NCBI RefSeq assembly: GCF_030063305.1
Contig: NZ_JASISV010000002.1
Span: 310,001-374,000 of the forward strand
Source of the DNA: Salinibacterium sp. G-O1
GTDB lineage: Bacteria; Actinomycetota; Actinomycetes; Actinomycetales; Microbacteriaceae
Direction: 5' to 3'
Length of the DNA stretch: 64,000 nt
A program made the position numbers and the translations under genes. Shown one piece after another: positions 1 through 64,000 of this stretch (the stretch's first letter is position 1; each line of letters begins with the position of its first letter). Below the pieces are notes generated by a model, which ran no database searches, had not been told where the DNA came from, and was given only the letters and a program-made list of their open reading frames with translations.

Positions 1-13
1 GGGGCCTACTCGA

Positions 14-1477
14 TTAGGAGTTGTTGCTCAGCTTCTCGCGAAGAGCTGCAAGCGCCTCGTCGTCTGCGAGCGTGCCGGCGCCCGTAGGCGTCTCGTCGCT
101 GCCGAACGATGATGCTCCGGCGGGAACGCCCGTGACAGGCATGTCCTCCTGGAGTGCGGCCGCTGCGACCTGCTTCTTGTGCTGTTCCCAACGCTCCTGG
201 GCTGCAGCGTAATCCTGCTCCCACTTCTCGCGCTGGGTCTCGAAGCCCTCTTTCCACTCGTTCGTCTCCGGGTCGAATCCGTCCGGGTACTTGTAGTTGC
301 CCTGGTCGTCGTACTCGGTGAGCATTCCGTAGAGTGCCGGGTCGAACTCGGTTCCTTCGGGGTCGACGCCATCGTTCGCCTGCTTCAGCGAGAGCGAGAT
401 GCGGCGACGCTCGAGGTCGATGTCGATGACCTTGACGAAGACCTCGTCGTTGACAGAGACAACCTGCTCAGCGAGCTCAACGTGCTTGCCCGACAGCTCG
501 GAGATGTGCACGAGGCCCTCGATGCCCTCTGCAACGCGAACGAACGCGCCGAAGGGAACGAGCTTGGTGACCTTTCCGGGTGCAACCTGGCCGATTGCGT
601 GCGTGCGGGCGAATACCTGCCACGGGTCTTCCTGCGTTGCCTTGAGCGACAGTGAAACGCGCTCGCGCTCGAGGTCGACCTCGAGGATCTCGACGGTGAC
701 CTCCTGGCCAACCTCGACAACCTCTGAGGCGTGCTCGATGTGCTTCCACGACAGCTCGGAAACGTGAACGAGTCCGTCCACACCGCCGAGGTCGACGAAT
801 GCGCCGAAGTTGACGATCGAGGAGACGACACCCTTGCGAACCTGGCCCTTGGCGAGGTTGTTGAGGAAGGTCGTGCGGCTTTCGCTCTGGGTCTGCTCAA
901 GGAGGGCGCGACGCGAAAGCACAACGTTGTTGCGGTTCTTGTCGAGCTCGAGGATCTTGGCCTCGATCTCCTGGCCGAGGTACGGCGTGAGGTCGCGAAC
1001 GCGGCGCAGCTCGATGAGCGATGCCGGCAGGAATCCACGGAGTCCGATGTCGACGATAAGTCCACCCTTGACGACCTCGATGACCGAACCGGTCACGACG
1101 CCATCGGCTTCCTTGATCTTCTCAACATCGCCCCATGCGCGCTCGTACTGTGCGCGCTTCTTGGACAGGATGAGACGGCCCTCTTTGTCCTCCTTCTGGA
1201 GAACGAGTGCCTCGACGGTGTCGCCAACCTGGACGACCTCTGTCGGGTCTACATCATGTTTGATGGAGAGTTCGCGGGAGGGAATAACGCCCTCGGTCTT
1301 GTAACCGACGTCGAGGAGGACCTCGTCACGATCGATTTTGACGACGGTGCCCTCGATGAGGTCTCCGTCGTTGAAAAACTTCAGTGTCTTTTCGACCGCG
1401 GCGAGAAAGTCTTCAGCAGATCCGATGTCATTGATGGCGACCTGCTTGGGTGCCTTGTCGGTCGTTACGATTGTCAT
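14..1477 (-). CDS. rpsA: 30S ribosomal protein S1
   Basis: Binds mRNA on the 30S ribosomal subunit and helps initiation. The 487-residue product carries four S1 (OB-fold) repeats at about residues 38-105, 123-190, 208-278 and 293-365; repeats 3 and 4 have the typical NFGAFVDLGG and PFGAFVRVAEG cores. A long acidic, low-complexity tail follows, as in other actinobacterial S1 proteins (the six-repeat form is proteobacterial). I chose the ATG at 1477 (MTIVTTDKAP) because an upstream in-frame extension to 1564 has no family resemblance. The gene stands alone after a 104-base gap; no convincing promoter was identified in that gap. Confidence 0.97.
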   Translation of the reverse strand: MTIVTTDKAPKQVAINDIGSAEDFLAAVEKTLKFFNDGDLIEGTVVKIDRDEVLLDVGYKTEGVIPSRELSIKHDVDPTEVVQVGDTVEALVLQKEDKEGRLILSKKRAQYERAWGDVEKIKEADGVVTGSVIEVVKGGLIVDIGLRGFLPASLIELRRVRDLTPYLGQEIEAKILELDKNRNNVVLSRRALLEQTQSESRTTFLNNLAKGQVRKGVVSSIVNFGAFVDLGGVDGLVHVSELSWKHIEHASEVVEVGQEVTVEILEVDLERERVSLSLKATQEDPWQVFARTHAIGQVAPGKVTKLVPFGAFVRVAEGIEGLVHISELSGKHVELAEQVVSVNDEVFVKVIDIDLERRRISLSLKQANDGVDPEGTEFDPALYGMLTEYDDQGNYKYPDGFDPETNEWKEGFETQREKWEQDYAAAQERWEQHKKQVAAAALQEDMPVTGVPAGASSFGSDETPTGAGTLADDEALAALREKLSNNS

Positions 1478-1581
1478 GTAGTAGTTGCTCCGGTATGGAC
1501 ATGATTGGGCCGCTGGCACGTTGTGCAATTTTTCTGTAGCCAGAGGCATGCGGATAGATGCCACGAATGTGACATTCCAGC

Positions 1582-2652
1582 TTAGCGTGCCTGCGACTCG
1601 AGTACCACCCGTGGCTCCGGTCCGGCGGCGGGTCGCTTGGTGCTGGCGAATATAACGAGTCGCTGCATCTGATAGCTGACGATGTACAGGACGACGTCGA
1701 CGATGATCTTCGAGGGAACAAGAGCGACGCCGAGTCCGGTGAGCGCAAGGATGCCCAGGTAGCTCGCCACCACAATCGCGATGGCCAGGATGATGTACCG
1801 AAGCAGCTGCCTGCGCGGGCGGGGTTCCGTCGCGCCGAACACGAGGTGGCGGTTGATGAGGAAGTTTGCCGTGCCGCTGATCATCCGCGCCCCGAAAACG
1901 GCAGCCACGAGGGATCCGGTGAGCAGGATCAGCAACTGAACCGCTACCAGGTCAAGCACGAAGGAGCCAAGGGACGACAGGCCAAAGAGAGCAAGTGGCC
2001 TCATGACGCGGAGCGAGTCGACGACAGGTCGGAAGTGGGATGAGGAGTTGCCGTCCAGGTAGACAGTCGCGATGGACACCTCGACGATCCTTACCCCCGA
2101 CTCTCGTGCGCGCAGGAGCATCGCCAGCTCGTACTCGAAGCGCTCCCCCGGAATGGTGTCGAGCCACTCGAGGAGAGCCGACGGGAATCCGCGCAGACCG
2201 GTTTGCGTATCGCGCACCGAAAGGCCCGTTGCGATGCGGAACAGCGTGCGGCTCAGCGCGTTGCCGAAACGGCTGCGTGCTGGCACATCGCCGCTGAAGG
2301 CCCGACCGCCGAGCACAAGCGCGTCGGATTCCGTGCGAAGTCGCTCGGCTATCCGAAGGATGTCGGTCGGCAGGTGCTGCCCGTCACTGTCTGCACTGAC
2401 GACATCCTCGCCCGGGTACAGCTCCCTGACATACGCGAAGCCGAACTTGAGCGCATGGCCCTTGCCGCGATTGCCCCGATAACCGATGACCTCGGCGCCG
2501 GCGGCCGCCGCTCTCTCGAACACCGGGGCGTACACCGATGAGCTTCCGTCGTCGACGATAAGGATGCGGACCTGGGGATCCTTCGCCAGGAGGTCCGTCA
2601 CGAGGGTGACGAGGGTGTCGCGTGGTTCGTAAGCCGGGATCAGAACGATCAT
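1582..2652 (-). CDS. Glycosyltransferase family 2 fused to GtrA-like membrane domain
   Basis: A 356-residue two-domain protein. Residues 1 to about 215 are a GT-A glycosyltransferase of the dolichol-phosphate mannosyltransferase/polyprenyl-phosphate type: start MIVLIPAYEP, IVDDGSSS, GNRGKGHALKFGF, and a DSDGQH metal-binding DxD-like motif. Residues about 222-345 contain four hydrophobic segments and a GTANFLINRHLVFG stretch typical of the GtrA family, thought to help flip lipid-linked sugars. I infer transfer of a sugar from a nucleotide sugar to a polyprenyl phosphate at the inner membrane face, followed by export. The ATG at 2652 lies 4 bases after the upstream gene, so the two are probably co-translated. 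Donor and final acceptor are unknown. Confidence 0.88.
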   Translation of the reverse strand: MIVLIPAYEPRDTLVTLVTDLLAKDPQVRILIVDDGSSSVYAPVFERAAAAGAEVIGYRGNRGKGHALKFGFAYVRELYPGEDVVSADSDGQHLPTDILRIAERLRTESDALVLGGRAFSGDVPARSRFGNALSRTLFRIATGLSVRDTQTGLRGFPSALLEWLDTIPGERFEYELAMLLRARESGVRIVEVSIATVYLDGNSSSHFRPVVDSLRVMRPLALFGLSSLGSFVLDLVAVQLLILLTGSLVAAVFGARMISGTANFLINRHLVFGATEPRPRRQLLRYIILAIAIVVASYLGILALTGLGVALVPSKIIVDVVLYIVSYQMQRLVIFASTKRPAAGPEPRVVLESQAR

Positions 2653-2656
2653 CGTC

Positions 2657-3589
2657 TCAACCCGCCACGTACAAGATGTCGGAGGTGGCACGTTCGACGC
2701 CCGCGCCGAGAGGGTTGTTCACGACTGCGTCGTTGAAGACCATCGTCGATGACCCGCCACCATCCAGGTTGTAAGCGGTAACGGCACCGAGGGACGTGAA
2801 GATCTCGGCCAACCCGGGCAGGGTGACCCCGGCGCTGTAGCCGGGACTGCGCCCGTCAACCACTACGAACACGAGATGGTTGTCGTCGATGACTCCTACA
2901 GCCGTTCGTGGCTGCGCGCCCTGAATGCTGTGGTTGCCGATGTTGGTGTCGATCTCGACGTCCTCGATCCCGTCCACTACCAGGCCGTCTTCGAGGATGG
3001 CAGGGCCGAACGACAGTGTGTTCCAGACCCCGGCCGACACGAGGTCGGCCGCGTTCGTGGCTGTTTCGTCGTAGACCTCGACGGTTCCGTCGCGGTAGAA
3101 CGCGAGTCCTTCACGTGCGCCGGAGTCGCGGTACGTCACACCGTTGCGGATAACGATCCCGCTGTCCCGGAAGCCGTAATAGTCCCCGTTGATCGCAAAG
3201 ACGGCGTCGTTCGCTGCCGCGATCGTCGAGGTGTCTTCCACGATATTGGTACCGAATTGATTGCTCGCGAAGGCTGATCGCAGCACCGTCGCGTCCGTCA
3301 GGGTGACGTCAGCGACGTAGTAGGTCACCGTCGAGTCGCCGCTGCCGGTGGTCACCGTGGACACGGAGACGCTCGACTGGTCGGACTCGTAGGTTGAGTC
3401 GGTGTAGCTGCCCTCGGTCGTGGAAATGACGGGGGTGTCGACCCCGGAATACTCGGCCTCGTAGCTGGCAACGTCAGCAATCTCGACGTGTTCAACCACA
3501 AACCGGTCGAGCGCCCAGGTCGCGCCCCCGCTGGCAACAATGACCAATGCCATCGCCGAGGAAAGTACTATCGTGCGGCGTTTGTTCAT
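2657..3589 (-). CDS. Exported phosphodiester glycosidase-like (NAGPA/DUF2233) protein
   Basis: A 310-residue protein with an N-terminal membrane anchor or signal (residues about 8-28, LSSAMALVIVASGG) and no lipobox, so it probably acts outside the membrane. The rest matches the family of human N-acetylglucosamine-1-phosphodiester alpha-N-acetylglucosaminidase: INGDYYGFRDSGIVIRNG, QPRTAVG, VVVDGRSPGYSAG and the hallmark NLDGGGSSTM near the C-terminus. Known members cleave a sugar-phosphate diester; the bacterial substrate here is unknown. It is the first gene of a two-gene unit with the GT2-GtrA fusion, which suggests that both act on the same surface glycoconjugate. Residues about 45-75 form a Ser/Thr-rich linker before the domain. 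Confidence 0.85.
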   Translation of the reverse strand: MNKRRTIVLSSAMALVIVASGGATWALDRFVVEHVEIADVASYEAEYSGVDTPVISTTEGSYTDSTYESDQSSVSVSTVTTGSGDSTVTYYVADVTLTDATVLRSAFASNQFGTNIVEDTSTIAAANDAVFAINGDYYGFRDSGIVIRNGVTYRDSGAREGLAFYRDGTVEVYDETATNAADLVSAGVWNTLSFGPAILEDGLVVDGIEDVEIDTNIGNHSIQGAQPRTAVGVIDDNHLVFVVVDGRSPGYSAGVTLPGLAEIFTSLGAVTAYNLDGGGSSTMVFNDAVVNNPLGAGVERATSDILYVAG

Positions 3590-3684
3590 GCCCCCAGCGA
3601 ACCGTCATTCACTATGGAACGGGCATGGCGGGGATGAAGGAAACCTTGCCAACTCCTATGAATCAGCCATGGCGGCAGGCGAGG

Positions 3685-5406
3685 TTAGCTGGTCTGGGCT
3701 GGCTTCAGCAGTGCAGCACGCAGGGTGTCGAGCCCCACTCCCCCAATGTCGAGCGCCTTGCGATGGAATTCCTTGATGTTGAACGCGTCGCCCTCGTCAG
3801 ACTTGTACTGGTCGCGGATCTGCTCCCAGATGCGCTGGCCGACCTTGTAAGAGGGCGCCTGGCCCGGCCAGCCGAAGTAACGGTTCACCTCAAAGCGCAC
3901 GAACTGCTCGTTCATGTTGACGTTCTTGCCCATGAAGTCGAGCGCGTAGTCCCAATCCCAGATCCCGGTTCCGTCGAGTCGGGGCTTGCCGAGGTGCACG
4001 CCGATGTCGAGAACGACCCTGGCCGCACGCATGCGCTGGCCGTCAAGCATCCCGAGCCTGTCGCCTGGATCGTCGAGGTAGCCGAGATCCTGCATCAGCC
4101 GCTCGGCGTACAGTGCCCAGCCTTCGGCGTGGCCGGAGGTGCCGGCGAGCTGGCGTCGCCAGGTGTTGAGCTTGGCGCGGTTGTAGACGGCCTGGCCAAG
4201 TTGGAGGTGGTGGCCAGGAACTCCCTCGTGGTAGACGGTTGTCGTCTCGCGCCAGGTATCGAATTCCGTTACGCCCTCGGGCACTGACCACCACATACGA
4301 CCGGCACGCGAGAAATCATCGCTGGGGCTCGTGTAATAGATGCCACCCTCCTGGGTGGGCGCAATCAAGCATTCGAGGCGCTTTACCGGCTCTGGGATGT
4401 CGAAGTGGCTCCGAGACAACTCGTCAACGGCCTTGTCGCTGAGTTGCTGCATCCACTCCTGAAGCGCGCGAGTGCCGTGCAGTTTTCGCGACTCGTCTGC
4501 GTCCAGGATCGCGATGGCCTCGAGCACCGAAGCGCCCGGCCTGATCTCGTGGGCGATCGACTCCTGCTCCTCGACCATGCGCGCGAGCTCTTCGATGCCC
4601 CACTCGTACGTCTCGTCGAGGTCGATCGTTGCGCCGAGGAATCGCCGGGACTGGAGGGCGTAGACCTCGCGGCCGACTCCATCCTGCTCTTGGGCGGCAG
4701 GCAAAAGTTCTTCTGAGAGAAAGCTAGCGAGCGACTCGTATGCCGCCGCTGACACGGTGGCCCCGTGTCCCAGATCTGCAGCAAGAGAATCGGGTAACGC
4801 CTCAGAGCCGCCCAGCATCGCGCCGGAGGCGAAGCTGTGGAAGAAGCCGTCCGTGGCCGCATGTTTGCGCGCCTGGTCGATGACTTCCCGGACCTGCCGT
4901 TTCGCCGGGGTGACGCCCTTCTCGATGCCGAGCCGGAGGGTCTCGATGTATCCCTCGATCGCTCCTGGCAGGTTCTTCAGTCGACCAGCGATGTCGACCC
5001 AGTTCTGCTCGGAGTCTGTCGGCATCAGATCAAGGATGTCCCGGATGCCTTGGGCCGGGCTCGCGATGACATTGACGTCGCGCATCCAGAGTCCTGCATC
5101 GCTCGACTCGATGTCGAGCGCGATGTCGCTGCTCAAGTCGGTCTTGGTGACCCAGTCAACTTCATCGACAACGGGTGCGGCCTCGAGTGCGGCAAGAACT
5201 GCTTTCGCCTCGTCAATGTACCTCGCGTGGCCTTCGGGTGACAGGTCCTCGTACTCGTCGAGCCTTCCCGGAATTCCGATCCAGGTGGCGACTGAGGGGT
5301 CAAGCTCGGCAAGGGTGATGACCCACCGCTCTGCGATGGCGTCGACCTCGGTGGGGGTGCGTGTCTCCGGGGCTTGCGACCCCGAGGAGGCTGGAGAATC
5401 TGTCAT
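3685..5406 (-). CDS. DUF885 family protein, putative metallopeptidase-like
   Basis: A 573-residue soluble protein of the DUF885 family, widespread in actinobacteria. The diagnostic HEGVPGHHLQLGQ motif near residue 390 resembles a zinc-binding HExxH-type site, and family members are predicted metallohydrolases; substrate and activity are unproven. A short Ser/Pro/Thr-rich N-terminus (MTDSPASSGSQAP) precedes the domain, and no signal peptide is seen. It is an isolated gene between the PTS operon and the glycosidase gene. A 6-bp hairpin lies just upstream of its ATG and may be the PTS operon terminator instead. Confidence 0.88.
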   Translation of the reverse strand: MTDSPASSGSQAPETRTPTEVDAIAERWVITLAELDPSVATWIGIPGRLDEYEDLSPEGHARYIDEAKAVLAALEAAPVVDEVDWVTKTDLSSDIALDIESSDAGLWMRDVNVIASPAQGIRDILDLMPTDSEQNWVDIAGRLKNLPGAIEGYIETLRLGIEKGVTPAKRQVREVIDQARKHAATDGFFHSFASGAMLGGSEALPDSLAADLGHGATVSAAAYESLASFLSEELLPAAQEQDGVGREVYALQSRRFLGATIDLDETYEWGIEELARMVEEQESIAHEIRPGASVLEAIAILDADESRKLHGTRALQEWMQQLSDKAVDELSRSHFDIPEPVKRLECLIAPTQEGGIYYTSPSDDFSRAGRMWWSVPEGVTEFDTWRETTTVYHEGVPGHHLQLGQAVYNRAKLNTWRRQLAGTSGHAEGWALYAERLMQDLGYLDDPGDRLGMLDGQRMRAARVVLDIGVHLGKPRLDGTGIWDWDYALDFMGKNVNMNEQFVRFEVNRYFGWPGQAPSYKVGQRIWEQIRDQYKSDEGDAFNIKEFHRKALDIGGVGLDTLRAALLKPAQTS

Positions 5407-5417
5407 GATTCGAGCCT

Positions 5418-5440
5418 ACTCACGACCCCCACCTGTGAGT
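5418..5440 (-). terminator. Possible weak terminator after ptsH
   Basis: Inverted repeat ACTCAC / GTGAGT with an 11-base loop, a few bases beyond the ptsH stop on the minus strand. No U-tract follows. It also lies in the short leader of the DUF885 gene, so its role is uncertain. Confidence 0.3.
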
Positions 5441-5446
5441 GGAGAA

Positions 5447-5716
5447 CTACTCCTTGTCGAGGTCCGTGTTCAACAGCTCTCCGAGCGTCTCGAGGGCGGC
5501 CTCCGCGCCGTCACCCTCTGCCGAGAGGGTGACCTCTTCTCCGTGCCCGATGCCCAGCGAAAGAACGCCGAGGATGCTCGCGGCGTTGACGCTCTTGCCT
5601 GCGGCAGACGTCAGCTGGACCGGGACGCCCACCTTGGCCGCCGCCTGCGCGAACAACGATGCCGGTCGGGCGTGCAGCCCGACACTCGACGCTACTGTGA
5701 CCTTTTTCTCTGCCAT
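5447..5716 (-). CDS. ptsH: HPr phosphocarrier protein of the PTS
   Basis: An 89-residue HPr that relays phosphate from Enzyme I to sugar-specific EIIA proteins. The active-site His is in GLHARPAS (about residue 16), and the regulatory-serine region is present as NAASILGVLSLG (Ser near residue 47). Length and both motifs fit general HPr. It is the last gene of the deoR-fruK-EIIC-EIIB-EIIA-dehydrogenase operon, 8 bases after the dehydrogenase stop. No Enzyme I gene is in the window. Whether this is the cell's only HPr or an operon-specific copy cannot be told here. Confidence 0.95.
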   Translation of the reverse strand: MAEKKVTVASSVGLHARPASLFAQAAAKVGVPVQLTSAAGKSVNAASILGVLSLGIGHGEEVTLSAEGDGAEAALETLGELLNTDLDKE

Positions 5717-5724
5717 TGCTGCTC

Positions 5725-6765
5725 CTACGGTTCGATCGTTACTTTGATTGCTTCGCCTCTCGCCACGATATCGATCGCGTCGAGAAGCCTGTCAAGGGGA
5801 AGTCGGTGGGTGATGAGGTCGCTGACGGGAACAGCGCCGGTGGCGATGAGCTCCAGGGCCTGTTTGTTGTGCGCTGGACTTGATCCATTGACGCCGACGA
5901 TGGTCAGTTCTCGATAGTGCACGAGGTTTGAGTCGACGGTGATGGTGGGGTGATCTTTCGGAAGGCCTCCGAACAGACTCAGGCGCCCGCGTCGGGCGAG
6001 CATCCTCAGGCCCTGCTCCTGCGCCGAGCCCGAGGCTGCCGCGGTGATGACGACATCGGCGCCCCGGCCGTTGGTTGCGGCCATGACGGCGTCGACGGCG
6101 TCCGTCTCACTCGACACGATCGTCAGATCGGGGCCGACGATGGCGGCCGCTTCGGCGAGTCGGGCCGCGTTGATATCGATGAGGATGATGCGGTTTGCGC
6201 CGCGAGAACGCGCCAGTCGAACGTGAAGGCAGCCGATCGGGCCGGAACCCACGACCACAACGGTGTCGCCGGCCCCGACACGGGCCAGCTCTTGCCCGTT
6301 GAGCACGCAGGCAAGCGGTTCGGTGAGGGACGCCTCAGCGAACCCCAGCCCGTCGGGAATCCGGTTGAGGCCATTGACCCGCATGACCTCGCGCGGAACG
6401 ATCATGAATTCGGCGAAACCGCCGGGAAACTGGTAGCCCATCGACAGCTGGTTCGGGCAAATTGTCTGATGCCCGGCGAGACAGTCTTCACACGTTCCGT
6501 CGGGGATGGCGGCGATGACCTGAACGCGGTCGCCCACGGCCCAGCCATCGACGCCATCGCCGACATCCACGATCTCGCCCGCGATCTCGTGACCCATGAC
6601 CTGTGGAGGCGTCATGTTGGGGTGGCCAGACGTCGAGATCTTGACATCCGTTCCGCACGTCGAACAATTGCGCACGCGGATCTTGACCTCACCGGCCGAG
6701 ACACGTGGTTCGTCGACGTCCTCGAGGCGGATGTCACCTGGGGCGTAAAACTTGGCTACTTTCAC
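5725..6765 (-). CDS. Zinc-dependent medium-chain dehydrogenase, probably for a sugar-alcohol phosphate
   Basis: A 346-residue MDR-family alcohol/polyol dehydrogenase. Catalytic-zinc ligands are visible in STCGTDVK (about residue 37) and GHEIAGE; the Rossmann motif VVVVGSGPIGCLHV binds NAD(P). The structural zinc loop reads DGTCEDCLAGHQTIC, so Asp stands where the first of four cysteines usually is. I chose the GTG at 6765 (VKVAKFYAPG), 7 bases after the EIIA stop, because the longer ORF would overlap EIIA with unrelated sequence. Its place in a mannitol-type PTS operon suggests oxidation of a hexitol phosphate, as galactitol-1-phosphate dehydrogenases of this superfamily do. The short-chain or MtlD-type mannitol-1-phosphate dehydrogenase expected for a mannitol operon is absent. 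Confidence 0.88.
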   Translation of the reverse strand: MKVAKFYAPGDIRLEDVDEPRVSAGEVKIRVRNCSTCGTDVKISTSGHPNMTPPQVMGHEIAGEIVDVGDGVDGWAVGDRVQVIAAIPDGTCEDCLAGHQTICPNQLSMGYQFPGGFAEFMIVPREVMRVNGLNRIPDGLGFAEASLTEPLACVLNGQELARVGAGDTVVVVGSGPIGCLHVRLARSRGANRIILIDINAARLAEAAAIVGPDLTIVSSETDAVDAVMAATNGRGADVVITAAASGSAQEQGLRMLARRGRLSLFGGLPKDHPTITVDSNLVHYRELTIVGVNGSSPAHNKQALELIATGAVPVSDLITHRLPLDRLLDAIDIVARGEAIKVTIEP

Positions 6766-6772
6766 AGGGCTG

Positions 6773-7234
6773 CTAGTCGTCCTCGTCTTCGGATTCGAGC
6801 AGGGCGTAGACCTGCTCGGTCGTCGTCGCTGCACGCAGGGCTTCGGCTTTGTCAGGATCCATCAGCACGGTGGCCAGCTGCGACAGGAGGGCGATGTGCC
6901 CGTTACCCTTTGCCGCGATGCCGAACGCCAGTCGCACGTCATTGCCATCCCAATCGATGCCGTCCGGGAACCGGATGAGCGAGAGGGCGTCAGACTTCAC
7001 TGAATCCTTGGCGGCAAGCGTGCCGTGCGGAATCGCGACTCCCTCTCCCATGAAGGTCGAGACAGAATTCTCGCGATCGATCATGGCATCGATGTAGGCC
7101 TCGTCAATGGCGCCCACCGCCAGGAGGCCTGCGCCGGCCTGGCGAATCGCGTCATCCCTGCTGCTCGCGGAGGCGTCGAGGTTGATCGACGTCTCCGCAA
7201 GCAGCTCGGCGAGCGGTTTGGTTTCGTCAGTCAT
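6773..7234 (-). CDS. mtlF: PTS EIIA component, mannitol/fructose type
   Basis: A 153-residue soluble EIIA of the fructose-mannitol family. The phosphorylated His is in the motif GEGVAIPHGTL (about residue 70), preceded by the family's RENSVSTFMG. It takes phosphate from HPr and passes it to EIIB. Its ATG overlaps the EIIB stop (TGATG), so translation is coupled. The acidic tail SEDEDD is unusual but harmless. Substrate specificity lies in EIIC, so the symbol rests on homology class only. Confidence 0.93.
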   Translation of the reverse strand: MTDETKPLAELLAETSINLDASASSRDDAIRQAGAGLLAVGAIDEAYIDAMIDRENSVSTFMGEGVAIPHGTLAAKDSVKSDALSLIRFPDGIDWDGNDVRLAFGIAAKGNGHIALLSQLATVLMDPDKAEALRAATTTEQVYALLESEDEDD

Positions 7235-7542
7235 CAGAGTTCGACTGTCTCGCCGTTTTGGATTGCCTTCACGAGTTTGGTGATTTGCGGATCACCCATG
7301 AAGAGCTGGAACGGCACGACCGGAACGCCGGGCGCGGCGTGCCGAGCCCGATCTGCGAGTCCCGACTGGGTGACGACGACATCGGCGTCGCTTGGAATGT
7401 TTGCCACGGGCGAGTGCTCGACCGTGACTCCGCTCTTTGCGAGCTGCTTCTTCAGGGTCGAGGCCAGCATTACGCTGCTCCCCATCCCCGCGTCGCACGC
7501 AACGATCAGCTTCTTGACGCTGGATCCGTCGATGGTTGCCAT
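7234..7542 (-). CDS. PTS EIIB component, mannitol type
   Basis: A 102-residue stand-alone EIIB. The phosphocysteine is in VACDAGMGSSVML (about residue 16), the classic mannitol EIIB signature. It accepts phosphate from EIIA and gives it to the incoming polyol bound by EIIC. In E. coli MtlA the A, B and C domains are one chain; here all three are separate genes. It starts 36 bases after the EIIC stop, with a GGAG-like ribosome binding site. Confidence 0.93.
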   Translation of the reverse strand: MATIDGSSVKKLIVACDAGMGSSVMLASTLKKQLAKSGVTVEHSPVANIPSDADVVVTQSGLADRARHAAPGVPVVPFQLFMGDPQITKLVKAIQNGETVEL

Positions 7543-7578
7543 CTTGTACTCCTTGTGTCGTTATTTCTTCGGTCGAAC

Positions 7579-8799
7579 TCAGGCGTCAGCCTGAGCCGGC
7601 TTCTTGTACTTGTTTCCTGCACTCTGGGCCTTCGCTTCGTCGAGGTCAAGCGAAGATGCCTCGTTGCGCCCGAATCCGAGCAACACCGATCCCACGATGG
7701 CCGCAACCGCAGCTGCGAGCAGAATGCCGACCATGTTGAGCAGTAGGTCACTCGGTGGCGACACGACTATCCAGGCAAAGATGCTTCCGGGCGACGCTGG
7801 AGCAACGAGACCGAGGTTGAAGATCGAGAACCACAGGACTCCTGAAGCTCCACCGGCGATAGCCGCAATGATGAGGATCGGCTTCATGAGTACATACGGG
7901 AAGTAGATCTCGTGGATTCCACCCAGGAAGTGCACAACCATCGCGGCCGGAACTGTGGGGCGGATTGCGCGCGGGCCGAACAGCAGCATGGCGGTCAGGA
8001 TGCCAAGACCGGGGCCGGGGTTCGACTCGAGCATGAACATGATTGACTTGCCAGCCTCGGCAGCCTGGTCGGCGCCGATCGGGGTCAGAACACCATGGTT
8101 GAGCGCGTTGTTGAGGAAGAGCACCTTCGCAGGCTCGATCACGACCGACACGAGCGGAAGAAGGTTCGCGCTGACGAGCCCCTTCACGAAAACACCGAAG
8201 ATGTCGGCGATCCAGAACACGACCGGTCCGAGCAGGAAGACACCAACAAGCGCCATGACGCCACCAGTGATACCCGCGGTGAAGTTGTCGATCAGCATCT
8301 CAAAGCCAGCCTTCAGCCTGCCGTCGATTGCGCGGTCGATCAGCTTGAGCAACAGAGCCGTGACCGGTCCGATGATCAGCGCGCCGAGGAACTGAGGTCC
8401 CAGTTCTGCGACGCTGGCGGGAGGTGTCGCGCCCAGCTGCAGAGCCAGTGGCGACACGATCACACCGATGGTCGCCACGGCGCCAACGACGGCACCACGG
8501 TTGCCATGAACCATGCGACCGCCGGTGTAACCAATCAGAATCGGCAACAGCCAGACGATCATCGGCCCGACGAGTGTCAGCGCCTGGTCGGCGAACCCGA
8601 CCGTCTCATCCGCTCCGATTGAGCCCGTTGCGCGGGCAATCTCGTTGATCCAGCCGTTCGGGATGAACAGTGCTGTGATGAGGCCCCAGGCGATAAACGC
8701 ACCGAGGTTGGGCATGATCATTCCAGCGAGGAATGCTCCGCCTCGCTGGACTCTTGCGCGGATGCCGGTTCCGGCAGCCACTGGTGTGAAGTCAGACAT
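7579..8799 (-). CDS. mtlA: PTS EIIC component, mannitol-family permease
   Basis: A 406-residue integral membrane EIIC. It has the MtlA-type opening MIMPNLGAFIAWGLITALF (about residues 27-45), several further hydrophobic segments, and the GGIHEIYFPYVLMKP motif near residue 290 that contains the substrate-binding Glu of this family. A charged C-terminal tail ends the protein with no EIIB domain attached. It imports and phosphorylates a polyol together with the downstream EIIB and EIIA. The sequence family points to mannitol, but the associated dehydrogenase and kinase leave galactitol or another hexitol possible. It begins 45 bases after fruK with GGAG as ribosome binding site. Confidence 0.92.
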   Translation of the reverse strand: MSDFTPVAAGTGIRARVQRGGAFLAGMIMPNLGAFIAWGLITALFIPNGWINEIARATGSIGADETVGFADQALTLVGPMIVWLLPILIGYTGGRMVHGNRGAVVGAVATIGVIVSPLALQLGATPPASVAELGPQFLGALIIGPVTALLLKLIDRAIDGRLKAGFEMLIDNFTAGITGGVMALVGVFLLGPVVFWIADIFGVFVKGLVSANLLPLVSVVIEPAKVLFLNNALNHGVLTPIGADQAAEAGKSIMFMLESNPGPGLGILTAMLLFGPRAIRPTVPAAMVVHFLGGIHEIYFPYVLMKPILIIAAIAGGASGVLWFSIFNLGLVAPASPGSIFAWIVVSPPSDLLLNMVGILLAAAVAAIVGSVLLGFGRNEASSLDLDEAKAQSAGNKYKKPAQADA

Positions 8800-8844
8800 T
8801 AGTGGTACTCCTTCGTACTTGGTGGGGAATTGTACTGCTAGGCA

Positions 8845-9798
8845 TTAGCTGGCCAGGAGCGGCCGGTCCAGGTCTGGTTGCCACACCAGTCGGACGTGTG
8901 TGAAGTCGATGTCTGACTGGCCCGGCACCGACGTGCCAGCCAGCGACGCTGCAGCCGCACCCCAGGCGAGCGCCTCGAGCATTGCCGCATCGACATCCGT
9001 CTCATCGACGGAGAACTTGGAAAGGAAGCCGGCCAGAAAGCTGTCTCCGGCCCCAACCGTGCTGCGAGGGTGCTCGACGCGCGACGTTCCGACGACGACG
9101 CCATCCGGTCCGACGAGAACGGCTCCATCGGCGCCGAGGCTGACGAGCACCATCTCGACTCCCCTGTCGCGCACAGCCGTAGCCGCGTCGACGACATCGG
9201 AGAGGCACTCGAGTGCGCGACCGGAAATCTCGGCCAGCTCCGCTCGATTCGGCTTGATGAGTCGTGGGCGTGCTTCGATTCCTGCGATGAGGGCGTCTCC
9301 GCTGGTGTCAATGGCAAGGTGCACGTCGTGGGCGGAGAGACCAGCGGCGAACATTTTCATCTGTTCGCTGGTGAACCCTGGCGGAACGCTGCCACTCATC
9401 ACAATCCAGTCACCTGCCGAAACATTGCTCGCCACGAGATCTGCGAGTGCGCGAACTTCGTGGTCGTGAAGCTGGGAACCAGGTTCGTTGAGTTTCGTCA
9501 CTGTGCCATCGTGTTCAGCAATGGTGATGTTCGATCGTGTGCGCCCTGACACGGCCAAAGCGCGAGTGTTGACCCCGGCTTCAGCGAGCATGCTGTGCAG
9601 CTCGGTTCCCTCCCTGCCGCCAAGCGGGAGGATCGCAATGCTCGGGATGCCGTTCAGCGCGAGGGCGCGGGTCACGTTGACACCCTTGCCACCGGGCTCG
9701 AGGGTGGGCTCGCTGGTGCGGAGAATCGCGCCACGAGCGAGGCGATCCACAACAAGGGTGCGGTCGAGGCTCGGGTTGAGCGTCATGGTGATGATCAC
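8845..9798 (-). CDS. fruK: 1-phosphofructokinase (PfkB family hexose-phosphate kinase)
   Basis: A 317-residue PfkB-type kinase of the LacC/FruK branch: MTLNPSLDRTL, LEPGGKGVNVTRAL, KPNRAEL and the catalytic GAGDSFLAGFL near residue 250. Members phosphorylate fructose-1-phosphate or tagatose-6-phosphate to the bisphosphate. I use the GTG at 9798, which overlaps the deoR stop (GTGA); an ATG four codons later is equally plausible. It lies between the regulator and the permease in the operon. The choice between fructose-1-phosphate and tagatose-6-phosphate cannot be settled by eye and matters for the operon's pathway. Confidence 0.9.
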   Translation of the reverse strand: MIITMTLNPSLDRTLVVDRLARGAILRTSEPTLEPGGKGVNVTRALALNGIPSIAILPLGGREGTELHSMLAEAGVNTRALAVSGRTRSNITIAEHDGTVTKLNEPGSQLHDHEVRALADLVASNVSAGDWIVMSGSVPPGFTSEQMKMFAAGLSAHDVHLAIDTSGDALIAGIEARPRLIKPNRAELAEISGRALECLSDVVDAATAVRDRGVEMVLVSLGADGAVLVGPDGVVVGTSRVEHPRSTVGAGDSFLAGFLSKFSVDETDVDAAMLEALAWGAAAASLAGTSVPGQSDIDFTHVRLVWQPDLDRPLLAS

Positions 9799-10556
9799 AC
9801 CATCACCACCCTGGGCCCGGCATTCTCGATGTCTTCGGAAAGCTCGACGTCGAGGCCGGTGTCGGTGATGATCGTGTCGATCGCGGCAAGAGGGGCGACG
9901 CGGGCGAAGTCTTCCCGGCCAAATTTGGTGTGGTCGGCGAGCACCACGGTGCGTCGGGAGGCTTCAATCAGGGCCCGCTTGATGCTCGCCTCGGCGAGGT
10001 CGGGGGTCGTGAGACCGCGCTCGACGCTGAGGCCGTTGGTACCCATGAACGCGACGTCAGCGAAGACGTCGGCAATCTGAGCCCGGGTCCAGTCGCCGAC
10101 GGCAGCCAGGGTGCGCCCGCGCACGACGCCACCCAGCAGGTGAAGAGTGATGTTGGGCCGGGAGATCAGGATGCTCGCAACCGGGATCGAATGGGTCACG
10201 ACCGTAAATTCCCGGTCGACCGGCAGAAGTTCGGCAAGCCGCACAGTGGTGGTGCCTGCATCGAGGATGATCGAACCGCCGTCGGGAAGTTCGTCGAGAG
10301 CTGCGCGGGCGATGCGCTCTTTCTGCCCGGCGGAGTGGGTCTCACGATCGGGGATGCCGCGCTCAATGCCAAGTCGCTCTACGGGAATGGCTCCACCGTG
10401 CACCCGTCTCAGCACTCCCCTGCGTTCGAGTGCTGAGAGGTCCCTGCGCACGGTTTCCGGAGTGACGGCGAGATTTCGCGCCAGACCCGCAACATCAACA
10501 CGACCCTGAACACGTGCTGTGTCCAAAATCTGCTGATGGCGCTCTGTTGCGTACAC
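9795..10556 (-). CDS. DeoR/GlpR-family transcriptional regulator
   Basis: A 253-residue regulator with an N-terminal helix-turn-helix (RHQQILDTARVQG..VDVAGLARNL, then VTPETVRRDLSALERRG, the DeoR signature, about residues 6-55). The C-terminal sensor domain has GGSIILDAGTTTVRLAEL (about residues 95-112) and DHTKFGRED, typical of the sugar-phosphate-binding fold. As the first gene of the PTS operon it is probably a local repressor released by a sugar phosphate made in the pathway. A TTGACA promoter lies 50-80 bases upstream. Confidence 0.93.
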   Translation of the reverse strand: MYATERHQQILDTARVQGRVDVAGLARNLAVTPETVRRDLSALERRGVLRRVHGGAIPVERLGIERGIPDRETHSAGQKERIARAALDELPDGGSIILDAGTTTVRLAELLPVDREFTVVTHSIPVASILISRPNITLHLLGGVVRGRTLAAVGDWTRAQIADVFADVAFMGTNGLSVERGLTTPDLAEASIKRALIEASRRTVVLADHTKFGREDFARVAPLAAIDTIITDTGLDVELSEDIENAGPRVVMV

Positions 10557-10605
10557 GTCGACTCCGTTGTCATTAATCGGGCAAACCCAAATGTGGTTAT
10601 GTCTT

Positions 10606-10635
10606 CATATAAGTCCGTTTGTGTCTGATTGTCAA
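10606..10635 (-). promoter_or_regulatory. Sigma-70-type promoter of the deoR-PTS operon
   Basis: On the minus strand a perfect -35 TTGACA (10630-10635) is followed after 18 bases by TATATG (10606-10611) as -10. It is about 50 bases upstream of the deoR start, in the gap before polA. The -35 is flanked by GTTTG (10617-10621) and CAAAC (10638-10642), a spaced inverted repeat that could be an operator for the DeoR protein. Confidence 0.6.
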
Positions 10636-10666
10636 TGCAAACAACCCGCGTGTCGCGATTAACCGG

Positions 10667-13336
10667 TCAATGCGCCGCTGCGTCCCAGTTGGGGCCGGTT
10701 CCGATCTGAACGTCCAGTGGCACTCGCAAATCTGCGGCACCGGCCATGCGGCCGCGCACGATGTCGGTGATGACATCCAGTTCTCCCGCAGCGACCTCGA
10801 ACACCAGCTCGTCGTGTACCTGCAGCAACATCCTAGATTTCAAGTCTTGTTCTGCGATGTCGGCGTCGATTCGGATCATCGCGAGCTTCAGAATGTCTGC
10901 GGCAGTGCCCTGAATGGGCGAATTGAGCGCCTGCCTGGCCGCATTCTCGCGCAGCACCCTGTTGGATGACGACAGGTCGCCGAAGGGACGCCTGCGGCCG
11001 TACAGCGTGGTGGTGTAGCCATCGGCCCTTGCCTGCTCGACAACATTTTGGAGATACTCGCGAACGGCTCCGAACCTCGCGAAATAGTCGGTCATCAGAG
11101 CCTTCGCTTCCGAGGTCTCGATGCGAAGCTGTTTGCTGAGACCGAAGGCACTCAGGCCGTAGGCGAGCCCGTATGACATCGCCTTCACCTTGGTGCGCAT
11201 GACCGGCGTCACGTCCGCAGGCTCCACACCGAAGATGCGCGAGCCCACGAACCTGTGCAGGTCTTCGCCTTCGTTGAAGGCGAGAATGAGCCCGTCATCT
11301 CCTGACAGGTGCGCCATGATGCGCATCTCGATCTGGGAGTAGTCAGCAGTGAGCAACGTCTCGAACTCCGAGCCTGACTCGAACGCTGAGCGGATGCGTC
11401 GACCTACCTCCGTCTTCACGGGGACGTTCTGCAGGTTCGGGTCATTCGAGGCGATGCGGCCGGTGCTCGACCCCGCCTGCTCGTAGGTGGTGTGCACCCG
11501 GCTGTGGGCATCCACAGCTTTGTCGATGCCGGTGATGATTTGCATGAGCTTGGTGGCGTCGCGGTGCTGCAGCAAAAGGTCGAGGAACGGATGCGGCGCC
11601 TGTTCCTGCAGGTCGGCGAGACTCGCAGCGTCCGTCGAGAACCCGGTCTTGTTCGAGCGGGTCTTCGGCATGCCGAGCTGGTCGAACAGCACCTCCTGAA
11701 GCTGCTTGGGGCTGCCGAGGTTGATCTCGCGCCCAATTTCCTTGTAGGCCTGCGCCGCGGCCTCTGACGCTTTCGCACCCAACTCTGTCGACAGATCGCC
11801 GAGGATGCCGCGATTGATAGTGATCCCGGTGCGTTCCATCGTCGCCAGCACCGGCACGAGCGGAAGTTCGATGGTGTCGAGAACCGAGCGCGAGCCGGCC
11901 TCGAGCTTTCCCGCCAGATATTCGGCCACCCTCAGCACGTACCACGCCTGGGTTGCCGGGCTGGCAGCCTCGGTCTCAGGCACGAGTTGGTTTGGGTCTG
12001 ACTGCTCGAGCGTCTCACCGAGATAGTCGTAGACCTGGGCGTGCAGGGTCTCTGGTTTGATTCCCGGCTTGATCAGCCACGCGGCCAGCATCGTGTCGAA
12101 CGCGATGCCGTTCAATTCGATGCCAGAGTCGCGCAGAATCTTGAGCTGCGCCTTCGCTCCCTGCATGTGTTTGGGGGCGTCACTGGCCAGCCACGATTCC
12201 AGCGCGACGTAGTCAGGACGTCCTGCCGCCCATGGCACGAACGCGGTCTCAGTTTTGGCTGCCAGACCGAAGCCCGTCACCGTGCCATTGATGCTCTCGA
12301 CCATGAGGCCAAGAGGCAAAGTGCCTCCGTGAGAAACCGTGGCAATCCACTTGCCCAACTCTTCGTCAACCATGGTGTGGATGACCGGGATCGAGTTACT
12401 CGGAGGGCTCGGGACCGGCTCGGCCGCCGTGCCGTCAGCGTTATCTGACCCTGCGAGCTTGAGAACGCGGTCGAGCAGCGTCTTGAACTGGAGCTTGTCG
12501 AACACCTCCCGAACCGCTGGAACGTTGATGGGGGCCCGCAGCAACTGTGCAGGCCCAACGGGAAGGTCAACGTCGGTCAGCAGGTGATTGAGTTTGCGGT
12601 TGCGAACAGCACGGTCTTTCTGCTCCCGCAGCTTCTCGCCGACCACCCCCTTGATCTCGTCGGCGTGCGCCAGCACCTCATCGAGGCTGCCGTATGCCGT
12701 GATCCACTTCACTGCGGTCTTCTCGCCGACCTTGTCGATGCCGATCAGGTTGTCGGAGGTTTCACCCACGAGGGCCGCGACATCCGGGTATTGCTCCGGC
12801 TCGATCCCGTAGCGCTCCATGACGGCATCGCGGTCGTACCGCTTGAGCTCTGACACCCCACGAGCGTTCGGGTACAGCAGCGTGACATCCGGTTTCACCA
12901 TCTGAATCGCATCGCGGTCGCCGGACACCACGAGCACCCGGTAGCCCTCTGCTGCGCCCTGCGTTGCCAGGGTCGCGAGAATGTCATCGGCCTCGAAGTC
13001 TTCTTTCGAGATCGTCACGATTCCCATCGCCTTGAGCGCCTCTTCGAGCAGAGGGATCTGGCCGACGAACTCGGGCGGCGTCTCACCTCTGGTGCCCTTG
13101 TATTCCGGGTATTCCCGGGTGCGGAACGAGTATCGGGAGATGTCGAAAGCGACCGCCAAATGTGTAGGTTTCTCGTTCTGCAGCAGCACGATCAGCATCG
13201 ACAGGAAACCGTGGATCGCGTTGGTGTGCTGCCCCTCACGATTCTGGAAGCTGTCGACGGGAAGCGCATAGAACGCCCGGAAGGCGAGCGAGTGACCGTC
13301 AATTATCAGAAGGGTAGGCTTTTCGTTGTCCGACAC
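10667..13336 (-). CDS. polA: DNA polymerase I
   Basis: An 889-residue family A polymerase for repair and Okazaki fragment processing. It has an N-terminal 5'-3' exonuclease (about residues 1-290: LLIIDGHSLAFRAFYAL, GDRDAIQMV), a middle domain, and a C-terminal polymerase (LLTADYSQIEMRIMAHL, the O-helix region with YGLAYGLSAFGLSKQL, and LQVHDELVFE). In the middle domain the proofreading DxE motif is replaced by LMVESING, so 3'-5' exonuclease is predicted to be lost, as in other actinobacterial Pol I enzymes. Start is the GTG at 13336 (SDNEKPTLLII); no strong ribosome binding site is visible. It is divergent from the thioesterase gene. Confidence 0.98.
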   Translation of the reverse strand: MSDNEKPTLLIIDGHSLAFRAFYALPVDSFQNREGQHTNAIHGFLSMLIVLLQNEKPTHLAVAFDISRYSFRTREYPEYKGTRGETPPEFVGQIPLLEEALKAMGIVTISKEDFEADDILATLATQGAAEGYRVLVVSGDRDAIQMVKPDVTLLYPNARGVSELKRYDRDAVMERYGIEPEQYPDVAALVGETSDNLIGIDKVGEKTAVKWITAYGSLDEVLAHADEIKGVVGEKLREQKDRAVRNRKLNHLLTDVDLPVGPAQLLRAPINVPAVREVFDKLQFKTLLDRVLKLAGSDNADGTAAEPVPSPPSNSIPVIHTMVDEELGKWIATVSHGGTLPLGLMVESINGTVTGFGLAAKTETAFVPWAAGRPDYVALESWLASDAPKHMQGAKAQLKILRDSGIELNGIAFDTMLAAWLIKPGIKPETLHAQVYDYLGETLEQSDPNQLVPETEAASPATQAWYVLRVAEYLAGKLEAGSRSVLDTIELPLVPVLATMERTGITINRGILGDLSTELGAKASEAAAQAYKEIGREINLGSPKQLQEVLFDQLGMPKTRSNKTGFSTDAASLADLQEQAPHPFLDLLLQHRDATKLMQIITGIDKAVDAHSRVHTTYEQAGSSTGRIASNDPNLQNVPVKTEVGRRIRSAFESGSEFETLLTADYSQIEMRIMAHLSGDDGLILAFNEGEDLHRFVGSRIFGVEPADVTPVMRTKVKAMSYGLAYGLSAFGLSKQLRIETSEAKALMTDYFARFGAVREYLQNVVEQARADGYTTTLYGRRRPFGDLSSSNRVLRENAARQALNSPIQGTAADILKLAMIRIDADIAEQDLKSRMLLQVHDELVFEVAAGELDVITDIVRGRMAGAADLRVPLDVQIGTGPNWDAAAH

Positions 13337-13388
13337 GTGCCCAGCCTAGCCGCGGCATCCGACAGCTCGACCATGACTGGGTGACCCT

Positions 13389-13814
13389 ATGACAACGCTT
13401 CCTGACGACCTTGACCCTGTGATGCGCGAGATCATCGAACGCACCCGGGGTGGGGAGCTTGCCGTGAATATGGGGATCGAATTCCTCGAACTTTCCGCGG
13501 CATATTCAGTGGCGAGGATGCCCGTCGAAGGCAACACCCAGGTGATCGGCCTGTTGCACGGTGGTGCCCACGTCGTGCTCGGCGAGTCGCTTGGATCGGT
13601 GTCGTCGGCCATTCACGCAGGCAAGGGCCGTTACGCCGTGGGAATAGAGATCAACGCCACGCACAGCCGGTCGGTCACGAGCGGCTGGGTGACCGGAACG
13701 TGCACCGCGATCTCGTTGGGACGCAGCCTTGCCACCCATGAGATCGTCATGACCGACGACGAAGGCAGGCGACTGTCGACCGTGCGAATGACCAACTTCC
13801 TGAAGGATCGCTGA
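13389..13814 (+). CDS. Hotdog-fold thioesterase (PaaI family)
   Basis: A 141-residue acyl-CoA thioesterase-like hotdog protein. The family motif is visible as GLLHGGAHVVLGESLGS (about residues 54-70), where the HGG and the Glu form the active site, followed by EINATHSR and GTCTAISLGRSLATHEI. It probably hydrolyses an aromatic or short acyl-CoA; the exact substrate is unknown. It is divergent from polA across a 52-base gap, with a start directly after GGTGACCCT. It runs convergently into the ANTAR regulator, ending 24 bases from it. Confidence 0.92.
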   Translation: MTTLPDDLDPVMREIIERTRGGELAVNMGIEFLELSAAYSVARMPVEGNTQVIGLLHGGAHVVLGESLGSVSSAIHAGKGRYAVGIEINATHSRSVTSGWVTGTCTAISLGRSLATHEIVMTDDEGRRLSTVRMTNFLKDR

Positions 13815-13837
13815 TCGCTTTCGCGTGCGTCGAGCGG

Positions 13838-14443
13838 CTACTTCTTCGCGGAGAGCTGCTCGATGATGGCCTGGGCCACATCGTGCATGGTGAGGCGACG
13901 ATCCATGGAAGCCTTCTGGATCCAACGGAACGCGTCAGGCTCTGACAGGCCCATCTTCTCGTTCAGGAGCCCCTTGGCGCGATCCACAAGCTTGCGGGTC
14001 TCGAACCGTTCGACGAGGTCGGCGACTTCGGCTTCGAGCGTGATGATCTGGGTGTACCGGCTCAGCGCGATCTCGATCGCGGGCAACAGGTCGCTCGGTG
14101 TGAACGGCTTCACCACGTAGGCGAGAGCGCCAGCCTCGGAGGCACGCTCGACAAGTTCTTTCTGGCTGAATGCGGTCAGCAGCACGACTGGCGCGATGTG
14201 ATTCTTGCTGAGGCGCTCTGCCGCCGAGATGCCATCGAGTTGCGGCATCTTGACATCCATGATGACGAGGTCGGGCCGAAGCTCGGTCGCGAGAGCGACG
14301 GCGGTCTCGCCATCAGCGGCCTCACCGACAACCTCAAAGCCGTTGTCACGGAGTATCTCGACGATATCCATGCGGATGAGGGACTCGTCTTCGGCGACGA
14401 CAACCCTTCGGGGGGTTGAGGTTGCAGCATTCTGGTCAGTCAC
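13838..14443 (-). CDS. pdtaR: ANTAR-domain response regulator (PdtaR type)
   Basis: A 201-residue response regulator with an RNA-binding output domain. The N-terminal receiver domain shows RRVVVAEDESLIRMD, the phosphorylated Asp in PDLVIMDVKMP, and the KPF lysine. The C-terminal ANTAR domain (about residues 135-198) has RKLVDRAKGLLNEKMG and SEPDAFRWIQKASMD. ANTAR proteins bind paired-hairpin RNA and prevent termination. I chose the GTG at 14443 (VTDQNAATST), which has AGGG eight bases upstream; a GTG at 14452 lacks such a site, and the far longer reading would run through the tRNA gene. The partner histidine kinase (PdtaS) is not in the window. Confidence 0.94.
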   Translation of the reverse strand: MTDQNAATSTPRRVVVAEDESLIRMDIVEILRDNGFEVVGEAADGETAVALATELRPDLVIMDVKMPQLDGISAAERLSKNHIAPVVLLTAFSQKELVERASEAGALAYVVKPFTPSDLLPAIEIALSRYTQIITLEAEVADLVERFETRKLVDRAKGLLNEKMGLSEPDAFRWIQKASMDRRLTMHDVAQAIIEQLSAKK

Positions 14444-14482
14444 GGATATCACCCTACGGTATTCTTTTGAGCGTTGTTGTGC

Positions 14483-14565
14483 GCCGGATTGGCGGAATGG
14501 CAGACGCGGAGCACTCAAAATGCTTTGTTCGTAAGGACGTGCGGGTTCAAGTCCCGCATCCGGCA
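14483..14565 (+). tRNA. tRNA-Leu (anticodon CAA)
   Basis: A cloverleaf is readable: acceptor arms GCCGGAT (14483-14489) and ATCCGGC (14558-14564), discriminator A at 14565, D-arm with GGCGGAATGGCAGACGC, anticodon stem GAGCA/TGCTT around loop CTCAAAA (anticodon CAA), a long class II variable arm, and T-arm GCGGGTTCAAGTCCCGC. CAA decodes UUG leucine codons. CCA is not encoded (CAA follows the discriminator). No integrase or duplicated 3' end is nearby. Confidence 0.95.
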
Positions 14566-14591
14566 CAACTGTGACTCGACCGAAACCGGGT

Positions 14592-15464
14592 CTACGAGCG
14601 CTCACCTCGTGGTCCGGGCTGGCGCTTCTGATGCGCGAGCTCTCCCCCGGTACGCCCGCCATACGGGCGCCCGTGGTCGGCATACTCCTCACGGAAGAAG
14701 CCCATCCGCCATGGCCCGAGTTCGATTCGGGCGCCGGTGCGGAGGATGCGACCGGACGGTTGTGACGAGCGCGGCTGCACCAGGACGGGCATGGCATCGG
14801 TGTCGCCAGCCAGAGACTGGAACACGTAGTCGTCATGTTCGTCATGCCGAATCTCGGCGTGAATGGGTTCAAGCCCCTCGAGCTGCAGATCCGCCGAATC
14901 GGAAGAGCCGATCGTCGTGGTCCCCTCGGGCAGCAGAAACTCGCGCGGCGGTTTGCCGTCCCACACTTCGGATCCCACGACGAAGATGAGACGCGGCCGG
15001 CCGCTGCCGCGCAGGTAGTGCGTCGTGGTGGCGTGCCGCTGAATTCTGCGACTCATCGTCGGCACGAGGGGGAACATCGTCGCTGGTGGCATCTCCACCG
15101 TCGGCGCCCCCGATGATCGCCGCACCGCATTGAGCATTGCCGATACTCCGCCCAGTCGCACGTGTGGCGAGCCAGAGATAATTCTCGACAGCGTGGAGGT
15201 GGGCACGGCGCCCACGGAGGCGATGACGCCCTTCGGCCCCTTCACCGTCACGGAAACGCCCTCAGCGGCGAGAACGTTCACGATGGGTGGAAGCGCGCCC
15301 CTGCGGACCACACCGCTGGCGAGGAACGCCGCAGGGTCGTCCACGAACACGGTGACGGCCGCTCCTGCCGCCTGCACGGTGCCAGCGATGATGTGCGAAT
15401 CCGCCTCCACTGAGAAGCTGAGGTCGATATCCAGGCGCACTGGGGCAGGCGCGACGGTCCTCAT
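14592..15464 (-). CDS. FHA-domain protein with an unassigned N-terminal domain
   Basis: A 290-residue protein whose C-terminus (about residues 195-275) is a forkhead-associated domain: TTTIGSSDSADLQLEGLEP, HAEIRHDEHDDYVF and a final RIELGPWRMGFFREE. FHA domains bind phosphothreonine, often from Ser/Thr kinases. Residues 1-190 contain segments such as HIIAGTVQAAGAAVTVFVDD and VSVTVKGPKGVIASVG that I do not recognise; they look like a small alpha/beta lipid- or ligand-binding module. The ATG overlaps the stop of the upstream small gene (ATGA), so the two are coupled. No kinase gene is close by. It ends convergently near the tRNA-Leu gene. Confidence 0.8.
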   Translation of the reverse strand: MRTVAPAPVRLDIDLSFSVEADSHIIAGTVQAAGAAVTVFVDDPAAFLASGVVRRGALPPIVNVLAAEGVSVTVKGPKGVIASVGAVPTSTLSRIISGSPHVRLGGVSAMLNAVRRSSGAPTVEMPPATMFPLVPTMSRRIQRHATTTHYLRGSGRPRLIFVVGSEVWDGKPPREFLLPEGTTTIGSSDSADLQLEGLEPIHAEIRHDEHDDYVFQSLAGDTDAMPVLVQPRSSQPSGRILRTGARIELGPWRMGFFREEYADHGRPYGGRTGGELAHQKRQPGPRGERS

Positions 15465-15730
15465 TTCGCGTTGGACGGGGCGGCTCCGCCGCCCTCTGAG
15501 TCGTTCGTGGTCACCCGCAGCGTGCCGTTGAACTTCCAGACCGCGCGGGGCGCGTCCGGGCCGATATCGCGAGGCACCTCGACGATCATGTCGACGAGTT
15601 CGTAGTTGACGGCTGCTCCGCGGCCGGTGAGATACGACCACATTTCGCGGCCCATATCCGTCCAGTCCTGAATGGTTCTTCCGTCAGGCCCGCTTGCGTT
15701 CGGCGTGGATGTTGACCCTGTTTCTGACAC
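15461..15730 (-). CDS. Small conserved hypothetical protein upstream of the FHA gene
   Basis: An 89-residue protein that I cannot assign. It has a Ser/Thr/Gly-rich N-terminus, a central IQDWTDMGREMWSYLTGRG helix-like stretch, a beta-rich AVNYELVDMIVEVPRDIG and VWKFNGTLRVTTND, and a Gly-rich tail. No signal peptide or membrane segment is present. It starts with GTG at 15730 and overlaps the FHA gene by four bases. Its coupling suggests a joint role, possibly as an FHA ligand given the Thr-rich ends; that is only inference. Confidence 0.7.
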   Translation of the reverse strand: MSETGSTSTPNASGPDGRTIQDWTDMGREMWSYLTGRGAAVNYELVDMIVEVPRDIGPDAPRAVWKFNGTLRVTTNDSEGGGAAPSNAK

Positions 15731-15774
15731 GAGGATTCCCTCCGATTGTGAGGGACGCGTGCCTGCACAGCGAA

Positions 15775-15821
15775 GAACGCTCTTCCCTACCGTGATTCAT
15801 TTTCGGCGGGGAAGAGCGTTC
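15775..15821 (-). terminator. Terminator downstream of pyk
   Basis: A perfect 13-bp inverted repeat, GAACGCTCTTCCC (15775-15787) and GGGAAGAGCGTTC (15809-15821), with a 21-base loop, lies between the pyk stop and the start of the small FHA-linked gene. It probably ends the his-trp-glt-pyk gene string. Confidence 0.75.
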
Positions 15822-15872
15822 AGGCATAGCCGTTTACAAAGCTGCGGCGATGTGCTCAGGCTGGCGCGGGTA

Positions 15873-17327
15873 TTACGCCTCTTCCGTGTTCTGCCACACC
15901 GGTGCTGCCGCGTTGACGGCATCTCCGATGATGTGAACGCGGAGGTCGTTGGTCGAACCGGAGATTCCGGGAGGGGATCCGGAGATCACCACGACCTTGT
16001 CTCCGACTTCAGCGAGCCCCTCGGCGAGAAGCACCTCGTCGACCTGCTTGTACATCGCGTCTGTGTGGGTCACGCGGTCGACAACGAACGACTCGATGCC
16101 CCAGATCAGGGACATCCTGCGACGGATGGCCGGGTCTGGTGTGAATGCCTTCATCGGGATGCGGAAGCGCAGCCGTGACATCCGTCGTGCCGAGTCGCCC
16201 GATTCGGTGAACACACAGAGGTACTTGGCGTCAACGAAGTCGGCAACTTCTGCCGCGGCCAGGGTGATTGCTCCACCCTGGGTGCGTGGCTTCGTTCCCA
16301 GCTCGGGGATGCGTTCGAGGCCGTGCTCCTCGGTCGACTCGACGATGCGAGCCATGGTCTGGACGGTGATCACCGGGTACTCGCCGACGCTGGTCTCGCC
16401 GGAGAGCATGACAGCGTCAGCTCCGTCGAGGATCGCGTTGGCGACGTCGGAGGTCTCGGCGCGGGTCGGCACCGGTGACGAGATCATCGATTCGAGCATC
16501 TGGGTCGCGACAATGACCGGCTTGGCCATGCGACGCGCAAGCTCGATCGTGCGCTTCTGCACGATGGGGACAGCCTCGAGCGGCAGCTCGACACCGAGGT
16601 CGCCACGGGCAACCATGATGGCGTCGAACGCGTCGATGATGGCCTCGAGGTGATCGACGGCCTGGGGCTTTTCGATCTTGGCGATGACCGGGACCTTGCG
16701 CCCCTCCTCCGCCATGATCTCGTGAACGCGAATGACGTCGTCGGCGTTGCGCACAAACGAGAGCGCGATGAGGTCCGCGCCGAGCTTGAGGCCCCAGCGG
16801 AGGTCATCCTCGTCCTTCTCAGACAACGCTGGAACGTTGACGGCGACCCCCGGGAGGTTGATTCCCTTGTTGTTGGAGACGAATCCGCCGACTGTGACCT
16901 CCGTCGTGACAACCGGACCGTTGATCTCGGTGACCCTGACCTTGACCTTGCCATCGTCGATGAGGAGGAAATCGCCAGGGGAAACGTCGTTTGGCAGACC
17001 CTTGAAGGTCGTACCTGAGAGCTCCTTGGTGCCAACAACCTCGTCGGTGGTGATCTTGAAGATGTCGCCGACGGCGAGCTCGTATGGCCCGGCCTCGAAC
17101 TTGCCGAGCCGGATCTTGGGGCCCTGGAGGTCGACCATGATGGAAACGGCACGCCCGGAATCTTCCGCGGCCTTTCGCACGTTGGCGTAGACCTCTTCGT
17201 GGACGGCGTACGAGCCATGGCTGAGGTTCATGCGTGCGACGTCGACACCTGCATCGATGATCGCCCTGATGTTTTCGTAACTCGACGTGGCCGGGCCAAG
17301 CGTCGCGACGATTTTAGCTCGTCTCAT
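15873..17327 (-). CDS. pyk: Pyruvate kinase
   Basis: A 484-residue glycolytic enzyme converting phosphoenolpyruvate and ADP to pyruvate and ATP. Seen: start RRAKIVATLGPATSS, RMNLSHGS, the catalytic-lysine region VIAKIEKPQAVDH, metal-binding IMVARGDLGVELP, and ATQMLESM. The C-terminal regulatory domain is complete. It begins 39 bases after gltD with GAAGGAAG as ribosome binding site, and a strong hairpin follows it. Confidence 0.98.
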   Translation of the reverse strand: MRRAKIVATLGPATSSYENIRAIIDAGVDVARMNLSHGSYAVHEEVYANVRKAAEDSGRAVSIMVDLQGPKIRLGKFEAGPYELAVGDIFKITTDEVVGTKELSGTTFKGLPNDVSPGDFLLIDDGKVKVRVTEINGPVVTTEVTVGGFVSNNKGINLPGVAVNVPALSEKDEDDLRWGLKLGADLIALSFVRNADDVIRVHEIMAEEGRKVPVIAKIEKPQAVDHLEAIIDAFDAIMVARGDLGVELPLEAVPIVQKRTIELARRMAKPVIVATQMLESMISSPVPTRAETSDVANAILDGADAVMLSGETSVGEYPVITVQTMARIVESTEEHGLERIPELGTKPRTQGGAITLAAAEVADFVDAKYLCVFTESGDSARRMSRLRFRIPMKAFTPDPAIRRRMSLIWGIESFVVDRVTHTDAMYKQVDEVLLAEGLAEVGDKVVVISGSPPGISGSTNDLRVHIIGDAVNAAAPVWQNTEEA

Positions 17328-17365
17328 AACTTCCTTCTGTGGGTAGTGCAGTGGTGGTGGGTTGG

Positions 17366-18823
17366 TCAGATTGAGAGTGCGTGGTCCGTCGGCTTGACCG
17401 GGAACGGCAACAGTGTGTCGCCTTCAAGGTAGCGATCGACGGCGGATGCCGCTGCGCGGCCTTCAGCGATAGCCCAGACGATGAGCGACTGGCCGCGGCC
17501 AGCATCGCCGGCGACGAAGACTCCGGCTTCGCTGGTCTCGTACATCCCGTCGCGCTCGATGTTGCCCTTGGCGTCGAATGGGACGGGCAGCTGAGCGTCG
17601 ATCGAGTCGGATTCCGGCCCGGTGAACCCGAGGGCCAGGAGCACCAGGTCTGCCGGGATCTCCCGCTCGGTGCCGGACTTGGGAACGCGCCTGCCATCGA
17701 TGTATTCGGTCTCGGCGACGCGAATCGCGCGCACCTCGCCAGCCTCGTTGGAGAGGAACTCAACGGTAGAGGCGAGATACACCCGCTCACCGCCCTCTTC
17801 GTGGGCGCTGGAAACCTCGAACAGCGTCGGGCTCATGGGCCAGGGCTGGTGCTCCGGCCGCTCGCTTGGCGGCTGGAGGCCGATCGCGAGGTTGGTGACA
17901 GACAGCGCCTGCTGGCGGTGGGCTGTGCCGATGCAGTCTGCTCCGGTGTCACCGCCGCCCAGGACAACGACATGTTTGCCGTCAGCGGTGATCTGCTCAG
18001 CGACCGAGTCGCCAGCACCCACCCTGTTCGCCTGGACGAGATATTCCATCGCGAAATGCACGCCCATGAGGTCGCGCCCTGGCACGGGAAGATCACGCGG
18101 GACGGTGGCCCCTGTGGCCACGATGACGGCGTCATACCGGGCCTTCAGGTCGCTCCAGCTGATGTCGACACCGATCTCGACGCCGGCGCGGAAACGAGTT
18201 CCCTCAGCCTGCATCTGTGAGACCCGAAGCTCGATGTGCTTCTTTTCCATCTTGAAATCGGGGATGCCGTACCGAAGCAGTCCGCCGATGCGGTCGTCCC
18301 GCTCGAAGACGGCGACGGTGTGACCCGCCCGGGTGAGCTGCTGGGCGGCCGCGAGCCCGGCAGGGCCGGATCCGACCACGGCGATGGTCTTGCCGGTGAG
18401 CCGTTCCGGTGGCCTCGGGGTCACGAGCCCGTTGGCGAAGGCCTGATCGATGATCGTCACCTCGACCTGCTTGATCGTCACGGCAGGCTGGTTGATTCCC
18501 AGCACGCACGAACTCTCACAGGGAGCCGGGCACAGTCTGCCGGTGAACTCAGGGAAGTTGTTGGTCGCGTGCAGGCGCTCGATTGCCTGGGCTCCCTCGC
18601 CCCTCCACATGAGGTCATTCCACTCGGGGATGAGGTTTCCCAGCGGGCAACCCTGGTGGCAGAACGGAATGCCGCAATCCATGCAGCGGCCAGCCTGGCG
18701 CTTCAATTCGGAAGAATCCTGCTGCTCGTAGACCTCTTTCCAGTCCATGAGCCGCAGCGCCACTGGGCGACGCTTCGCGGTTTCGCGCTCCTGTACCTTG
18801 AGGAATCCCTTGGGATCAGCCAC
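17366..18823 (-). CDS. gltD: Glutamate synthase, small subunit
   Basis: A 485-residue NADPH-oxidising flavoprotein that feeds electrons to GltB. The N-terminal cysteine-rich region [20 protein letters not shown] binds iron-sulfur clusters; [15 protein letters not shown] is the FAD fingerprint, [12 protein letters not shown] binds NADPH, and [14 protein letters not shown] is the second FAD contact. The GTG start overlaps the gltB stop by eight bases. With GltB it makes two glutamates from glutamine and 2-oxoglutarate. Confidence 0.98.
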
Positions 18824-21800
18824 CGGTAACCTCCATGATTCGTGCCCAGGTTACGTCGCCGTCGGGGTCGAGCCCCTCGTCGATCGCAGTCTGGCGGGTC
18901 TGTAGAACTGCCGCGTAGTCCCTCGGCAGAACCTTGGTGAAACGTTGGACAGCGTCATCCATATTCGCCAGCATCGCCGCCGCGACGACCGAATCGGTCT
19001 CGTCGACATGGCGCTGCAGCAAATCAGTCAGGATCTCGACATCGGCACTTCCGAGCGCCGTGAGCGTCAACTCGCCCGATGCAACGGAATCGGCGTTCAC
19101 ACGCTCGGTGACCAGATCGTAGATGTACGCCGTGCCGCCCGACATGCCGGCGCCGAGGTTTCGGCCGGTTTCCCCAAGGATGACGGCGAGTCCGCCGGTC
19201 ATGTACTCGAGTGCGTGGTCGCCCACTCCCTCGACGACCGCGGTTGCGCCGGAGTTGCGAACGAGGAACCTCTCCCCCACGATCCCGCGCAGGAACATGC
19301 TGCCCTGCGTCGCGCCGTAGCCGATGACGTTGCCGGCGATCACGTTCTGCTCAGCAGCGAAGGTGCTGTCCAGGCTTGGCCGTACGACGATCTGGCCGCC
19401 ACACAGTCCCTTGCCGACATAGTCGTTGCTGTCACCCTCGAGCCGAAGCGAGATTCCCGCCGGTACGAATGCGCCAAACGACTGGCCGGCCGTTCCGGTC
19501 AGTCGAATCTCGATCGTCCCGGTGGGCAGGCCGTTCTCCCCGTGCCGCAGGGTCACCTCGTGGCCGAGCATGGTGCCGACCGCTCGTTCGGTGTTGCGGA
19601 TCGGCAGCTCGATGACGACGGGCGTGCCGTTGTCGAGGGCATTCGCGCTCAACCTGATCAGCTGCTGGTCGAAGTGCTTCTCGAGCTCGTGATTCTGGCT
19701 GATGCGGTTGATGCGCGGCTCGTCGTCGCTGAACTTGGGTCCAGAGAACACGGGAGTGAGGTCGAGTCCGTCGGCCTTCCAGTGTTCGACGGCGCGGTCG
19801 GAATTCAGCAGCTCGCTGTGGCCGATGGCCTCGTCAAGGCTGCGGAAGCCGAGCTGCGACAGGTACTCGCGCACCTCCTGCGCCAGGAATTCGAAGAAGT
19901 TGACGATGAATTCCGGCTTGCCGGTGAACCTGGCACGAAGTTCAGGATTCTGGGTCGCAACGCCCACGGGGCAGGTGTCCAGGTGGCACACGCGCATCAT
20001 GATGCAACCGGACACCACGAGTGGTGCCGTCGCGAAACCGTATTCCTCGGCGCCCAGCAGCGCGCCGATGATGACGTCACGCCCGGTCTTCATCTGGCCA
20101 TCGACCTGCACGACCACCCGATCGCGCATGCCGTTGAGCATGAGTGTCTGCTGGGTCTCGGCCAGCCCGATTTCCCATGGCGTTCCGGCGTGCTTGAGCG
20201 AGTTCAGGGGGCTTGCTCCTGTACCGCCATCATGGCCTGATACGAGAACGACATCGGCCAGAGCTTTTGTGACTCCCGCGGCGACAGCGCCGATTCCGGA
20301 CTGGCTCACGAGCTTCACGTGCACGCGGGCGGCAGGGTTGGCTCGCTTGAGGTCGAAGATCAACTGTTTGAGGTCTTCGATCGAGTAAATGTCGTGGTGC
20401 GGAGGTGGTGAAATCAGGCCAACACCGGCCGTGCCGTGGCGAGTCCGCGCGATCCACGGATACACCTTCCCGGCCGGCAACTGCCCGCCTTCACCGGGCT
20501 TGGCGCCCTGCGCCATCTTGATCTGGATGTCTGTGGCATGGGTCAGATACATGCTGGTGACGCCGAACCGGCCCGACGCAACCTGCTTGATGGCGCTGCG
20601 GCGCTTTGGATCGAGCAGGCGCTCGACGTTCTCGCCACCTTCTCCGGTGTTCGAGCGCCCGCCGAGCTGGTTCATGGCGATAGCCATGGTCTCGTGGGCT
20701 TCCTCGCTGATCGATCCGTAGCTCATCGCGCCAGTGTTGAAGCGCTTCACAATCGACTCGACCGGCTCGACCTCGTCCAGCGGGACGACGGGTCGCACCC
20801 CATCCTTGATGGTGAAGAGCCCGCGAAGGGTCATCAGGTTCGAGGCCTGGTCGTCGACGAGCTTCGTGTATTCACGGAAGATGTCGTAGCGGCGCGACCG
20901 GGTCGCGTGCTGCAGTCGGAACACTGTTTCGGGGTTGAAGAGGTGCGGCGGGCCCTCGCGGCGCCACTGGTACTCGCCGCCCGTCGCGAGACGTTCGTGT
21001 GGGCTCGGGGCGCCGTCCTCCGGGTAGGCGGACGCATGCCGAGCGGCGTTCTCGGCGGCGATCACTTCGATGCCCACCCCACCGAGCAGCGTTGAGGTGC
21101 CGGTGAAGTACTGGTCGACGAACTCTTCGCCGAGGCCAACGGCCTCGAACGCCTGCGCGCCGGCGTATGAGCCGACCACAGAGATCCCCATCTTGGACAT
21201 GATCTTCAGAACGCCCTTGCCGAGCCCCTTGATCAGGTTGCCGACGGCCTTCTCTGAGGTGAGTCCCTGGATCATCCCGCTTCGGACGAGTTCTTCCGCG
21301 GTTTCCATTGCGAGGTACGGGTTGATCGCTGACGCGCCGTAGCCGACGAGCAGCGCCACGTGATGCACCTCACGAACGTCACCGGCCTCGACGATGAGCC
21401 CGACCTTCATGCGGGTCTCTTCACGGATGAGGTGGTGGTGAACGGCTGCGAGGGAGAGTAGCGACGGAATGGGCGCGAAATCACGGTTCGAGTCGCGGTC
21501 AGAGATCACGATGAATTGCGCGCCGTTGTCGATCGCCTCGTCCACGTCGGCGCAGAGCTTCGCCAGACGCTTTTCCATGGCCTTCGGGCCCTTGTCGACC
21601 CGGTAAAGGGAGCGCAGGGTCACCGTGGGACGGCGTCCTCCACCGGTCTCGAAGTGCTGGATTTTCGCCAGCTCGTCGTTGTTGATCACCGGGAAATCGA
21701 GTGAGATCTGCTTCGCGTGCTCTGGCGTTGCCGTGAGCAGGTTGCGCTCGGGGCCCAGCCCCAACTTCATCGACGTCACGACTTCTTCGCGGATCGAGTC

Positions 21801-23390
21801 GAGCGGCGGGTTCGTCACCTGAGCGAACTGCTGCGTGAAGTAGTCGAAGAGCAGGCGTGGCCGGTCGGAGAGCACAGCGATCGGCGTGTCCGATCCCATC
21901 GCACCCAGTGGTTCGGCAGCATTTTGGGCCATCGGTGTGATGAGAATTCGCACCTCTTCTTCGGTGTAGCCGAAGGTGCGCTGGCGACGGATGACCGAGG
22001 CGGGAGTGTGAACGATGTGTTCGCGCTGCGGCAGGTCTTTGAGGGCGATGCGTCCTGACTCGAGCCACTCGGACCATGGTTCAGCCGCAGCGAGTTCGGC
22101 CTTGATCTCATCGTCCTCGATGATGCGACCCTGCTCGGTGTCGACGAGGAACATCTTGCCTGGGCTGAGCCTGCCCTTGCGAACGACGCGGCCCGGCGCG
22201 ATGTCGAGCACACCGATCTCGCTGGCGAGCACGACGAGGCCTTCGTCGGTCACGAGGTAGCGACCGGGGCGCAGCCCATTGCGGTCGAGCGTGGCTCCGA
22301 CGAGGGAACCGTCAGTGAAGACGAGGGCGGCCGGGCCGTCCCACGGCTCCATGAGCATCGAGTGATACTCGTAGAAAGCCCGACGATCCGGATCGACGTC
22401 TGTCTGGTTCTCGTACGCCTCAGGCACCATCATCATCATCGCGTGCGGCAGTGAGCGTCCGGCAAGGTTCAACAGCTCGACGACCTCATCGAACGAGGCC
22501 GAGTCGCTGGCACCAACCGTGTTGATCGGCAGGATCGAACGGATGTCTCCCAGCACATCGCTTTCAAGCTGGGACTGGCGAGCGCGCATCCAGTTGCGGT
22601 TGCCCTGCACCGTGTTGATCTCGCCGTTGTGGGCGATCATCCTGAATGGCTGTGCCAGCGGCCAGGACGGGAACGTGTTGGTGGAATACCGCGAGTGAAC
22701 CAGCGCCAGTTTTGACGCGAAACGCTCGTCAGAGAGATCCGGGTAGAACGGCTCGAGCTGCAGGGTCGTGACCATGCCCTTGTAGACCAGCGTGCGTGAC
22801 GACAGCGACGGGAAATAGGCGTGCAGTTCATGCTCGGCGCGCTTGCGCAGCCGGAAGGCCTGGCGCTCGAGGTCCATGCCTCCCACGGGTCCGGCCGCGT
22901 CGGTGAGCGTCGACTGGAGGAAGACTTGCTCGAACGCCGGCATGGCGTCGCGGGCAAGGTTGCCGAGGTTGTCCGGCTCGATGGGAACCTCACGCCAGCC
23001 AAGAACCCGGAGGTTCTCTTCGCCCGCAAGTTTCGCCACGCCGGTCTTGATCGCGGCGCGCTCGTCGTCGTCGGTCGGCAGGAAAGCCATGCCGACGATG
23101 TAGTGCCCCGCAGCCGGAAGCTCGAACCCAGCGACAGCACGAAGGAACTCATCCGGAATCTGGGTCACGATTCCGGCACCGTCACCGGTGCCAGCGTCTG
23201 AGCCCACCGCACCGCGGTGCTCGAGGTTGCGCAGTGCGCTCAGCGCAGTGTCGATGATGTCGTGGCCTGCGGTGCCCCGCAGGGTGGCGACCATCGCGAG
23301 CCCACAGGCATCGCGTTCGCGGCGTGGGTCATACAGACCTGTGGCGCTGGGTACTGAGCTGAAACGCTCGAAGGCTGGCGTGAGAGCCAT
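18816..23390 (-). CDS. gltB: Glutamate synthase, large subunit
   Basis: A 1524-residue glutamate synthase alpha subunit. After a propeptide of 28 residues comes the nucleophilic Cys in [16 protein letters not shown] (N-terminal glutaminase domain). The central and FMN-binding synthase domains follow ([19 protein letters not shown]), then the 3Fe-4S cysteines in [15 protein letters not shown] and the C-terminal beta-helix ([31 protein letters not shown]). I chose the ATG at 23390 ([10 protein letters not shown]), with AGGA eight bases upstream, over the GTG at 23405, which contains that ribosome binding site. A small UUCG hairpin sits in the leader. Confidence 0.97.
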
Positions 23391-23409
23391 GGCAACCGTC
23401 CTCACGAAT

Positions 23410-23421
23410 GTGCCGAAGCAC
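23410..23421 (-). other. Small UUCG hairpin in the gltB leader
   Basis: The sequence GTGCTTCGGCAC folds into a 4-bp stem with a stable UUCG tetraloop (C-G closing pair), about 10 bases upstream of the gltB ribosome binding site on the minus strand. It could stabilise or gate the leader, or be chance. No U-tract follows, so it is not an obvious terminator. Confidence 0.35.
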
Positions 23422-23481
23422 GATTCAAACTTGGCGTGTGGGGGACGTCTGCGGCCCGAAGGAAAGGTCGTCCCGGGATAT

Positions 23482-24612
23482 TTAGGGGCGAGTCGTGCCT
23501 GTGCCGCTTGTGGCGAGCTTGTCCGACGAGCTTAGACCGCTTGTAGCGAGCGTGCCGGACGAGACCGAATCGGACCCTGCGAGGGCATCGTCGCCTGGTT
23601 CGTCAGTCTCCGAGTAGGTCTCCGGTGAGTCTACAGCACCGCTCCCATAGCCTTGATGGCCTGGAACGTATGCACTCGGTTCGTCACCGGGGTGACGTCG
23701 TGACTGATACAGGAACAATGCGATGCCCAGGATGATCGCCACAATCGCGCCCCAGACATTGGTGCGGATCCCGAAGAAGACCTCGCTCGGGTCGACCCTG
23801 ATCGACTCGAACCAGGCGCGGCCGATGCCGTACCAGATCATGTACAGAGCCCAGACCTTTCCCCACTGCAGGCGAGGAACCGCGTCACCGACGGGGACGG
23901 GAATCTTCAGTCCGCCAACGGATCGGGTGACGAGCCGGTACCGACGTTCCATCGTGATCAGGAAGACGATGCCGACGACGTTCCAGATCATCTCGTACAG
24001 GAATGTCGGGTGGAAGAGCGTGCCTTCGGCGAGCCCGACCGGGTACGCGGAGTTGGAAGCCTCGATCTCGAGGCCCCACGGCAGATCGGTCGGCTGACCG
24101 AAGAGTTCGTGGTTGAAGTAATTGCCGAAACGACCGAGGGCCTGTGCGAGCAGCATGGCGGGGGCGAGCGCGTCGGCGAACGTCCAGAAGCGGATGCCGG
24201 CGAGACGGCAGCCGATCCAGGCGCCCACAGCGCCACCGATCAGCGAGCCGAACAGGGCGTTGCCACCGTTCCAGATGCGCACGACCTCCCACGGATCTGC
24301 GCCATCGTAAAAGTAGTCGGAGGGATGCGTGAGCACGTGATAGGCCCGCGCTCCGACCAGACCGAGCGGTACTGCCCAGATGATCACATCGAGTACGACG
24401 CCGGATTCGACGCCGCGGCGGGTGAGCCGGCTGTTCACCAGCAGTGTTGCCGCGATGATTCCCGCGAGAATGCACAGCGCGTAGGTGTGAATCGCGATGA
24501 CCTGATTCTCAGCGATGGCAGGAATCAGACCGTGCAGCCAGCCGATCGGGATGCTGATCGGGATTTGCCATTCTTCTGGCGGACTGGGAATGCTGAGCGG
24601 CATCAATGGCAT
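23482..24612 (-). CDS. lgt: Prolipoprotein diacylglyceryl transferase
   Basis: A 376-residue membrane enzyme that transfers diacylglycerol from phosphatidylglycerol to the lipobox Cys of prelipoproteins. Seen: several membrane segments, the conserved [21 protein letters not shown], and the Lgt signature [24 protein letters not shown] chose the ATG at 24612 (MPLMPLSIP) with AGAAAGG eight bases upstream. After the last membrane segment a hydrophilic tail of about 75 residues is rich in Ser, Gly, Asp and Thr and contains two copies of an LATSG motif; such tails are common in actinobacterial Lgt. Its place next to trpA is conserved in actinobacteria. Confidence 0.96.
23507..23563. repeat. Two near-identical 24-base repeats in the lgt 3' end
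   Basis: Copies at 23507-23530 and 23540-23563, period 33, share most bases (CTTGTGGCGAGCTTGTCCGA against CTTGTAGCGAGCGTGCCGGA). They encode the two LATSG motifs in the hydrophilic Lgt tail and probably arose by slippage. Confidence 0.6.
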
Positions 24613-24689
24613 ACCGGTCACCTTTCTGCGATGGGAATGTTGCTGAAGCTAAGCCGAGTGGGCACTACGAAAATCGCAGCCGCGCGGAA

Positions 24690-25472
24690 CTAAGCAAGCG
24701 TACCTGTTGCGAGGGCGGCGGCCGTCCGTGCGACGGCGGGTACTCCCCCGTCGGCCAGCGCCTTCACCAGCACGGAGCCGACGATCGCACCGTCGGCATA
24801 GCTCATCACCTCACGCACCTGGTCGGCCGTCGAGATTCCTACGCCCACGCAGGCGTTCGTGGATCCGGCGTCGCGCAGCCGTGACACGAGTCCACGAGCC
24901 GCCTTGTCGACGTCGGCCCTGGCTCCCGTGATTCCCATGGTCGACACCGCATACACGAAGCCGCGGCTGTTCTCGACGGCAAGCCTGAGCCTGGCATCCG
25001 ACGACGACGGGGCAGCGAGGAAGACACGGTCGAGGTCGGTGCGCTCAGATGCTTCAAGCCAGGGCGCTGCATTGTCGGCCGTGAGATCCGGTGTGATCAG
25101 CCCGGCCCCGCCCGCGGCGACGAGGTCGTCTGCGAAGCGCTCCACGCCATACTGCAACACGGGGTTGTAGTAGGTCATCACGAGGACAGGAGCAGACACT
25201 CGAGCCGTGATGGCCGCAACCGCTTCAAACGCGTGCTCGAGCTTGAAGCCGTTTTCGAGGGCGACCTGAGTGGCTTCCTGGATGACCAGGCCGTCCATCA
25301 CGGGATCCGTGTACGGGATGCCGAGCTCGATGACGTCGACACCGTTCTCGACCAGGGCGACAGCCGCATCGATGCTCGACTGAAGATTCGGGAATCCCGC
25401 GGGCAGGTAGCCGATGAGGGCACCTGTGCCCGCCGCCTTGCGCGCGGCAATCGTCGCTTCGACGGCGCTCAT
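24690..25472 (-). CDS. trpA: Tryptophan synthase alpha chain
   Basis: A 260-residue TIM-barrel enzyme that cleaves indole-3-glycerol phosphate to indole and glyceraldehyde-3-phosphate. Seen: [17 protein letters not shown], the catalytic Glu in [15 protein letters not shown], and the phosphate-binding end [11 protein letters not shown] and [12 protein letters not shown]. It overlaps the trpB stop by four bases and is followed by lgt. Confidence 0.97.
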
Positions 25473-26725
25473 CGTTCGACCGCCGGGGTGCTGGATTCGA
25501 GCGGAGCTTCATCTTCGGCGACCAGTGCTGCGGTGTCGAGGATGTCGAAATACTTGGCAGCGGTTTCCATGTCTTTGTCGCCCCGACCGCTCAGATTCAC
25601 GAGGATGATCGCGTCTGGGCCGAGCTCCTTGCCGAGGTTGAGGGTTCCCGCGAGGGCGTGAGCCGACTCGATGGCGGGGATGATCCCCTCAGTTCTGCTC
25701 AGCAGACGCAGCGCCTGCATCGCCTCATCGTCGGTGATGGGCAGGTAGTGAGCGCGGCCGATGTCGTTCAGCCAGGAATGCTCCGGCCCAATGCCCGGGT
25801 AGTCGAGACCGGCCGAAATGGAGTGGGACTCGATGGTCTGGCCGTCGGCATCCTGCAGCATGTAGCTGTGCGCCCCATGCAATACGCCGGGGCGGCCCCT
25901 GGTGATGGTGGCGGCGTGGCGTTCGGTGAGGTGACCGTCGCCAGCAGCCTCGTAGCCGTACAGCGCGACATCCGGATCGTCGAGAAAGGCGTGAAAAATA
26001 CCCATAGCGTTGCTACCGCCGCCGACGCACGCCGTGACGGCGTCAGGGAGCCGGCCCGTCAGTTCGAGCACCTGCCTCCTGGCCTCCTCGCCGATGATCT
26101 TCTGAAAGTCACGGACCATCGTGGGGAACGGGTGCGGCCCGGCGACGGTGCCGAAGATGTAGTTGGTCGTGTCGACGCTGGTGACCCACTCGCGGTACGC
26201 CTCATTGATGGCGTCCTTGAGGGTGCGGGAACCGGTGGTGACCGAGACCACTTCGGCGCCGAGCAGGCGCATCCGGGCGACGTTGAGCGCCTGGCGTTCG
26301 GTGTCGACCTCGCCCATGTAGATGACGCATTCGAGGCCGAAAAGTGCCGCGGCGGTCGCTGTCGCAACCCCGTGCTGGCCCGCGCCGGTTTCGGCGATAA
26401 CACGGGTCTTGCCGATGCGTTTGGTGAGCAACGCCTGGCCAAGCACGTTATTAATCTTGTGCGAGCCGGTGTGGTTGAGATCTTCCCTTTTGAGGATGAT
26501 GCGCGCCCCGCCAGCGTGCTCAGCAAATCTCGGGACCTCGGTGATGATCGAGGGTCGGCCGGTGTACGACGCGTGCAGTGCGGCGAGCTCAGCGGCGAAC
26601 GCCGGGTCGACCTTCGCGGCGGAGTATGCGGCATCCAGCTCGTCAAGTGCAGCCATCAACGACTCCGGGACAAACCTGCCGCCGAATTCGCCGAAATACG
26701 GGCCTAGTTCATCACGCAGATTCAT
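25469..26725 (-). CDS. trpB: Tryptophan synthase beta chain
   Basis: A 418-residue PLP enzyme that joins indole and serine. The PLP lysine is in [14 protein letters not shown] (about residue 95), and the phosphate-binding loop is [15 protein letters not shown]. The N-terminus [15 protein letters not shown] is complete. Overlaps of four bases with trpC and trpA show translational coupling and suit the alpha2-beta2 complex. Confidence 0.98.
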
Positions 26726-27495
26726 GATTGCAAAAACTCCCTGAGGGTGTTGGCGGGGTCACCGTTGGTGACGAGCGCTTCGCCGACGAGTACGACATCG
26801 GCGCCGGCCGCGCGGTAGTGGGCGACATCAGCCGGATTCTTCACCGCTGACTCTGCGACGCGGATCACCCCACTCGGGATCATTCCGGCGAGGGAACCGA
26901 AGAGGTTCTGGTCGAGCTCGAATGTGCTCAGGTCTCGGGCATTCACGCCAACGACGTCGGCGCCAAGGTCGAGAGCTCGATCGACCTCGTCGGCCGAGTG
27001 CGCTTCGACGAGCGGAGTCATGCCGAGCTGGTTAATCAGCGTGAAGAGGCTGGCCAGCGTCGGCTGGTCGAGGGCCGCGACGATGAGGAGCACGAGGTCG
27101 GCTCCCGAAGCGCGGGCTTCGAGCACCTGGTATGGCTCGGCGATGAAGTCTTTCCGAAGCACGGGGATGGATGACACGGCACGCACCGCTTCGAGATCTG
27201 CGAGCGAACCACCGAATTTGCGGCCCTCGGTCAGCACGCTGATCGCGCTGGCACCGCCCAGCTGATAGGCCGTTGCGAGTGACGCTGGGTCGGGGATGTC
27301 GGCGAGTGCACCCCGGGAGGGGCTTGCGCGCTTGATTTCGGCAATGATGTGCACCGAATCGCGCGGCGCGAGGGCAGCGAGAACGTCGAGCGCGGGTGGG
27401 CGCTGGATCGCGGCGGCCTCAAGATCAGCGAGACTGCGCACAGAACGTCGGGCCGAAGCGTCAGCAAGAGCTCCGGCGACCAGATCGGCGAGCAC
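26722..27495 (-). CDS. trpC: Indole-3-glycerol phosphate synthase
   Basis: A 257-residue TIM-barrel enzyme: [15 protein letters not shown] with the substrate-binding Lys, [18 protein letters not shown] with the catalytic Lys, [11 protein letters not shown], and [11 protein letters not shown] near the end. It is a single-domain TrpC without a fused TrpF; in actinobacteria TrpF activity is usually supplied by the bifunctional PriA/HisA isomerase, not in this window. Its GTG start overlaps the stop of the upstream small membrane gene by one base (TAGTG). Confidence 0.97.
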
Positions 27496-27725
27496 TAGGC
27501 GTGGGTGGTCGGGGTGAGCTTGTCTCCACCGACGCCGTAACCGAGCCTGCCGAGCACGTATCCAGCCAGCGCGCCGACGACGACGAGTCCGGCCGACGCG
27601 AAGACGAGCCAGGCAATGTTGAACCAGAAGGCGAGCGTGCCGATGCCGAATGCGACAAGCATGATGATGACGGCCGTCCAGGCCGCCGGGGAGTTTCCGT
27701 GGCCGGGGTCAGACTCGATGCTCAT
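27495..27725 (-). CDS. Small two-helix membrane protein in the trp operon (DUF6704-like)
   Basis: A 76-residue protein with the start motif DPGHGNSPAAWTAVIIML followed by two membrane segments (about residues 15-35 and 40-62) and a short polar tail. The HGNSPAAWTA motif recurs in actinobacterial trp operons and, from memory, is catalogued as DUF6704; function unknown. I chose the ATG at 27725 because a GGAGCAGG ribosome binding site precedes it and the longer reading has no family features. It lies directly upstream of trpC. Confidence 0.82.
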   Translation of the reverse strand: MSIESDPGHGNSPAAWTAVIIMLVAFGIGTLAFWFNIAWLVFASAGLVVVGALAGYVLGRLGYGVGGDKLTPTTHA

Positions 27726-27796
27726 CCTGCTCCATTCTTTGAGGTACGTCGTCAATTCTAGCCGGATGCCCCGCGGCCGCCCGGTCGCGCCGTAGG

Positions 27797-28375
27797 TCAG
27801 CGAGTCGTGGGATCCGAGCCGCCACTGAGGGAGTCCCAGGCACCGATCGGCGTGGTCGTGTCGTCGTCCGCCCCCGCCTCGGTGGACTCGTACTTGCGGG
27901 TGGGGCCCGGCCATCGCGGCGAGAGCGCGACGACAGCTACTCCGAGCACGGCGATGAGGATGCCCGCCACGAGCGCCAGCCACGGCCATCCGGTCGCGGT
28001 GATCGTGACGACGATGGCGGCGACCGATTGACTTCCGCTCACGGCAGTTGCGGCCGTGATGGTGGATGTCGACGCCGCAATCGGAGCAGTGATGGCCGAG
28101 ATTGCTGCGACCAGCACTGCGATCCCGATCAGTGTTTCGAGCACTCCGAGCACGATTCTGAGCACCTTGCCCGCAATGGCGAGAGCCCCGGCGAGGGCAA
28201 GGCAGGCGAGACCGAGGGCAGAAAGCCCGGGAGCCGCCGCCTGGCCCGCGACCTCCAGAGGCTGCCCACCGTCAAGGGTGAGCGTGAACCAGACCTGCGT
28301 CCAGCTCAACAGAGTGAGTGCACCCAACGCCGCGCCAGCGACGATGAGCAGCAGTTTGAGTCGTGCCGAGGTCAT
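27797..28375 (-). CDS. Trp biosynthesis-associated membrane protein (TIGR02234 type)
   Basis: A 192-residue protein with four hydrophobic segments (about residues 7-24, 48-66, 71-90 and 122-150) and a hydrophilic C-terminal tail. The LLSWTQVWFTLTL stretch after the first helix is typical of the actinobacterial trp-operon membrane family TIGR02234. Function is unknown; a role in tryptophan or precursor transport or in anchoring the pathway is possible but unproven. Its ATG overlaps the trpE stop (ATGA), so it is translationally coupled to trpE. Confidence 0.85.
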   Translation of the reverse strand: MTSARLKLLLIVAGAALGALTLLSWTQVWFTLTLDGGQPLEVAGQAAAPGLSALGLACLALAGALAIAGKVLRIVLGVLETLIGIAVLVAAISAITAPIAASTSTITAATAVSGSQSVAAIVVTITATGWPWLALVAGILIAVLGVAVVALSPRWPGPTRKYESTEAGADDDTTTPIGAWDSLSGGSDPTTR

Positions 28376-29895
28376 GGGATGCGACGCATCGCGTTGGCAA
28401 CGGCGACCGCACGAAGCGGGGCGGCGGCCTTGTTGTGCGCCTCCTGGTGCTCGGCGCTCGGGTCGGAATCCGCAACCAGCCCCGCGCCTGCCTGGACATA
28501 GGCGACACCACCGACGAGCGTGGCCGTGCGAATCGCGATGGCCAGGTCGGCGTCACCAGCGAAGTCGAAGTACCCGACGACTCCCCCATAGACGCCCCGC
28601 TGTGCCGGCTCGAGCTCGTCGATGATCTGCAGGGCCCGGGGTTTTGGTGCGCCGGACAGCGTGCCAGCGGGGAAAGTGGCGCGAAAGACGTCGATGGAGT
28701 TGGCATCGGCGTTCAGGTTTCCCTCAACGGATGACACCAGGTGCATGATGTGGCTGAAACGCTCGACCTGCATGAACTCGATGACCTCGACCGTGCCAGC
28801 GACGCAGACCTTCTGCAGGTCGTTTCTCGCCAGGTCGACGAGCATCAGATGTTCGGCCTGCTCTTTGCGATCGGCGAGCAACTCGTCGGCGAGTTCGATG
28901 TCACGCTCGGGGCTGTCACCTCGCGGACGGGAACCGGCGATCGGGTGCATGTAGACCCGGTCTCCGGTCACTTTGACCAGGGCTTCCGGGCTCGCGCCCA
29001 CAATGGAATATGGTTCGCCGTTGGTGCCGACGAGACTGAGCAGATACATGTATGGCGATGGGTTGAGAGTGCGGAGCACCCGGTACACATCGATTGGATC
29101 CGCGGTGACCTCGGCGTCGAAGCGTTGCGAGATGACCACCTGGAACACGTCGCCGTCGCGAATGAACTTCTTCGACTTGTCGATCGCCGCCAGATAGTCG
29201 GCGGGCTCGGTGCGCGGAGTGGCCGCGGGCGGTGTCGACAGGTCGACCTCGGCAAGCCAGGCTTGGGTGGGCTGGGCGATCGCATCCTGCATCGCGTCCA
29301 GCCGACGCTGGGCGTCGCTCCACAACTCATCCCGATCGACCGCGCCGTCGTTGAGCGCCGCAGCGATGAGCATCACCGTGCCCAGGCGATGGTCGAGAAC
29401 AACGAGTTCGGAGACGAAACTCAGTGCCTGACCTGGCACACCGAATTCTGCGGGCGGGATGTTCGGTAGGTGCTCGAGCTGGCGAATCGCTTCCCAGCCG
29501 ATGAAACCGACCAGCCCACCGGTCAGCGGCGGGTGGCCGTCGACGTGTGGGGTGCTCCAGCGTTCGTAGAGGTGCGCGAGCGCCTGGAGGGGCTCTGTGG
29601 GGTGATCCGCGCCGAGCGCACGCTCCATGGGCAGCCCGTAGTCGAGCCAGGCGGCTGAGTCGCCGTCCTGGGTAAGAACCCCGAAGCTCGAGGCCCCGAC
29701 GAACGAGAAACGAGACCAAATGCCGCCCTGGCCGGCGGATTCCAGCAGGAACGTGCCCGGTTTGCCGTCAGCAAGCTTGCGATACACGCCGACCGGTGTC
29801 TCGCCATCCGCAAAGATCTCCCGGATGACGGGTACGACGCGATGGCCGGCGTCGAGTCGGTGGGCGAAGTCGGCTGGCGTCGTGGAGCTATGCAT
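28372..29895 (-). CDS. trpE: Anthranilate synthase component I
   Basis: A 507-residue chorismate-using enzyme, the first committed step to tryptophan. The N-terminal part has the LLESAG-type feedback-inhibition element (FLLESAGQGG, about residue 50). The catalytic domain shows PSPYMYLL, HPIAGSRPRG, DLARNDL and FPAGTLSGAPKPRA. I chose the ATG at 29895 ([10 protein letters not shown]), overlapping the hisI stop by eight bases. The glutaminase partner TrpG and TrpD are not nearby. No leader peptide or attenuator is visible, so control by feedback inhibition is likely. Confidence 0.97.
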   Translation of the reverse strand: MHSSTTPADFAHRLDAGHRVVPVIREIFADGETPVGVYRKLADGKPGTFLLESAGQGGIWSRFSFVGASSFGVLTQDGDSAAWLDYGLPMERALGADHPTEPLQALAHLYERWSTPHVDGHPPLTGGLVGFIGWEAIRQLEHLPNIPPAEFGVPGQALSFVSELVVLDHRLGTVMLIAAALNDGAVDRDELWSDAQRRLDAMQDAIAQPTQAWLAEVDLSTPPAATPRTEPADYLAAIDKSKKFIRDGDVFQVVISQRFDAEVTADPIDVYRVLRTLNPSPYMYLLSLVGTNGEPYSIVGASPEALVKVTGDRVYMHPIAGSRPRGDSPERDIELADELLADRKEQAEHLMLVDLARNDLQKVCVAGTVEVIEFMQVERFSHIMHLVSSVEGNLNADANSIDVFRATFPAGTLSGAPKPRALQIIDELEPAQRGVYGGVVGYFDFAGDADLAIAIRTATLVGGVAYVQAGAGLVADSDPSAEHQEAHNKAAAPLRAVAVANAMRRIP

Positions 29896-30262
29896 CGGGG
29901 GCGCCAACCACCGGCTCAAGCGGATCAACATCGAAGCAGGCATGCGCCCCGGTGTGGCAGGCCGGACCGTGCTGGTCAACGGTTACCAGAATGGTGTCGC
30001 CGTCACAGTCGAGGGCGGCACCGCGCACGTATTGGGCATTGCCGCTGGTGTCGCCTTTGCGCCAAAATTCGCTGCGGCTGCGGCTCCAGAACGTCACTCG
30101 CCCTTCGGTGAGCGTTCGGCGCAGTGCCTCGGCGTTCATGTAGCCGAGCATTAGCACCTCTTTGCTGTCCCACTGTTGGATCACGGCCGGCAACAGGCCG
30201 TCACGATCGAAGGTCGCGCGATCGACGACCGCGGCGACAGTGTCTGTGGTCAGCTCGCTCAT
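29888..30262 (-). CDS. hisI: Phosphoribosyl-AMP cyclohydrolase
   Basis: A 124-residue enzyme for step 3 of histidine synthesis. Metal ligands are in [16 protein letters not shown] and [27 protein letters not shown] is the substrate-binding loop. It is the single-function form without a fused HisE, and hisE is a separate gene at 31890-32153. It overlaps hisF by four bases and trpE by eight. Confidence 0.97.
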
Positions 30263-31011
30263 CGCACAACCATCCCAGCCCCGTTGAGGGCGTGTTTGAC
30301 GTCGCCCACCGTGAGCTCCCCGTTGTGATAGACGGATGCCGCCAGTACCGCATCTGCGCCGGCGGTGATCGCGGGCGCGAAGTGGTCAACCGCTCCGGCG
30401 CCACCGCTGGCGATCACCGGAACGCTGCTCACCTCGCGCATCGCGGTGATCAGTTCGAGATCGAACCCGCGTTTCGTGCCGTCGGCATCGATCGAATTGA
30501 CGAGCAGCTCCCCGGCTCCGCGTTCGATAGCTTCTTTCGCCCACTCGAGTGCGTCGAGATCGGTCTCGGTGCGACCGCCATGGGTGGTGACGACGAATCG
30601 TCCGCCGCTGCGCTTCACATCGAGGGACAGCACGAGCGCCTGCGCGCCGAACCGGTCTGCGATCTCGCTCAGCAGGGCCGGCCTGGCGATGGCGGCACTG
30701 TTGACGCCGATCTTGTCGGCGCCGTGGGCCTGAAGCCGCGCGACGTCATCCGCGCTTCTCACTCCCCCACCGACGGTCAACGGAATGAACACCTGCTCGG
30801 CGGTGGCGCGCACAACGTCGTACATCGTCGCGCGCTCGTCGACTGTCGCAGTCACATCGAGGAACGTGATCTCGTCAGCGCCTTGCTCGTAGTACTTTCG
30901 CGCAAGCTCCACGGGGTCGCCAGCATCCCGCAGATCGAGAAAATTGACGCCCTTGACCACTCGCCCCGCAGACACATCCAGGCAGGCGATGACCCTCACG
31001 GCGACGGTCAT
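30259..31011 (-). CDS. hisF: Imidazole glycerol phosphate synthase, cyclase subunit
   Basis: A 250-residue TIM-barrel cyclase. Catalytic Asp residues are in [15 protein letters not shown] and [13 protein letters not shown]; phosphate-binding motifs are LTVGGGVRS and [13 protein letters not shown]. It works with the HisH glutaminase, whose gene is not in the window. Four-base overlaps couple it to hisG and hisI. Confidence 0.98.
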
Positions 31012-31847
31012 ATGCGTGCGGCGTGGATCGAACTGACCAGGATGGCGCGCGCACCCACCTCATACAGTGCATCCATCACGTGGTTGGTCTCTGCCCTCGG
31101 CACCATCGCGCGAACAGCCACCCACTCGGGATCCTGCATTGGCGAGATCGTCGGGCTTTCCAGCCCAGGCGTGACGGCCGTGGCCTTCTCGAGGTGCTCG
31201 AGACGCACGTCGTAGTCCATCAGCACGTACTGCCTGGCCACCAGCACACCCTGCAGGCGACGCTGGAGGGTGGTGATGCCGGGCATTTCACTCTTCGCGC
31301 TGATCAGCACGGCTGTCGAGTCGAGGATGACGGGGCCGAAGATGTCGAGGCCCTGCGCTCTAAGCGTCGACCCGGTCGAGACCACGTCGGCGACGGCATC
31401 GGCAACACCGAGCTTGACCGCGGATTCGACGGCGCCATCCAGCGACACGATCGTGACCTGAACGCCCTGGCGCGCGAGGAAGTCGCCCACCAGCGCCGGG
31501 TAGCTGGTCGCTACCCGCATGCTTTCGAGGTCGGCCAGCGCCGAGAACCGTCCGGGTGCCGCCGCGAACCTGAAGGTCGATGCTCCGAAGTCGAGGGTCG
31601 TGATCTCGCGAGCCGCACTGCGGGAATCGAGCAGGAGGTCGCGTCCCGTGATCCCGACGTCGAGGGCGCCTGAACCCACATACGTCGCGATGTCGCGAGG
31701 GCGCAGGTAGAAGAACTCGACGTCGTTGCGCTCGTCGCGCACGCTCAGCGCGCGTGGGTCACGGCGTCCCGTGTATCCGGCCTCCGCAAGCATGTCGGCG
31801 GCGGTCTCGCTCAGCGATCCCTTATTTGGGATGGCAATTCTCAGCAT
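31008..31847 (-). CDS. hisG: ATP phosphoribosyltransferase, long form
   Basis: A 279-residue HisG that starts histidine synthesis from ATP and PRPP. Seen: [44 protein letters not shown], and the PRPP loop [14 protein letters not shown]. The extra C-terminal domain (about residues 210-279, ending [12 protein letters not shown]) is the ACT-like module that binds histidine for feedback inhibition, so HisZ is not needed. Confidence 0.97.
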
Positions 31848-31889
31848 TATGGTCTTTCGATGTTTAGGGGGATGTGGTCGGCGAGGTCG

Positions 31890-32153
31890 TCACAGATGTC
31901 GCCAGACATCGGCCGGGGTCAGTCCCTTGGCTAGCATCAACACCTGCAGGTGGTAGATGAGCTGGGAGATCTCTCCGGCCGTCTCTTCGTCGGTCTGGTA
32001 CTCGGCCGCCATCCATACCTCTGCGGCTTCTTCGACGATCTTCTTGCCGATCGCGTGCACGCCGGCGTCGAGTTCAGCCACTGTGCCGGAGCCCTGCGGG
32101 CGCGACACGGCCTTCTCGCTCAGCTCAGCGAATAGGTCGTCGAAAGTCTTCAC
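31890..32153 (-). CDS. hisE: Phosphoribosyl-ATP pyrophosphatase
   Basis: An 87-residue enzyme for step 2 of histidine synthesis, with the MazG-like motif [14 protein letters not shown] (about residues 34-47) and [16 protein letters not shown]. The GTG start at 32153 lies inside a small inverted repeat ACCCT-CTA-AGGGT (32152-32164). Only 25 bases separate it from the fdhF-like stop, so its promoter is either within that gene's end or upstream of it. It is the first gene of the his-trp run. Confidence 0.95.
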
Positions 32154-32178
32154 CCTCTAAGGGTACTAGCGGTAGGGG

Positions 32179-34479
32179 TTATGCCCTGACGGCAGCGGGC
32201 TCCAGCCGCACGATGATCGCTTTCGAGACCGGCGTCTTGCTCGACAGCGCCGCGCTTGACAGCGGCACCAGCACATTGGCCTCCGGATAGTAGGCCGCAG
32301 CGCACCCGCGTGCCGTGGGGTATGACACCACCCGATAGCCCAGGAGCTCGCGGTCTGGTTCGCCCGGCCACTCGCTGAAGATGTCGACGCGTTGCCCGTC
32401 GCTGAGTCCGAGCTCGGTAATGTCGTCAGGGTTCACGAAGATCACATCCCGGCCATTCTTGATTCCTCGGTACCGGTCGTTGAGGCTGTAGATCGTCGTG
32501 TTGAACTGGTCGTGAGACCGCATCGACTGCAGGATGAGCCTGCCGGGGGGTCGCTCGAGATGCTCCAGATCGTTGACCGTGATCATGGCTTTGCCCGTGG
32601 CGGTGTCGAATCGTCGCTCGTCACGAGGACCATTCGGCAGGATGAATCCGCCCTTGCGGCGCACGTCCTCGTTGAATGACTCGAACCCGGGCACCACTCG
32701 CGAGATGTGGTCGCGGATGATGTTGTAGTCGCGTTCGAAACCCACCCAATCAATCCCGTACTTATCGCCCAGAGTCGCCTGCGCGAGCCGGGTGACGATG
32801 GCCACCTCAGACAGCAGGCCAGGCGCCACCGGCGCAACCCGGCCGTGGGTTGCGTGCACCGCACACACGCTGTCTTCGACGGATAGGAACTGGGCGCCGG
32901 TTGCCTGCACGTCGATCTCGGTGCGCCCGAGGGTCGGCAGGATCAGTGCTTCGTCGCCGACGACGGCGTGCGAGCGATTCAGCTTGGTCGATATCTGCAC
33001 GGTCATTTCGGCGCCGCGCATGGCGGCCTCCGCCACGGCCGTATCCGAGATGGCGCTCACGAAATTACCTCCGAGGGCGACAAACACCTTGATGGCGCCG
33101 CCGCGGAGGCCCTCCACGGTGGCCAGCGAATCTGCCCCGTGCTCGCGCGGGGGTTCGAAGGCAAACTCGCGGCCGAGGTCATCCAGGAACTTGTCGCTCA
33201 TCTGCTCCCAGATGCCCATGGTGCGATCGCCCTGCACGTTGCTGTGCCCGCGGATGGGAGACGCCCCGGCACCCGGCTTGCCGATGTTGCCCCTGAGCAG
33301 CAGCAGGTTAATGAGCTCTTTGAGGGTGTCCACCGATTTCTTCTGCTGGGTGAGGCCCATCGCCCACGTGATGATCACCCGATCTGCCGCAAGATACCTG
33401 GCGGCGAATTCGTCGATTTCGGCCGTGGTGAGCCCCGTTGCTTCGAGCACGGCGGCCTCGTCAAGGCCCGCGATGTGCGCGGTGAATTCCTCGAGCCCCG
33501 AACAATGTTCGGAGATGAATGCGTGGTCGAGCACGGTTCCCGGCGCCGCAGCCTCGGCATCGAGCACTCGCCGTGACGTTGCCTGGAGCAGGGCCATGTC
33601 ACCACCGGAACGGATCTGCAGATACTGGTCGGCGAGCTCAGTGCCGCGGCCGATGATCCCCCGCACCTTCTGCGGGTTTTTGTAGCGGATGAGCCCCGCC
33701 TCCGGCAATGGATTCACGCCGATGATCGTGGCACCGTTGCGTTTCGCGTCCTCGAGAGCGGTGAGCATGCGCGGATGGTTCGTTCCGGGATTCTGGCCCA
33801 TGACGATGATGAGGTCGCTCTTGCCGAAGTCGTCGTAGGCGATGGTCGACTTGCCGACGCCGATGGTCTCGCCGAGCGCGACACCCGTCGATTCGTGGCA
33901 CATGTTCGAGCAGTCGGGCAGGTTGTTGGTGCCGAACGCGCGTACGAACAGCTGGTAGACGAAAGCTGTCTCATTAGCTGTTCGTCCGCTGGTGTAAAAG
34001 GTCGCTTCATCCGGCGATGAAAGGCCATTCAGCTTGTCGGCGATGAGCGAGAACGCCGCCGGCCAGGAGACCGGCACGTAGTGGCTGGCGCCCTTCGCGC
34101 GGTACATCGGCTCGGTGAGTCGCCCGAGCAGCCCGAGCTCGTACTCGGAGATGCCGAGCATGTCGTCAATCGAGTTCTCGGCGAAGAAGCGTGCGGGCAC
34201 GGTCACCGGGGTCGCCTCCCACGTGACGGCCTTCGCGCCGTTTTCGCAGAACTCTGCCGGGCTGCGGTGGTCAGGATCGGGCCAGGCGCAGCTCATGCAG
34301 TCGAACCCACCCTTCTGGTTCATGGCCGACAGCAGCTGCGCTGTGCGCAGCGGTCCCATATCTTTGAGCGCCGGGCCCATCGACTTCAGGATCGCCGGCA
34401 TGCCGACGGCCCACGTCTCGCGGTGTCCGATCTCGAGGTCGGGGTATGCGCCGGTCTCGCCGGTCTCTCTGGGTGTCAC
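32179..34479 (-). CDS. Molybdopterin oxidoreductase, FdhF/YdeP family
   Basis: A 766-residue molybdopterin-dependent oxidoreductase, catalytic-subunit type. N-terminal cysteines appear as GGFDCMSCAWP plus a later FCENG, the YdeP-type arrangement. Cofactor-binding features include FYTSGRTANETAFVYQLF, CSNMCHESTGVAL, VMGQNPGTNHPR, PIRGHSNVQGDRTMG and a C-terminal MopB domain with LQSMRSHDQFNTTIY. No selenocysteine (in-frame TGA) is involved. Substrate is unproven; the family is named after formate dehydrogenase H. The GTG start overlaps the fdhD stop (GTGA). No electron-transfer subunits are adjacent. Confidence 0.92.
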   Translation of the reverse strand: MTPRETGETGAYPDLEIGHRETWAVGMPAILKSMGPALKDMGPLRTAQLLSAMNQKGGFDCMSCAWPDPDHRSPAEFCENGAKAVTWEATPVTVPARFFAENSIDDMLGISEYELGLLGRLTEPMYRAKGASHYVPVSWPAAFSLIADKLNGLSSPDEATFYTSGRTANETAFVYQLFVRAFGTNNLPDCSNMCHESTGVALGETIGVGKSTIAYDDFGKSDLIIVMGQNPGTNHPRMLTALEDAKRNGATIIGVNPLPEAGLIRYKNPQKVRGIIGRGTELADQYLQIRSGGDMALLQATSRRVLDAEAAAPGTVLDHAFISEHCSGLEEFTAHIAGLDEAAVLEATGLTTAEIDEFAARYLAADRVIITWAMGLTQQKKSVDTLKELINLLLLRGNIGKPGAGASPIRGHSNVQGDRTMGIWEQMSDKFLDDLGREFAFEPPREHGADSLATVEGLRGGAIKVFVALGGNFVSAISDTAVAEAAMRGAEMTVQISTKLNRSHAVVGDEALILPTLGRTEIDVQATGAQFLSVEDSVCAVHATHGRVAPVAPGLLSEVAIVTRLAQATLGDKYGIDWVGFERDYNIIRDHISRVVPGFESFNEDVRRKGGFILPNGPRDERRFDTATGKAMITVNDLEHLERPPGRLILQSMRSHDQFNTTIYSLNDRYRGIKNGRDVIFVNPDDITELGLSDGQRVDIFSEWPGEPDRELLGYRVVSYPTARGCAAAYYPEANVLVPLSSAALSSKTPVSKAIIVRLEPAAVRA

Positions 34480-35351
34480 TGTGCTGCCACGGCCCTTCGT
34501 GTCGATGCTTCATTTTCGGGATCGGCAATGATCCGTTCTTCGCCTGAGTAGACGACCATCGAGTCTCCTCGGAGGAAGCCGATCACGGTCAGGCCCAACT
34601 CTGACGCCAGTTCTATGGCCAGCGATGACGGTGCTGATACTGCGGCCATCACGGGGATGCCCGCCATCGACGCCTTCTGGGTGAGTTCGAAACTGGCTCG
34701 TCCCGACACCATGAGCACAGTGCCGGCGAGCGGCAGCCTGTCTTCTTTCACGGCCCAGCCGATCACCTTGTCGACCGCGTTGTGCCGGCCGACGTCTTCC
34801 CGCAGCACGAGCAGTTCACCGGTGACGCCGTCGAAGAGTGCCGCAGCATGCAGGCCGCCGGTCTTCTCGAAGACGTCCTGCCCCGCGCGCAGCCTCTCGG
34901 GGAGGCCGACGAGAAATTCCGGGGTGACCCTGAGGTGGTCGTGAGTTACCGGGTAGCACGACAGCGTTCGCACCGCGTCGATGCTCGCCTTACCGCACAG
35001 GCCGCACGAGCTGGTCATGTAGAAGTTTCGCTCGAGGCTCGGGTCGGGAAGGGGAACGCCGGTGGTGAGCGTGACGTCGAGAACGTTGTAGGTGTTTTCG
35101 CCATCGGCGGTGGCGCCGGCGCAGTACCGAATGGCGCCCAGCTGGTCGCCCCGCGAGATCACTCCCTCCGACACGAGAAACCCCGCGGCCAGATCGAAAT
35201 CGTGCCCGGGGGTGCGCATCGTGATGCTCAGGGCGGTGCCGGCGACGCGGATCTCCAGGGGTTCCTCCACCGCCAGCACGTCTTCGCGAGTCTGTGGGGC
35301 CCGACCGACGGTGATCCTGGTTATTCTTCGGCGTGCGGTGATTCGGCCCAT
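34476..35351 (-). CDS. fdhD: Formate dehydrogenase accessory sulfurtransferase
   Basis: A 291-residue FdhD that inserts sulfur into the molybdenum cofactor of formate dehydrogenase-type enzymes. The persulfide-carrying pair is in SSCGLCGKASIDAVR (about residue 113). Other family marks are EEPLEIRV, TPGHDFDLAAGFL, EDVGRHNAVDKVIG and KASMAGIPVMAAVSAPSSLA. It overlaps the oxidoreductase gene and so supports its assignment as a molybdenum enzyme. It is divergent from mobA. Confidence 0.96.
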   Translation of the reverse strand: MGRITARRRITRITVGRAPQTREDVLAVEEPLEIRVAGTALSITMRTPGHDFDLAAGFLVSEGVISRGDQLGAIRYCAGATADGENTYNVLDVTLTTGVPLPDPSLERNFYMTSSCGLCGKASIDAVRTLSCYPVTHDHLRVTPEFLVGLPERLRAGQDVFEKTGGLHAAALFDGVTGELLVLREDVGRHNAVDKVIGWAVKEDRLPLAGTVLMVSGRASFELTQKASMAGIPVMAAVSAPSSLAIELASELGLTVIGFLRGDSMVVYSGEERIIADPENEASTRRAVAAQ

Positions 35352-35437
35352 GGTCTATGCCTAGCACTGTCTCGTGGGGGACGTAGCCGAATCAGGGCGC
35401 CCCGGCCGCATCGGCAGAAAACTCCTAGAGTGTCACC

Positions 35438-36028
35438 ATGATCTTCGATGCCGTGGTTCTCGCCGGCGGGCGGTCGAGCAGGCTGGGCGGTCATCCGAAA
35501 TCCGCCCTCATTTTCGAGGGCGAAACGCTGCTCCAACACACCCTCAACGCGGTGCAGGATGCCCGGCAGATCGTCGTCGTCGGCGAACCAGGGGCGACAG
35601 CCGTCTCTCCCGCCACCGTCGTCGTGCGGGAGGATCCACCGTTCGGCGGCCCCGTCGCCGCCATCGCCGCCGGGCTCGCCGCGGCCACAGGAGACACATC
35701 GGAATGGGTCGTGCTGCTCGCCTGTGACATGCCGTTCGTGGCCCAGGCTGTGCCCGTACTGCTGGCGAACGCCGACCACGACGGAGCGCTGGCCGTGGAT
35801 GCCGACGGCCGGGAGCAGTATCTGCTGGCCTGCTATCGCCGTGCGGCCCTTGACGACGCACTGAACCTTCAGGATGGCGCGGTCACCGGCATGTCGGTTC
35901 GGCAGCTGATCGCTGGCCTGACGACGACGCTGGTAACTGTGCCAGCCGGGTCATCCACCGATATCGACACCTGGGACGATGCGGCACGGCTCGGCATCTC
36001 ACCCGAGACTGGAGCGCGACATGGCTGA
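35438..36028 (+). CDS. mobA: Molybdenum cofactor guanylyltransferase-like NTP transferase
   Basis: A 196-residue nucleotidyltransferase. The GTP-binding loop is VVLAGGRSSRLGGHPKSAL (residues 6-24), then LACDMPFVAQAVP with the metal-binding Asp, and DADGREQYLLACYR. It is predicted to attach GMP to molybdopterin. The ATG at 35438 has no clear ribosome binding site, but TAGAGT (35426-35431) ends six bases upstream, so the mRNA may be leaderless. First gene of mobA-DUF6457-moeA. Confidence 0.9.
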   Translation: MIFDAVVLAGGRSSRLGGHPKSALIFEGETLLQHTLNAVQDARQIVVVGEPGATAVSPATVVVREDPPFGGPVAAIAAGLAAATGDTSEWVVLLACDMPFVAQAVPVLLANADHDGALAVDADGREQYLLACYRRAALDDALNLQDGAVTGMSVRQLIAGLTTTLVTVPAGSSTDIDTWDDAARLGISPETGARHG

Positions 36029-36305
36029 ACAAGACGCAGAAGAAATCCGCCGGATTCTGCATGAGTGGGTGAAGGAGCTCGCCGCAGGCCTCGACGCCGC
36101 CGAGGCGCCCGTGGATATCGACCAGATTCTGGGCCTGGCCGGCGTCGCTGCCCACACCGTCATTCGACCTGCAGCGCCGCTCACCACCTACCTTCTCGGG
36201 TATGTTGCCGGACGAGCCGCAAGCGACTCCCCCGCGGCGATCGATGACGCCATCGCCACCGTGCGCCGCCTGGCGGCGCAGCGCGGCTCGAGCCAACTCG
36301 AATGA
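36021..36305 (+). CDS. DUF6457 family small protein in the molybdenum cluster
   Basis: A 94-residue protein resembling the DUF6457 family, known mainly from its place beside molybdopterin genes in actinobacteria. It has an N-terminal helix EEIRRILHEWVKELAAGLD, then VDIDQILGLAGVAAHTVIRP and AAPLTTYLLGYVAGRA. No signal or clear membrane helix. Function is unknown. The start at 36021 (MAEQDAEE) overlaps mobA by eight bases, and its stop overlaps the moeA ATG by four. Confidence 0.83.
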   Translation: MAEQDAEEIRRILHEWVKELAAGLDAAEAPVDIDQILGLAGVAAHTVIRPAAPLTTYLLGYVAGRAASDSPAAIDDAIATVRRLAAQRGSSQLE

Positions 36306-37480
36306 GCGGGGGCCACGGCAACCCCGGCGTCGAGTGGCACGAAGCGCGACGTGTTGCGTATGGCGTGGCATCCGGTGCGGAGACTGCCGTTGTGGGCCTT
36401 GCGGAGTCGATCGGACTCGTGCTGGCCGCCGACATGGTTGCGCAGCAGCCGATACCCCACTTCGCCTCATCGGCGATGGATGGCTGGGCTGTCGTCGGGG
36501 CCGGGCCGTGGACGATTGCCGGGCGAGACACCGTGACGTCGGGCCACGCGTGGCCTGTCGTGACGGGCCAGCACCTCCCCGACGGCGTCAGGGGTGTGCT
36601 GCGCAGCGAACATGGTGCGATGGAGGGCGGCGAGCTCACGATCAACGCACGTGCGCGTGACAACGAACCGTCGGCTGGCCAGCACGTGCGGTTGCCGGCG
36701 ACTGAGGCAGCACGCGGTGATGTGGTGGTGCAGGCCGGATGCGTCATCAATCCGGCCCATGTCGCCCTCGCTGCAGCCTGCGCGCTCGACGCACTGACCG
36801 TGCACCCGCGACCGAGGGTCGCCATCCTCACGACCGGCGATGAGGTCACGTCAACAGGGGCGCCCGCACCCGGCAAGGTGCGGGACAGTTTCGGTCCGCA
36901 GCTTCCTGCAGTCGTCGCCATGCTCGGTGGGCTCGCCGTCTCGACCACCAGCGTCGGCGACGACGAGGATGCCACTGTCGCGGCGATTTCGACCGCAGCT
37001 GCTCACGCGCGTGTGGTGATCACAACGGGAGGAACCGGCGACTCGAGTGCGGACCACCTCAGGGCCGCCCTTTTAAGCCTCGGGGCGACGATCGTGATAC
37101 CGGCGCTCGCCCTGCGACCGGGCGGGCCCACGATGCTCGCGAAGCTTCCCGGCGGCCAGTTCGTGGTGTGCCTCGCCGGTAATCCGCTCGCGGCGTTCAT
37201 GGGGCTGTTCAGCGTGGGTGCGCCGCTGATCGCGGCGCTTGCGGGGCGGCCCGTGGCATCCCTGCACCAGATTGTGCTGGCGACAGACGTTGCCGGCACC
37301 CCGACGGCGACGCGCCTCGAACCGCACACACTCACCGAGGGGGTGGCTACGCCGACCGCGTGGAACGGGTCTGCCATGATGCGCGGCCTCGCCTCGGCTC
37401 ACGGTGTTCTGATCGTTCCGCCGGGCGGCGCGACCGCTGGCAGTCTTCTGGAGGCGCTGTCGTTGCCCTGGGCAACATAG
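36302..37480 (+). CDS. moeA: Molybdopterin molybdenumtransferase
   Basis: A 392-residue MoeA that inserts molybdate into adenylylated molybdopterin. Seen: HFASSAMDGWAVVG (the SAMDGxA motif), RVAILTTGDEVTSTG, TTGGTGDSSADHLR (GTSxGDxD-like, here GTGDSSAD) and CLAGNPLAAFMGLF. The C-terminal domain IV is present but short. It is the last gene of the plus-strand molybdenum operon and is followed directly by a strong terminator. Confidence 0.94.
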   Translation: MSGGHGNPGVEWHEARRVAYGVASGAETAVVGLAESIGLVLAADMVAQQPIPHFASSAMDGWAVVGAGPWTIAGRDTVTSGHAWPVVTGQHLPDGVRGVLRSEHGAMEGGELTINARARDNEPSAGQHVRLPATEAARGDVVVQAGCVINPAHVALAAACALDALTVHPRPRVAILTTGDEVTSTGAPAPGKVRDSFGPQLPAVVAMLGGLAVSTTSVGDDEDATVAAISTAAAHARVVITTGGTGDSSADHLRAALLSLGATIVIPALALRPGGPTMLAKLPGGQFVVCLAGNPLAAFMGLFSVGAPLIAALAGRPVASLHQIVLATDVAGTPTATRLEPHTLTEGVATPTAWNGSAMMRGLASAHGVLIVPPGGATAGSLLEALSLPWAT

Positions 37481-37481
37481 A

Positions 37482-37526
37482 AAACGCGGGAGCCGCCGAC
37501 GCATTGCACCGGCGACTCCCGCGTTT
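37482..37526. terminator. Bidirectional terminator between moeA and the FKBP gene
   Basis: Perfect 11-bp arms AAACGCGGGAG (37482-37492) and CTCCCGCGTTT (37516-37526), with an inner CGCC/GGCG pairing, sit between the convergent stops. A-rich and T-rich ends make it usable from both strands. Confidence 0.85.
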
Positions 37527-37534
37527 CGGGCGCG

Positions 37535-37909
37535 CTACTTTACGCCGAGCAGGTCGATCACGAAGGTGAGCGTGCGACCTGAGAGACGGTGGCCTCCGCC
37601 GGCGGGGCCGTACGCGAGGTGCGGCGGTGCGATGAGCTGGCGGCGACCGCCGACCTTCATGCCGGGGATGCCCTCCTGCCAGCCCTTGATGAGGGAGGCG
37701 AGGGGGAAGTTGATCGACTGGCCGCGGCTCCAGCTGGAGTCGAACTCCTCGCCGCTCTCGAAATCGACGCCCAGGTAGTGCACGTCGACCGTGGATGAGG
37801 CCTGTGCCTCGGCGCCGGTTCCCTCTTCGATGTCGATGATCACGAGATCGGTGGGCTCTGGGCCCTCGTAGAACTCGACTTCTGGCTTGGTTCGTGGTGA
37901 ATCTGTCAT
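37535..37909 (-). CDS. FKBP-type peptidyl-prolyl cis-trans isomerase
   Basis: A 124-residue cytosolic FKBP domain: GTGAEAQASSTVDVHYLG, GEEFDSSWSRGQSINFPL, LIKGWQEGIPGMKVGGRR, LIAPPHLAYGP and the final LTFVIDLLGV. It speeds proline isomerisation during folding. I chose the ATG at 37909 (MTDSPRTKPE) over a start four codons earlier. No signal peptide. It is the last gene before the terminator at 37482-37526. Confidence 0.95.
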   Translation of the reverse strand: MTDSPRTKPEVEFYEGPEPTDLVIIDIEEGTGAEAQASSTVDVHYLGVDFESGEEFDSSWSRGQSINFPLASLIKGWQEGIPGMKVGGRRQLIAPPHLAYGPAGGGHRLSGRTLTFVIDLLGVK

Positions 37910-37951
37910 GCCACCAGTCAATCAGATACCGGATGCCACGGAGCCTGCTCG

Positions 37952-38611
37952 CTAGTGCGAGTGCTGCGCCGCGAGCGAACGCAGCAGGTCTACGCGCGCG
38001 GCCGGGTCATCGGACGTGAAGACGGCGGAGCCCGCCACGAAGGTGTCGGCACCCGCCTCCGCGGCGATGGAGATTGTCTTCTCGTCAATGCCGCCGTCGA
38101 CCTGAAGCCACACGTCGAGCCCAGACTTCCTCACCGCTTCGCGCAGCAGGTGGAGCTTGGGCATCGTGGACTCCATGAAGCTCTGCCCTCCGAAGCCGGG
38201 TTCGACGGTCATCACCAGGATCTGATCGAATTCGGGAAGCAGCTCAAGGTACGGCTCCACACGTGTGCCCGGCTTTAGGGCGATGCCGGCCCGAGCGCCG
38301 ATGTCTCGCAGGCGCCTCGCGAGGGCGACGGCATCCTGCGCAGCCTCTGCATGAAAGGTGACCGAATATGCGCCGGTTTCGGCGTAGCCAGGGGCCCACC
38401 GATCGGGCTCGTCGATCATGAGGTGCACGTCGAGCGGGCGCGCAGAAACCTCCTGAAGCCGCGCAACCATCTGCGGACCGAAGGTGAGGTTCGGCACGAA
38501 GTGGTTGTCCATGACATCGACATGGATGAGGTCGGCGTTGGAGATGCTCGCAACATCGCGTTCGAGGTTGACGAAGTCGGCGGAGAGGATGCTGGGGTTG
38601 ATGCGAACCAT
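37952..38611 (-). CDS. rpe: Ribulose-phosphate 3-epimerase
   Basis: A 219-residue TIM-barrel enzyme of the pentose phosphate and Calvin-type interconversions (ribulose-5-phosphate to xylulose-5-phosphate). Seen: INPSILSADFVNLE, metal and catalytic residues in IHVDVMDNHFVPNLTFGP, VHLMIDEP, MTVEPGFGGQSF and QVDGGIDEKT. It follows rsmB after 40 bases. Confidence 0.97.
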   Translation of the reverse strand: MVRINPSILSADFVNLERDVASISNADLIHVDVMDNHFVPNLTFGPQMVARLQEVSARPLDVHLMIDEPDRWAPGYAETGAYSVTFHAEAAQDAVALARRLRDIGARAGIALKPGTRVEPYLELLPEFDQILVMTVEPGFGGQSFMESTMPKLHLLREAVRKSGLDVWLQVDGGIDEKTISIAAEAGADTFVAGSAVFTSDDPAARVDLLRSLAAQHSH

Positions 38612-38651
38612 GCTGCGAGCCTACCGAGCGCAGTCGAGCCCGGTCGGGCGG

Positions 38652-40010
38652 TTAAGCCTTGGCGAGCAGCTGGATGAACATGCCGTCGGTGCCGTGTCGA
38701 TGCGGCCACAACTGCACATGGGTGGCGTCGGGCAGGTCGAGAGGCTCCTTGACGATGGACTGCAGCACCGCCGGAGTGTCCATGCGCTCGACGTTGTCGG
38801 CCTTGCGCAGCACCGACGTCACGATGGCCTTCGTCTCGGCGGCGTGCGGAGAGCACGTCACGTAGGCCAGAACGCCGCCAGGCTTCAGCGCCGCAATGGC
38901 CGACTTCAGCAGCTTCGCCTGCAGGTTGCCGAGCCCGGCAACGTCGCTGGGCTGCTTGCGCCAGCGTGCCTCGGGGCGACGGCGCAGGGCGCCGAGACCG
39001 GTGCACGGAGCATCCAGCAAAATCCGGTCGAACGAGTTGGGGCACAGGGCGCCGATCTCGGTGCCGTCCAGCTCCCAGACCTCGGGGGGAGCGTCGAAAA
39101 CGTTCAGAGCCTTGCGCACGAGTTCCGCGCGGGCCGGCACCAGCTCATTCGCCGTCAGGATGGCGCCGCCGGCGAGTGCCTCGGCCGCCAGCAGCGCGGC
39201 CTTCCCGCCGGGACCGGCACAAAGGTCGAGCCACTGCTCCCCCGCGCGAATCGGGCGGGCCCGGCTGAGGGTGAGGGCGGCAAGCTGGGATCCCTCGTCC
39301 TGCACGCGGGCGCGCCCCTCGCGCACCGCCGGGAGGTTGAGCGGGTCACCGTGGTCGAGAATCGCCCCCACCGGCGAGAAGGCGGCGGGATAGGCATCCA
39401 GCTCATCAACTGTCGACTCATCCGGAAGGGCGGCGATCGAAACCCTCGGAGCCACATTGTCGGCGGCGAGGGCACCCTCAAGTTCGTCCTCACGACCCTC
39501 GGCGACGAGCACCTGCCTGAACGCGCGGGTGACCCACAGTGGATGCGAGAACTCGAACGCGAGGGCTTCCTCCCCCGATTCCGCCTCGGCCAGCACCCTC
39601 TCGCGCCAGGTGTCTGCGTCGGTGCGGGTGATGGTGCGCAGCACCCCGTTGACGAAGCCCACCGCGGAGTTGGAGCCGACGGTCTTCGCCAATTCGACGG
39701 ACTCGTCGACCGCGGCGTGCTGGGCGACACGCATCGAGAGCAGCTGGTGGCAGGCGAGCCGCAGCACGTCGAGGACGGCCGGGTCGATCTTGTCTGTGCT
39801 GCGATTGGCGGCCATCGCGATGACCCGGTCGTAGTAGCCCTGCATGCGCAGGGTGCCGTAGGTCAGTTCGGTCGCGAGGCCAGCGTCGGCCTCGGACAGC
39901 TTGGCGCGGCCAAGGCGTACCGGAAGCAGCAGGTTGGCGTAGGCATCGGAGTCACGTACCGCCATGATCACGTCGAGCGCGATGCGCCGGGCTGGTTGGG
40001 GCTGGCTCAT
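38652..40010 (-). CDS. rsmB: 16S rRNA (cytosine-5) methyltransferase RsmB-like with NusB domain
   Basis: A 452-residue protein. Residues about 8-135 are a NusB-like RNA-binding domain (RIALDVIMAVRDSDAYANLLLP). The C-terminal SAM domain has WLDLCAGPGGKAALLAA, the DAPCTGLGALRRRPEARWR motif and the catalytic TCSPHA Cys. It is expected to methylate C967 of 16S rRNA. The ATG at 40010 overlaps the fmt stop by four bases, matching the common fmt-rsmB pairing. Confidence 0.95.
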   Translation of the reverse strand: MSQPQPARRIALDVIMAVRDSDAYANLLLPVRLGRAKLSEADAGLATELTYGTLRMQGYYDRVIAMAANRSTDKIDPAVLDVLRLACHQLLSMRVAQHAAVDESVELAKTVGSNSAVGFVNGVLRTITRTDADTWRERVLAEAESGEEALAFEFSHPLWVTRAFRQVLVAEGREDELEGALAADNVAPRVSIAALPDESTVDELDAYPAAFSPVGAILDHGDPLNLPAVREGRARVQDEGSQLAALTLSRARPIRAGEQWLDLCAGPGGKAALLAAEALAGGAILTANELVPARAELVRKALNVFDAPPEVWELDGTEIGALCPNSFDRILLDAPCTGLGALRRRPEARWRKQPSDVAGLGNLQAKLLKSAIAALKPGGVLAYVTCSPHAAETKAIVTSVLRKADNVERMDTPAVLQSIVKEPLDLPDATHVQLWPHRHGTDGMFIQLLAKA

Positions 40011-40975
40011 GATGTTGCCTCCGTCGATGTTGTCATGGTCGCTGTGGCAGTGGCTCCTGCGCGACCCCTCCACCACGATGCGGCATCCATGGCTTTGCGA
40101 CCGGCGGGATGCACGGTGACCAGCTCAAGCGGGTCGGTGGCGGTGCCAATCAGAATCGCGGAGCCCACGAGGTCGATCACCCCGGGAGGCAGGCGGGGCG
40201 CGTCTCTCGCGACGGCGACGTCGAGCACCTTCAGTCGCACACCGTCGACGATGGTGAAGGCTCCCGGCTCTGGTGTGACGCCCCTGATGATGGCGTGCAC
40301 GGTGGTCGCGGGTTGCGCCCAGTCGATGTCACCGTCGGCGAGGTGAAGTTTCGGGGCGAGGGTCACATCGCCGACCTGCGCCTCGCTGCGGGCCGAGCCA
40401 TCCGCCAGCGCGTTCACGACGCCCATGAGCAGTTCGGCGCCCGAACCCGCAAGTGACCCGAGCAGGTTGCCGGCGGTTTGCTGGGCCCCGATGGTTTCGG
40501 TCATCCGCCCAAAGATGTCGCCGGCGTCGAGTTCCGGAACGAGCTGAAACACCGTTGCACCCGTGATGTCGTCGCCGGCCATGATCGCGCGCTGCACGGG
40601 AGCCGCTCCGCGCCATCGCGGGAGCAACGAGAAGTGCAGGTTGATCCAGCCGAGCCGCGGGGTCGACAGCAGCGGCTCCCTGACGAGTCCGCCGTAGGCG
40701 ACGATGACCCCGAGATCCGGTGCGAGCTGCTGCACCCGTTCGGTGGCCTCGCCCGCCAGCCGGTTGGCTTTGATCACCGGGATGCCGCGAGCTTCTGCCT
40801 CAACCGCCACCGGGGTCGCGGTCAGCACCCCACGACGCCCCTGGGGTGAATCCGCGCGCGTGATCACCGACGCGACATCATGGCCCGAGCTGGCCAACAG
40901 CGAAAGGCTGGGAACGGCTGCGGCCGGGCTGCCGGCGAAAACGATCCTGAGGGCGGGAGACAGTGAAGAAGACAT
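40007..40975 (-). CDS. fmt: Methionyl-tRNA formyltransferase
   Basis: A 322-residue enzyme that formylates initiator Met-tRNA. Seen: RIVFAGSPAAAVPSL, and the folate and catalytic region NLHFSLLPRWRGAAPVQRAI, with DDITGATVFQLVPELDAGDI. I chose the ATG at 40975 (MSSSLSPALR); a GTG at 40999 is an alternative, and neither has a strong ribosome binding site. It follows priA after a 43-base gap. Confidence 0.96.
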   Translation of the reverse strand: MSSSLSPALRIVFAGSPAAAVPSLSLLASSGHDVASVITRADSPQGRRGVLTATPVAVEAEARGIPVIKANRLAGEATERVQQLAPDLGVIVAYGGLVREPLLSTPRLGWINLHFSLLPRWRGAAPVQRAIMAGDDITGATVFQLVPELDAGDIFGRMTETIGAQQTAGNLLGSLAGSGAELLMGVVNALADGSARSEAQVGDVTLAPKLHLADGDIDWAQPATTVHAIIRGVTPEPGAFTIVDGVRLKVLDVAVARDAPRLPPGVIDLVGSAILIGTATDPLELVTVHPAGRKAMDAASWWRGRAGATATATMTTSTEATS

Positions 40976-41018
40976 CCCCGCAATTCTCTCGCGAATCACG
41001 GGCGGACCGCGCCACGGG

Positions 41019-43055
41019 TCACGATTCGAGGAACGGTTCGACGTCGTCCAGCCTGATCCGAAGGCTGGGGGCGGCCGGAGCGTAGCCCTGACGCGAGCCG
41101 GTGCGTTTTCGACGGGACGTCGCAGAACGGATCAGCTCAGACCGGAGCGCTGCCGCCACCTCCGCGCCGTGCGCATAGTCGAACCGGAGGATTGTCCGCA
41201 CCAGCGGCGGCTCGAGATCCACCGGGCCCAGCACGTCGGAGCCCGCGATGCCGGACGCCGCCACGGCGGCGCTGACGGCATCCACCGAGCCTGTGACGGT
41301 GGCGACCCTGATGGCAGGAGGAAACCGCAGACTGCGTCGATCGGCGAGCTCGGCTCGGGCAAAATCGGCCTGCCGCCAGGTCACCAGGGTGGATGCCAGT
41401 GTCCCTCCGACCCCGACGAGCACCGTCGGCGCACCGCCGGCGGCAAGCGCCACAGCGTTGGACCACCAGCGCAGGCAGTCCTCCCCCACCCTCAGGCTCT
41501 CACGGGCGGCCATTTGCTCGCCGTCGAGCAGCAGGACGGCCCGGTATCCGCCCGCGGCGATCGGTTCGGCGCCTCGCGTCGCGATCACCAGGGCCGGACC
41601 CGAGCCAACGGTCTGCACGGGGTGGTCGCCGTCGGCCACGATCACGCGGATTCCCGGAAAGGCTCGACCCAGGTCTTCCGCGGTCCGACTGCTGCCGTTA
41701 CCCACGAATCGAAGCTTTTCGCCCTCGCAGTGCTGGCATTTCCAGGCGGCAGCAAGCGCTCCACACCACGTGCAGGCCGGGGTGGATCTGGCCGATTTCT
41801 GCAGCAGGGGACCCTCGCAGCGCATGCAGCGGGCGGTCTGCTGGCACTCGGCGCACGCAAGTCGGGGCGCGTAGCCGGGGCGGGCGACCTGCACAAGCAC
41901 GGGACCAGTCTCCAGAGCAGTGCGTGCGATCTTCCAGGCGGACGACGGAATCCGGGCCTGGGCGGCAAGGCGATCGTTTGAGGACTGTTGCGAGGTCGGG
42001 ATGACCTTCGGGAGTTGCAACGGTCGGGGAGACACCGATCTCACCCAGCCGATCTCGACGAGTCGCTCGACCTCGGTGCTGCGCGAGTGGCCGAAGAACA
42101 TCAGCGCGCACGACTGCTGTTCCTGGCGGAGGAGCGCCGCGTCTCTCGCGTGAACGTAGGGACTCAACGGCTCGCTGTGCAGCGGATCCCCGTCGTCCCA
42201 CAGTGCGATGAGACCGAGCTTGCTCGCTGGTGCGTAGATGACCGAGCGATTGCCGATGATCGCTACAGGATCGTCCTGGAGGCACCGAAGGAACGCGCGG
42301 TACCGGTCTGGATTCGACTGGCGTGCATCCAGTCTCACGATGCTCGAGGCAGGCAGCACGGCCGCCAGGGCCGACTGCAGTTGCTCCTGGTCGCGATAGT
42401 CGGGCACGGCGAGGATCGCGCTCCGGCCCGCGGCAATCGTGGCGGCAGCGGCGGCGGCCATCGTGACGGCCCACCCGCCGGCCCAGCTGGGATCGGCATC
42501 GAGCGGATGCACTTCACGAACCAGTGGCACGGCGTCGATGGCGAGTCGCTCGTTCGCAGCTATCGCGCCTTCCAGCACGCCCGGGCCATACGCGTCGATT
42601 GGGACGGCAGTGACCGGTTCGCCGTCGGGTGGGGTGTCTGCGGCGAGAAACGCTGTCTCTACCCTGACCTGTCTCTTGGGTACCGCGAGCCTGACGATGT
42701 CGGTTGCCGAGCCGGAGGCACGGTCAGCGGCTCTGCGGGCGAGTGCCCACACCTCGGGCGTAAGAACCTTGATTGGAGACACCACCGAGTCGAGTTCGCT
42801 GAGTACACCCGCATAGTCCCCCCGGGGCGAGACCTCGACGATGATGCCGTCGGCGACCCTGCCTGCCGAGCGAAGCGGAACCCGGACCCGCACCCCTGGC
42901 ATGGCAGCCTCGACCATCGCGCCAGGGATGCCGTAGTCGAAGAGCCTGTCGAGTTGCGGAAGGGGTGAGTCGATGAGCACTTTCGCTACCGACAACGCCC
43001 CGGCGCTGGCCGCCTCGGAAACAGTGGGCACCCCGGTAGTGGATGCCTCGGCCAC
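41019..43055 (-). CDS. priA: Primosomal protein N'-like PriA, helicase motifs degenerate
   Basis: A 678-residue PriA homologue. The N-terminal DNA 3'-end-binding domain (PLPQLDRLFDYGIPG, VRVRVPLRSAGRVADG) and the eight-cysteine zinc region (C401, 404, 410, 413, 428, 431, 440, 443) are intact. The helicase motifs are not: a poly-alanine run at about residues 200-209 stands where GSGKT should be, and LWDDGDPLH replaces the DEAH box. ATP-driven unwinding is therefore unlikely. This degeneracy is typical of actinobacterial PriA. The GTG start overlaps the metK stop by one base. Confidence 0.93.
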   Translation of the reverse strand: MAEASTTGVPTVSEAASAGALSVAKVLIDSPLPQLDRLFDYGIPGAMVEAAMPGVRVRVPLRSAGRVADGIIVEVSPRGDYAGVLSELDSVVSPIKVLTPEVWALARRAADRASGSATDIVRLAVPKRQVRVETAFLAADTPPDGEPVTAVPIDAYGPGVLEGAIAANERLAIDAVPLVREVHPLDADPSWAGGWAVTMAAAAAATIAAGRSAILAVPDYRDQEQLQSALAAVLPASSIVRLDARQSNPDRYRAFLRCLQDDPVAIIGNRSVIYAPASKLGLIALWDDGDPLHSEPLSPYVHARDAALLRQEQQSCALMFFGHSRSTEVERLVEIGWVRSVSPRPLQLPKVIPTSQQSSNDRLAAQARIPSSAWKIARTALETGPVLVQVARPGYAPRLACAECQQTARCMRCEGPLLQKSARSTPACTWCGALAAAWKCQHCEGEKLRFVGNGSSRTAEDLGRAFPGIRVIVADGDHPVQTVGSGPALVIATRGAEPIAAGGYRAVLLLDGEQMAARESLRVGEDCLRWWSNAVALAAGGAPTVLVGVGGTLASTLVTWRQADFARAELADRRSLRFPPAIRVATVTGSVDAVSAAVAASGIAGSDVLGPVDLEPPLVRTILRFDYAHGAEVAAALRSELIRSATSRRKRTGSRQGYAPAAPSLRIRLDDVEPFLES

Positions 43056-44251
43056 TACAGTCCGCTGGCAGCGCGCAGTGCGTCGACGCGGTCGGTGCGC
43101 TCCCAGGTGAAGTCGGGCAGTTCGCGGCCGAAGTGACCGTAGGTTGATGTTGCGGCGTAGATCGGTCGGAGCAGATCGAGATCGCGCACAATGGCGCCTG
43201 GGCGGAGGTCGAAGACGGTCTTGATTGCGTCGATGATGCTGTCTTCGTCGACGTGGGCGGTGCCGAAGGTCTCCACGTAGAGACCGACCGGCGATGCCTT
43301 CCCAATGGCGTACGCCACCTGCACTTCGAGCTTGTCTGCGAGCCCGGCCGCAACGGCGTTTTTGGCTACCCAGCGCATCGCGTACGCGGCCGACCGGTCA
43401 ACCTTGGACGGGTCTTTGCCGCTGAACGCTCCGCCGCCGTGGCGAGCCGCTCCACCATAGGTATCGACGATGATCTTGCGACCCGTGAGCCCCGCATCGC
43501 CCTGCGGCCCACCGATCTCGAAACGACCAGTGGGATTGATGAGCACCCTGAGGTTCGACGAATCGAGGCCTGACGTGGCAAGCACGGGGCGCACCACGAG
43601 TTCTTCGATCTCACGACGCAGTTGCTCGGTGGAGATATCCGGAGAGTGCTGGGTGGAAAGGACGACAGTGTCGACCGTGCGAGGGACGACCCCGTCGTAT
43701 CCCACGGTGACCTGAGTCTTGCCGTCGGGCCTGAGGTAGTCGACCGCGCCGTCGTGCCGCACCGCAGCGAGCCGCTCGGCCATCCGGTGCGCGAGCCAGA
43801 TCGGGATGGGCATCAACTCAGGGGTCTCCCTGGTGGCGAAGCCGAACATGAGCCCCTGGTCGCCTGCCCCCTGTACGTCGCCATCGTCGCTGCTGGACTG
43901 CTCGCGATGCTCGATCGCATTGTCGACGCCCTGTGCGATGTCTGGAGACTGGCCGCCGATCGATACCGATACGCCGCACGAGCGACCGTCAAACCACACG
44001 TCTGACGAGTTGTAGCCGATGTCGGAGATGCGCTTGCGCACGATGGAGGGAATATCGACGTAGCCGGAGGTGGTGACCTCCCCCGCAACATGCACGAGCC
44101 CCGTGGTGACCAGAGTTTCAACCGCAACGCGAGCGTTCTTGTCGACGGTGATCAGCGCGTCGAGGATGCTGTCGCTGATCTGGTCGCAGATCTTGTCAGG
44201 GTGACCCTCGGTAACCGACTCGGACGTAAACAGGCGCAGCGGTGAACTCAT
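43055..44251 (-). CDS. metK: S-adenosylmethionine synthetase
   Basis: A 398-residue enzyme making SAM from methionine and ATP. Seen: [20 protein letters not shown], the hexapeptide [12 protein letters not shown] and the P-loop-like [19 protein letters not shown]. It is 21 bases downstream of coaBC; no SAM riboswitch is seen in that gap. It is co-directional with priA. Confidence 0.98.
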
Positions 44252-44272
44252 TCTGTGTAACTCCAGGGGTGA

Positions 44273-45484
44273 TTATCGTGCGGACACGAGGTCAAGAATA
44301 CGGTTCGCCACCGACAGCTTGGTGCCGGTCGCCTCGCCGACGATGGTGCCGGAACTGTCGATGACGGAGATCGTGTTGTTCTGAGTCGCGAAGCCTTCGG
44401 TCCAGCCGACCCGGTTGATGATGAGCAGATCGGAGCCTTTGCGCGTGATCTTCTCGCGGCCGATGGCCAGAAGTTTCACGTCATCCGGTTCGGTTTCTGC
44501 CGCAAACCCGACGATGAGCTGGCCCGGCAGCCTGTGCTCGGCGATGGATTTCAGGATGTCGGGGTTGCGAACCAGACGGAGGTCAAGCACGTCACCCTGG
44601 GCGTCCTTTTTGATCTTCGATTCCGCCACGTGCTCTGGCCGGTAATCGGCGACAGCGGCCGCCATGATCACGACGTCATGGGTCTGGGCTTCGGTGGCGA
44701 CGGCTTCGGCAAGTTCGGATGTGGTGCCGACACTGATGACCCTGATGGATGAGGGGCTTTCGACTTCGAGATTCGCGGCGATGAGCGTGACCTCGGCTCC
44801 CCTGGCCGCGGCCGCGATGGCGATCGCAACGCCCTGTCGGCCGCTCGAGCGGTTGCCGATGAACCGCACGGGATCGAGCGGCTCTCGTGTGCCGCCGGCG
44901 GTGACGAGGATTCTGCGTCCCACAAGGTCCTGAGCCGTGACTGTGCCGAGCGCAGCCGCCACGATGTCGTCGACGTCAGACATGCGGCCAGGGCCGGAAT
45001 CGGCGCCGGTGAGTTGCCCGACGGCAGGGCCAACGATGACGACCCCGCGGTCGCGCAGCAGCTGCACGTTGGCCTGCGTTGCCGGGTTTTGCCACATCTC
45101 GGTGTGCATGGCTGGAGCGATGATAACCGGCGCGCTGCTTGCCAGAATCGTGTTGCCCAGCACGTCGTCGGCGAAGCCTCCGGCGATTTTTGCGATGGAG
45201 TTTGCGGTCGCGGGCGCGACAACGATCAGATCGGCGGCCTGCCCGATTGCGACGTGCTTTACCTCGGCGACACCCTCATACAGGTCGGACTGAACGAGGT
45301 TTCGGCTGATGGCCTCAAGGGTGGGCCTGCCGACGAACCGCAGTGCGTTCTCGGTCGCCACGACGTGGACGTCATGGCCAGCCAGCACGAAGGCACGGAC
45401 GATACCGACGGCCTTATATGCAGCGATGCCGCCGGTGACACCGACGACTACGTTGAGCCGCCTCGGCGTGTCTCCAGCGGACAT
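44273..45484 (-). CDS. coaBC: Bifunctional phosphopantothenoylcysteine decarboxylase/synthase
   Basis: A 403-residue coenzyme A biosynthesis enzyme. The N-terminal CoaC flavoprotein half has VVVGVTGGIAAYKAV, PATANSIAKIAGGFADD and the PAMHTEMW active-site motif. The C-terminal CoaB synthetase half (from about residue 190) has ILVTAGGTREPLDPVRFIGN and AAVADYRP. I chose the ATG at 45484 (MSAGDTPRRL), with GGAG nine bases upstream, over a GTG at 45502 with none. Confidence 0.96.
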   Translation of the reverse strand: MSAGDTPRRLNVVVGVTGGIAAYKAVGIVRAFVLAGHDVHVVATENALRFVGRPTLEAISRNLVQSDLYEGVAEVKHVAIGQAADLIVVAPATANSIAKIAGGFADDVLGNTILASSAPVIIAPAMHTEMWQNPATQANVQLLRDRGVVIVGPAVGQLTGADSGPGRMSDVDDIVAAALGTVTAQDLVGRRILVTAGGTREPLDPVRFIGNRSSGRQGVAIAIAAAARGAEVTLIAANLEVESPSSIRVISVGTTSELAEAVATEAQTHDVVIMAAAVADYRPEHVAESKIKKDAQGDVLDLRLVRNPDILKSIAEHRLPGQLIVGFAAETEPDDVKLLAIGREKITRKGSDLLIINRVGWTEGFATQNNTISVIDSSGTIVGEATGTKLSVANRILDLVSAR

Positions 45485-45519
45485 CGACCCAGTCTCCGAC
45501 ACTTGCGAGTCGGTGGTGC

Positions 45520-45780
45520 TTACTCTGAGCTCAGGCGCTTGAGCTCGAGCTTGTCTTCGTTGATCTCGTGAAGAGCAACCGAAAGCGGCTTGTCTTCGAT
45601 GGTCGAGTCGACGAGCGGTCCGACGTTGTCGAAGAGGCTTCCCTCGTGCAGGTCGGCGTAGTAGTCGTTGATCTGGCGGGCGCGCTTCGACGCGAAGATG
45701 ACCAGCTGGTACTTGGAGTCGACCTTCGAGAGAAGTTCGTCGATCGGCGGGTCAATGATGCCGGAGTGCTTGTCAACCAT
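45520..45780 (-). CDS. rpoZ: RNA polymerase omega subunit
   Basis: An 86-residue omega subunit that helps fold the beta-prime subunit. Seen: [33 protein letters not shown], written here as the family's central motif [15 protein letters not shown], and a long C-terminal tail ending in [11 protein letters not shown] chose the ATG at 45780 ([10 protein letters not shown]), just after GGAGCCTC-type spacing; the longer reading has no family match. Its place after gmk is the bacterial norm. Confidence 0.96.
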
Positions 45781-45857
45781 GGAGGCTCCTTGCCTGGTGT
45801 GGATTACGTCGTGCTGCACTGCAAAGCGCACAGTGCATGGTGCGAAGACCGCGAAAC

Positions 45858-46766
45858 TCAGCGGGAAATCGGGGCGCCGATGGGCGCATCCATCAATTCT
45901 ACGACTTCCTGAGCCGCTTGGCTGACTTCTCGGTTGATGACTTTCGCGTCGAACTCGTCCTGGGCGGCCAATTCGACCCTTGCGGTGTCGAGCCTTCGCT
46001 GTTGTTCCTCGGGTTTTTCGGTGCCCCGGCCGATGAGCCTGCGCACCAATTCTTCCCAGGTCGGTGGAAGCAGGAAGACGAGAAGCGCCTCAGACATCAC
46101 GCTTCTGACCTGCCGTGCGCCCTGCAGGTCGATCTCGAGCATCACGCGCTTCCCGGCGGCCAGAGCCTCGTCGATGGGTGGACGCGGGGTGCCGTAGCGG
46201 TAGGAGTTGTGGACGACGGCCCACTCGAGCAGTTCGTTGTCGGCGATCTTTCGATCGAACTCCTCATCGCTCACGAAGTAATAGTGAATTCCATCGATCT
46301 CGCCCGGCCGCGGCGTGCGGGTTGTCGCCGAGACGCTGAGCATGACATCGGGATAGTTCTCGCGGATGTGAGCAGAGACTGTGCCCTTGCCGACGGCCGT
46401 TGGCCCGGCGAGCACGATCAGGCGACTCGGTTCTGCACCCTGACGGTGCACGAGGTAGTCGCGAAGCCGGATGCGCTGGCGAACACCCAGGCCACCCACC
46501 CGCTTCTTGTCTGAGATCCCCAGGTCGAACATGACCCTCGCCACGCGAGTGGGCCCGAGGGTCGGCACGCTGGTGAGAAGTTCGGTTACGCGCAGGCTCG
46601 CTTCGGCGCTGTCCGGGTCGGCCCAGGCTGACTGGGCCACGGCCAGTGCCGTCTTCTGCTTCGACGCGATGGACTGCTTGACGGCGGCCCGAGCGCGGCG
46701 TGCGGCTATGGCTGCTCGACCCGCTGCTGCTCTGTCGACTTCCGGCGGCGCCGGTCTTGGGCTCAT
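45858..46766 (-). CDS. gmk: Integration host factor-like domain fused to guanylate kinase
   Basis: A 302-residue protein about 100 residues longer than usual guanylate kinase. Residues about 10-108 look like actinobacterial integration host factor (mIHF): an N-terminal Ala/Arg-rich helix [14 protein letters not shown], then [20 protein letters not shown] and the [17 protein letters not shown]-contact motif. Residues 115-302 are a complete guanylate kinase: P-loop GPTAVGKG (121-128), [20 protein letters not shown], and [10 protein letters not shown]. It converts GMP to GDP. No internal stop or strong start separates the two halves; both are in frame without interruption. In most actinobacteria these are two adjacent genes. 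It overlaps the pyrF stop by four bases. Confidence 0.93.
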
Positions 46767-47611
46767 GGTGCGACTCCCTCGGCTAGAACAGCGGCCTGCG
46801 TGCTGAGTTCGGATCGGGCACCGTCTGGTCCGGCGCGCAGGACGCTCCGACCGAGGTTTGCAATGACGTTGCCAGACACCGAGCCGAAGAGGGCGGGCAG
46901 GTCGGCGATGAGGGCTCCCTGCTCACCGAATCCCGGTGCCAGCACGGGTGTTTTCGAGAGACTGGTTGCCTCGATGCCGTAGTCGGCCGACCGCACGGTC
47001 GCCCCGATCACCACTCCGACAGAGCCGAGGCCCGAGGCAGAAGAGTTGAGCTGTTGCACGTCACCGACGATACTCGCAGCGACGGTGCGACCACGGTGCT
47101 GTCCGCGGTCGCGCACGGCGGTCTGGGTGTCGACAGACTCGGGGTTCGAGGTGGCCGCAAGGATGAAGAGTCCCTTGCCGCCAGCGTCGGCGAGGCTGAT
47201 CACGTCGGTGAGTGAACCCACGCCCTGGTAGGCCGACAGTGTCATGGCGTCGGCTTCGAGGGCCGACCCCGGCGTGAGCCAGGCAGCGCCGTACGCGGCG
47301 ACGGTCGAACCGACATCGCCACGCTTCGCATCGGCGATGACGAGCAACCCGGCTCCACGCGCCGCGGCGAGTACGGCTTCAAGAGCGGAGAACCCTGCTG
47401 AGCCGAAACGCTCGAAGAAAGCGACCTGCGGCTTGACGATTCCGACGACACCCGCCGCGACATCCACACACCGGAGCCCGAATTCGCGGGCGCCGGCCGC
47501 GGAATCTGGAAGGTTCCACGCGTCGAGCAGGAAGGCGTGCGGATCAATGCCCAGACACAACCGGCCGCTGGCACTGAAGACAGCGTCGAGCCGCTCGCCG
47601 AAACTAAGCAT
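46763..47611 (-). CDS. pyrF: Orotidine-5'-phosphate decarboxylase (long type)
   Basis: A 282-residue PyrF for the last step to UMP. The catalytic motif is [16 protein letters not shown] (about residues 92-107), with [12 protein letters not shown] upstream and APGFGEQGA near the end. The long form and [23 protein letters not shown] opening are typical of actinobacteria. It overlaps carB by eight bases. pyrD, often next to it, is missing here. Confidence 0.96.
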
Positions 47612-50600
47612 GGTTTGCTACCGACCCCGCCAATCGCTGCGCTCGGTCGATCGCGTAGTCCTGCAGCGATCGAACCTCGAAACCGTCGCGAATCGCCTCG
47701 AACGAGGCCACTGCGGCCCCGACCTGGGCGATGGTCGTGAAGAGCGGCTTGTCTGCCGCGACCGTGGCCATCCGAATTTCGTACCCGTCGGCCCGAGCGC
47801 TTCGACCGCTCGGGGTGTTGATGACCACGTCGACCTCGCCCTGGTTGATGAGTTCCACGATCGACGGCTCGGCCTCGTTGACCTCCTGGCCCATGAAGTA
47901 CTTGCGCACGACCCTCGCCTCGATTCCGTTGCGGGCGAGCACCTCGGCGGTGCCCTCGGTCGCGAGAATCTTGAAGCCGAGCTGGCTGAGCCTGAGCACC
48001 GGAAGCACGATGGCGCGCTTATCGCGGTCGGCGACCGACACGAAGACGGCTCCGCTCGAGGGAAGGCCTCCGTAGGCCGCCTCCTGGCTCTTCGCGAAAG
48101 CCTTCGGGAAGTTCGAGTCGATTCCCATCACCTCGCCGGTCGAGCGCATCTCCGGGCCGAGAACCGAGTCGACGACGTTTCCCTCAACCGTACGGAAACG
48201 CTTGAACGGCAGCACGGCCTCTTTGACCGACACCGGGGCGTCCATCGGGACGACTGATCCGTCCTGCGCGGGCAACAGGCCATCGGCGACGAGTGAGCGG
48301 ATGTCGCGGCCGACCATGACCAGCGCGGCGGCCTTGGCCAGCGGAATGCCGAGGGCCTTGGAGACGAACGGCACGGTTCTGGATGCGCGGGGATTCGCCT
48401 CGAGCACGTAGAGGATTCCCTGGCCGATGGCGAACTGCACGTTGATGAGACCACGCACGCCGATTCCCGCCGCGATCCCCCGCGTCGCTTCGCGCACACG
48501 GTCGATCACGTCGCGCCCCAGCGTTACGGGAGGCAGCGTGCAGGCCGAGTCACCGGAATGGATGCCCGCCTCCTCGATGTGCTCCATGATCCCGCCGATG
48601 TAGAGCTCAGTGCCGTCGTACAGCGCGTCGATGTCGATCTCGATGGCGTCATCGAGGAACCTGTCGACCAGCAGCGGCGACCCCGGTGCGATGATCGCCT
48701 GGTCTTTGACGCGCTCGAAGTAGTCGGCCATCGACTCGGTGTCGTAGACGATCTCCATGCCGCGACCCCCGAGTACGTGCGACGGGCGCACGAGCACCGG
48801 GTATCCGATGTCTTCCGCGATCGAGATCGCTTCGTCACGGTTGGTGGCGGTTCCGTTCTTCGGGGCGATCAGGCCGGCATCGGCCAGGATCCTGGAGAAC
48901 AGCCCGCGCTCCTCGGCGAGGTCGATCGCTTCCGGGGTCGTACCGAGAATCGGCACTCCCGCGTCTTTCAGTCCCTGCGCCAGCCCCAGTGCGGTCTGGC
49001 CGCCGAGCTGCACCACGACGCCGACGAGCTCGCCCGACTGGGATTCGGCGTGGATGATCTCGAGCACATCCTCGAGGGTCAACGGCTCGAAGTACAACCG
49101 GTCGCTCGTGTCGTAGTCCGTCGACACTGTCTCGGGGTTGCAGTTGATCATGATCGTCTCGAAGCCGGCGTCGGCCAGCGCGAACGAGGCGTGCACGCAC
49201 GAGTAGTCGAATTCGATTCCCTGGCCGATGCGGTTCGGGCCAGAGCCGAGGATGATCACCTTGCGACGGTCGCTCGGCGTCACCTCGGTCTCGAGGTCGT
49301 AGCTCGAGTAGTGGTACGGGGTGAGCGCCGGAAACTCGCCAGCGCAGGTGTCGACAGTCTTGAAGACCGGGCGCACACCCAGCTCCCAGCGCAACTGCCG
49401 AACCTCGGCCTCGGTCAGGCCACGAAGCTGGGCGATCTGCACGTCGCTGAAACCGTGGTCCTTTGCGAGCCTGAGCACTGACTCGTCGAGTGCAGCAGCA
49501 CTCGCGATGTCGGCAGCCACCTCGTTGATGAGGGCGATCTGGTCGACGAACCAGGGGTCGATAGCCGTCGCCTCGAAGACCTCGGCCGTGGTTGCCCCGG
49601 CGCGCATCGCCTGCTGCACCGTGATGATCCGGCCGTCGGTCGGGATGGTCGAGACGGCGAGCAGCTCCGCCTTGTCGCCGGGCTCACCCTCCCAGTGGAA
49701 GCTGCTTCCGCGCTTCTCGAGCGATCGCAGCGCCTTCTGCAGGGCGGTCGAGTAGTTTCTGCCGATCGCCATGGCCTCGCCGACCGACTTCATGGTCGTT
49801 GTCAGGCGCACGTCGGCGGCCGGGAATTTCTCGAAGGCAAAACGAGGAACCTTGACGACGACGTAGTCGAGCGTCGGCTCGAACGAGGCCGGAGTGACCT
49901 TCGTGATGTCGTTGGGGATCTCGTCGAGTCGGTAGCCGATCGCGAGCTTTGCCGCGATCTTGGCGATGGGGAATCCGGTCGCCTTCGATGCCAGCGCGCT
50001 CGATCGCGACACACGCGGGTTCATCTCGATGACGATCACGCGACCGTTGGCCGGGTCGATGGCGAATTGGATGTTGCATCCACCGGTATCGACGCCCACC
50101 GCGCGGATGATCTCGATGCCGATGTCACGCAGGTTCTGGTACTCGCGGTCGGTGAGGGTCAGCGCCGGCGCCACTGTGATGGAATCGCCGGTGTGCACGC
50201 CAACCGGGTCGACGTTCTCGATGGAGCAGACGACCACGGTGTTGTCAGCGGTGTCACGCATGAGCTCGAGCTCATATTCCTTCCACCCGAGGATCGACTC
50301 CTCGAGCAGCACCTCGGTGGTCGGGCTCTGGTGCAGGCCGTCGGTGACCATGCGTCGCAGCTCGTCGCGGTCGTACGCGAAACCTGAGCCGAGGCCACCC
50401 ATGGTGAAGCTCGGCCGGATGACGAGCGGGTAGCCCAGATCTTCGGCGAACTCGATCGCCTCTTCCACGGTGTGCGCAATGTAGCTCTTGGCGACATCGG
50501 CGCCACACTCCAGGACCAGGTCCTTGAAGATCTGGCGGTCTTCGCCCTTGTTGATTGCCTCGAAGTTTGCACCGATGAGTTCGACGTTGTACTTCTCGAG

Positions 50601-50921
50601 AATGCCGTGCTTGTGCAGGTCGATCGCGGCGTTCAGCGCCGTCTGGCCGCCAAGGGTCGGCAGGATCGCGTCTGGCTTTTCCTTCGCGATGATGGTCTCG
50701 ATGACCTCCCACGTGATCGGCTCGATGTAGGTCGCATCCGCGAAGTCGGGGTCGGTCATGATGGTGGCCGGGTTCGAGTTGACGAGGATGACGCGCACGC
50801 CCTCCTCGCGCAGCACGCGGCAGGCCTGGGTGCCCGAGTAGTCGAATTCTGCGGCCTGGCCGATGACGATCGGGCCTGAGCCGATCACGAGTACTGAGTT
50901 GATGTCTGAACGCTTAGGCAT
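47604..50921 (-). CDS. carB: Carbamoyl-phosphate synthase, large subunit
   Basis: A 1105-residue two-lobed ATP-grasp enzyme. Each half has its own copy of the fold: [21 protein letters not shown] in the first and [20 protein letters not shown] in the second, with [16 protein letters not shown] and [16 protein letters not shown] as the paired ATP loops. The C-terminal MGS-like regulatory domain (about residues 950-1090, [14 protein letters not shown]) binds effectors. It makes carbamoyl phosphate for pyrimidines and arginine. Its ATG overlaps the carA stop (TAATG). Confidence 0.98.
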
Positions 50922-52072
50922 TACTTGCTGTCCTTGCTCTTCAGGACCAGATCCCGGAAGCGATCGAATAGGTAGTTGGCATCGTGTGGCCCGGCTGCGG
51001 CCTCGGGGTGGTACTGCACCGAGAACGCGGGGATGTCGAGGGCGTTGAGGCCCTCAACAACGTTGTCGTTGAGGTTGACGTGACTCACCTCGACCCGCCC
51101 GAAACCGGCCGGGCTGTCCGAGATGACGCCGATGGGAGCATCGACGGCGAAACCGTGGTTGTGGCTGGTGATCTCGGTGCGGCCGGTGGCAACGTCGACG
51201 ACGGGCTGGTTGATCCCCCGGTGGCCGAACGGCAGCTTGTACGTGCCATACCCGAGTGCGCGCCCCAGTAGTTGGTTGCCGAAGCAGATTCCGAAGAAGG
51301 GAAGCCCCTTCTTGAGCACCTCCTGCAGCAGCGAGACGTGGCCGTCCGATGCGGCGGGGTCGCCCGGCCCGTTCGAGTAGAAGACCGCCACCGGGTCGAT
51401 GGCCAGCAGCTCGGTGATCGACACCGATTGTGGCATGACATGCACGTCGAAGCCTCGCTCTGCGAGGTAGTTGATGGTGGAGGTCTTCACGCCGAGGTCG
51501 AGGACGGCGAGCCGCCCAATGCTGGCGGTGGTGGCAGCCACGACATAGCCGTCGACCGTGGAGACCTGGGAAGAGAGGTTCTGGCCGGCCATCTGTCCGG
51601 CAGCACGCACGATCTCGAGCTGCGCGTCGGCGTCGAGGGCCGCGTCCGCTCCCGAGAAGACGCCGCCACGCATCGATCCGGCATCCCGCAGTCGTCGGGT
51701 GACCGCGCGCGTGTCGATACCGCTGATGCCGACGACAGCCTCGGTCACCAGCTGGTCGTCGAGCGATCCGGTGGCGCGAAAGTTGGAAACGACCCGGCTG
51801 GGGTCGCGAACGACGAAACCGGATACCCAGATGCGGGACGACTCGGTGTCTTCGTCGTTGACACCGGTGTTGCCGATGTGCGGCGCCGTCATCACCACGA
51901 TCTGGCCTGCGTAGCTGGGGTCGGTCAATGTCTCCTGGTAGCCGGTCATGCCGGTGGCGAAGACCACCTCGCCCAGGGTTCGCCCGCGGGCACCGTATGC
52001 GCGTCCGGAATAGCGAGTGCCATCCTCTAGCACCAGGACTGCTGGATCAAAACTCACGCGGCCTTCTTTCAT
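50921..52072 (-). CDS. carA: Carbamoyl-phosphate synthase, small subunit
   Basis: A 383-residue glutamine amidotransferase subunit. The N-terminal CPSase domain starts [17 protein letters not shown]; the class I glutaminase has its nucleophile in [17 protein letters not shown] (about residue 268) and a His/Glu pair in [13 protein letters not shown]. The ATG at 52072 overlaps the upstream stop by four bases; a GTG five codons later would also leave a complete domain. It hands ammonia to CarB. Confidence 0.97.
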
Positions 52073-52575
52073 ACTGTGTTGGCTTGTCTCTTAGCGAGCA
52101 GGCTGCGTACGGCCTGCTCGAATTCTGTTGGCTCCGCCATGCGGAGGTAGCTGTCGACGACGCGGTCTCCGAGCATCCACTCGATGAGATGGAGGCCGTC
52201 TTTTTCGACGACCCTGTCGATGGTCCAGGTGGCCCTGCGGACGTCCCGCAGATCGGCGAGCGGGATGAAAAGGTCGCGGCCGGGTAGTTGCAGCAGGATG
52301 CCGGAATCAGCCACCACTGCCATGACGTTGCTGCGGAATCCGAGGCCGTGCACGGCGATGCGATCGAGCGGATTGCCGGATGCTGTGGTCGCTACATACT
52401 TACCGGTGAGGCTTGCCAGGGTGTTGCCGAGGTCTGCCGGGGCGGCCACGAGCGGCACAACATCACGCTGGCGCCGCTGGCGTGCGCGCCAGCCGAGGAA
52501 CATCAACAACAGCAGCGACGCGAGGAAAACGAGGACGATGGCCTGGAGGAGGGTTCTATCCACGCGCTGCCCCAT
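52069..52575 (-). CDS. Single-pass membrane protein with PH-like domain, pyr operon
   Basis: A protein of about 168 residues with one membrane helix ([21 protein letters not shown], split here as [11 protein letters not shown] then [10 protein letters not shown]) near the N-terminus, a basic stop-transfer segment RARQRRQRD, and a beta-rich cytosolic part ([36 protein letters not shown]). Proteins of this shape sit between pyrC and carA in many actinobacteria and are annotated as PH-like or as putative transporters without proof. The start is uncertain: ATG 52575, GTG 52563 or GTG 52608. It overlaps both pyrC and carA. Confidence 0.75.
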
Positions 52576-53863
52576 CACGTGCGACAGTGTCTGCGTCGAC
52601 GAGCTCACCGTCGCTCACCGTCAGATAGCCGTTGTGGATGGTGGTGACGACCCGGCCGGGCAGCTGACGCCCGAGGTACGGGGAGTTCACTCCCTTTCCG
52701 CGCAGGTGTGTCGTGGCGAAGGTGCGCGAGGCCGCGGGGTCGTACAAGGTCAGATTCGCGGCGCTCCCGATAGCGAAGGGCGAGTCGTATCCGTCGAGCC
52801 GGCCGATCTGAGCGGGCTTGGACGACAGCACCCGCGCAACATCCGTCCATCCGAGCAGGCCGCTCTCGACCACCGAGGCGTGCACAACGCTCAGGGCAGA
52901 CTCGAGGCCGACCATGCCGTTGGCCGCTTCATCCCAGGCACAATCCTTCGCCTCAACGGGATGGGGAGCGTGATCGGTGGCGACAATGTCGATGGTGCCG
53001 TCGGCGAGAGCCTCGCGCAGGGCGTGAACGTCTTCATCGCGCCTCAATGGCGGGTTCACCTTGAAGCGTGAATCGTAGCCTCGCACCAATTCTTCGGTGA
53101 GCAGGAGGTGGTGCGGTGTGACTTCTGCCGTGACATCCACACCCCGAGCCTTCGCCCAGCGGATCACGTCAACGGAACCCGCGGTCGAGACGTGACAGAC
53201 GTGAAGCCTGGCGCCGACGTGCTGGGCGAGCAGGACATCGCGCGCGATGATGGACTCTTCGGCGACGGCGGGCCAACCGGCAAGGCCGAGCTCGTTCGAC
53301 AGTGCGCCCTCGTTCATCTGGGCTCCGATGGTGAGCCGCGGGTCCTGCGCGTGCTGTGCAACAACTCCCCCGAACGTCGTCACGTACTCGAGCGCGCGGC
53401 GCATGAGCAGCGCGTCGTGAACGCACTGGCCGTCGTCAGAGAAGACACGTACCTTCGCGCGCGACTGCGCCATGGCGCCGATCTCTGCGAGGCGCTCCCC
53501 GGAGAGACCCGCAGTGACAGCACCGATGGGCCGCACCGTCACGTAGCCGTGCTGGTCTCCGAGAGACTGCACCTGCTCGACGACTCCGGCTGTGTCCTGC
53601 ACCGGGAGCGTGTTCGCCATGGCAAAGACCGCCGTGAATCCGCCGATCGCAGCGGCACGAGACCCGGTGAGCACGGTCTCGCTCTGCTCGAAGCCAGGCT
53701 CGCGCAGGTGGGTGTGAAGGTCGACCAGCCCGGGAAGGGCGATAAGACCTGAAGCGTCAATCGTGCTCTCGGCCGAACCCTCGTCGACAAAGACGCCGTT
53801 CTCGACGAAGAGATCCTGTGAGGTTCCGTCGGGCAGCTGTGCTCCGACAATTTTGATGCTCAT
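52556..53863 (-). CDS. pyrC: Dihydroorotase
   Basis: A 435-residue class I amidohydrolase forming dihydroorotate from carbamoyl aspartate. Zinc ligands are in LVDLHTHLREPGFEQ (about residues 47-60); CHVSTAGSVDVIRWAK and IVATDHAPHPVEAK carry further metal and catalytic residues. It starts 3 bases after the pyrB stop and overlaps the PH-like gene. It is a complete enzyme, not the inactive PyrC-prime type. Confidence 0.97.
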   Translation of the reverse strand: MSIKIVGAQLPDGTSQDLFVENGVFVDEGSAESTIDASGLIALPGLVDLHTHLREPGFEQSETVLTGSRAAAIGGFTAVFAMANTLPVQDTAGVVEQVQSLGDQHGYVTVRPIGAVTAGLSGERLAEIGAMAQSRAKVRVFSDDGQCVHDALLMRRALEYVTTFGGVVAQHAQDPRLTIGAQMNEGALSNELGLAGWPAVAEESIIARDVLLAQHVGARLHVCHVSTAGSVDVIRWAKARGVDVTAEVTPHHLLLTEELVRGYDSRFKVNPPLRRDEDVHALREALADGTIDIVATDHAPHPVEAKDCAWDEAANGMVGLESALSVVHASVVESGLLGWTDVARVLSSKPAQIGRLDGYDSPFAIGSAANLTLYDPAASRTFATTHLRGKGVNSPYLGRQLPGRVVTTIHNGYLTVSDGELVDADTVARDGAARG

Positions 53864-53866
53864 GAG

Positions 53867-54814
53867 TTACGCCTCCGTGGTTCCAGAAAGCAGGTGATAC
53901 AACACGGCCATCCTTATTGATACCCCGTTGGCGACTTGTTCCAGCACTGTCGATTGCGCCGAGTCCGCTGCGCCGGACGAGATCTCGAGACCGCGATTCA
54001 TCGGCCCAGGGTGCATAACAATGCTAGCCGCAGGAAGGCGTCCAACGCGTTCGTCGTCGAGTCCCCACTGCTTGCTGTACTCGCGGGCGTTCGGGAAGAA
54101 CGCCGCATTCATGCGCTCGGCCTGGATGCGCAGCATCATGACGACGTCGGGACCGGCGTCGATCGCCGCATCCAGATCGTAGGTGACGGTTGCTGGCCAG
54201 CCGGCCGTGCTGACGGGCAGGAGGGTCGCCGGGGCGACGAGCTGCACGGTGGCGCCGAGCGTGGTCAGCAGCCACAGGTTGGACCGCGCGACGCGGGAGT
54301 GCAGGATGTCGCCGACAATCGCCACGCTCACACCGTCGAGACCGCGGCCCCGCGACCCTGCGCCGTGCAGTCGTTTGCGAATCGTGAAAGCGTCGAGCAG
54401 CGCCTGCGTCGGGTGCTCATGAGTGCCGTCGCCGGCGTTCACGATGCCGGCGTCGATCCAGCCGCTGTCGGCCAGGACCCTGGGTGCTCCGGATGCCCCG
54501 TGCCTGATGACCACGGCGTCCGCGCCCATCGCGGCGAGAGTCTGCGCGGTGTCTTTTAGGCTCTCGCCTTTCGAAACGCTCGAACCTTTCGCGCTGAAGT
54601 TGATGACGTCGGCGCTGAGTCGTTTCGCAGCCACCTCGAATGACACCCGGGTGCGCGTGGAATCCTCGAAGAAGAGGTTGACGACGGTCTTGCCGCGCAG
54701 GGTCGGGAGCTTCTTGACCTCGCGGTGGGCGACATCCGCCATGTCTTCCGCGATGTCCAGGATGGCGATGGCCTCGTCGCGCGAGACATCTTTGGTCGAG
54801 AGCAGGTGCCTCAT
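53867..54814 (-). CDS. pyrB: Aspartate carbamoyltransferase catalytic subunit
   Basis: A 315-residue enzyme joining aspartate and carbamoyl phosphate. Carbamoyl phosphate sites [13 protein letters not shown] and [14 protein letters not shown] are visible, and [11 protein letters not shown] is the aspartate-side loop. No regulatory subunit gene (pyrI) is present. The ATG overlaps the pyrR stop by four bases. Confidence 0.98.
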
Positions 54815-55338
54815 TCGATGGTCACCTCGTCGACGCCGTCGATCTCTGACAGGCGAACCATAATGCGCTCCGATGTCGAGGTTGGCAGATTCTTTCCCAC
54901 GAAATCCGCCCTGATCGGCAGTTCGCGATGACCACGGTCGACCAGTACCGCGAGCCTGACTGCGCGCGGTCGTCCGAGGTCATTCAGGGCATCGAGCGCC
55001 GACCGGATGGTGCGTCCCGAGTAGAGCACGTCGTCGACCAGCACCACGGTCTTGCCGTCGATGCCGCCATCGGGAATGTTTGTGGGGCTTGGCGCCCTGG
55101 TGGGATTCCTCGAGAGGTCGTCCCGGTACATGGTCACGTCGAGGGCGCCGACGCTGACCGTTCCCGGCTCGATGGAATTCAGGATCGCTCCGAGGCGCGT
55201 CGCGATGGTGACGCCACGGGTGGGAATTCCCAGAATGACGAGCCCGGCCGATCCACGGTTGGACTCAAGGATCTCGTGTGAGATGCGAGTCAACGCCCGG
55301 GTGATATCAGCCTGCTGCAGCACGTGGCGTGCAGTCAT
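54811..55338 (-). CDS. pyrR: Bifunctional pyr operon RNA-binding regulator/uracil phosphoribosyltransferase
   Basis: A 175-residue PyrR: PRPP-binding loop [21 protein letters not shown] (given as [15 protein letters not shown]), [17 protein letters not shown] and [19 protein letters not shown]. PyrR binds UMP or UTP and a hairpin in pyr mRNA to lower expression when pyrimidines are plentiful. It is the first gene of the pyr operon, with AAGGAGG six bases before its ATG. A PyrR-site-like hairpin overlaps that ribosome binding site. Confidence 0.97.
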
Positions 55339-55348
55339 TCTGACCTCC

Positions 55349-55370
55349 TTCCCCGTCTCTCTGGACGGAA
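55349..55370 (-). promoter_or_regulatory. Candidate PyrR-binding RNA hairpin overlapping the pyrR ribosome binding site
   Basis: On the minus strand the leader reads 5' arm TTCC-GTC, loop CAGAGA, 3' arm GAC-GG-GGAA: a lower and an upper stem with a two-base bulge. The hexaloop matches the CNGNGA loop of known PyrR-binding RNAs (recalled consensus UCCNGNGAGR; here TCCAGAGAGA). The 3' arm ends in GGAA, which runs into the pyrR ribosome binding site AAGGAGG (55344-55350). This suggests translational repression, as described for Mycobacterium smegmatis, instead of transcription attenuation. Confidence 0.7.
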
Positions 55371-55393
55371 TTTAAAGGATGTCTGTTTCGAAC

Positions 55394-55399
55394 ACTATA
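55394..55399 (-). promoter_or_regulatory. Probable -10 element of the pyr operon
   Basis: TATAGT on the minus strand, about 56 bases upstream of pyrR, preceded by a GG and with no good -35. A start about 7 bases downstream would give a leader of roughly 50 bases containing the PyrR-type hairpin. Confidence 0.45.
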
Positions 55400-55436
55400 C
55401 CGGCCTCGCGCAGCACGGCTGGCTCGACTGGACTGG

Positions 55437-56072
55437 GTGGTGGCCGACCCCTATCTTTCAGGAGTGATCATTTCCGCCGTCGTCGCTGGTTTCCTCTCCG
55501 GCGCCGCCCTCATCATTGCGATCGGCGCCCAGAATGCCTTCGTGCTGCGGCAGGGAATCCGACGAGAACACGTGCTGCCGATCGTGGTGGTGTGCGCTGC
55601 ATCGGATGCCGTCCTCATCGCTCTCGGGGTGGCCGGGATCGGCACCCTCGTCACGGCGGCGCCCGTTGTGCTGGAAATCGTGCGGTGGATCGGTGCTGCC
55701 TTCCTCGTCGGCTACGCGATCTTCGCCGCTCGCAGGGCCATCCGGCCGGCAGCCCTCGTCGTGGGCAAAGGCGACGCGATGAGCCTCGTGGCCGCGGTGG
55801 GAACGGCTGTCGCGCTGACCTGGCTGAACCCCCACGTCTATCTGGACACCGTGCTGCTCCTGGGCTCGCTGTCAACGGCCCATGGCAGCTCGGGTCGCTG
55901 GTGGTTCGCCGCCGGAGCCATCGTCGCCAGCGTGGCGTGGTTCACGGCCCTGGGTTTCGGGGCGAGGCTGCTGCGGGGGCTTTTCGCCAAACCGATGGCC
56001 TGGCGCATCCTCGACCTCAGCATCGCTGTGGTGATGCTCATCCTCGCGGTGATGCTGGTTCTCCCCCACTAG
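55437..56072 (+). CDS. LysE/ArgO-family amino acid exporter
   Basis: A 211-residue membrane protein with about six hydrophobic segments. The family motif is visible as IIAIGAQNAFVLRQGIRREH (about residues 27-46), with LTWLNPHVYLDTVLLLGS in the middle. Known relatives export lysine or arginine. The GTG at 55437 is used; there is no strong ribosome binding site, and a GTG nine codons later is possible. It is divergent from pyrR and ends on the same CTAG that holds the ssuC-like stop. No LysG-type regulator is next to it. Confidence 0.9.
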   Translation: MVADPYLSGVIISAVVAGFLSGAALIIAIGAQNAFVLRQGIRREHVLPIVVVCAASDAVLIALGVAGIGTLVTAAPVVLEIVRWIGAAFLVGYAIFAARRAIRPAALVVGKGDAMSLVAAVGTAVALTWLNPHVYLDTVLLLGSLSTAHGSSGRWWFAAGAIVASVAWFTALGFGARLLRGLFAKPMAWRILDLSIAVVMLILAVMLVLPH

Positions 56073-56896
56073 GTCCAGCGCTTGAGAAGGTACCTCTCGA
56101 GCAGCCCGATGAGGGCATCCGACGTCTTGCCGAGCACCGCGAGCAGCACAATCGCGAGGAAGGTGCGGTCGAGGCGTCCATTGTTGGCCGAGTCGCTCAG
56201 CAGGAATCCGAGGCCCATGGATGCCGCGATCAACTCCGCCGCGACGAGAAACAGCCACGACTGCGCCAGTGCGAGCCTGAGCCCTGACACGATGCTGGGA
56301 ACGACGGCAGGCAGCTGCACCTGCTGGAGCAGCTGGAGTCTGGTCAGGCCGTAGGCACGACCCAGCTCGACGAGGTGCGGATCGACATGGCGCAGCGCGC
56401 CAGCGACGGTCGTGTAGACCGGGAAGAGCGCGCCGATGGCGATCAGCGTGACTTTCGAGTCTTCGTTGATGCCGAGATACAGGATGAGCAAGGGCACCCA
56501 GGCCAGCGATGGAACCGCCCTGAACGCTCCGATGGTGGGCGCCAGCGCGGCGCTGGCAACTCTGGACAGTCCAACGAGCGAACCCAGGACGAGCCCGATC
56601 GTGGCACCGGCGACAAATCCGATCAGCACGCGCTGCACCGAGATGCCCACAAATTGCCCAAGCTGGCCCCGCTCAGCGAGGTCGACTCCAGCAAGAAAGA
56701 CGCTCGTGGGTGACGGCAGCCGATAGGCGGGCACGATGCCGGTCACGGCGATGACCTGCCAGCCGCCCAGCAACAGCACCGGCAGCAGGAAGCCCAACGC
56801 CGCCATCACCGGTCGGGAACTGCGTTGCGCACGCCTCGCGGCCGGCTCGGTGATCGAGTCGGCCGCGAAGTTGCGCTGAATGGTGGAGTTAGCCAA
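56069..56896 (-). CDS. ssuC: ABC transporter permease, sulfonate/taurine/nitrate type
   Basis: A 275-residue BPD-type inner-membrane permease with about six membrane segments (for example ALGFLLPVLLLGGWQVIAV) and the ATPase-coupling EAA-like loop ELGRAYGLTRLQLLQQVQLPAVVPSI, read as ELGRAYGLTRLQLLQQVQLP then AVVPSIVSGLRLALAQSW. Its start overlaps the binding-protein stop by eight bases. It is the last gene of the ssuB-ssuA-ssuC set. Sulfonate specificity is inferred from family; nitrate or taurine cannot be excluded. Confidence 0.88.
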   Translation of the reverse strand: MANSTIQRNFAADSITEPAARRAQRSSRPVMAALGFLLPVLLLGGWQVIAVTGIVPAYRLPSPTSVFLAGVDLAERGQLGQFVGISVQRVLIGFVAGATIGLVLGSLVGLSRVASAALAPTIGAFRAVPSLAWVPLLILYLGINEDSKVTLIAIGALFPVYTTVAGALRHVDPHLVELGRAYGLTRLQLLQQVQLPAVVPSIVSGLRLALAQSWLFLVAAELIAASMGLGFLLSDSANNGRLDRTFLAIVLLAVLGKTSDALIGLLERYLLKRWT

Positions 56897-57929
56897 TGGT
56901 CGAGGTGTCTGCCTTGTCGACGAACTCGGTGTTGAAGAGCGAGTCGAGCGCCGCGTCGATCAGATCCTGACTGGCGACATCTCCGGACTCGACGAAGATC
57001 GGCCCGATGAACGCGAGCACGTCGTGCTGCTTCTTGCCGGGCTTAGGGTCGACCCCGAGGTTGGTGCGATCGGCGATCACTGCTGTAGCGATGGCCGGGT
57101 CGATTCCGGCGACCGATGCGAGGATGTCTGCGGTCTCCTCCGGATTCGCGATGGCGTACTCACGAGCAGTTTCGTAGGCATCGATGACCAACTGAAGCAG
57201 ATCCGGGGACTTCTCGATGAAGCTCTCGGTCGCGTTGAGGAAGCCGTAGCTGTTGAAGTCGATGTTGTCGTAGATGATCTTCGAGCCTGCTGTCGCGACG
57301 CTCGACGACAGCAGCGGGTCAAGCCCCGCCCACGCGTCAACGGCACCGGACTCGAGAGCTGCCTTCCCGTCGGCGTGCTGCAGGTTCTGCACCGTGACGT
57401 CATCGAGACTGAGCCCGGCTTCGCCGAGCGTTTGCAGCAGGAAGAAGTACGGGTCAGTTCCCTTCGTCGCCGCGATCGACCTGCCCTTGAGTTCGGCGAC
57501 AGAGGTGACTGACGATCCTGCCGGAACGAGGATTGCAGACCAGTTCGGCTGAGAATAGACATCCACCGTCTGAATGGGCGACCCGTTGGACCTGGCGAGC
57601 AACGCTGCCGATCCCGCGGTCGACCCGACGTCAATGGCGCCGGCCCTGAGCGCCTCGTTCGCCTTGTTCGAGCCGCCGGACTGAACCCAGTTGACCGTCA
57701 CTTTTCCGTCTGTGGCGTCTTCGAGCCAGCCCTTCTCCTTGATGATCAGGCTGAGCGGGTTGTAGGTGGCGAAGTCGATGTTCAGCACATCGGCGCTCCA
57801 CTCGCCCGAGGCTGTGCTGGCGGGTTTGGGCTCCGCGACGGCACTCGAGCCCTCACCGGCGCAGGCAGACAGTGTGATTGCTACCGTTGCGGCGAGAGCG
57901 ATCAGGGGCAGAAACTTCTTCTTGCTCAT
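56889..57929 (-). CDS. ssuA: ABC transporter substrate-binding lipoprotein, sulfonate/taurine type
   Basis: A 346-residue lipoprotein. Signal peptide KKKFLPLIALAATVAITLSAC ends in lipobox LSAC with Cys near residue 22. The periplasmic-binding-type domain shows DVLNIDFATYNPLSLIIKEKG (DVLNIDFATYNPLSL in part), the GGSNKANEALRAGAIDVG stretch and GRSIAATKGTDPYFFL, typical of SsuA/TauA proteins. I chose the ATG at 57929, which places the signal peptide at the N-terminus. It captures the substrate outside the membrane for the SsuC-SsuB pair. Confidence 0.9.
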   Translation of the reverse strand: MSKKKFLPLIALAATVAITLSACAGEGSSAVAEPKPASTASGEWSADVLNIDFATYNPLSLIIKEKGWLEDATDGKVTVNWVQSGGSNKANEALRAGAIDVGSTAGSAALLARSNGSPIQTVDVYSQPNWSAILVPAGSSVTSVAELKGRSIAATKGTDPYFFLLQTLGEAGLSLDDVTVQNLQHADGKAALESGAVDAWAGLDPLLSSSVATAGSKIIYDNIDFNSYGFLNATESFIEKSPDLLQLVIDAYETAREYAIANPEETADILASVAGIDPAIATAVIADRTNLGVDPKPGKKQHDVLAFIGPIFVESGDVASQDLIDAALDSLFNTEFVDKADTSTIG

Positions 57930-57936
57930 GTTTTCC

Positions 57937-58773
57937 TCAGAATGTGTGTGCTGGGTGATGGGTGGACACGCCGAGGCCCTCAAGGAGCTCGCCGCGCAGG
58001 TGCGCCAAGGACGAATTGCCGCGATCTCGCGGCCGCGCCCCCGGAACGGTAATGACGGAGCGGATGACCGCGCCGGAGTTGTTCGCGTAGCCGGGCTCGA
58101 CGCCCAGCAGCACCACGCGATCGGCCAGGTACAGGGCCTCGTCGACATCGTGGGTCACGAACAGGATCGTGGCTGGCTCTGCGGCGTGGATGTCCAGCAG
58201 CAGGTCCTGCATGGTGAGTCGGGTGAGGGCATCCAGCGCGCCAAACGGCTCGTCGAGAAGCAACACCCCCGGTCCGCGAGCGAGAGCCCGGGCGAGGGAG
58301 GCACGCTGCGCCATCCCGCCGGAGATCTGGCGCGGTCGAAGCTGGGCGGCATCCGTCAGCTGAACCAGGGCAAGCAACTCGGCAACCCTGGCTTTGCGTT
58401 CGGCGCGGGGAATGCCATGCGGAAGCCCGAGATCGACGTTGGCCTCGATGCTCCGCCACGGAAGCAATCGTGGCTCCTGGAAGGCGACGGCGCAGCGCTG
58501 GTCGGCGCCGGTGAGGGCGCTGCCGCCGATCAGCACGGAGCCAGCGTCAGGTGCGTCGAGACCGCCAACCTGGCGAAGGAGTGTGGACTTTCCGCTGCCG
58601 GACGCCCCGATCAGCGCCACAATCTCGCCCGCTGCGATTTCGAGCGAGACCTCTCGGAGCACCCGTCGCGGTGCGTCTGCCCGAGTGGCGCCCGGAAAAG
58701 TCCGGCCGATGTCGTCGAGAGTCACCGACAGCGCCGCGGCACTGGTGCTGGAGATGGCTGCTGGTGAGGTCAT
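57937..58773 (-). CDS. ssuB: ABC transporter ATPase, sulfonate/taurine type
   Basis: A 278-residue ATPase. Walker A is GASGSGKSTLL (about residues 57-67), the Q-loop is AVAFQEPRLLPWR (SsuB-typical), the signature is ISGGMAQRASLARAL, and Walker B is VLLLDEPFGALD, with the switch His in VTHDVDEAL. Encoded first in the ssuB-ssuA-ssuC order, seven bases before ssuA. The ribosome binding site AGGA is too close to the ATG at 58773, so leaderless translation is possible. Three CGTAACG copies lie upstream. Confidence 0.92.
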   Translation of the reverse strand: MTSPAAISSTSAAALSVTLDDIGRTFPGATRADAPRRVLREVSLEIAAGEIVALIGASGSGKSTLLRQVGGLDAPDAGSVLIGGSALTGADQRCAVAFQEPRLLPWRSIEANVDLGLPHGIPRAERKARVAELLALVQLTDAAQLRPRQISGGMAQRASLARALARGPGVLLLDEPFGALDALTRLTMQDLLLDIHAAEPATILFVTHDVDEALYLADRVVLLGVEPGYANNSGAVIRSVITVPGARPRDRGNSSLAHLRGELLEGLGVSTHHPAHTF

Positions 58774-58816
58774 TCCTGCACGTTACGGCGTGCGCCCGGT
58801 CGGACAGCATTTCACA

Positions 58817-58860
58817 CGTAACGCTGCGTCATCCTCCGCGTAACGCTGCGTCATTCTTCG
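58817..58860. repeat. Tandem 22-base repeat upstream of the ssu-type operon
   Basis: Two copies, 58817-58838 and 58839-58860, share CGTAACGCTGCGTCAT exactly and differ in two of the six following bases (CCTCCG, TCTTCG). A partial third (CGTGAC) follows at 58861. An inverted CGTTACG lies at 58781-58787, just before the ssuB start. The position suggests operator sites. Confidence 0.75.
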
Positions 58861-58866
58861 CGTGAC

Positions 58867-58886
58867 AGGCCCGAAATGCCGGGCCT
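58867..58886 (-). terminator. Terminator downstream of nusB
   Basis: Perfect 7-bp stem AGGCCCG (58867-58873) and CGGGCCT (58880-58886) with a 6-base loop, 14 bases after the nusB stop on the minus strand. No long U-tract, as is common in high-GC actinobacteria. Confidence 0.65.
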
Positions 58887-58899
58887 CAGCCGCTAAAGA

Positions 58900-59313
58900 T
58901 CAGGCGCGACTCGCCGCAATCCGCCCGAGCAGGCCGTTGACGAATCCCGCGGAATCCTCGGTGCTGTGCAGTTTCGCCGACTCAACGGCTTCTGAGATGG
59001 CAACGCTGTCCGGCACCTCGGAGTTGTACAGAATTTCCCACACACCCATGCGAAGAAGAGCACGATCGATCGCGGGCATGCGGGCCAGCGTCCAGTCCTG
59101 CGAGTAGGTCTCGATCAGTTCGTCGATCTCGTCGCCGTGTTCGGTGATGCCGATGACGATGTCGCGAGCGTACGGCCATGACGACGAGCGTTTGGTGTCG
59201 CTGTCGGCACGAGCCTGCTCGGCGGCGAGGATCGCATTGATCGACTCCTCACGCACATCTGCTCCGTAGAGCACGTCGAGGGCGCGCTTGCGCGACTTGG
59301 TACGTGCTCCCAT
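58900..59313 (-). CDS. nusB: Transcription antitermination protein NusB
   Basis: A 137-residue all-helical RNA-binding protein that acts with NusE in rRNA antitermination. Seen: RTKSRKRALDVLYGADVR, then DWTLARMPAIDRALLRMGVWEIL and AISEAVESAKLHSTEDSAGFVNGLLGRI (as AISEAVESAKLHSTEDSAGF). The ATG overlaps the efp stop by one base. Last gene of the aro-efp-nusB operon. Confidence 0.97.
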   Translation of the reverse strand: MGARTKSRKRALDVLYGADVREESINAILAAEQARADSDTKRSSSWPYARDIVIGITEHGDEIDELIETYSQDWTLARMPAIDRALLRMGVWEILYNSEVPDSVAISEAVESAKLHSTEDSAGFVNGLLGRIAASRA

Positions 59314-59876
59314 TAGTCGTTGACTCGGCCGAGGTATGAGCCATCGCGGGTGTCGACCTTGACCTTGGTGCCCTGTTCGAGGAACAACGGCACCTGGATC
59401 TGGTAGCCGGTCTCCACGGTGGCCGGCTTCGTGCCACCGGTCGACCGGTCGCCCTGAAGGCCGGGCTCGGTGTATGTGATCTCGAGCGTGACGGATGCGG
59501 GGAGCTCGACGTAGAGCGGGTTGCCGTTGTGCAGCGCGATCGTGACGTTCTGGTTCTCGAGCATGAAGTTGGGAGCGTCACCGACGTTGGCCGGTGAGAG
59601 TGTGATCTGGTCGTAGTTGCCGATATCCATGAAGACGTAGTTCTCGCCGTCTTTGTACAGGTACTGGAAGTCAGCGCGGTCGACGACCTCGGTCTCGATC
59701 TTCGCACCGGCGTTGAACGTGCGGTCGACGACCTTGCCGCTCATCACGTTCTTGACCTTCGTGCGCACGAAGGCGCCACCCTTGCCAGGCTTGACGTGCT
59801 GAAAATCGATGACGGTCCACAGCTGGCCGTCCATGTTGAGAACGACGCCGTTCTTGATGTCAGCGGTAGAGGCCAT
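59313..59876 (-). CDS. efp: Translation elongation factor P
   Basis: A 187-residue three-domain factor that rescues ribosomes stalled at proline runs. The tip loop of domain I is [16 protein letters not shown] with Lys near residue 32; modification genes (epmA, epmB) are not present in the window. The oligonucleotide-binding domains follow and end [14 protein letters not shown]. It follows aroQ after a gap of 56 bases, with GGAAAACTCCC as weak ribosome binding context. Confidence 0.98.
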
Positions 59877-59932
59877 GGGAGTTTTCCGTTCGTTTGTGTC
59901 GATTGGTCGAGACCGACCATCGATTCTACGTG

Positions 59933-60370
59933 CTAGCTGAGCCTCGAGTGAACGAGGCGCAGCGCGAGACTGTACGAGTCGAAGCCGAACCCCGCGATGA
60001 CACCGGTGGCCACAGACGAGATCACGCTCGTGTGCCTGAACTGTTCTCGCGTGTGGGGGTTGCTGAGATGCACCTCCACCAGAATCAGGCCGGCCGCCGT
60101 CACGAGCTTTGCCGCGTCGCTGAGGGCGTACGAGTAGTGCGTGAAAGCTGCTGGGTTCAGGATTACCGGTGACCCGGAATCCACCGCCTCATGCAACCAG
60201 CCGATCAGAGTCGCCTCGTCGTCGGTTTGCCTCAGGTCGACGACGAGGCCGGAGGCCTCGGCCTCGAGCCGCACCCGAAGTTCGTCGAGCGTGCCGCTGC
60301 CGTACACGTCGGGCTCGCGACTGCCGAGCCGGCCGAGGTTGGGTCCGTTGAGAACGAGAACTGTGGTCAC
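59933..60370 (-). CDS. aroQ: 3-dehydroquinate dehydratase, type II
   Basis: A 145-residue type II dehydroquinase, third step of the shikimate pathway. Seen: [21 protein letters not shown] with the catalytic Tyr region ([17 protein letters not shown]), [15 protein letters not shown], and the His motif [16 protein letters not shown] chose the GTG at 60370 ([10 protein letters not shown]) over a GTG at 60397 because family members start here; TACACT ends seven bases upstream, so a leaderless mRNA is possible. Confidence 0.95.
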
Positions 60371-60417
60371 GGGTTCGAGTGTACCGACGGGTGACACCGT
60401 TGGTTTGGGCCCGGGCG

Positions 60418-61491
60418 TCAGACCCCGACCTCCTGGTAGGCCGCGTACAGCATTGCCTCGTCGGGTCCCGCAAGCACCGAGGTCTTGCCGACCTCGTCCA
60501 GCACGATGAACCGGATCATTCCCGCTCGCGCCTTTTTGTCGCGCTGCATGGTGGCGAGCAATGTGTTCCAGCGGCCCAGCGAATAGTCGATCGGGAGCGT
60601 GAGGGAGCTGAGGATGGATCTGTGGCGATCGACGACTGCATCGGAAAGCGATCCCGCGAGCCTGCCGAGTTCTGCGGCAAACACCATCCCCACGCTGATG
60701 GCGGCGCCGTGGCGCCAGCGGTAGCGCTCGGCGTGCTCGATCGCGTGACCCAGCGTGTGGCCGTAATTCAGAATCTCCCGCAGCCCCGACTCCTTGAAGT
60801 CTTCGCTCACCACTCGCGCCTTTAGCCCGATCGACAGCTCGACTACACGGCGGAACTCGGCGCTGCGCGGATCTGTCACGAGGTCGACGTCCGCCTCGAT
60901 GATGTCAAGGATTTCGGGCTCCCCGATGAACCCGCACTTCACGATCTCCGCAAACCCGGCCAGAATCTCGTTGCGAGGCAGATCGTCGAGCACGTCGAAG
61001 TCGGCGATGACCGCAGCGGGAGCGTAGAAGCATCCGACCAGGTTCTTGCCCTCTGCGGTGTTGATGCCCGTTTTGCCGCCGACTGCGGCATCCACCATCC
61101 CGGCGACACTGGTCGGGCACTGGATGAGTTTCACGCCTCGCAGCCAGGTCGCCGCGACGAAACCGGCAAGGTCTGTGGTCGAACCGCCGCCGAAGCCGAT
61201 CACGGCATCGGTGCGCGTGAAGTCGGTCTGGCCCATGATTCCCCAGCAGAACGCGGCGACCTCGACACGTTTCGCGTCTTCGGCGTCAGGCACCTCGGCC
61301 AGAAGAACCTCGTACCGGTCGGACAGTGATTCGCGCAGCGCGTTGGCTCGAGCGCCCAGAGTGGGTGGATGCACGATCAGCACCTTCGCCACGCGCGTGC
61401 CGAGGTGCTCTGCGATGGTGGCGAGCGTGCCATGGCCGACCACGACATCGTAGGGATTGTCGCCCCCCACGGAAATGATGGTGGAGGTCAT
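60418..61491 (-). CDS. aroB: 3-dehydroquinate synthase
   Basis: A 357-residue NAD- and zinc-dependent enzyme, second step of the shikimate pathway. Seen: GFGGGSTTDLAGFVAATWLRG, PTSVAGMVDAAVGGKTGIN, NLVGCFYAPAAVIAD and LNYGHTLGHAIEHAE with metal ligands. The ATG at 61491 (MTSTIISVGG) overlaps the aroK stop by four bases; the longer reading runs through aroK. Confidence 0.97.
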   Translation of the reverse strand: MTSTIISVGGDNPYDVVVGHGTLATIAEHLGTRVAKVLIVHPPTLGARANALRESLSDRYEVLLAEVPDAEDAKRVEVAAFCWGIMGQTDFTRTDAVIGFGGGSTTDLAGFVAATWLRGVKLIQCPTSVAGMVDAAVGGKTGINTAEGKNLVGCFYAPAAVIADFDVLDDLPRNEILAGFAEIVKCGFIGEPEILDIIEADVDLVTDPRSAEFRRVVELSIGLKARVVSEDFKESGLREILNYGHTLGHAIEHAERYRWRHGAAISVGMVFAAELGRLAGSLSDAVVDRHRSILSSLTLPIDYSLGRWNTLLATMQRDKKARAGMIRFIVLDEVGKTSVLAGPDEAMLYAAYQEVGV

Positions 61492-62003
61492 GAATGCTGC
61501 CTTTCGAGCCAGTGTGCGATTTTCTGTGCCACCCGGTCCAGCGGCTGGCTGGACGTATCGATGGTGAAGTCCGAGAGCCGGTCGTATAACGGCTGACGTG
61601 AATCGACGAGAGCCTGCCATGCGGCAACGCCTCCCGTGAGGAGTGGTCGCTTGCCCCCGGAGATCCGCGCCTCGACGGCGCCGGCAGACACCGTCAACTG
61701 CACGACCGGATACTGGGCAAGATCCGCCTGCGTGCGGGGATCGAGCACGGCTCCCCCGCCCAGCGTTACTACAGCGTGCTCGAAGAGAGCCTCGGCTACC
61801 ACCTCGCGCTCCAGTGAGCGAAAATGTGATTCCCCGTGTTCGCTGAAAATCTCGGCAATGACACCGTGCTGCGCGACGATGCGCTTGTCGGTGTCGATGA
61901 AGGGAACGTTGAGTATCCGCGCGAGTCGCTTTCCGGTGCGCGTCTTTCCCGCACCCGGCGCCCCGATCAGAACTACCGCAGCACCGACCCCATTTTCGGT
62001 CAT
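61488..62003 (-). CDS. aroK: Shikimate kinase
   Basis: A 171-residue kinase of the shikimate pathway. P-loop VLIGAPGAGKTRTGKRLA (about residues 12-29), DTDKRIVAQHG with the shikimate-binding Asp, FRSLEREVV and TLGGGAVLD. I chose the ATG at 62003 (MTENGVGAAV), 7 bases after the aroC stop; the longer reading would overlap aroC deeply. Confidence 0.96.
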   Translation of the reverse strand: MTENGVGAAVVLIGAPGAGKTRTGKRLARILNVPFIDTDKRIVAQHGVIAEIFSEHGESHFRSLEREVVAEALFEHAVVTLGGGAVLDPRTQADLAQYPVVQLTVSAGAVEARISGGKRPLLTGGVAAWQALVDSRQPLYDRLSDFTIDTSSQPLDRVAQKIAHWLERQHS

Positions 62004-62010
62004 GCCGGGC

Positions 62011-63216
62011 TCACTCACCGCGGGAGGAGCTCGCGGTGACGAGTTCAGCCGGGATGGCGGCGAGGTAGGCGTCGAAGTTGCGCTTGGTCTCGCCCACGGA
62101 GTCTCCGCCGAACTTCTCCAACACGGAATTGGCGAGCACGAGGGCGACCATAGCCTCCGCGACAACACCGGAGGCGGGAACCGCGCAGACATCGGATCGC
62201 TGGTGGTGGGCTTCCGCGGCGGCTCCTGTCGCGACATCCACTGTCCTGAGGGCATGGGGAACCGTCGAAATCGGCTTCATGGCCGCACGGACGCGAAGCA
62301 GCGTTCCCGTGCTCATTCCACCCTCGGTTCCGCCGGCGCGGTCACTCAGCCTCGTGATGCCATCCGGGCCGATCACGAGTTCGTCGTGCGCTTCCGATCC
62401 TCGGCGCCTGGCGGTCTCGAATCCGTCGCCGATTTCGACGCCCTTGATCGCCTGGATGCCCATGATCGCTGCGGCAAGCTGCGAATCGAGCCGGCGATCC
62501 CAGTGCGTGTACGAGCCGAGTCCCGGCGGCAGGCCGTAGGCGAGCACCTCCACGACTCCACCAAGGGTGTCTCCGTCATCGTGCGCCCTGTCGACCTCCG
62601 CCACCATGGCAGCGGATATCGCGGGGTCGAAGCAGCGCAGCAGGTCGGCGTCGAGCGTTGCCACGTCACCGGCGCCGGGCACGGGTGATCCGTCAGGCAC
62701 TCGAACCGTGCCGACTGCCAGGGTGTGGCTAACCAGCTGTATTCCGAGTTCAGCGAGGAATGAGCGGGCGATCGCACCGAGCGCGACCCTGGCCGCCGTC
62801 TCGCGCGCGCTCGCGCGTTCGAGCACATTGCGCGCCTCGGGGAAGTCGTACTTCTGCATTCCGACAAGGTCGGCGTGTCCGGGTCGCGGGCGGGTTAACG
62901 CAGCGCCGCGGCCCTTCGGCAGAGCCTCGAGGTCGACGGGCACCGCGCTCATGACATCAACCCAACGCGGCCATTCGGTGTTGCCGATGCGCAGGGCGAT
63001 CGGGCTGCCCATGCTCGCACCGAAGCGAATCCCGCCGCTGATCGACAGCTCGTCCTGTTCGAACTTCATCCGCGCTCCACGCCCGTAGCCGAGCGAACGA
63101 CGGTGCATGTCCGTCTGGATCGCCTCAGGGCTCACGGGTACACCAGCGGGAAGTCCCTCGAGTATGGCGACGAGTTCGGGACCGTGCGACTCACCAGCCG
63201 TCAACCAACGCAACAT
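62011..63216 (-). CDS. aroC: Chorismate synthase
   Basis: A 401-residue FMN-dependent enzyme making chorismate, the branch point to tryptophan. Seen: [56 protein letters not shown] and the C-terminal [17 protein letters not shown]. It follows aroE after 37 bases and feeds anthranilate synthase (trpE at 28372-29895). Confidence 0.98.
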
Positions 63217-63253
63217 GGGTCAATCCTCCCATAGCGCGAGTGGCCGTCAGCAC

Positions 63254-64000
63254 TCACCGACGGTCGAGCGCCGCCCTCATCGCTGCCACCACGGCAGGCT
63301 CGTTCACAAGTGCGACAGTCTGGTCTCCGCCAACGAAAATCCGGATCTGGCCGACGGCCTGGTTGACGAGCAGATCCAGCCCGGAAATGACGGTGCCGCC
63401 CGCCTCAGCCCACGAGGTGGCGAGATTGCTTGGCCACGGATCGTACGCGACATCGAACAGCGCCGAGGCTGACCGGATCTCGTGGGAGAACGCCGGGACG
63501 CTCTCGCCTCCCGGCACCGTGCTGACGACGGCGTCGGGGTGTCCGCTGAGGGTCTCTCCCCAGGGCGTGATGGAGACCTCAACGCCAATGCTGTGGCCGA
63601 GCTCGACGAGTGCTCCAGCCTTCGCCGGCGTGCGAGCCGAAACCTGCACCTGACGTGCACCGAGGCGCTGGGCGCCGGTGATGACGGAGGCTGCCGTGGC
63701 GCCGGCTCCGAGGATGTGAACGAGCCTGAGCCGCTCGATGCCAGCATCCCTGAACGAGCGCTCCACGCCGTACACGTCAGTATTGAAACCCCGAAGTTCG
63801 CCGGCCTCGCCGAAGAGCACGGTGTTTGCTGCGCCGACGACATCCACCAGGTCATCGCGGGAATCCAGCAGACCCAGGATGTCGCGCTTGAGCGGCATCG
63901 TCAGCGACAGGCCGCGCCAGGTCGAGTCTCGCGCCGCCACGAACGCAGCGAGGGTCTCCCCGGTGACGTCGGCGGATTCGTAGGTCCAGTCGAGCCCGAG
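63254..64000 (-). CDS. aroE: Shikimate dehydrogenase, 5' end beyond the window
   Basis: Partial gene: the reading frame stays open to the right edge, and the 20 codons beyond 63940 read LGLDWTYESADVTGETLAAF, family-like. A GTG at 63940 lies within the frame, and the true start is outside. The substrate-binding Lys is in LTMPLKRDIL, with Asp and Asn in later motifs, and the NADP-binding motif is HILGAGATAASVI. It reduces 3-dehydroshikimate to shikimate and is the first visible gene of the aro operon. Confidence 0.95.
   Translation of the reverse strand, partial: LGLDWTYESADVTGETLAAFVAARDSTWRGLSLTMPLKRDILGLLDSRDDLVDVVGAANTVLFGEAGELRGFNTDVYGVERSFRDAGIERLRLVHILGAGATAASVITGAQRLGARQVQVSARTPAKAGALVELGHSIGVEVSITPWGETLSGHPDAVVSTVPGGESVPAFSHEIRSASALFDVAYDPWPSNLATSWAEAGGTVISGLDLLVNQAVGQIRIFVGGDQTVALVNEPAVVAAMRAALDRR

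Follow-up and report, generated by a model that had tools for sequence, protein, structure and literature searches.

Does the frame that encodes guanylate kinase in Salinibacterium sp. G-O1 also encode a member of the actinobacterial integration host factor family, and if so, are the two made as one chain, and is the arrangement peculiar to that genome? Passages of PMC6155035 describe gmk and rpoZ of M. tuberculosis as lying downstream of mihF, as separate genes, with mihF essential, and PMC4255298 places sIHF in nearly all actinobacteria. An earlier note, made from the letters of the window (the whole 64,000-nucleotide stretch analysed), had claimed that here 302 uninterrupted codons carry an mIHF-like half followed by a guanylate kinase. 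Among the papers listed by full-text searches for the pairing, none describes an mIHF-gmk fusion, judging by titles and the openings of abstracts; NCBI types NF041260 as 'equivalog_domain', and databases may thus already know this domain as part of longer proteins.

Results

We found the claimed frame, for which the note had given no strand, on the minus strand, where it runs for 302 codons from an ATG at 46766 to a stop at 45858-45860; the plus strand across 45858..46766 is interrupted by stops. The features of the locus are:

45858..46766, minus strand: mihF-gmk fusion gene of 302 codons, starting with ATG
46455..46736, minus strand: actinobacterial IHF (mIHF/sIHF) domain, residues 11-104 (NF041260, 67.7 bits; Foldseek to 6bek, 4itq, 6tob)
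46464..46613, minus strand: S13-like H2TH motif inside the mIHF domain, residues 52-101 (PF22525)
46425..46454, minus strand: linker, residues 105-114, of a length that varies across Microbacteriaceae
45891..46424, minus strand: guanylate kinase, residues 115-292 (TIGR03263, 216.2 bits; Foldseek to M. tuberculosis Gmk 1z8f/1s4q)
46383..46406, minus strand: P-loop GPTAVGKG, residues 121-128 (sequence; kept in Microbacteriaceae)
46763..46766, minus strand: ATGA, the pyrF stop overlapping the start of the fused gene (sequence)
46763..47611, minus strand: pyrF, upstream neighbour (profile match)
45520..45831, minus strand: rpoZ, downstream neighbour (profile match)

Both curated cut-offs are exceeded: the mIHF half scores 67.7 bits with NF041260 (actino_IHF; cut-off 60), and 71.8 bits when taken alone, and the kinase half scores 216.2 bits with TIGR03263 (guanylate kinase; cut-off 160.45). 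Pfam finds H2TH_5 (1.9e-10) and Guanylate_kin (7.2e-41) in the fused protein, and both families are matched at E 0.001 by 52/52 aligned members. By sequence, the first half lies nearest to the solved structures of sIHF (4itq) and mIHF (6tob), and the second half to that of M. tuberculosis Gmk. The identity of both halves is far beyond chance, and one frame encodes an actinobacterial IHF domain, a short linker and a complete guanylate kinase; the first half is an mIHF-family domain, not the small stand-alone member of about 105 aa. Residues 60-74 are [15 protein letters not shown], residues 92-98 are GLGVRQR, and the P-loop lies at 121-128, just where the note had put it. The ATGA overlap with pyrF spans four bases and would couple translation of the two genes; going by the match offset, 115/157 fused loci have such an overlap.

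The genome of Salinibacterium sp. G-O1 is scored 99.95% complete, and both the fused protein and NF041260 have a single match in it. A search for a separate mihF, with NF041260 and the looser PF22525 profiles, found no second mIHF in this genome, nor did the fused protein as query find another Gmk there. PF22525 gave two further weak matches: the better one was rejected as ribosomal S13 (Pfam 5.8e-33), and the weaker (L034; E 0.66) overlaps several frames and falls far under the cut-off. The fused gene is the sole source of mIHF and Gmk that we found in its own genome.

The arrangement is not peculiar to the source genome; the mIHF-gmk fusion is the rule in Microbacteriaceae. Our survey of gmk across the family covered 249 genomes, 232 of which had an mIHF match at E 0.001; G013 and G207, with a weak mIHF match and gmk alone, were set aside, leaving 230 with a recognised mIHF. 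In 229 of these mIHF is fused to gmk in one frame, as judged by open-frame parsing of the loci or, where a locus was absent, by a single match spanning both halves; this count includes G147, whose contig ends inside gmk, beyond the joined part, G153, in which the linker is longer, and G056, G209, G192 and G238, judged fused solely from open frames of 337-401 codons. Fourteen rows besides G009 show stop codons inside the match, and the ten of them that have loci are single frames; the other four are G056, G209, G192 and G238. G009 (L175; 86% complete) is the one exception, with its mIHF and gmk halves in two frames at the linker, possibly through sequencing error. The other 19 genomes comprise 15 that have gmk minus the mIHF half and 4 without a match, all incomplete (59-88%). 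That two genes were joined in the source genome by a fault of sequencing or assembly, an idea to which we give practically no credence, is refuted by this survey, in which single-contig genomes are among the 229 of 230 with the fusion and the lone G009 is the likelier error; nothing in the source genome supports it.

Some minor matches in the family deserve mention. A single-contig genome of 927,303 bases (G015; locus L174) has the fusion at 43% identity. Weak second NF041260 matches in 12 other family genomes were rejected, none having matched the mIHF or Gmk of the window by blastp; in L124, one of eleven short ones, the first residues are identical to those of the S13 of L033. Another, L122 (G212:C1:450869-451063; E 5e-6), lies inside a 293-aa frame that is neither S13 nor the fusion, and may be a remote relative of mIHF carried by another element. 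A table in PMC7839047 includes an 'integration host factor' of 10 kDa found in a Clavibacter strain; this is perhaps an HU-type protein, and were it an mIHF, the fusion would hardly be the sole copy there.

Outside the family, the two genes are neighbours in the loci parsed. An order sample of 149 genomes (10 from Microbacteriaceae) and a phylum sample of 144 (one from Microbacteriaceae) left 139 and 143 others, respectively, and none of the 137 and 139 of these with a listed match showed the fusion, a count in which a row covering the kinase alone would also fit a fusion whose N-terminal half has diverged very far. G341 and G381 in the order, and G424 and G451 in the phylum, matched weakly and were not among the matches listed; G392 and G471, also in the samples, had no match. 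G504, the sole stop-free phylum row spanning both halves, was rejected as an independent fusion, being two genes in different frames, and eight order rows and the phylum row G481 that reach towards the mIHF half proved to be separate genes on inspection of their loci. The note had stated that mihF and gmk are neighbouring separate genes in most actinobacteria and had seen stop loss as a simple route to fusion, and the outgroup agrees with it: in 28 parsed loci the two genes are in tandem and separate, with the P-loop codon 27-180 nt past the mihF stop and the two in the same frame in 9, so that loss of the stop together with loss of the gmk start would be a short path.

Two oddities appeared among the order genomes. 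In an order family (f8; L048, L055, L056, L058 and L059, and L057 by eye), gmk is without a usual start: from 60 nt before the mihF stop to the P-loop there is no in-frame ATG, GTG or TTG, and the candidate start is a CTG that shares bases with the mihF stop (CTGA), which suggests a stop-restart at the CTG codon. In a family f18 genome scored 100% complete (G281:C1:1901776-1902323), gmk is in two pieces in different open frames, either a broken gene or a sequencing error.

A tree of joined pyrF, gmk and rpoZ (96 of 108 rows, 74 from Microbacteriaceae) gathers all 74 family rows into a single clade (SH-aLRT 99.8). It requires 3 changes, consistent with a single fusion after which the mIHF half was lost twice, once in genera g66 and g71 and once in g11, g14 and g82. 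The losses fall inside the fused rows solely through L022, L178 and L002 (support 81-91; L022 is a long branch), and an early kinase-only branch may be the true history instead. Six rows were left out as long or doubtful (L174, L118, L106, L168, L170, L053) and six more because they had no pyrF match (L099, L045, L049, L169, L172, L177); L174 and L118 are fused and long-branched, and their omission favours a tidy tree. A tree of the kinase alone (108 rows), with 7 changes and its long rows scattered, was discarded for the joined one.

The genera without the mIHF half (L098-L112) have a short Gmk, mostly directly behind pyrF: in 13/15 gmk-only loci no more than 30 nt separate the pyrF end from the kinase match, in L100 the pyrF end lies 283 nt before the match, and L099 has no pyrF in the stretch examined. 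Most are small genomes; g71, however, has 2.1-2.4 Mb. No clear mIHF was found elsewhere in those genomes, and with two genus groups lacking both the half and any other mIHF, the mIHF half appears dispensable there.

Structure prediction of the N-terminal part, one of the checks that the note had proposed, returned sIHF and mIHF as the best PDB matches. The AlphaFold2 model of residues 1-108 has a pLDDT of 93.8, and its four best PDB chains by Foldseek are from 6bek (two), 4itq and 6tob, led by sIHF on DNA (6bek; E 2.9e-5, TM 0.87 by target); the alignment behind the model includes stand-alone mIHFs, which aids the fold, and the folded sequence is the window's. Residues 1-108 are predicted to take the sIHF/mIHF fold, with a long N-terminal helix and an H2TH. 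Both halves are under purifying selection: over 92 close pairs the median dN/dS is 0.096 (highest 0.36) in the mIHF half and 0.079 in the kinase half; between the window and Salinibacterium xinjiangense, the nearest named relative (94%), the mIHF half has a dN of 0.058 and a dS of 1.12. Conservation is 100% (rounded) at D11, R23, R26, A27, K30, G71 and Q97 across 150 different fused proteins, and R23, R26, G71, G92 and Q97 are invariant in a joint alignment of 58 fused and stand-alone sequences.

The basic residues bear on whether this half still binds DNA. The note had thought that binding may be retained because the contact motif is intact, and a comparison of 38 fused proteins with 28 stand-alone mIHFs gives a mixed picture: most conserved basic residues are kept in the fused half (R12, R23, R26, K30, R59, R/K74, K88, R89), as is the GLGxxQ motif, but 'intact' is too strong because three basic positions are mostly lost. 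All three are basic in 96-100% of the stand-alone proteins: position 18 is K in 100% of these and A in 97% of the fused; position 34 is K in 93% and A in 63%; and position 91 is R in 96% and G in 89%. Basic residues have also been gained (R98, R38), and the median net charge is +8 in the fused half and +6 in stand-alone mIHF, with +11 in the source protein. One could read the three substitutions, together with the absence of the half from some genera, as the mark of a domain that no longer binds DNA and has been retained solely as an extension that serves structure or solubility, or to regulate the kinase. We consider this unlikely, although worth entertaining, since most of the basic residues and GLGxxQ persist, R98 and R38 have been added, net charge is not reduced and the median dN/dS is about 0.10; variable linker length would likewise argue against tight packing of an extension on the kinase.

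The kinase half looks catalytically complete. The full-length AlphaFold2 model, built from fused sequences alone, has a pLDDT of 93.6 and a pTM of 0.69, and its kinase part matches M. tuberculosis Gmk 1z8f/1s4q by Foldseek. Among 52 members, G121, P122, V125, G126, K127, G128, S144, R150, R153, E156, Y162, E181, Y191, G192, T193 and D213 are invariant, and these include the positions that we take to bind GMP. Guanylate kinase activity would be expected because the fused gene is the sole Gmk match in its genome. The P-loop has GKG, not GKS/T, and M. tuberculosis Gmk has GKS; GKG was rejected as a mark of the fusion, being found also in 25/28 separate-gene loci.

A fused gene could nonetheless yield separate or additional products, through internal initiation or through cleavage of the linker. 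The linker is variable (residues 101-115 here; 14 to 26 in length across 150 fused members), the source gene has an in-frame GTG at residue 106, some start codon occurs at residues 100-116 in 63/150 members, and actinobacteria often use weak or leaderless starts; moreover, at residue 60, inside the H2TH part, relatives have a GTG in 78/150 members, with an SD-like word before it in 55. However, a start at residues 100-116 comes with an SD-like word in 13/150 and is ATG in 6/150, and the check for an internal start near the kinase, run here in sequence, found no conserved start codon there in 150 members. The source gene has six in-frame start codons at residues 60-121, none preceded by an SD-like word, and at residue 60 itself it has no start codon. 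The residue-60 signal is weakened because its controls look alike: SD-like words precede that residue in 109/150 members irrespective of its codon, the share of GTG at V60, 0.54, falls within the 0.01-0.76 of other conserved valines, and SD-like words are seen in 149 members at valine 130 and in 102 at valine 230, all in line with coding. These start tests are crude, with a background of SD-like words over codon positions of 0.19; the first start of the gene has an SD-like word in 109/144 members when the nearest start is taken and in 112/150 when starts are chosen with a preference for such words. An internal start at residue 60 in relatives is conceivable, and its product, if made, would be without the long N-terminal helix, but we hold separate products as a whole to be quite improbable.

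Discussion

The reading that we favour, and think probable, is a two-domain single chain, a DNA-binding mIHF and an active kinase, which arose by one fusion and is probably held on the nucleoid. One gene would give one protein as its main product, with an mIHF-type H2TH domain, a short flexible linker and an ordinary guanylate kinase; the N-terminal domain would bind DNA, and the kinase would convert GMP and ATP to GDP and ADP. The fusion would have a single origin in an ancestor of Microbacteriaceae, where the mihF stop and the separate gmk start would have been lost between tightly spaced genes of the operon pyrF-mihF-gmk-rpoZ, and it would then have been kept as the sole mIHF and the sole Gmk. 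Each kinase molecule, carrying a DNA-binding domain, would probably be held in part on the nucleoid. A counterpoint to the two-domain single chain is stoichiometric: few proteins of M. tuberculosis are more abundant than mIHF (PMC6155035), and a 1:1 fusion requires much kinase or little mIHF.

One could further envision a chromosome-tethered GMP kinase, in most Microbacteriaceae, whose halves communicate, such that GMP/GDP or (p)ppGpp state alters DNA binding, or DNA occupancy alters kinase output. We regard this as a long shot; if true, one molecule would set both nucleotide supply and nucleoid packing. Even as a simple tether, the two-domain chain might couple nucleotide supply physically to the chromosome, and it readily lends itself to testing whether a metabolic enzyme can be anchored or controlled by a nucleoid protein. 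An mIHF welded to an essential nucleotide kinase in nearly all sampled members of a family and apparently discarded by some genera is, in addition, a natural experiment on the role of mIHF.

We see here an unusual domain fusion, kept by most of a single family, and not a system of a novel type. Its first half resembles mIHF (Rv1388) and sIHF (SCO1480), the NF041260 family, in scoring over the cut-off, in its H2TH fold, in its invariant residues and in its position upstream of gmk; the stand-alone proteins, by contrast, are of about 105-107 aa, and the fused half, joined to Gmk, differs from them by a 2-residue insert around W48, extra C-terminal basic residues and the changes at 18, 34 and 91. 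Among the stand-alone proteins, mIHF-80 is given as a homodimer in solution (PMC3724605), and sIHF as binding as a monomer (PMC10028186). The second half resembles bacterial Gmk (TIGR03263; M. tuberculosis Rv1389), with a full kinase domain and P-loop at 50-52% identity in structure alignments; unlike the M. tuberculosis enzyme it is preceded by an N-terminal DNA-binding-type domain and has GKG where that enzyme has GKS.

Joining of a guanylate kinase fold to other domains is known from MAGUKs and other multi-domain guanylate-kinase-like proteins of animals. The GK domain of MAGUKs is a protein-binding module, whereas the bacterial enzyme here appears to be catalytically complete. Ribosomal protein uS13 has the H2TH core in common with the fusion and gives weak second matches, but it is an RNA-binding ribosomal protein encoded by a separate gene. 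In nearly all sampled Microbacteriaceae, the label 'guanylate kinase' covers just half of the protein.
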